Below are positions 1-33,942 of a stretch of DNA of 33,942 nucleotides, piece by piece. The stretch comes from Acidithiobacillus ferrivorans. GTDB lineage: Bacteria > Pseudomonadota > Gammaproteobacteria > Acidithiobacillales > Acidithiobacillaceae. The DNA is taken from assembly GCA_020723125.1 (NCBI GenBank), contig DYJM01000012.1, forward strand, positions 1-33,942, in the 5' to 3' direction. The first letter of the stretch is position 1. Every line of letters starts with the position of its first letter. The translations under genes and the position numbers were made by a program. The notes below the pieces were generated by a model that saw only the letters and a list, made by a program, of their open reading frames with translations, was not told where the DNA came from and searched no databases.

Positions 1-53
1 TTATGTGTCGCGTCAGTCTCACGTTATGTGGCGGCCAACGATCACCCCAAACA

Positions 54-1169
54 TCAATCCCAACTCAGCGCTCCCCCCGTCTGATACTCCGTCACCCGGG
101 TTTCAAAAAAGTTCTTTTCCTTTTTGAGATCCATCATTTCGCTCATCCACGGGAAAGGGTTTTGTATACCGGGATATTGCTGAGGCAAACCCAGTTGTAC
201 CAGGCGCCGGTTTCCGATGAATTTGACGTAGTCCTTGAATATCGGGGCATTCAGACCCAGAACGCCACGGGGCATGGTGTCGTCGGCGTAGGCGCATTCC
301 AGTTCCACGCCACGACGGATCAGATCAATAATTTCCTGCTGGAAGGTTTCTGTCCAAAGCTGTGGATTTTCGACCTTGATCTGGTTGGCCAAATCAATGC
401 CAAAATTACAGTGCATGGATTCATCGCGCAGAATGTACTGATATTGTTCGGCGGCGCCTACCATCTTGTTCTGTCGGCCCATGGCCAGAATCTGGCTGAA
501 CCCGACATAGAAAAAAGTCCCTTCCATAATGGCCGCAAAAACAATCAGCGAGCGCAGCAGTTTCTGGTCATTTTCCAGGGTACCCGTCTTGAAATTCGGG
601 TCGGCCAGGATGTCGATGAAGGGCATCAGAAACTGGTCTTTATCCCGCACCGACGGTACTTCGTGGTACATGTTGAAGATTTCACCTTCATCCAGGCCAA
701 TGGATTCGACAATGTACTGGTAGGCGTGGGTGTGAATGGCTTCCTCAAAGGCTTGCCGTAACATGTATTGGCGGCATTCCGGCGCGGTAATATGCCGATA
801 GGTGCCCAGTACAATGTTGTTGGCAGCGAGGCTGTCGGCGGTCACAAAAAAACCAAGATTACGCTTGACGATGCGGCGCTCATCTTCCGTGAGGCCTTTG
901 GGGTCTTTCCAGAGGGCAATATCACGGGACATCTGGATTTCCTGGGGCATCCAGTGGTTGGCGCAGGCAGCCAGATACTTGTCCCAGGCCCACTGATACT
1001 TGAAAGGAACCAGTTGATTGACATCCGCACGACCGTTGATGATGCGCTTGTCTTCGGCCCGTACCCGGGCGAAACGTATGCTTTCCTCTTCCGGCACGGA
1101 CTCCGGCAAATCATTCAGGCTGCTGCTGCGCAGTGCTTCGGGACGCAGGCTGTTTTCAAAATTCAACAT
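54..1169 (-). CDS. nrdB: Ribonucleoside-diphosphate reductase, beta (R2) subunit
   Basis: 371-aa ORF; R2 motifs [31 protein letters not shown] and C-terminal [10 protein letters not shown]; downstream of nrdA on the same strand. Confidence 0.97.
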
Positions 1170-1189
1170 AACGGCAATTTCTCCTCTGC

Positions 1190-4042
1190 TTATTGGCAGG
1201 CTTCACAGGTGGGATCATCAATGGCACAGGCCTTGGGCTGGTGGCCGGACACGGCATTGAGAGTGCCTGTTTGTACAGTAGATTTTTCCGCCGCTGTGGC
1301 TCCCAGCGAGCGCAGGTAATAGGTGGTTTTGAGCCCGCGCTTCCAGGCCAGACGGTAGGTTTCATCAATTTTCTTGCCGGACGGCTGGCTAAAATACAGG
1401 TTCAGACTCTGCGCCTGATCCAGCCATTTCTGACGACGCGCAGCGGCTTCGACCAGCCATTCCGGATCGGTTTCGAAGGCATTGGCATAAAGCGGCTTGA
1501 GGGCGGCAGGAATACGATCCACGGGCAAGACCGATCCGTCGAAGTATTTGAGGTCATTGACCATGACTTCGTCCCAGAGTCCCTGACGTTTGAGGTCATG
1601 CACCAAGTAGCTGTTTACCACCGTAAATTCGCCGGACAGGTTGGATTTGACGTAAAGGTTTTGATAAATGGGCTCAATCCCCTGGCTGACGCCAACAATG
1701 TTGGAAATGGTCGCCGTGGGGGCGATAGCCAGACAATTGCTGTTACGGATGCCTTTGCGAACCTTGTCCCGCAGCCCGTTCCAGTCGAGGCGCATGCTGC
1801 GGTCTAGGTCAACGCCGTGTTCACGGTTGGCAGCCAGCAGTTCGATGCTGTCGATGGGCAACACTCCCTGACTCCAGAGTGAACCCTGGAAGCTCGGGTA
1901 ACTGCCTCGTTCCTGCGCCAGATCGGCAGAAGCCTCAATGGCGTAGTAGGAAATCACTTCCTGACTGATGTCGGCAAAGGCGACGGCCGCTGGCGAAGCA
2001 TAGGGTATCCGCATTTCCAGCAGGGCATCCGAAAAGCCCATCAGACCCAGACCCACAGGACGATGGCGCATATTGCTGTTGCGCGCCTTGGCCACGGCGT
2101 AGTAGTTCATGTCGATGACATTATCGAGCATGCGCATGGCGATGCGGATGGTCCGGCTGAGCTTGTCGGTGTCCAGCAGTTCCAGCAGTTCTTCGGGCGT
2201 GCTGTCGGTGCGCAGGGCGGATTGATCGGCGCTTGCGGTATTTTTCAGGTGCGCAACCAGGTTCACGGAGCCCAGATTACAAACGGCAATTTCCTTGTCG
2301 TTGGTGTTGAGGGTGATTTCCGTGCAGAGATTGGAACTATGTACGACACCCACGTGCTGCTGCGGGCTGCGCAAATTGCAGGGGTCCTTGAAAGTAATCC
2401 AGGGGTGACCGGTTTCAAAGAGCATGGTCAGCATTTTGCGCCACAGCTGCAGAGCCGGAACTTTTTTGTACAGTTCGATTTCACCCGCATCGGCCATGCG
2501 CTCGTAATGTTCGTAGCGTTCCCGGAAAGCCGAGCCGGTCAGATCATGCAGATCTGCCGTTTCATTCGGGCTGAACAGCGTCCAGGCAGTACCACTTTCC
2601 ACCCGCTCCATAAACAGGTCGGGAATCCAGTTGGCGGTGTTCATGTCATGGGTGCGGCGGCGGTCATCGCCGGTGTTTTTGCGCAGTTCCAGAAACTCCT
2701 CGATGTCCATGTGCCAGGTTTCGAGGTAGGCGCAGACTGCACCCTTGCGCTTGCCGCCCTGGTTGACGGCAACGGCGGTGTCATTGACCACCTTGAGGAA
2801 GGGCACGACGCCCTGGGATTTACCATTGGTGCCCTTGATGAAAGAACCCAGCGCCCGTACGGGGGTCCAGTCGTTCCCCAGACCGCCGCTGAATTTGGAG
2901 AGCAGGGCGTTTTCCTTGATGGCTTCGTAAATATCGTCCAGATCGTCGCCCACGGTGGTCAGGAAGCAGCTCGACAATTGCGGCCGCAAAGTTCCCGAAT
3001 TGAAAAGGGTGGGGGTCGAACTGACAAAGTCGAAGCTGGACAGCACTTCATAAAAGGCGATGGCCTGTTCTTCACGGTCCACTTCATTGACAGCCAGACC
3101 CATGGCCACCCGCATCCAGAAAGACTGAGGCAGTTCAATATGGCGTTCGCGGACATGCAGGAAATAACGATCATAAAGAATCTGCAGGCCCAGATACTGG
3201 AAATTGAGATCGCGTTCGGGTTTGATAGCCGCTGTAATGCGGTCCAGATCATATTGACCAAGGCGCGGATCAATCAGTTCGTGGGCAATGCCGGTCTGCA
3301 GGTAATCCCGGAAGTATTCAGGATAGCGGGCGGCCATTTCGGCCTGGGTGGCAGCTTCTCCCAGCACTTCCCAACGTACCCGGTCCAGCAACAGGCGCGC
3401 AGAAACATAAGCATAGGCAGGGTCGCGCTCGATCATGATCCGGCTGGCCAAAATGGGGGCCTGAAACAGTTCATCTTCGCTGATGCCATCGTACAGATTT
3501 TTGCTGGTGTTGCTCATCAGGGTATCAACGGAAACAGCTTCGCCAAGGCCGCTGCAGGCTTCCTCAATGACGGCCCGCAAACGCTTCAGATCGAGCGCCC
3601 GCTGCGTCCCGTCCGGATATTTCACCTGAATTTGCGGTATGCCCGTCTGGGGGGCTGAAACGCTCTGTTGACGGCGTTCGCGGGCGCGCTCTTCGCGGTA
3701 AAGCACGTAGGCACGCGCGACTTCGTGTTCGCCGGCCCGCATCAAGGCCAGCTCCACCTGATCCTGAATATCTTCTATATGGAAGGTGCCACCACCCGGC
3801 TGGCGTCTTTGCAGCGCCGCAATGACCTGCCCGGTCAGACGCGTGACGAGGTCGCGCACCCGGGCGCTGGCGGCACCGCTGCCACCTTCCACGGCCAGAA
3901 AGGCTTTGGTCATGGCAATGTGGATTTTGCTGGCGTCAAAGGTGACCACCGCATTATTGCGGCGGATGACCTTGTAATGACTGGCTTCTGAGGGATCGTA
4001 TGCAGGATTGCTGACAACAGTTTGAGCGGCGGGATTGGGCAT
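1190..4042 (-). CDS. nrdA: Ribonucleoside-diphosphate reductase, alpha (R1) subunit, with N-terminal ATP-cone region(s)
   Basis: 950-aa ORF; motifs [50 protein letters not shown] and C-terminal CEAC; SD-like GGAG 8 nt before the ATG. Confidence 0.97.
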
Positions 4043-4136
4043 GTTGAGACTCCGAAGCTGGGCGTAAAGGGCCTGGAAAAAGCGTTTATGTCACGCAATG
4101 GGCACCCGGAAAACAATCGCCTGCCAGACGCCCCAC

Positions 4137-4152
4137 ACACCAAATATAGTCT
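4137..4152 (-). promoter_or_regulatory. NrdR-box-like site, proximal (ACACCAAATATAGTCT)
   Basis: 13/16 match to the remembered NrdR consensus acaCwAtATaTwGwgt; overlaps the -10 of the predicted nrdA promoter. Confidence 0.7.
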
Positions 4153-4170
4153 TGCTGGTGCTGTTGTCAA
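4143..4170 (-). promoter_or_regulatory. Predicted sigma70 promoter of nrdAB
   Basis: On the minus strand TTGACA (4170-4165), 16-bp spacer, TATATT (4148-4143). Confidence 0.7.
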
Positions 4171-4183
4171 CTACATATTGTGG
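4168..4183 (-). promoter_or_regulatory. NrdR-box-like site, distal (CAACTACATATTGTGG)
   Basis: 12/16 match to the NrdR consensus; exactly 31 bp from the proximal site; overlaps the -35. Confidence 0.65.
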
Positions 4184-4221
4184 ATGAAAGGGTGGATAAA
4201 TGGCTTGCAAGTTGTGGATAA
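4179..4221 (-). promoter_or_regulatory. Cluster of three DnaA-box-like 9-mers in the same orientation
   Basis: Minus-strand TTATCCACA (4221-4213, exact consensus), TTATCCACC (4199-4191), TCATCCACA (4187-4179). Confidence 0.6.
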
Positions 4222-4262
4222 GATAGCCAGTGCAATCATTTTGCGAAGATTTTCGAAGGGGC

Positions 4263-4458
4263 ACAAAAACGGCAGAGAACCGGGAGGCTTTTTGCTCCAA
4301 CGTCCCTTGCCTGTTGTTCCAGGGTTCATCCTGCTGTCAGGAGAGAACTCGCCCTGCGGGCTCAGACAGCTCTCCTGACGGGCGCAGGATTTCACCAGGA
4401 ACAACAACGGCGCGGGCCAAAGTCGCGGCAAAGCCTCCCGGTTCTCTGCCGTTTTTGT
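4263..4458. repeat. 196-bp nested inverted repeat / long hairpin element
   Basis: Perfect 29-bp terminal arms ACAAAAACGGCAGAGAACCGGGAGGCTTT (4263-4291) and its reverse complement (4430-4458); inner arms share GTTGTTCC, ATCCTGC and GTCAGGAGAG with their complements; central GCCC-TGC-GGGC. Confidence 0.9.
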
Positions 4459-4555
4459 TGGAATGAAGGAGTATTTCTATAAGATTAAATTTGGACTTGT
4501 TCTAATTGGTCTCTTGGGCGCATACTGACGGCATGGACTCTCAAGGAAGGATGAT

Positions 4556-6001
4556 ATGACTGCTTCAACCCTCGATATAGCGCGTGCCACCTTGTTTACT
4601 CCCGGCGGAATCAGTGAAGGGGAGCTGGAAAAAGTGTTTGGCCGACTGTCTCATCGGGCGCTGGACGATGCCGACCTGTACTTTCAGTACAGTCGCAGCG
4701 AAGGCTTCAGTCTCGAAGAAGGAGTGGTGAAAAACGGGAGTCATTCCATTGAACAGGGGGTAGGGGTGCGCGCCATTCAGGGCGAGCGGCAGGGCTTGGC
4801 CTACTCCGATGAAATTGGCGTCGAGGCACTGCTGACGGCGGCTGATGCAGCGCGCGCCATTGTCCATCAACCGGGTGAAAATCGGGGCCTGGTCTGGCAG
4901 CGGCGCAATGGGCTGTCCTTGTATCAGCCAACCGATCCGTTGGCCTCTATTCCTAATGAAGAAAAAATCGCCCTGCTGGAGCGGGTGGAGCAGGTGGCGC
5001 GGTCGGTAGACCCCCGCATTGTTCAGGTGATGGCCAGTCTGAGTGCCAAATTTGAGGCGGTGCTGGTCGCGCGGCTGGATGGCACCATGGCGGCAGACGT
5101 CCGTCCTTTGGTGCGTCTCCATGTTTCGGCCATTGCCGAGCAGGGCGGACGGCGCGAGCAGGGGAGCGCCGGTGGTGGTGGTCGTTATGATTACCAGACC
5201 TTCCTGAAAGGCCAGATGGCCGATGATTTTGCCCGCGAAGCCGCGCGTCAGGCACTGATTAATCTGGAAGCCGAAGCGGCCCCGGCAGGGAGTATGGATG
5301 TGGTGCTGGGGCCGGGTTGGCCGGGCATTTTACTGCATGAAGCCATTGGCCATGGCCTGGAAGGTGATTTCAATCGCAAGGGCACCAGTGCCTTCAGTGG
5401 TCGGGTTGGTGAGCGGGTTGCGGCTCCTGGGGTGACCGTGGTGGACGACGGTACCCTCGAAAATCGCCGGGGCAGCCTGAATGTCGATGACGAAGGCACG
5501 GAAACCCAGTGTACCACCCTCATCGAAGACGGAATCCTCAAGGGCTATTTGCAGGACACACTCAACGCCCGCCTGACCGGCACTCGTTCTACCGGCAATG
5601 GTCGTCGCGAGTCCTACGCGCATCTCCCCATGCCCCGGATGACCAATACCTACATGCGTGCGGGGGATCGGGATCCTCAGGAAATTATTGCCAGTGTCCG
5701 GCGTGGTCTTTATGCGGTGAATTTTGGCGGGGGACAGGTGGATATTACCAACGGTAAGTTCGTGTTTTCCGCTTCTGAAGCCTATCTCATTGAAAATGGT
5801 AAAATAACCCGGCCGATAAAAGGGGCGACACTGATTGGCAACGGTCCGGATGTACTGACCAGGGTTGAAATGATCGGTAATGACCTCCAATTGGATACGG
5901 GTGTGGGTACTTGTGGCAAGGATGGTCAGAGTGTGCCGGTGGGCGTTGGTCAGCCTACTCTCAAAATACGCGATCTGACGGTGGGAGGAACACAGGGTTG
6001 A
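4556..6001 (+). CDS. tldD: TldD family metalloprotease
   Basis: 481 aa; [11 protein letters not shown] metal-site motif, TNTYM and C-terminal GTCGKDGQ motifs. Confidence 0.95.
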
Positions 6002-6097
6002 ACAAAATCTTATTGTCAGTGGCTTTTCAGAGGGCTAACATCAAAGCATCTGTCGGTCTTGAATCTGGATCAAATTCTCCCTTGCGGGGGGTAACTT

Positions 6098-8023
6098 ATG
6101 AATAATGTCTTAAAAAACGTTTTGTTATGGGTGGCCATAGGCGTCATTCTGATGCTGGTGTTTCAGAACCTCAATACGAGTAGTTCGACACCCGCTCAGG
6201 CTATGGACTTTTCGACCTTTGTGAATAGCATCAAGCAAGGGCAAGTCGCCGATGTGAATATTGATGCCAATCATGTAACGGGTAGTCTCAGTTCCGGGCA
6301 AAAGTTCAGCGTTTACACGCCGACCAATGATACCCAGCTGGTGCCCCAGTTGCTTGCCGCAGGCGTGAAAATCAATGTGAAACCCCCGGCAGGACAATCC
6401 ATCTTGCTGTCCATCCTGATTTCCTGGTTCCCCATGTTGCTGCTGATTGGCGTCTGGATTTTCTTCATGCGCCAGATGGGTGGCGGTGGCGCGGGTGGTC
6501 GTGGCGCCATGACATTCGGGCGCAGCAAGGCCCGGATGCTGACTGAAGAAAACAACAAGGTCACCTTCGCTGATGTGGCGGGCGTTGAAGAGGCCAAGGA
6601 AGAGCTGGCGGAAATTGTCGACTTCCTGCGCGATCCCCAAAAATTCCAGCGCCTCGGTGGTCGGATTCCCAAGGGCGTGCTGTTGATGGGTTCACCGGGT
6701 GCCGGTAAAACCTTGTTGGCACGCGCCATTGCCGGTGAAGCCCGGGTACCGTTCTTCTCCATTTCCGGCTCGGATTTTGTGGAAATGTTCGTGGGCGTCG
6801 GCGCCTCGCGGGTTCGCGACATGTTCGAGCAGGCGAAAAAACATGCACCCTGCATCATTTTCATTGACGAAATTGATGCAGTTGGACGCCAGCGTGGCGC
6901 GGGTCTTGGCGGCGGTAATGATGAGCGCGAACAGACCCTCAACCAGTTGCTGGTAGAGATGGATGGTTTTGAAGGTACGGAAGGGATCATTGTGGTGGCT
7001 GCCACCAACCGTCCGGATGTGCTGGATCCTGCCCTGTTGCGTCCTGGCCGTTTTGATCGTCAGGTCACTGTGCCTCTGCCCGATATTCGCGGTCGTGAAC
7101 AGATTCTGCAGGTTCACATGCGCAAGGTGCCTATTACGCCCGACGTGGATCCCAAGGTCATTGCCCGGGGTACGCCTGGTTTTTCCGGGGCTGATCTGGC
7201 CAACCTGGTCAACGAAGCAGCCTTGATGGCGGCGCGCAAGAGTAAGCGTCTGGTCGATATGCATGACTTTGAAAATGCCAAAGACAAGGTCATGATGGGT
7301 GCTGAACGCAAATCGGTAGTGATGAGTGACAAGCAGCGGGAAACTACGGCATATCATGAATCGGGTCACGCGGTGGTTGCCAAGCTGTTGCCTGGCACGG
7401 ATCCGGTGCATAAAGTCACCATCATTCCTCGTGGTCGGGCATTGGGTGTCACCATGCAATTGCCCACGGAAGACCGCTTCAACTACGAGCGTGGGGAAAT
7501 TCTCAATAACATTTCCATCCTCATGGGTGGACGTATTGCCGAGGAAGTCTTCCTGAATCAGATGACCACGGGCGCGGGTAATGATATTGAACGCGCCACG
7601 GATCTGGCCCGGAAAATGGTGACCCAGTGGGGTATGTCCAGTATTGGACCCATGGTGATTGGTGAAAAGGAAGAAGAAGTGTTCATCGGTCGGGAAATGA
7701 CCAAGCATAGCAACATTTCCGAACAGACAGCCATGACGGTTGATGGAGAAATCCGGGGCATCATCCGTGAACGTTATGATGTGGCGCGCAAGCTGATCGA
7801 GGAAAATCGCGACAAGGTCGAGGCTATGGCCCAGGCGTTGCTGAAGTACGAAACTCTGGATTCCAGTCAGGTGAGTGACATCATGGCCGGGCGTGATCCC
7901 CGTCCGCCGGTAGATGACGCGGGCAGTTATCCGACCATGCCCACAGATGGTAATGCTGCCAGTTCGGATAAAACCGGTGGTCAGACCCTGCCGGGCCTCA
8001 ATCCCGGAGAACATCCCGTTTGA
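6098..8023 (+). CDS. ftsH: ATP-dependent zinc metalloprotease FtsH
   Basis: 641 aa; two N-terminal TM segments, AAA Walker [12 protein letters not shown] region, HESGH zinc motif. Confidence 0.98.
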
Positions 8024-8868
8024 CCGTAACGCTGGATTGCAATGGGCGCCCGCTGTACTTGGGGCGCCCTTGTGTTATGGGGATTTTGAATGTCACCCCC
8101 GACTCTTTCTCCGATGGCGGAACTTATATCCGTCCGGAGTCGGCGGTTATGCGGGCACGCCAAATCTGGGAGGGCGGCGGCGACATCATTGATATTGGTG
8201 CAGAATCAACCCGTCCGGGTGCCCCCGCTGTTTCCGAGGCCGAAGAAATGGATCGTCTGCTGCCCGTTGTGGAAGCGGTGCTGGCAGCGGTGCCTTTGCC
8301 GGTGTCCATAGATACTTACAAAGCCAAGGTCATGCGCGAAGCCTGGTCCCTGGGTGCGGGCTTGATGAATGATGTCACGGCACTGCAAGGCGACCCGCAA
8401 TCGTTGGCTATGGTCGCAGAGTTGGACATTCCGGTTTGCCTGATGCATATGCGGGGCACTCCACGAACCATGCAGACCAATACCCACTATGACGATGTGC
8501 TTGGCGAGGTAATCGGTTTTTTCAGGGAACGTATGGCTGCATGTGCAACAGCAGGAATCCGCCGCGAACAGTTATTGCTGGACCCCGGATTTGGCTTTGC
8601 CAAAGATCTACGGGGAAACTGCCGGCTTTTGCGGGAACTGGACGCATTGCAAAACATAGGGTTGCCGATTGTTGTCGGGGTTTCCCGAAAAAGCATGATC
8701 GGCGAGTTGTCTGGCGTCGCCCTTGCCGCTCAACGTCTGGCCGGTAGCCTTGCCGCCGCACTCTGGGCTGTGGCCCATGGTGCGCAGGTGCTGCGTGTTC
8801 ACGATGTGGCAGAAACGGTGCAGGCCATCAAAGTCTGGGCAGGTATTCAGGAACAGGGTGGTAAATAA
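8020..8868 (+). CDS. folP: Dihydropteroate synthase
   Basis: 282 aa; MGILNVTPDSFSDGG, DIGAESTRPGA, DPGFGFAKD; TTG start overlaps the ftsH stop (TTGA). Confidence 0.96.
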   Translation: MTVTLDCNGRPLYLGRPCVMGILNVTPDSFSDGGTYIRPESAVMRARQIWEGGGDIIDIGAESTRPGAPAVSEAEEMDRLLPVVEAVLAAVPLPVSIDTYKAKVMREAWSLGAGLMNDVTALQGDPQSLAMVAELDIPVCLMHMRGTPRTMQTNTHYDDVLGEVIGFFRERMAACATAGIRREQLLLDPGFGFAKDLRGNCRLLRELDALQNIGLPIVVGVSRKSMIGELSGVALAAQRLAGSLAAALWAVAHGAQVLRVHDVAETVQAIKVWAGIQEQGGK

Positions 8869-8885
8869 TCTTTGAAGGAAAATCA

Positions 8886-10226
8886 ATGAGTAGAAAGTGG
8901 TTTGGCACCGATGGTGTCAGGGGGCGGGTCGGAGATTCCGTCATTCACCCGGAATGGGTACTGAAGTTGGGATGGGCGGCGGGACATGTGCTGACTGCCG
9001 GCGCCACAGAGCGTCCCCGGGTAGTCATTGGCAAGGACACACGGCTTTCCGGTTATTTACTGGAATCTGCACTGGAATCCGGTCTGGCCAGTGCTGGTGT
9101 GGATGTGTTGCTGGTCGGTCCACTGCCAACACCAGCCATTGCCTATTTGACGCGTACCCTGCGTGCGGACGCCGGAATTGTCATCAGCGCTTCGCATAAT
9201 CCCTATCAGGACAATGGGATCAAGTTTTTCTCGGGCGAAGGCTATAAATTGCCCGATGCCCAGGAGGAAGCCATTGAAGCCTGGATGGATCGGCCGATGC
9301 TGGTCTCTGATTCCGAACAGCTTGGCAAGGCGCGCAGAGTAGAAGATGCGGCAGGTCGTTATGTAGAGTTTTGCAAAACCACCTTTCCCGCCAACCTGGA
9401 CTTGCGTGGCCTGCATCTGGTTGTGGATTGTGCTCACGGCGCCAATTACAAGGTAGGCCCCATGGTATTCCGGGAGTTGGGCGCACAATTGACTTTGCTC
9501 GGTGTGGAACCCAATGGCATCAATATCAATGCCGGAGTCGGTTCGACCTGTCCGGAAAGCCTGCAGGAGCAGGTGCGCAGCAGTCGGGCTGACCTTGGTA
9601 TTGCTTTTGATGGTGATGGTGATCGACTGATTTTGGTGGATGGGCAGGGCGTGCTGCTGGATGGCGACGAACTCATCTGGCTTTTGGCCCGCGACATGCA
9701 GCAGCAGGGTATTTTGTCTGGGGTGGTCGGTACGGTCATGAGTAATCTGGCACTTGAGCAGGGCCTTGCTGATCTGGGTGTGCCTTTTGTGCGTAGCGCC
9801 GTTGGTGACCGCTATGTTCTGGAAGCCATGCAGCAGCACGCCTTCCCTCTGGGTGGCGAATCATCGGGGCATATTATTACGCCGGCCAATACCACGGGGG
9901 ATGCCATTCTCGCCGCCTTGCGTGTGCTGGCCATCATGCGCAAGTCTGGCAAAAGCCTGAAGGCATTACGGGAAGGCTATCAACCCTATCCGCAGGTGCT
10001 GATTGGCGTACGTCTGGCAGATGCCCGACGTTTGCTGGATCATCCCGCAGCCCAAGAACGGATTGCGGCCGCAGAACAAGAACTGGCGGATAAAGGGCGG
10101 CTACTGGTGCGGCCATCAGGTACAGAACCATTGTTGCGGGTCATGGTCGAGGCCGTGTCAGCAGACCTGGCTGCGCGGGTCGCCGAAAAGCTTGCCAAAG
10201 AACTCAGTGATCTGGCGCCCGGATAA
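8886..10226 (+). CDS. glmM: Phosphoglucosamine mutase
   Basis: 446 aa; FGTDGVRGRVG, ISASHNPYQDNGIKFF, FDGDGDR, RPSGTEPLLRVM. Confidence 0.97.
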   Translation: MSRKWFGTDGVRGRVGDSVIHPEWVLKLGWAAGHVLTAGATERPRVVIGKDTRLSGYLLESALESGLASAGVDVLLVGPLPTPAIAYLTRTLRADAGIVISASHNPYQDNGIKFFSGEGYKLPDAQEEAIEAWMDRPMLVSDSEQLGKARRVEDAAGRYVEFCKTTFPANLDLRGLHLVVDCAHGANYKVGPMVFRELGAQLTLLGVEPNGININAGVGSTCPESLQEQVRSSRADLGIAFDGDGDRLILVDGQGVLLDGDELIWLLARDMQQQGILSGVVGTVMSNLALEQGLADLGVPFVRSAVGDRYVLEAMQQHAFPLGGESSGHIITPANTTGDAILAALRVLAIMRKSGKSLKALREGYQPYPQVLIGVRLADARRLLDHPAAQERIAAAEQELADKGRLLVRPSGTEPLLRVMVEAVSADLAARVAEKLAKELSDLAPG

Positions 10227-10243
10227 AATCAGAAAATGCAAAA

Positions 10244-10272
10244 TTGACCGCTTCGAGCGGAGTCTTTACACT
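10244..10272 (+). promoter_or_regulatory. Candidate sigma70 promoter upstream of tpiA with a palindrome in the spacer
   Basis: TTGACC (10244-10249), 17-bp spacer, TACACT (10267-10272); CCGCTTCGAGCGG at 10248-10260. Confidence 0.4.
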
Positions 10273-10323
10273 CGGTCGCATATTAGACGATCACGACATA
10301 TAGCTGAACAAGGAAGATTTGAT

Positions 10324-11097
10324 TTGCGTCCCACCATGGTTGCAGGTAACTGGAAGATGAATGGCCTCAGTGCCGATGCCGTGCATCTTACCCAAGCCAT
10401 TCTCAGCGCCGATCTGGAGCAGATGCGTCCCGAAGTGGTGCTGTTCCCTCCCTTTACCCTTTTGCATGCAGTGGCCCAGCAGGCGAAGGGAACGGCATTG
10501 CGCTGGGGAGGGCAAAATTTGTTCTGGGAAGCCAGTGGGGCCTATACCGGAGAAATATCGGGCGCCATGCTCCGCGACATGGGCTGTCGCTATGTTTTGG
10601 TAGGGCATTCGGAAAGACGGCAGATTTTTGCGGAAACGGACGAACTGGTGGCCCGCAAGGTGAAAGCGGCGCTGTCATCGGGCCTGATACCCGTGGTTTG
10701 TGTAGGCGAGAGCGAAGCTGAACGCGCCCAGGATGCTACCGAACAGGTTCTGCAGCGTCAGGTAGAGGCGATATTGCCTTTGTTGAATCTGGAGTCCAAC
10801 CAGCCTAACCTCATCATTGCCTACGAACCCATCTGGGCCATTGGCACCGGACAAAGTGCCAGTCCGGAACAGGCACAGGCCGTACATGCTTTTATTCGTA
10901 AGCTGGTAGCCGGGCATTCCAGCCAGTTGGCCAAGCGCCTGATTCTGCTGTACGGAGGCAGCGTCAAAGGCAACAATGCAGCAGCGCTGTTTGATCAGGA
11001 AGATATTGATGGCGCTCTGGTGGGCGGAGCATCCCTGAGCGCGGGAGAATTTATCCAAATTTGTCGTGCTGCCGAGTTGGCAGGACGAGGAGGTTGA
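10324..11097 (+). CDS. tpiA: Triosephosphate isomerase
   Basis: MRPTMVAGNWKMNG start from TTG 10324 with upstream AAGGAAGA; YVLVGHSERR, AYEPIWAIGTG, LYGGSVKGNN. The ORF-track start at 10003 is too far upstream (inside glmM). Confidence 0.93.
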   Translation: MRPTMVAGNWKMNGLSADAVHLTQAILSADLEQMRPEVVLFPPFTLLHAVAQQAKGTALRWGGQNLFWEASGAYTGEISGAMLRDMGCRYVLVGHSERRQIFAETDELVARKVKAALSSGLIPVVCVGESEAERAQDATEQVLQRQVEAILPLLNLESNQPNLIIAYEPIWAIGTGQSASPEQAQAVHAFIRKLVAGHSSQLAKRLILLYGGSVKGNNAAALFDQEDIDGALVGGASLSAGEFIQICRAAELAGRGG

Positions 11098-11101
11098 TTT
11101 G

Positions 11102-11539
11102 ATGTACACCTTGCTGTTGGTGTTTCAGGTGATTATTTGCGTCGTCCTGGTTGGTTTGGTCCTGATTCAGAAAGGTCAGGGGGCGGATATGGGCGCAGCA
11201 TTTGGCGGCGGTGGATCGCAAACCGTATTTGGCGCCCAGGGAGCGGGAAACTTCCTCAGCCATACCACTGCGGTTATTGGTGCCATATTCTTTCTGAACA
11301 GTCTTGGTCTGGCGTATCTTTCCGATCATGCTGCAAGCAGTGCAGTTTCCGGGATTGCTTTGCCAAGCAAGGCACCGGTTACCAGCACGCTACCAGAGAA
11401 ACCTGCTACTGCAACGCCCACGGTCGTTCATCCTGCGGCAGCGGCTACGGGTTCTGCGCCAGCGGCCGTAAGCACATCTGCAGCAAGCAGTGTGCTGGCA
11501 GCGCCAGTTTCTACAGCAAAAACACCTGTGAAGCCTTGA
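11102..11539 (+). CDS. secG: Preprotein translocase subunit SecG
   Basis: MYTLLLVFQVIICVVLVGLVLIQKGQGADMGAAFGGG; two TM segments; Ala/Pro/Thr-rich C-terminus. Confidence 0.92.
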   Translation: MYTLLLVFQVIICVVLVGLVLIQKGQGADMGAAFGGGGSQTVFGAQGAGNFLSHTTAVIGAIFFLNSLGLAYLSDHAASSAVSGIALPSKAPVTSTLPEKPATATPTVVHPAAAATGSAPAAVSTSAASSVLAAPVSTAKTPVKP

Positions 11540-11576
11540 CGTGGCAAGCGGGTCATGAGAAAGTTCTAAGACTTCG

Positions 11577-11661
11577 GCCGAAGTGGTGAAATTGGTAGAC
11601 ACACCGTCTTGAGGGGGCGGCGGCGCAAGCTGTACCGGTTCGAATCCGGTCTTCGGCACCA
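11577..11661 (+). tRNA. tRNA-Leu(GAG)
   Basis: Cloverleaf GCCGAAG...CTTCGGC-A-CCA; anticodon stem-loop CCGTC-TTGAGGG-GGCGG; variable arm; T-arm CCGGTTCGAATCCGG; CCA encoded. Confidence 0.96.
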
Positions 11662-11666
11662 AATTG

Positions 11667-11688
11667 CAGCCTATAAGGCTGTTTTTTT
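11667..11688 (+). terminator. Intrinsic terminator after tRNA-Leu
   Basis: CAGCC-TATAA-GGCTG followed by T7. Confidence 0.9.
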
Positions 11689-11710
11689 GTCTCTGGAGTA
11701 TACCAGAGCA

Positions 11711-11740
11711 TTGATTTATATATAAGAAAATTAATTTATA
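11711..11740 (+). promoter_or_regulatory. Candidate nuo operon promoter
   Basis: TTGATT (11711-11716), 18-bp AT-rich spacer, TTTATA (11735-11740); only AT-rich stretch between the terminator and nuoA. Confidence 0.45.
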
Positions 11741-11795
11741 GCGGATTCTGGAGATGGTGTTTTCAGGTCCATATTTGGGTGGAGGAGTGTTGGGG

Positions 11796-12152
11796 ATGTT
11801 GAACCACTATTTACCTGTGCTCATCTTTATTGTGGTGGCACTGGTGGTCGGTGTGGTCCCATTGCTGATGGGCGCCTCGCTGGGACCGCACAAACCGGAT
11901 AGCGAAAAGCTCTCGCCCTACGAATGTGGCTTTGAGGCTTTTGAAGATGCGCGCGTCAAATTTGATGTGCGCTATTATCTGGTGGCCATTCTGTTCATTC
12001 TCTTTGATCTGGAAATTGCCTTCCTGTTCCCCTGGGCCGTAGTCTTCGATCAGATCGGCGTGATGGGTTTTCTGGCCATGATGATTTTTCTCGCCATTCT
12101 CGTGGTGGGTTTCATTTATGAGTGGAAAAAAGGAGCCTTGGAATGGGAATAG
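11796..12152 (+). CDS. nuoA: NADH-quinone oxidoreductase subunit A
   Basis: [38 protein letters not shown] before ATG 11796. Confidence 0.95.
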
Positions 12153-12619
12153 AAGGCATCCTCGAAAAAGGTTTTGTGACTACCAGCATCGATACCGTGG
12201 TCAACTGGAGTCGGACCGGCTCCTTGTGGCCCATGACATTTGGGTTGGCATGCTGTGCCGTAGAGATGATGCATGCCGGAGCAGCCCGTTATGATCTGGA
12301 TCGTTTTGGTATCGTGTTTCGTCCCAGTCCGCGTCAGTCGGACGTGATGATTGTGGCAGGGACTCTGGTCAATAAAATGGCCCCGGCCTTACGTAAGGTC
12401 TATGACCAGATGCCGGAACCGCGTTGGGTGGTTTCCATGGGTTCCTGTGCCAATGGTGGTGGTTATTATCACTACTCGTACAGCATAGTGCGTGGTTGTG
12501 ATCGCATCGTGCCGGTGGATATTTATGTTCCCGGTTGTCCGCCCACTGCCGAGGCGCTACTTTACGGTCTGATCCAATTGCAGAAAAAAATTCGCCGAAC
12601 CAATACGATAGCCAGGTAA
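12143..12619 (+). CDS. nuoB: NADH-quinone oxidoreductase subunit B
   Basis: [37 protein letters not shown]; starts inside the end of nuoA with SD AGGAG. Confidence 0.97.
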
Positions 12620-12622
12620 GCC

Positions 12623-13231
12623 ATGACTGACGCACTCGAAAACCTGCGCCAGATACTGAGCGCAAAACTGGGAGACACTCTGCGCGATGCCCGTATTGAT
12701 CGTGAAGAATTGACGGTGGAAATAACGCTGGAAGGATTCCACGCAGCATGTCTCTGCTTGCGCGACGATCCGGCCTGCCGCTTCGACATGCTGATAGATG
12801 TATGCGGCGTCGATTACTCCGAATATGGCGACGGTGCCTGGGAAGGGCCGCGTTTTGCGGTGGTCTATCATTTGCTTTCCCTGCCACACCGGCAGCGCAT
12901 CCGCTTGCGGATATTTGCGGATACGGAGTTGCCGATTGTCCCCTCCGTAGTGGATGTCTGGGCGGCCGCCAACTGGTTTGAGCGGGAGACTTTTGATCTG
13001 TACGGGATTTTGTTTGATGGTCATCCCGACCTGCGCCGTATTCTTACCGATTATGGTTTTGTGGGTTATCCATTCCGTAAGGATTTTCCGCTGGTGGGAA
13101 CCGTAGAAATGCGTTACGACCCCGATCAGGGGCGCGTCATTTACGAACCCACGCGCACCGAAGAGCGGGTAGTTGTCCCGCGCATCATCCGGGCCGAGGA
13201 AGAGGGGCGCTACAATGCCAGAAATCAATAA
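12623..13231 (+). CDS. nuoC: NADH-quinone oxidoreductase subunit C
   Basis: 202 aa; [42 protein letters not shown]. Confidence 0.97.
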
Positions 13232-14468
13232 TTTTACGATGAACTTCGGGCCGCAGCATCCTTCGGCACACGGGGTGTTGCGTCTGGTGCTGGAGCTGGA
13301 CGGAGAAGTCATCGAGCGTGCTGATCCGCATATTGGTTTGCTCCATCGTGCTACGGAAAAGCTGGCCGAGAACAAAACCTATTTGCAGAATTTGCCCTAT
13401 ATGGACCGCCTCGACTATGTGTCGATGATGTGTAACGAGCATGCGTACTGCCTGGCCGTGGAAAAGCTGCTTGGTCTGGAAGTGCCAAGGCGTGCCCAGT
13501 ATATTCGTACGCTTTTTGACGAAATCACCCGGATTCTCAACCATCTGCTGTGGCTGGGTGCCTATGCGCTGGATGTGGGGGCCATGAGTGTCTTCCTGTA
13601 CTGCTTTCGTGAACGGGAAGATCTTATGGACGTGTATGAGGCAGTTTCCGGTGCGCGGATGCACGCAGCTTATTATCGGCCTGGTGGAGTGTATCGTGAT
13701 CTCCCGGCGCAGATGCCCCAGTATGCCGCCTCACCTTACCGGGATGCCAGGCGCCTGGATGAACTCAATGCCAATCGTCAGGGAACGGTGCTCGATTTCA
13801 TTGAAGATTTTACCCGGCGTTTTCCCGGTTATGTCGACGAATATGAAACATTGCTGACCGATAACCGCATCTGGAAACAAAGAACAGTGGGGATTGGTGT
13901 GGTAGATTCCGAGCGGGCGGTGCAGCTGGGCTTTACCGGTCCCATGTTGCGGGCTTCCGGGGTGGCCTGGGATTTACGGCGGACCCAGCCTTATGCGGCT
14001 TATGCGGATCTGGATTTTGAGATTCCCGTCGGTAGTACCGGGGATTGTTATGACCGTTATCTGGTGCGGGTGGCGGAAATGCGGCAAAGCAACCGCATCA
14101 TTGCCCAATGCGTGAATTGGCTGCGCCAGAATCCGGGGCCGGTCATTACGGATAATTTTAAGGTGGCAGCACCGCCGCGTGAAGAAATGAAGGGCAGCAT
14201 GGAAGCCCTCATCCATCACTTCAAACTGTTTTCGGAAGGCATGTCCGTTCCGGCGGGAGAAGTGTACACAGCCGTTGAGGCTCCCAAGGGCGAATTCGGT
14301 ATCTACATGATTTCTGATGGGGCCAACAAACCCTACCGGATGAAAATTCGTGCCCCCGGTTTTTCTCATCTGGCAGCGATGGATGAAATGGCCAAGGGAC
14401 ACATGATTGCAGATGTGGTGGCGATACTGTCCACCATGGATATTGTTTTCGGCGAGATTGACAGGTAG
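13215..14468 (+). CDS. nuoD: NADH-quinone oxidoreductase subunit D
   Basis: [31 protein letters not shown]; start ATG 13215 overlaps the nuoC end. Confidence 0.97.
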
Positions 14469-14471
14469 AGC

Positions 14472-14963
14472 ATGTTATCGGAAAAGTCCCTGAAAGCTAT
14501 TGCCTTTGAGCGCAGCAAGTATCCGCCGGAGGAGTCACGCTCTGCATTGCTGGCAGCACTGCGTATTGCCCAGGAAGAACAGGGTTATCTGCGTGATGAA
14601 CTGATTGAATATGTGGCAGAAATTCTGGGTTTGCCAGCCATTCAGGCTTTTGAGGTGGCAACTTTTTACACCATGTATGACCTCAAGCCCGTGGGTCGCC
14701 ACAAGCTCTGCGTCTGTGGCAGCGTGTCCTGCTTTCTGAACGGATCAGACAACATCATTCGCCATCTGAGTAAAACACTGGGAATCAGTCCGGGTGAAAC
14801 GACGGCTGATGGCTTGTTCACCCTGCAGGAAGTGGAATGCCTGGGTGCCTGTAAAGATGCGCCGATGATGCAGCTTGGAGATCGCTACTACGAAAACCTG
14901 ACTCCAGAAAGTCTGGATGCCCTGATTGCCCAATTGCGGGGAGGATCTGAAGATGTACGTTAA
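14472..14963 (+). CDS. nuoE: NADH-quinone oxidoreductase subunit E ([2Fe-2S])
   Basis: 163 aa; [42 protein letters not shown]. Confidence 0.96.
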
Positions 14964-16236
14964 TGGCGTTACGCTGCAGAATCGTGGCATTCCCGACTCC
15001 CATCGTCTGTCCGTGTATGCCGGAACTGGTGGTTATGAAGCCTTGCGCAAGGTCCTCCAGGAACCGATGGCGCCCGAGCAGATTATTGCCGAAATGAAAA
15101 AATCCGCTTTGCGCGGGCGTGGTGGTGCCGGCTTTCCGACCGGACTGAAGTGGAGTTTCATGCCCAAAGGGGTCAGCGGCACAAAATATCTGCTCTGCAA
15201 TGCCGATGAGGGTGAGCCCGGTACCTGCAAGGATCGGGATATCATGCGCTATGAGCCGCATCGCCTGATTGAGGGGATGATTATTGGTGCCTATGCCATG
15301 GGTGCCACGGCGGGCTACATTTTTATTCGTGGCGAGTTCATTGAACCCATCCATATTGTCGAGGATGCACTGGCAGAAGCCTATGCAGCGGGGTATCTCG
15401 GCCAGAATATTCTGGGTACCGGTTTTTCCTTCGATTTGTATGTATATCGGGGTGCCGGGGCCTACATTTGTGGAGAAGAAACCGCGCTCATGGAAGCCCT
15501 GGAAGGTAAAAAGGGCCAGCCGCGCTTCAAGCCACCTTTCCCGGCCAGTTATGGGCTTTACGGACGTCCTACCACCATCAACAATGTCGAAACGTTCGCC
15601 TCGGTGCCGGCTATTATCGCCAAGGGCGGTGAGTGGTTTTTGAATCTGGGTAAACCCAATAATGGGGGCACCAAGATTTTTTCCGTCACCGGCCAGGTCC
15701 AGAAACCTGGAAATTACGAAGTTCCTATGGGGCTACCTTTCAGGGAATTGTTGGAAATGGCCGGGGGCTTGCGTCCCGGTCGCCAGCTGAAAGCGGTGAT
15801 TCCCGGTGGAACCAGCACGGCGATGGTGGCTGGGGAGGTGATGATGGATGTCACCATGGATTACGACTCCATTTCCAAGGCGGGTTCGGCTTTGGGTGCG
15901 GGTTCCGTGATTGTCATGGATGACAGTGTGTGCATAGTCCGTACGGTAGAGCGTATTGCGCGTTTTTATATGCATGAGTCCTGTGGTCAATGTACACCCT
16001 GCCGCGAAGGCATGGGTTGGTTGTGGCGGGTCATGCATCGCCTCGAAAACGGTCAGGGTCGCGAAGAAGACCTGCAACTGCTTCTGGATGTGGGTTCACG
16101 TATTGAGGGGCGGACTATCTGCGCCCTGGCAGATGGTGGAGTTGCGCCGGTGGTGAGCTCCATCAAGTTATTTCGTGAGGAATATGAATACCATATCGAA
16201 CACAAAAGCTGCATGATCAGTATGGGAGAACACTGA
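14953..16236 (+). CDS. nuoF: NADH-quinone oxidoreductase subunit F (FMN/NADH-binding)
   Basis: [56 protein letters not shown]; start ATG 14953 with upstream GGGGAGGA. Confidence 0.97.
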
Positions 16237-18584
16237 TGCTGCATATTGAAATAGACGGACAGCAAGTCGAAGTGGCAGCAGGGACCACGATCATGGAGGC
16301 CGCTGAGTCTCTAGGGATTTACATTCCGTTTTTCTGCTATCACCCCAAACTTTCTGTTGCCGCCAATTGCCGGATGTGTCTGGTGGATGTGGAAAAAGCG
16401 CCAAAACCCTTGCCCGCCTGCGCCACCCCGGTGTCCGACGGAATGAAAATAGCCACGGCTTCGCGCAAGGCAAAAATGGCCCAGCAGGGTGTTCTGGAAT
16501 TTTTGCTGATCAACCATCCCCTGGATTGTCCGATTTGTGATCAGGGTGGCGAATGCCCCTTGCAGGACATCACCATGGGCTTTGCCAATCCCCACAGTCA
16601 TTACAATGAGGAAAAGCGGGTTGTCGAAGACAAGGATATCGGTCCGCTGATCGCTACGGAAATGACCCGCTGTATTCAGTGTACTCGCTGTGTACGTTTC
16701 GGGCAGGAAATCGGTGGCATCAAGGAGCTTGGGGCTACCGGACGTGGTGAACACATGGCCATTGGCACTTATGTCGCCAAGGCGGTGAAATCGGAATTAT
16801 CCGGAAACATGATTGATTTATGTCCGGTGGGCGCGCTGACCAGCAAACCCTTCCGCTACAAGGCCCGCTCCTGGGAACTGAAGCACACCCCCGGCATTTG
16901 TCCCCACTGTTCCACCGGCTGCAACACCGATGTCCAAAGTCTGGGCAAGGAAGTGCTGCGGGTTCTGCCGCGCAATAATGAAGCCGTCAATGAACAATGG
17001 ATTTGCGACAAGGGGCGCTATGCCTACACCGGACTGAATGCGCCTGATCGAGTGACCAAGCCCTTGTTGCGCGATGCACAGGGTAAGTGGACGGAAGTCT
17101 CCTGGGCCGAAGCCCTGGATGCGGCGCTCGCCGGACTGGAAAAAGTGCTGGCCCGTCACGGTGCAGACAAGCTGGCAGGACTGATTTCCGGACAGTCCAG
17201 TAACGAAGAACTGTTTTTGTTCCAGGCCTTGTTGCGCGGACTGGGTAGCCCGCATGTGGATCATCGTCTGCATCAGCAGGATTTCCGTGCGGATGCGGCC
17301 ATGCCGCTTTATCCGGCGCTGAATATGAGTCTGGAAGAACTGGAAAGAGAGCCACTGATTGTGCTCTGTCATGGCTTCACCCGACACCAGCAGCCGCTGA
17401 CCAACCATCGCCTGCATAAGGCAGTACTGAACGGCGGCAAGGTAGTGAGCATTGACAGCATGCGTCAGGATTTCAACTTTCCGGTCACTCAGATGGTTGC
17501 CGAGGCGGGTGAAGATCTGGCCTTGTACCAGCAACTGGCGGGGCATCTTGCCCATGTTCATGAAGAAAAACAGAACGATGCTCTGGTACATTTGGCCCAA
17601 GAAATGGCGGCAGCAGATAATCCGCTCATTTTGATTGGCAGTGCCTTGCTGCATCATCCCCAGGCTGCTGATCTGTTGGCGCAGGTGGAAAGCATTGCCG
17701 AACTGGCGGGTGGGCGGATTGGCTGGCTGGCGGATGAAAGCAATAGTGCCGGAGCCTGGTTGAGTGGCTGTGTCCCCCAGCGCGCTCCTGGCGGCCACCT
17801 GCTGGCAGAGCCCGGTTTGCCTGCAGGTGCCTGCTGGAATGCCGACATGCAGGGCTTTATTCTTTTCGGCGTAGAGCCGGGTGTGGATAGTCTTGCAGGA
17901 GCACAAGCCGTCCAGCGCCTGCGCGATGCCGAGTTTGTTTTAAGCATCAGTCAATTTGGCAATGAAGCCCGGCAGTATGCGGATGTGATATTACCCATGG
18001 CCGCGTTTGCCGAGGGTTCAGGTTCTTATGTGAATAATGAAGGACGCTGCCAGTCCTTCCGCGCGGCAGTGAAATTACCCGGTGAAGCCCGGCCCGGCTG
18101 GAAAATATTGCGGGTATTGGGTGATGGCCTGAAACTGCCGGACTTTCAGTACAATGAACTGAGCGAAGTGAGCGCCGCCTGGCATCATGCCGTGGGCGAC
18201 TATGGTATGGATATTCCGCCTTTCCACGCCTTTCCAGTACTGGAAGCAGTGCAACCCATAGCGGCAGGCGAGTTATTGCGCCTTGGTGACTGGCCCATTT
18301 ATCAGGGCGATCCTCTGGTGCGTCGGGCCAGGCCGCTGAGTACACCCTTGGTTGCCAGAATGCATCCCGATCAGGCCCGTCAGTCGGGAATTCAGGGTGA
18401 GGCCGTGGAAGTCAGTTCCGCATCAGGAAAGGTCACTCTGGCTCTGGAGCTGGATACGCATATCCCCCTGGGTTGCATCTGGATTCCTCTGGGCTACCCG
18501 GAAACTTCAGGACTTGCTGCGCCTTATCTGCCCTGTTCCGTAGCGATGGCAGCATTACTGCCGGAAACCCAGAGGGCATCATGA
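16236..18584 (+). CDS. nuoG: NADH-quinone oxidoreductase subunit G
   Basis: 782 aa; N-terminal [2Fe-2S], [28 protein letters not shown], molybdopterin-oxidoreductase-like C-terminal part. Confidence 0.97.
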
Positions 18585-19609
18585 TGCATGATTTTTATCA
18601 AACCGGCTGGTGGGCAGTCATCTGGTCGATTATCAAAATTCTCATTGTGGTGGTGCCGTTGTTGCTGGGTGTGGCTTACCTGACCCTGGCAGAACGCAAG
18701 GTCATTGGTTACATGCAGGTACGTCTGGGACCCAACCGAGTGGGGTTCAGAGGTTCGCTGCAGCCTATTGCCGATGCGCTGAAGCTGATGTTCAAGGAAG
18801 TCATCATTCCCTCCAGTGCCAATCGCTTCCTGTTTCTGGCAGCACCGGTACTGGCCTTTGTCCCCGCGCTGCTGGTCTGGGCGGCAGTGCCTTTCGGGCC
18901 GGATGTGGCTATCTCCAACATGAACGCCGGGTTGCTGTATGTGCTGGCGATTGCCGGGTTGGGCGTGTACGGCATTATCGTGGCGGGCTGGGCTTCCAAT
19001 TCCAAGTATGCGTTTCTGGGTGCCATGCGCGCTGCCGCACAGCTGGTTGCTTACGAAATCGCCATGGGTTTTGCCCTGGTCGGGGTGTTGATGTTGGCCC
19101 AAACCCTGAATCTGAGCAAAATTGTCGAGGCCCAGGCCGGGGGCGGATTCTGGTCCTGGTACTGGTTGCCTCTTTTTCCGTTTTTTCTGGTGTATTTTAT
19201 TTCCGGTGTGGCGGAAACCAACCGCGCACCTTTTGACGTCGCGGAAGGCGAGTCGGAAATTGTCGCCGGTTTCCATGTGGAATATTCCGGAATGGCTTTC
19301 GCCCTGTTTTTCCTGGCGGAATATGCCAACATGATTTTTGTGTCGTTGTTGACGACGGTCCTGTTTCTGGGCGGTTGGTATGCACCCATCAACACTCCGT
19401 TATTGACCTGGATACCCGGCCTGGTCTGGTTGCTGCTCAAAACCGCTTTTCTGCTGTATGTGTTTTTGTGGATTCGGGCAACATTCCCACGCTATCGCTA
19501 TGACCAGATCATGCGCCTGGGCTGGAAAGTGTTCATTCCGGTAACCATTGCCTGGATTGTGGTAGTGGGTATTGCCCTGGAAACACCCATGCGTGCCATT
19601 CTGCGCTGA
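18581..19609 (+). CDS. nuoH: NADH-quinone oxidoreductase subunit H
   Basis: [50 protein letters not shown] overlap with the nuoG stop (ATG 18584 also possible). Confidence 0.95.
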
Positions 19610-19619
19610 GGAGAACAAT

Positions 19620-20111
19620 ATGCAAATTCGCCCGAAGCAGTGGTTCAAGACTTTTTTCCTGACGGAAATGCTGCGCGGTATGCAGCTGACCGGACGGTAT
19701 TTTTTTGCCCGCAAAATTACCGTGCAGTATCCCGAAGAACAAACGCCCCAGTCCCCGCGTTTTCGGGGACTGCACGCCCTGCGCCGTTATGAGAACGGTG
19801 AAGAACGCTGTATCGCCTGTAAATTATGTGAAGCTGTCTGTCCGGCAATGGCGATCACCATTGAAAGTGAGCAACGCAGTGATGGAACCCGCCGCACCAC
19901 CCGTTATGACATTGATCTGAGCAAGTGCATTTTTTGTGGTCTTTGTGAAGAATCCTGTCCGGTGGATTCCATTGTCGAAAGTCGGGTGTTGTCCTATCAC
20001 GGCGAAATTCGTGGTGATCTGATTTATACCAAGGATATGCTCCTCGCCAATGGTGATCGTCTGGAAGCAGAATTGGCAGCGGATCGCGAAGCAGACCGCG
20101 CATATCGTTGA
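19620..20111 (+). CDS. nuoI: NADH-quinone oxidoreductase subunit I (2x[4Fe-4S])
   Basis: [18 protein letters not shown] and [20 protein letters not shown]. Confidence 0.97.
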
Positions 20112-20127
20112 CAGGAAAATAATCATT

Positions 20128-20724
20128 ATGATCATAACCACTGTTCTTTTTTACCTTTTTTCGGCGATATTGCTGGGTTCTGCGACAGCGGTCATCACGG
20201 CAAGAAATCCGGTCTATGCGTCTTTGTTTCTGGTGCTGGCGTTTTTCAATGCCGCCGCCCTGTTCATTTTGCTGGGCGCAGAATTTTTGGGTCTGATCCT
20301 GATTCTGGTCTACGTGGGCGCGGTCATGGTGCTTTTCCTGTTTGTGGTGATGATGCTGGATATTAATTTGACCCGTCTCAAGGAAGGGTTTTTGAGTTAT
20401 CTGCCGCTGGGGCTGGCCATTGCCATTTTGGGCGTGCTGGAACTGGCCGTGGTTTTCTGGACTTCGCCCTTGGGCCATATTCCTGCTCCCGGCCCTATTC
20501 CTGCCAATGCAGATAATACCCGTGCCCTGGGCGTATTGCTTTACACTCATTATTTATACCCCTTTGAAATTGCGGCGGTGATTTTGCTGGTCGCGATTAT
20601 TGCGGCTATTGCCCTGACCTTGCGGCGCCGCCAAGGGACCAAAACCCAGAGTATTGATGCGCAAATGGCAGTGCGTGCCAAAGATCGCATCAGCCTGGTG
20701 AATTTGCGGGGGCCGGAACAATGA
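20128..20724 (+). CDS. nuoJ: NADH-quinone oxidoreductase subunit J
   Basis: [58 protein letters not shown]-like segment. Confidence 0.95.
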
Positions 20725-21041
20725 TGATGGGTGGACAACCAACTCTTGCGGCTTATCTGATACTCGGGGCTATCCTGTTTTCCATCGGTGTGGTGGGGAT
20801 TTTCCTGAACCGCAAAAACGTGATTATTTTGCTGATGGCCATTGAATTGCTGCTGCTGGCAGTGAATATCAACCTGGTGGCCTTTTCCCGCTATCTGGGT
20901 AATCTCGAAGGGCAGATTTTTGTGTTTTTCATCCTGACGGTAGCTGCTGCTGAAGCGGCCATTGGTCTGGCCATTCTGGTGGTTTACTTCCGGAACCGCC
21001 GGAGTATCAACGTAGAAGATATTGACGAGTTGAGGGGCTGA
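20721..21041 (+). CDS. nuoK: NADH-quinone oxidoreductase subunit K
   Basis: 106 aa; [43 protein letters not shown]. Confidence 0.96.
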
Positions 21042-21042
21042 T

Positions 21043-23025
21043 ATGTGGGTTTTTGACTGGTTGAATGCCTTTCCGCCTCTCCTTGTGTACCTGATTATTC
21101 CGTTGGCACCGCTGGCTGGTTCTCTGGTGGCTGGTTTTGGCGGCTGGAAGCTGCAGGAACAAGCGCACTGGGCGCCCTTGGCGGGGGTTGCGGTGTCTTT
21201 TTATCTGGCCCTGGCGGTACTGTTTCAGACCCTGCACGGTGTCGATTTTTACGGCAATGTGTACACATGGGCCGTGTTGGGTCATCTGCAAGTGCCCATC
21301 GGTTTTGATGTGGACAGCCTGACCGCGCTGATGCTGGTGGTGGTTACCTTTGTGTCGCTTTGCGTGCATTTGTACACCATAGGCTACATGCACGGTGACC
21401 CTGGTTATGCTCGCTTTTTCAGTTATATTTCGCTGTTCACTTTCAGCATGATCATGCTGGTGATGAGTAACAATTTCTTCCAGTTGTTTTTTGGTTGGGA
21501 AGCGGTGGGTCTGGTTTCCTATCTGCTCATCGGTTTCTGGTTCCAGCGCGAAAGCGCCAATGTCGCCGCCCTGAAGGCATTTATTGTCAATCGGGTCGGT
21601 GATTTCGGTTTCCTGATTGGTATTGCGGCTATTTATCATTACTGCGGCAGTCTCGATTATCGTACGGTATTTGCCATGGTGCCCCATCTGCTCGGCCAGA
21701 CGGTGGAAATCATTCCCGGACATCCCTGGAATGTACTGACCTGGATTGCCTTGCTGCTGTTTATCGGTGCCATGGGCAAATCAGCCCAGGTACCGCTGCA
21801 TGTCTGGCTCCCGGAGTCCATGGAAGGTCCGACCCCCATTTCGGCGCTGATTCACGCGGCGACCATGGTTACCGCCGGGATTTTCATGGTGGCCCGGATG
21901 TCGCCCATTTATGAACAGTCGGCCACGGCATTGACCGTCATTTTGTTGATTGGCTCTATTACCGCCTTGTTCATGGGGTTAATTGGACTGGTGCAAAATG
22001 ACATCAAGCGCATTATTGCCTACTCAACTCTTTCCCAGTTGGGATACATGACCGCTGCACTGGGGGCTTCGGCCTTTTCAGCGGCCATCTTTCACCTCAT
22101 GACCCATGCTTTTTTCAAAGCATTGCTGTTCCTGGCGGCGGGTTCGGTGATTCATGCCATGGCCAATGAACAGGACATCCGTAAAATGGGCGGATTGCGC
22201 AAGGCCATGCCCATCACTTACATCACTTTTCTGATCGGCGGCCTTGCGCTGTCAGGCATCCCGCCTTTTGCCGGGTTTTTCAGCAAGGATCTGATTATCG
22301 AAGCTGTGGGTATTTCCACCTTGCCAGGAGCCGGCTGGGCCGAGTTCATGCTGGTGGCGGGAGCCTTCGTCACCGCTCTTTATACTTTCCGGATGTTTTT
22401 CATGGTGTTCCACGGTGCACCGCGCATGGATCCCCATACTTGGAATCATCTGCATGAGTCACCCTGGGTGATTACGGTGCCACTCATTGCCTTGGCTATT
22501 CCTGCGGTATATGCCGGTTGGGCTTACATCGGTCCGGTAGGCTTGGGGCATTTTCTCGATTCTTCGCTGGTTATTGCTCCGCAGTTCAATACCATCGGTG
22601 AAATTGCCACGCATTGGCAGGGCGCTGCTGTGTTTCTTCTCCATGGTCTGGAAGCCTGGCCCTTTTGGCTGGCCGTTGCCGGCATTGCCTGCGCTGCCTA
22701 CTTTTATGCCTGGAATACGGGTTTACCCGAATGGCTCAGCCGCATCCTCAGTCCGGCAGTTTGGCTGCTGGAGAGTAAATACGGTTTTGACACTTTCAAT
22801 AATACGGTTCTGGTACGCGGAGTGATTCAGTTTGGACGGTTGTTCTGGCATCTTGGCGACGAAAAACTGATTGACGGCCTGATGGTCAATGGCACCGCTT
22901 TCGGCATCGGCAAGTTGGCATTGTCCTGGCGTAAAGTGCAAACGGGATACATTTATCATTATGCTTTCGCCATGATTATCGGGTTGATTTTATTCATGAC
23001 ATATTTTGTGATCTGGAAGGGGTAG
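21043..23025 (+). CDS. nuoL: NADH-quinone oxidoreductase subunit L
   Basis: 660 aa; FFGWEAVGLVSYLLIGFW, LPESMEGPTPISALIHAATMVTAG, KRIIAYSTLSQLGYM. Confidence 0.97.
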   Translation: MWVFDWLNAFPPLLVYLIIPLAPLAGSLVAGFGGWKLQEQAHWAPLAGVAVSFYLALAVLFQTLHGVDFYGNVYTWAVLGHLQVPIGFDVDSLTALMLVVVTFVSLCVHLYTIGYMHGDPGYARFFSYISLFTFSMIMLVMSNNFFQLFFGWEAVGLVSYLLIGFWFQRESANVAALKAFIVNRVGDFGFLIGIAAIYHYCGSLDYRTVFAMVPHLLGQTVEIIPGHPWNVLTWIALLLFIGAMGKSAQVPLHVWLPESMEGPTPISALIHAATMVTAGIFMVARMSPIYEQSATALTVILLIGSITALFMGLIGLVQNDIKRIIAYSTLSQLGYMTAALGASAFSAAIFHLMTHAFFKALLFLAAGSVIHAMANEQDIRKMGGLRKAMPITYITFLIGGLALSGIPPFAGFFSKDLIIEAVGISTLPGAGWAEFMLVAGAFVTALYTFRMFFMVFHGAPRMDPHTWNHLHESPWVITVPLIALAIPAVYAGWAYIGPVGLGHFLDSSLVIAPQFNTIGEIATHWQGAAVFLLHGLEAWPFWLAVAGIACAAYFYAWNTGLPEWLSRILSPAVWLLESKYGFDTFNNTVLVRGVIQFGRLFWHLGDEKLIDGLMVNGTAFGIGKLALSWRKVQTGYIYHYAFAMIIGLILFMTYFVIWKG

Positions 23026-23031
23026 GCACTG

Positions 23032-24513
23032 ATGAACGCTTCGCTCCTCAGCTATTCTATCTGGATACCCATCGTCGGCGGCCTGCTGGTTCTGGTCGTC
23101 GGAGATCGCCGTGCGGCGCTGGCGCGTTGGTTGGCCCTGATTGTGTCCCTGCTGGCCTTTGCCGTTACCATTCCCCTCTATACGGGTTTTGATACGCACA
23201 CTGCGGCCATGCAATTCAGTGAGCGGGTTGCCTGGATTCCTTCCCTGAATATTTATTATCACCTCGGTGTGGATGGTATATCCCTGTGGTTTGTATTGCT
23301 GACCAGCTTTTTGACCGTACTGGTGGTCATCAGCTCCTGGCGTAATGTCCAGACCCGGGTTGCCCAATTCATGGCGGCTTTCCTGATTATGGAAGGCATG
23401 ATGATCGGCGTGTTCTGCGCCCTTGATGCCATTCTCTTTTATGTATTCTGGGAAGCCATGCTGATTCCGATGTTCCTGATTATCGGCGTATGGGGTGGAC
23501 CACGACGGGTGTATGCCACCATCAAGTTTTTTCTGTATACCTTCCTGGGTTCCGTGTTGATGCTGGTGGCTTTGTTGTACCTGTATTTTCACAGCAGCAA
23601 CAGTTTCGACTTGCTGGTTTATCAGCATACCCCCCTGGGAATGACCGCGCAGCTTCTCATATTTATTGCGTTTTTTGTGGCTTTTGCGGTAAAAATTCCC
23701 ATGTGGCCAGTACATACCTGGTTACCGGATGCCCACGTGGAGGCGCCTACCGCCGGATCGGTGGTACTGGCCGCTATCATGCTGAAGATGGGGGCTTACG
23801 GTTTTCTGCGCCTGAGTCTGCCCATTGTTCCGGATGCCAGCCACAAACTCGCCTGGCTGATGATTCTGCTTTCCCTGATCGCCATCATTTATGTGGCGCT
23901 GGTGGCTATTGTTCAGGAAGACATGAAAAAACTGGTGGCGTACTCCTCCATTGCCCACATGGGCTTTGTGACGCTGGGCTTTTTCGTGTTTGATAGTGTC
24001 GCCATTGAGGGCAGTATCATTCAGATGCTTTCCCACGGCTTTATCAGTGCCGCCATGTTCCTCTGCATCGGCGTGCTCTATGACCGTATGCATACCCGGA
24101 ATATCAAAGCCTATGGAGGAGTTGCCAACGTCATGCCGATATTTGCGGCGTTGATGATGTTATTCGCCATGGGTAATGTGGGTTTGCCGGGGACTTCCGG
24201 TTTTGTGGGTGAGTTCATGGTGGTGCTTGGCACTTATCAGGTGAATCCGTGGTATGCGATTCTTGCCGCCACCGGTCTGATTACCGGAGCCAGCTACACC
24301 CTGTGGCTGTTCAAACGTGCTATTTTTGGTGGAATTGTGCACCCCGAGGTGGCCGCCCTGAAGGATCTCGATGCCCGCGAAATGCTGGTGCTCGGGACCT
24401 TGGCGGCGTTCACCCTGCTCTTGGGCGTATGGCCCGCACCTTTCCTTGATATCGTACATACTTCGGTTCAGCATCTGGTGGCGCAGATGGCTGTTTCGAA
24501 AATTCCGGCGTAG
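23032..24513 (+). CDS. nuoM: NADH-quinone oxidoreductase subunit M
   Basis: 493 aa; FYVFWEAMLIPMFLIIGVWG, WLPDAHVEAPTAGSVVLA, KKLVAYSSIAHMG. Confidence 0.97.
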   Translation: MNASLLSYSIWIPIVGGLLVLVVGDRRAALARWLALIVSLLAFAVTIPLYTGFDTHTAAMQFSERVAWIPSLNIYYHLGVDGISLWFVLLTSFLTVLVVISSWRNVQTRVAQFMAAFLIMEGMMIGVFCALDAILFYVFWEAMLIPMFLIIGVWGGPRRVYATIKFFLYTFLGSVLMLVALLYLYFHSSNSFDLLVYQHTPLGMTAQLLIFIAFFVAFAVKIPMWPVHTWLPDAHVEAPTAGSVVLAAIMLKMGAYGFLRLSLPIVPDASHKLAWLMILLSLIAIIYVALVAIVQEDMKKLVAYSSIAHMGFVTLGFFVFDSVAIEGSIIQMLSHGFISAAMFLCIGVLYDRMHTRNIKAYGGVANVMPIFAALMMLFAMGNVGLPGTSGFVGEFMVVLGTYQVNPWYAILAATGLITGASYTLWLFKRAIFGGIVHPEVAALKDLDAREMLVLGTLAAFTLLLGVWPAPFLDIVHTSVQHLVAQMAVSKIPA

Positions 24514-24526
24514 AAGGACACTGCCT

Positions 24527-25972
24527 ATGAATGCTTTTCTGCTGCATTGGACTTTTGCGATACCGGAAATCTGGGTGTTGATCATGGCCTGCGTGGTGTT
24601 GCTGGCGGATTTATACCTGGGCGAACGACTGCGGGACGTGGCTCCGGTGTTGACCGTCCTGACGCTGCTGGGTGCTGCGGTGCTGACCTTTTTTGAATTC
24701 GGACAAAGTGGTACGACTTTCGCCGGATTGTTGGTGATGGATCCGTTTACCAATGTGGCCGAATTGTTCAGCTATCTGGCCGTATTGATGGTGGTGCTCT
24801 ATTCGCGACGCTATCTGCTGGATCGCGGCATATACCGGGGCGAAATCTACGTATTGCTGCTTTTTGCCCTGCTGGGGGTCATGGTGATGGTCTCGGGCGC
24901 TAACCTGTTGAGCATCTATCTGGGGCTGGAGCTTTTGGCGCTGAGTCAATATGCGCTGGTGGCCTTCAATCGCGACAGTCTGGTCGCAACCGAAGCCGGG
25001 CTGAAATATTTTGTTCTGGGTGCCCTGGCTTCAGGTTTGCTGCTTTACGGTATGTCGCTGCTCTACGGACTGACAGGAACCCTGGAGCTTCGCCATATTG
25101 CCGCAGCACTGGTGAATGTCACCAGCAGTAATCTGATTCTGGTATTTGCCCTGGTCTTTATCGTGGCGGGTATTGCTTTCAAGCTCGGTGCAGCCCCCTT
25201 TCATATGTGGTTGCCGGATGTCTATCAGGGCGCACCCACGGTGGTAACGACTTTTCTGGCCTCGGCACCTAAAATCGGTGCCTTTGCCTTGATTATTCGC
25301 CTTCTGGTGGATGGTGGGTACGGCATGCTGGAATCCTGGCAGCAGCTATTTATTGCCCTGACATTGGTATCTCTGGTTGTAGGCAACCTGATTGCCATTG
25401 CCCAACAGAATCTGAAACGGATGCTGGCCTACTCAACCGTAGGACACGTGGGTTTTCTTTCCCTGGGTATTGTGGCGGGGACAGAAGCCGGCTTTGCCAG
25501 CGCATTTTTCTACACCATTGTTTATGTGCTGATGTCTCTGGCCGGTTTCGGGATGATCCTGCTTCTCAGTCGGGCAGGTTTTGAGGCGGAGCGTATTGAT
25601 GATTTCAAGGGATTATCGCAGCGCAAACCCTGGTATGCCTTTTTGATGCTCATCATCATGTTTTCCATGGCGGGGGTTCCGCCGACGGTGGGTTTTTATG
25701 CCAAGCTGGCGGTGTTTCAGGCCGTCATTGCAGCGGGTTATGTGTGGTTGGCGGTGATCGGCGTATTGATGGCGGTGATTGGGGCTTTCTATTATTTACG
25801 GGTCGTCAAGGTCATGTATTTTGATGCCCCTGAACCGGAAAGTGGGCCGATCGTGCGCGATGATTTCGCAAGTGCTACCCTCAGTATCAACAGTCTGGCC
25901 TTGCTGGTACTGGGGATTGTTCCCGGACCGCTGATGGCCTTCTGTTTTTATGCCATGCAGGGAGTGATTTGA
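24527..25972 (+). CDS. nuoN: NADH-quinone oxidoreductase subunit N
   Basis: MNAFLLHWTFAIPEIWVL; LLSIYLGLELLALSQYALVAF, HMWLPDVYQGAPTVVTTFLASAPKIGAF. Confidence 0.96.
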   Translation: MNAFLLHWTFAIPEIWVLIMACVVLLADLYLGERLRDVAPVLTVLTLLGAAVLTFFEFGQSGTTFAGLLVMDPFTNVAELFSYLAVLMVVLYSRRYLLDRGIYRGEIYVLLLFALLGVMVMVSGANLLSIYLGLELLALSQYALVAFNRDSLVATEAGLKYFVLGALASGLLLYGMSLLYGLTGTLELRHIAAALVNVTSSNLILVFALVFIVAGIAFKLGAAPFHMWLPDVYQGAPTVVTTFLASAPKIGAFALIIRLLVDGGYGMLESWQQLFIALTLVSLVVGNLIAIAQQNLKRMLAYSTVGHVGFLSLGIVAGTEAGFASAFFYTIVYVLMSLAGFGMILLLSRAGFEAERIDDFKGLSQRKPWYAFLMLIIMFSMAGVPPTVGFYAKLAVFQAVIAAGYVWLAVIGVLMAVIGAFYYLRVVKVMYFDAPEPESGPIVRDDFASATLSINSLALLVLGIVPGPLMAFCFYAMQGVI

Positions 25973-26286
25973 TGGATATGCATAATTGGGCACTGCTTTA
26001 TATATTGCTGGCTTTTGTGGCGGCCAATTTGCCCTGGCTGAGCAATCGCCTGTTTTTTATACGCCCGGTTGCGGGAGGCAAGGCCTTGCAGTGGTACCTG
26101 CTGGAGTGGTTGGTGATGTATTTCATTGTGGGGCTGATCGGCATGGCTATTGAAAACAGTCTGGATGGTAGCCTCCATGCCCAGGGTTGGGAGTTCTATG
26201 TAATTGCCCTGTGCATGTTTGCCGTTTTTGCCATACCCGGTTTCATCTGGCGCTTCAATGTGCTGCCCATGTTGCGTAGATCTTGA
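25969..26286 (+). CDS. Small membrane protein, DUF2818-like, following nuoN
   Basis: 105 aa; LLAFVAANLPWLSNRLFF, GWEFYVIALCMFAVFAIPGFIWRF; overlaps the nuoN stop; resembles the DUF2818 proteins found after nuoN in Betaproteobacteria (from memory). Confidence 0.75.
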   Translation: MMDMHNWALLYILLAFVAANLPWLSNRLFFIRPVAGGKALQWYLLEWLVMYFIVGLIGMAIENSLDGSLHAQGWEFYVIALCMFAVFAIPGFIWRFNVLPMLRRS

Positions 26287-26321
26287 CCGGAGCCCGGGTA
26301 ATGGGTACATTTGCGGGCTGC

Positions 26322-26396
26322 AGGCGCGTAGCTCAGGGGGAGAGCGCTACCTTGACACGGTAGAGGTCGGCGGTTCGAAACCGCCCGTGCCTACCA
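26322..26396 (+). tRNA. tRNA-Val(GAC)
   Basis: 75-nt cloverleaf: AGGCGCG-TA-GCTC-AGGGGGA-GAGC-G-CTACC-TTGACAC-GGTAG-AGGTC-GGCGG-TTCGAAA-CCGCC-CGTGCCT-A-CCA. Confidence 0.97.
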
Positions 26397-26402
26397 AATC
26401 CC

Positions 26403-26435
26403 GCACCAGAGGGAAAAGTCTCTCTGGTGCTTTTT
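26403..26435 (+). terminator. Intrinsic terminator between tRNA-Val and thrS
   Basis: GCACCAGAG-(10-nt loop)-CTCTGGTGC followed by TTTTT. Confidence 0.88.
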
Positions 26436-26450
26436 CTTTGGAGGGGGCAT

Positions 26451-28385
26451 ATGCCAGACATTCAGTTGCCAGACGGTAGTCATCGACAGTTCCCTGAACC
26501 CCTCACCGGGTTGGAACTGGCGCGCACTATCGGCAGCGGACTTGCCAAGGCAGCAGTAGCCATGCGCGTCGATGGTACCCTCAAGGATCTCTCCACGGTG
26601 CTGGATGAGAATGCGGCAGTAGCCATTATCACCAAGGACAGTCCCGAAGGTCTGGAAGTGATTCGCCACTCCACCGCACATTTGCTGGCGCAGGCGGTTC
26701 AATCGCTGTTTCCGGGTGTTCAGGTCACCATCGGCCCGGTGATTGAAAACGGCTTTTATTATGATTTTGCCAGTGCGCGCAGCTTTACGGTGGAAGATCT
26801 TGCCGCCATTGAAAACCGGATGCGCGAACTGGTGAAGCAGAATCTTGCCGTCCAGCGCGAAGTATTGTCTCGTGATGCCGCCATTGATCTTTTCGAGAGC
26901 ATGGGTGAAGACTACAAGGTCCAGATTATCCGTGATATTCCGGCCAGTGAAGCATTGAGTTTGTACCGCCAGGGTGATTTCGTGGATCTCTGCCGGGGCC
27001 CTCATGTGCCCTCTACCGGATCACTGGGTGCCTTCAAGTTGCAGCGGGTTGCTGGAGCCTACTGGCGTGGAGACTCCCGCAACCCCATGTTGCAGCGTAT
27101 TTATGGAACGGCCTGGGCGAGCCAGAAAGATCTGGATGCCTATTTGCAGCAACTGGCTGAAGCTGAAAAGCGCGATCATCGCCGTATTGGCACCGAACTG
27201 GATTTGTTCTCCATTCAGGATGATGCCGGGGGAGGATTGGTTTTCTGGCATCCCATGGGTGCCCGGATCCGGCGGGTCATTGAGGACTTTTGGCGCAGTG
27301 CCCATGTGGATGGGGGCTATGAATTGCTGTTTACCCCGCATATTGCTCATGAGCAGTTGTGGCATACCTCTGGACACAAGGATTTTTACGCGGAATCCAT
27401 GTTTGATCCCATGCAGGACGAAGGCCAGCCGTATCAGCTCAAGCCCATGAACTGTCCTTTTCACATTCTGATTTACAAAGACAGGTTGCGTTCCTATCGG
27501 GATTTGCCCCTGCGTTGGGCGGAACTGGGGACGGTATACCGTCATGAAATGTCTGGAGCTCTGCATGGTTTGATGCGGGTGCGCGGCTTTACCCAGGATG
27601 ACGCCCATGTGTTCTGCCGCCCTGATCAAATTGCGGCGGAAATTGGCGAAGTGCTGACGCTGGTTCAGAAAATTCTCGGCACCTTTGGTTTTGACCGCTA
27701 CGAAATCAACCTTTCCACGCGGCCAGAGCACTCTGTGGGTAGTGATGCCATCTGGGAAACAGCTACCGAGGCTTTGCGTACCGCTTTGGATCGTGCGGGC
27801 CTGGAATATCAGGTAGATGAAGGGGGCGGGGCTTTTTACGGCCCGAAAATCGATCTGAAAATTCAGGATGCCATTGGCCGTAAATGGCAGTGCAGCACCA
27901 TCCAGCTCGATTTCAACTTGCCCGAGCGTTTCGGGATGGAGTATGTGGCTGAAGATGGTTCGCGGCAGGTACCTATCATGGTGCATCGCGCCATATTTGG
28001 TTCCGTGGAGCGCTTTTTCGGGGTGCTCATCGAACATTACGAAGGAAAATTCCCATTGTGGCTATCACCCGTTCAGGTTGTGGTGCTTCCGATCAGTGAG
28101 CATTTTGTCGAATATGCGGAATCTGTCACGGCAGCATTGAGCAAACTTGGCCTCCGTGTCGAAACGGACTTGAGAAACGAGAAGATAGGTTATAAGATAC
28201 GCGCCCACACCCTGCGCCGGGTGCCCTATATGCTGGTCGTCGGAGAACGCGAGCAGGAATCGGGAACCGTGGCGCTCAGGGATCGGAACGGTCAGGACTT
28301 GGGTTCCCATAGCATTGCTGCGCTGGGCACCGCTCTGCAGAAAATGGATCAGGAGCGGCAGAATACCCTGGAGTGGCAAGGCTAG
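26451..28385 (+). CDS. thrS: Threonyl-tRNA synthetase
   Basis: [14 protein letters not shown] (TGS domain), [57 protein letters not shown] before ATG 26451. Confidence 0.97.
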
Positions 28386-28401
28386 CGAGGAGGGTAAGGC
28401 G

Positions 28402-28920
28402 ATCGCGACGGAGAAAGAAGTCAATATCAACCGGGAAATTACCGCAGCACGGGTCCGGCTGATAGGGGTGGAAGGTGAACAAATGGGTGTGGTTTCCTTT
28501 ACGGAAGCCTTGTCGGCCGCTGAAGAAGCCGACCTGGATCTGGTGGAAATTGCCCCACAGGCGGAACCACCTGTATGCAGGATCATGGATTACGGCAAGT
28601 TTCGCTTTCAGGAAAGCAAACGTCAGCATGAAGCGAAGCGTCGGCAAAAGCAGACCCAGGTAAAGGAAATCAAATTCCGTCCGCGTACGGATGATGCCGA
28701 TTACCAGATCAAGCTCCGTAATATCATGCGTTTTATTGATGATGGAGACCGGGCCAAAATCACCCTGCGCTTTCGCGGTCGTGAGATGTCTCACCCGGAA
28801 CTGGGCATGGAACTGCTCAACCGGGTAGAAAAGGATTTAGCAGAAGTCGGGGTGGTTGAACAACGGCCACGCATGGAAGGACGGCAAATGGTGATGATTG
28901 TCGCCCCACGGAAAAAATAG
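28402..28920 (+). CDS. infC: Translation initiation factor IF-3, probable ATC start
   Basis: [73 protein letters not shown] 7 nt before in-frame ATC 28402; no ATG/GTG/TTG at the expected position. Confidence 0.93.
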
Positions 28921-28929
28921 GAGAGCATC

Positions 28930-29127
28930 GTGCCAAAAATGAAGAGCAATCGCGGAGCGGCCAAGCGTTTCAAGCGCACCGGATCCGGCAAGTTTAAGCA
29001 TCGTCAGGCGTTTTTGAACCACATCCTGACCAAGAAAACGACCAAGCGGAAGCGTCATCTGCGCCACAGCTTGGTGACTTCGGGAAGCGATCAGGCTGCC
29101 TTGCGGCGCATGCTTCCCTACGCTTGA
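28930..29127 (+). CDS. rpmI: 50S ribosomal protein L35
   Basis: 65 aa; [39 protein letters not shown] start. Confidence 0.96.
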
Positions 29128-29145
29128 TGACAGAGGAGTCGTACC

Positions 29146-30548
<1,403 letters not shown>

Positions 30549-30560
30549 GGAGCGAAGGCT

Positions 30561-32954
30561 ATGCGTATCAGTATTCAGTGGCTTCGTGATTGGTTGGATT
30601 TTTCCTGGAATGCGGAAGAAATTGCCCGTCGCCTGACCATGGGCGGTATTGAAGTAGAAGCAATGGAGCCTGCTGCTCCGCCTTTCCATTCGGTGGTCGT
30701 TGCGGCAGTACAAAGCGTGGCAGCGCATCCGCAAGCCGACAAGCTGCGAATCGCTCAGGTAGATGCTGGTGACGGTACCCTGCGGACGATTGTCTGTGGG
30801 GCTGCAAATCTGGCTGAAGGGCAGCGGGTACCCCTGGCTTTGCCGGGGGCGGAGTTGCCGGGGAATAAAAAAATAGGCATTTCGGAACTGCGCGGGGTGC
30901 GTTCGGAGGGCATGCTTTGTGCGGCTGGCGAGCTGGGTCTGGAAGATGGCAGTAGCGGCTTGTTGATTCTGGATGCAGAGGCTCCCGTAGGTGTAGATCT
31001 GCGGACTTATCTACAGTTGGATGATGAAATTCTGACTTTGGGTATTACCCCTAATCGCGGTGATGCCTTGTCCATCAAGGGCGTGGCACGCGATCTGTAT
31101 GCCCTTGGGGCGCAGCAACTGCATGATCCCCGGGCGGCCACTCCAGTTCCTGAGTGGTCTCAGCAGGACTCCACCCAAGAACCCGTGCAGGGTGATTATT
31201 CTGTATCCATAGATGCTGAAGCCAGAACAGCCTGTCCCAGTTATACCGCATTGTGGATTGACGGTGTACCGAGTCGCTTGCCGGATTTTTTGCGCGAGCG
31301 CTTGCGCCGGGCCGGTCAGCGCAGTATCCACCCGATGGTGGATTTGCTGAACCTCTGGATGTTTGATACCGGTCAGCCTTTGCACGCTTTTGATGCAGAT
31401 AAGATTCATGGTGGGCTGTGTGTACGCTGGGCCAGGACCGGAGAAGTCCTTGATGCGCTGGATGGCCGCGATCTCAGCCTGGAACCGGATATGCTGGTCA
31501 TTGCCGACGCGCAGGGACCGGTGGCACTCGCGGGTATTATCGGCGGACGCCGTAGCAGTGTGACCCCGCAAACACGTTCCATTATTCTGGAAGCAGCGTT
31601 TTTCCAACCCAAGGCCATTCAGGGCCGCGCCCGTCGACTGGGTTTGCAAACCGATGCCGCCATGCGCTATGAGCGGGGTGTGGATTTCAATCTGGCGCCG
31701 CAGGTAGCCAGAGGCGTGCTCGCGCAAATGATGGAACTGGCCGCCGTGCAGTTGCGAACCTCCCATTCATTCACCCTGAAGGGTCAGTTGCCAGCTTCCG
31801 CCGAAATTCCATTGCGGCAAAAACGTCTTGAGCGGGTGATGGGAATGCCCTACGCGGCGGCCGTCGTTGAGCAGTTGCTGACGCGCTTGGGCCTGCAGAT
31901 CCGTCCGGCGCAGGATGGTTGGCAGGCCACTGCCCCTAGCCACCGCTTTGATCTGCGGATTGAGGCGGATCTGATTGAAGAGGTGGGAAGAATCTACGGT
32001 TATGACCATCTGCCAGCCCATCGCCCGCGTGGCATCTTGCGGGCGGTTCCCGATAAGCAGTCATCATCGCAGATATTGCGCCATATTTTGCAGGCCCGCG
32101 ATTATCACGAAGTCATTACCTACAGTTTTATCAGCCAGGAATCTCAGGATGATTTTCAGCCGAATGCGGATGCGCCCACCTTGCTGAACCCCTTGTCAGC
32201 AGACCTGGCGGTGATGCGTGCCAGCCTCTGGCCGGGTTTGCTGCAGACCTTGCAATTTAATGCGAAGCGTCAGCAGGATCGTATTCGTCTTTTTGAAATG
32301 GGGCGAGTATTTTCGGCAGATCGGCAGAGCATGATCCTGGCAGGTTGCATCTGGGGCGCCGCAGATCGGGAAAACTGGGCGCAAACGGCCCGGGATGTGG
32401 ATTTTTTTGATCTTAAAGGGGATGTAGCCGCCATTCTGGCGTTATGGCCACAAACCCATTTTGAGTTTAAGACCCTGTCCACTGAGCATGCGCTGCATCC
32501 CGGACAGGCCGCAGAAATTCTGGTTGAAGGCCGCCGAATCGGGATGCTCGGGGCTCTGCATCCGACCCTTGCAGCGCGCTACGACCTGGACAAATCGGCC
32601 TTTTTCTTCTATCTAGACATGGAGATGCTGGAACATCTGCAGAAAGGGCGGCGTTTTACGGCGTTGTCATCCTATCCTGCCTTGCGCCGGGATGTGGCGT
32701 TGGTCATACCTGACCATATTGAGGCAGGAGCAGTTCTGGCAGCAATGCAGCAAACAGCCAGTGCGGTGCTGCAGGAAATTCGTATTTTCGATCGCTATCA
32801 GGGGGAATCCCTGCCGGCAGGGACCTACAGTTTGGCATTTGCGCTCATTTTGCAGGATCGTGAGCGTACGCTGACTGAGGCTGATGTACAAATGGAATTG
32901 GAGCGAATGCTTACGGCAGTGAAGCAAATCGGCTCTATAGAACTCAGGGCATAG
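30561..32954 (+). CDS. pheT: Phenylalanyl-tRNA synthetase beta subunit
   Basis: 797 aa; N-terminal tRNA-binding domain, B3/B4, ITPNRGDALSIKGVARDL, C-terminal ferredoxin-like anticodon-binding domain. Confidence 0.97.
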   Translation: MRISIQWLRDWLDFSWNAEEIARRLTMGGIEVEAMEPAAPPFHSVVVAAVQSVAAHPQADKLRIAQVDAGDGTLRTIVCGAANLAEGQRVPLALPGAELPGNKKIGISELRGVRSEGMLCAAGELGLEDGSSGLLILDAEAPVGVDLRTYLQLDDEILTLGITPNRGDALSIKGVARDLYALGAQQLHDPRAATPVPEWSQQDSTQEPVQGDYSVSIDAEARTACPSYTALWIDGVPSRLPDFLRERLRRAGQRSIHPMVDLLNLWMFDTGQPLHAFDADKIHGGLCVRWARTGEVLDALDGRDLSLEPDMLVIADAQGPVALAGIIGGRRSSVTPQTRSIILEAAFFQPKAIQGRARRLGLQTDAAMRYERGVDFNLAPQVARGVLAQMMELAAVQLRTSHSFTLKGQLPASAEIPLRQKRLERVMGMPYAAAVVEQLLTRLGLQIRPAQDGWQATAPSHRFDLRIEADLIEEVGRIYGYDHLPAHRPRGILRAVPDKQSSSQILRHILQARDYHEVITYSFISQESQDDFQPNADAPTLLNPLSADLAVMRASLWPGLLQTLQFNAKRQQDRIRLFEMGRVFSADRQSMILAGCIWGAADRENWAQTARDVDFFDLKGDVAAILALWPQTHFEFKTLSTEHALHPGQAAEILVEGRRIGMLGALHPTLAARYDLDKSAFFFYLDMEMLEHLQKGRRFTALSSYPALRRDVALVIPDHIEAGAVLAAMQQTASAVLQEIRIFDRYQGESLPAGTYSLAFALILQDRERTLTEADVQMELERMLTAVKQIGSIELRA

Positions 32955-32966
32955 GGAGACAAGAAA

Positions 32967-33266
32967 GTGGCCGTCACGAAAGCAGAAATTGTTGATATGT
33001 TGTTTGAAACCATGGGCTTGAACAAGCGTGAAGCCAAAGGTATTGTGGAAGCCATGTTTGATCACATTCGCGAAACCCTGGCCCAGGGCGAAGAAGTGAA
33101 ACTCTCCGGCTTTGGTAATTTCACCCTGCGCGATAAAAATCCCCGCCCAGGACGTAATCCCAAAACCGGCGTGGAAATTACCATCACCGCACGGCGGGTG
33201 GTGACTTTCCATCCGAGCCAGAAGCTCAAAGCCTACGTCAATGGTAGCGAACCAGACAACGGCTAA
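32967..33266 (+). CDS. ihfA: Integration host factor alpha subunit
   Basis: 99 aa; [48 protein letters not shown] start. Confidence 0.96.
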
Positions 33267-33693
33267 GGGTAAAGCTGGCAAAGAGCTCGCCGCGCTACCA
33301 GAAATTCCTGAAAAACGGTATTTCTCCATTAGCGAGGCGTCTCTGCTTTGTGGGGTCAAGGCCCACGTACTGCGCTATTGGGAGCAGGAATTTCCGCTAC
33401 TCAGTCCGCTGAAAAGAAAAGGGAATCGCCGTTATTACCAGCGCCACGACTTACTACTGGCGCGGCAGATTCGTGAGCTTCTTTATGGAGAAGGTTACAC
33501 CATCCACGGCGCTCGTGAACGACTTCAGGGGCTGCGTAACGAATCCAGTCACGGGCATCCGATTTCAGCGGCACAACTGGAATTCGAAATGGAGGATAAT
33601 GCCTCCGGCCTGCATTCCAGCACGGGCAACCGCCTGACCTACCTGCGGACTGAATTATCTGAATTGATAAAAATATGTGCGGGCAAGCATTGA
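33241..33693 (+). CDS. MerR-family transcriptional regulator
   Basis: 150 aa; [66 protein letters not shown]; overlaps ihfA by 26 bp. Confidence 0.9.
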
Positions 33694-33729
33694 CCCGACG
33701 CCAGCGAAGCATTAGAGTAGCGGCTCTTG

Positions 33730-33807
<78 letters not shown>

Positions 33808-33858
33808 TTTTACTATATGAATCATAATGATATAATTTTTATGGGCCATAAGTAAAAC

Positions 33859-33892
33859 TTTTTGGTAAACTTTTGGTTTATTTTTGGTAAAC
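33859..33892. repeat. Three tandem 11-bp repeats (TTTTTGGTAAA / CTTTTGGTTTA / TTTTTGGTAAA)
   Basis: Units at 33859, 33870 and 33881; the outer two extend to identical 12-mers TTTTTGGTAAAC. Confidence 0.85.
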
Positions 33893-33942
33893 CATCAGAG
33901 ATAAGCCGACGGTATCGGTCACAATCCATGGTTCCTGGTGTT

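Follow-up and report, generated by a model that had tools for sequence, protein, structure and literature searches.

A cluster of DnaA-box-like sites that overlaps a predicted NrdR box at the nrdAB promoter of Acidithiobacillus ferrivorans

To our knowledge, the control of ribonucleotide reductase by DnaA has been worked out in E. coli and has only been proposed elsewhere. In E. coli, nrdAB is under DnaA control (Augustin 1994; Olliver 2010, as reviewed in PMC8203912), with activation at low DnaA-ATP and repression at high DnaA-ATP (PMC8203912). ChIP-seq in the same bacterium showed that DnaA prefers two boxes that are 2 or 3 bp apart, and that it is bound at the nrdA site gTTATCCACAaagTTATGCACTt (PMC11317965). 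The boxes of the repressor NrdR are separated by a 15-bp gap in E. coli, and the working NrdR boxes of nrdAB extend downstream of the promoter (PMC12176259). The initial annotation of the A. ferrivorans DNA had named E. coli nrdAB as a precedent for upstream DnaA boxes and for a response to DnaA; this precedent is experimental.

We analysed a stretch of A. ferrivorans DNA of 33,942 nucleotides (the window), in which nrdB and nrdA lie near one end (Table 1). The NrdA protein is 98% identical to that of A. concretivorus ATCC 19703. The nrdAB promoter, TTGACA and TATATT separated by 16 bp, is a strong match to the consensus (11/12). Upstream of it, the initial annotation had reported three minus-strand DnaA-box-like 9-mers at 4179-4221, one exact and two with a single mismatch, and we confirmed their place, their orientation and their quality. 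On the minus strand, the order towards nrdA is TTATCCACA, 13 bp, TTATCCACC, 3 bp, TCATCCACA, 8 bp and the -35 hexamer. The last two sites are co-oriented and make up a double box, TTATCCACCcttTCATCCACA. Two of the three DnaA-type sites are one mismatch off. The annotation had also placed the last site over the distal NrdR-like box, and the two do have 5 bp (4179-4183) in common. In a pair scan, the predicted NrdR boxes showed 7 mismatches to ACACWATATATWGTGT over 32 positions (two boxes), with a 15-bp gap; box 1 alone matched at 12 of 16 positions. A search of Rfam gave no RNA family match in 4000-4600.

Table 1. Positions of genes and of promoter elements, identified or predicted, around nrdAB in the window
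Feature	Position	Strand	Remarks
nrdB, class I ribonucleotide reductase small subunit, 371 aa	54-1169	-	PF00268 7.9e-88
nrdA, class I ribonucleotide reductase large subunit with ATP-cone, 950 aa	1190-4042	-	PF02867 4.9e-189, PF00317, PF03477
Predicted NrdR box 2, AGACTATATTTGGTGT	4137-4152	-	covers -10
-10 hexamer TATATT, nrdAB promoter	4143-4148	-	
-35 hexamer TTGACA, nrdAB promoter	4165-4170	-	
Predicted NrdR box 1, CCACAATATGTAGTTG	4168-4183	-	covers start of -35
Proximal DnaA-like site, TCATCCACA	4179-4187	-	one mismatch; downstream half of double box, 3-bp gap
Middle DnaA-like site, TTATCCACC	4191-4199	-	one mismatch; upstream half of double DnaA box
Distal DnaA box, TTATCCACA	4213-4221	-	exact match to consensus; start 38 bp before that of NrdR box 1
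pmbA/tldD homologue	4556-6001		opposite direction to nrdA and nrdB

This layout resembles that of E. coli, where nrdAB is likewise under both DnaA and NrdR. By our own count, 39 bp separate the start of the distal DnaA box from the old NrdR 'box 0' in E. coli, compared with 38 bp in Acidithiobacillus. There are also differences. Acidithiobacillus has a third, exact box further upstream, and its double box starts 29 bp before the -35 rather than 20 bp (our own count for E. coli). In the NrdR tandem-box operators of E. coli nrdDG, nrdHIEF and nrdAB, as in Acidithiobacillus, two 16-bp boxes with a 15-bp gap lie over the promoter and nrdR is present. However, in Acidithiobacillus the predicted NrdR boxes cover the -35 and the -10, and one of them shares its 5 bp with a DnaA site. 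DnaA-controlled nrdAB is already known from E. coli, and what the Acidithiobacillus sequence adds is a predicted overlap of DnaA and NrdR sites, unlike the working NrdR boxes of E. coli, which do not overlap a DnaA box. Two co-oriented DnaA boxes 2-3 bp apart are also found at polA, purH, DARS1 and oriC of E. coli (PMC11317965), but these are other targets, and in the Acidithiobacillaceae the nrdAB sites are accompanied by sites at priA and in the dnaA region. Our search of the open literature, with the NrdR paper of Rodionov and Gelfand outside its scope, found no report of DnaA boxes at Acidithiobacillus nrdAB or of a fixed DnaA-NrdR spacing.

The DnaA-box cluster at nrdAB exceeds chance in its own genome. 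In these 2.4 Mb, TTATCCACA occurs 31 times in exact form, compared with 8 times for the reversed word, and 548 sites lie within one mismatch of the DnaA box. From this full genome count, we calculated a genome-wide expectation of about 0.004 for groups of three co-oriented sites whose starts fall within 34 bp. The genome has 2 places with three ATCCAC cores in one orientation and gaps of at most 30 bp between them (control, 0), and the strict 3-bp double-box pattern GTGNATNANNNNGTGNATNA has a single occurrence, which is the nrdAB promoter. The strict pattern does not take in ATATCCACAaagTTATCCACA near dnaA, but a mismatch search does. When up to three mismatches were allowed, only five 3-bp double boxes were found in the genome (control, 1), and the best two of the five were ATATCCACAaagTTATCCACA (first, with one mismatch) and the nrdA site TTATCCACCcttTCATCCACA (second). 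The initial annotation had asked how common similar clusters are, and the genome-wide scan found that they are not common in this genome. Triple ATCCAC clusters also occur elsewhere in the family, and the one of them that was read out (L117) lies behind an apparent plasmid replication gene.

The initial annotation had also called for a comparison of nrdA promoters among relatives. Close relatives have retained the boxes, and so have many distant ones. In all 15 members of the genus with a readable promoter, the distal box matches exactly and always stands at -38 from NrdR box 1. The closest seven members have kept slightly altered versions of both the middle and the proximal site. The sister clade of the genus has a degenerate middle site (TTGTGCACG, TTGCGCACC), and its proximal site is TTATGCACA or TTACGCACA. 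Other genera of the family usually have TTATCCACA or TCATCCACA as the proximal site, at -4, -6 or -17 to NrdR box 1; the offset is -4 in Acidithiobacillus and -6 in a sister genus. In most members of one sister genus the site is at -17, with no overlap and with a perfect NrdR box 1, ACACTATATATAGTGT. This sister genus also has a weak double box, with 3-4 mismatches in most cases. In all 26 promoters of the family, the double-box score upstream of nrdA was higher than in shuffles (p <= 0.05), and always in the orientation of nrdA. The overlap of DnaA and NrdR sites is found in Acidithiobacillus, in two sister genera and in seven other gammaproteobacterial families, and is lost in most members of the fourth genus.

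The conservation extends beyond the family. We sampled 80 further nrdA promoters of gammaproteobacterial genomes, which represent 61 families and were chosen by rank of NrdA similarity rather than by their promoter, and scored DnaA boxes with at most one mismatch; the figures are raw counts that ignore kinship. A co-oriented (+) DnaA box was present in 47 of the 80 promoters and an opposite (-) box in 9, compared with 2 and 1 for a reversed control word. Ten families have a box 36-39 bp before NrdR box 1, and thirteen have one at 45-49 bp. A DnaA-like site at -4 that overlaps NrdR box 1, as in Acidithiobacillus, was seen in the seven families mentioned above. Because this spacing repeats across families, it suggests that the composite DnaA-NrdR promoter is older than the genus. 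We rejected chance as the source of the boxes, as the distal box is exact throughout the genus and stands at an equal offset in ten other families.

A second sample consisted of 77 promoters from our first homology search, mainly from Betaproteobacteria, 51 of them with an NrdR pair. Counted by strand, 5 and 9 of these promoters have a DnaA box, and none of the 77 has one on the + strand close to NrdR box 1. In this set (L003-L080), the few DnaA-like boxes that accompany NrdR sites lie on the opposite strand, and most of them are 43-54 bp downstream of box 1. This is a different arrangement from the gammaproteobacterial one.

These comparisons bear on whether NrdR might act alone, in which case the proximal site would simply follow from NrdR box 1 and the remaining two sites would be present by chance. 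The CCACA half of the proximal site does lie inside NrdR box 1, and conservation of the proximal site can be partly explained by NrdR because this part is common to both. However, the distal box is outside and upstream of box 1, and none of the promoters of the second sample, 51 of which carry an NrdR pair, has a + strand box near box 1. In addition, TTAT (at least 3 matches) is favoured in the 4 bp before NrdR box 1 (16 of 26 Acidithiobacillaceae, and 0 of 26 before box 2), although these 4 bp are outside the box. We rejected NrdR as the sole factor, which we regard as very unlikely, since it accounts for neither the distal box nor the TTAT that precedes box 1.

Based on the layout of the promoter and on the E. 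coli analogy, we favour a model in which the cluster is the regulatory head of the nrdAB promoter. We think it quite probable that DnaA at the double and distal boxes sets transcription, that NrdR shuts the promoter, and that the two impede each other at the shared base pairs. We propose that a DnaA dimer would bind to the double box (4199-4179), aided by the high-affinity distal box (4221-4213), and that nrdAB transcription would be set, as in E. coli, by the amount and the nucleotide state of DnaA. Low DnaA-ATP would lead to activation from upstream of the -35, the double box being centred near -53 from the expected start, and high DnaA-ATP would lead to repression. NrdR loaded with dATP would bind to box 1 over the -35 and to box 2 over the -10, and this would shut the promoter. 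Since NrdR box 1 and the proximal DnaA site have base pairs in common, DnaA and NrdR probably hinder each other, and the competition at this site that the initial annotation had raised as possible is plausible from the geometry. We infer DnaA binding at nrdAB, the direction of regulation and this competition. With both proteins at nrdAB, replication status and dNTP level would therefore be read at one promoter. The shared site makes possible an in vitro test of how the two signals combine.

Alternatively, the boxes may be a DnaA titration site or reservoir, similar to datA or DARS, which binds DnaA without controlling nrdAB. The E. coli loci datA, DARS1 and DARS2 also consist of a high-affinity box and a double box (PMC11317965). 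However, at nrdAB the distance to NrdR box 1 and the promoter is fixed and the orientation towards nrdA is constant in the family, and mostly so in many other families. Because a titration site needs neither fixed spacing nor orientation, we consider this role unlikely. Furthermore, an adjacent repeat (4263-4458) comes and goes among relatives, but the DnaA boxes stay put.

The rarity of the cluster and its conservation argue well for the replication-linked control of nrd genes that the initial annotation had predicted. An acidophile that is distant from E. coli has the same double box in a fixed geometry, and so do many other families, which suggests that Gammaproteobacteria in general link replication to dNTP supply. 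We see about an even chance that nrdAB follows an old gammaproteobacterial grammar. In this grammar, a DnaA box would stand upstream of NrdR box 1 at a constant distance of 38 (or about 47) bp, and another DnaA-like site would often overlap box 1. Replication status and dNTP level would thereby be in direct competition for the same promoter. A displaced form would have been kept in E. coli, and the sampled Betaproteobacteria would have lost the arrangement or never had it.

The proteins that the model calls for are encoded in the genome. Domain IV of DnaA is 67% identical to that of E. coli, and 16 of 17 checked positions are the same; R399, R407, Q408, H434, T435, T436 and A440 are identical, and all main base contacts are retained. 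Judged by domain IV, the host DnaA is thus predicted to recognise TTATCCACA. The nrdR gene is present (TIGR00244, 2.9e-62; G000:C149), and 28 of 29 genomes have NrdR; the one that lacks it is 71% complete.

Double DnaA boxes are also found near other replication genes. The site ATATCCACAaagTTATCCACA is at C11:12022-12042, about 1.4 kb upstream of dnaA (C11:9318-10616), and recurs across the genus with the spacer 'aag'. Another of the five double boxes, CCATGCACAgacTTATCCACA, is just before priA, which encodes the primosomal helicase (C206:9121-9141; L148), and much of the genus has TCATACACAgacTTATCCACA or a similar sequence there. As a double box precedes priA in this genome and in many Acidithiobacillaceae (also L155, L159, L163), it suggests that priA is also under DnaA control. 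From the double boxes at nrdAB, at priA and in the dnaA region, we predict a compact DnaA regulon similar to that of E. coli. We also considered that a different transcription factor with a TTATCCACA-like site might bind at nrdAB. This appears extremely unlikely: the 9-mer and the 2-3 bp spacing of the double box are those of DnaA, the motif is also near dnaA and before priA in the same genomes, and the DNA-binding domain of DnaA has kept its contact residues.

Several other features were observed. The double box ATATCCACAaagTTATCCACA lies in an AT-rich stretch (G000:C11:11800-12120; L127, L172) between a short-chain dehydrogenase gene and an unknown gene; this stretch is conserved in the family and is a candidate oriC. 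A perfect 2-bp double DnaA box, TTATCCACAagTTATCCACA, is found near a recombinase-like gene (C285:318-337; L153), in what is probably a mobile element or plasmid. The repeat between the DnaA boxes and pmbA is a nested palindrome of ~200 bp with 29-bp perfect outer arms, has about 40 similar places in the genome and gave no match in Rfam. It looks like a mobile MITE-like element because it is present in L084/L001 and absent from L082 and L083. Finally, an element upstream of pmbA (4491-4505), TTGGACTTGTTCTAA (TTAGAACAAGTCTAA on the other strand in relatives), is conserved in nearly all family members and looks like a regulator site.
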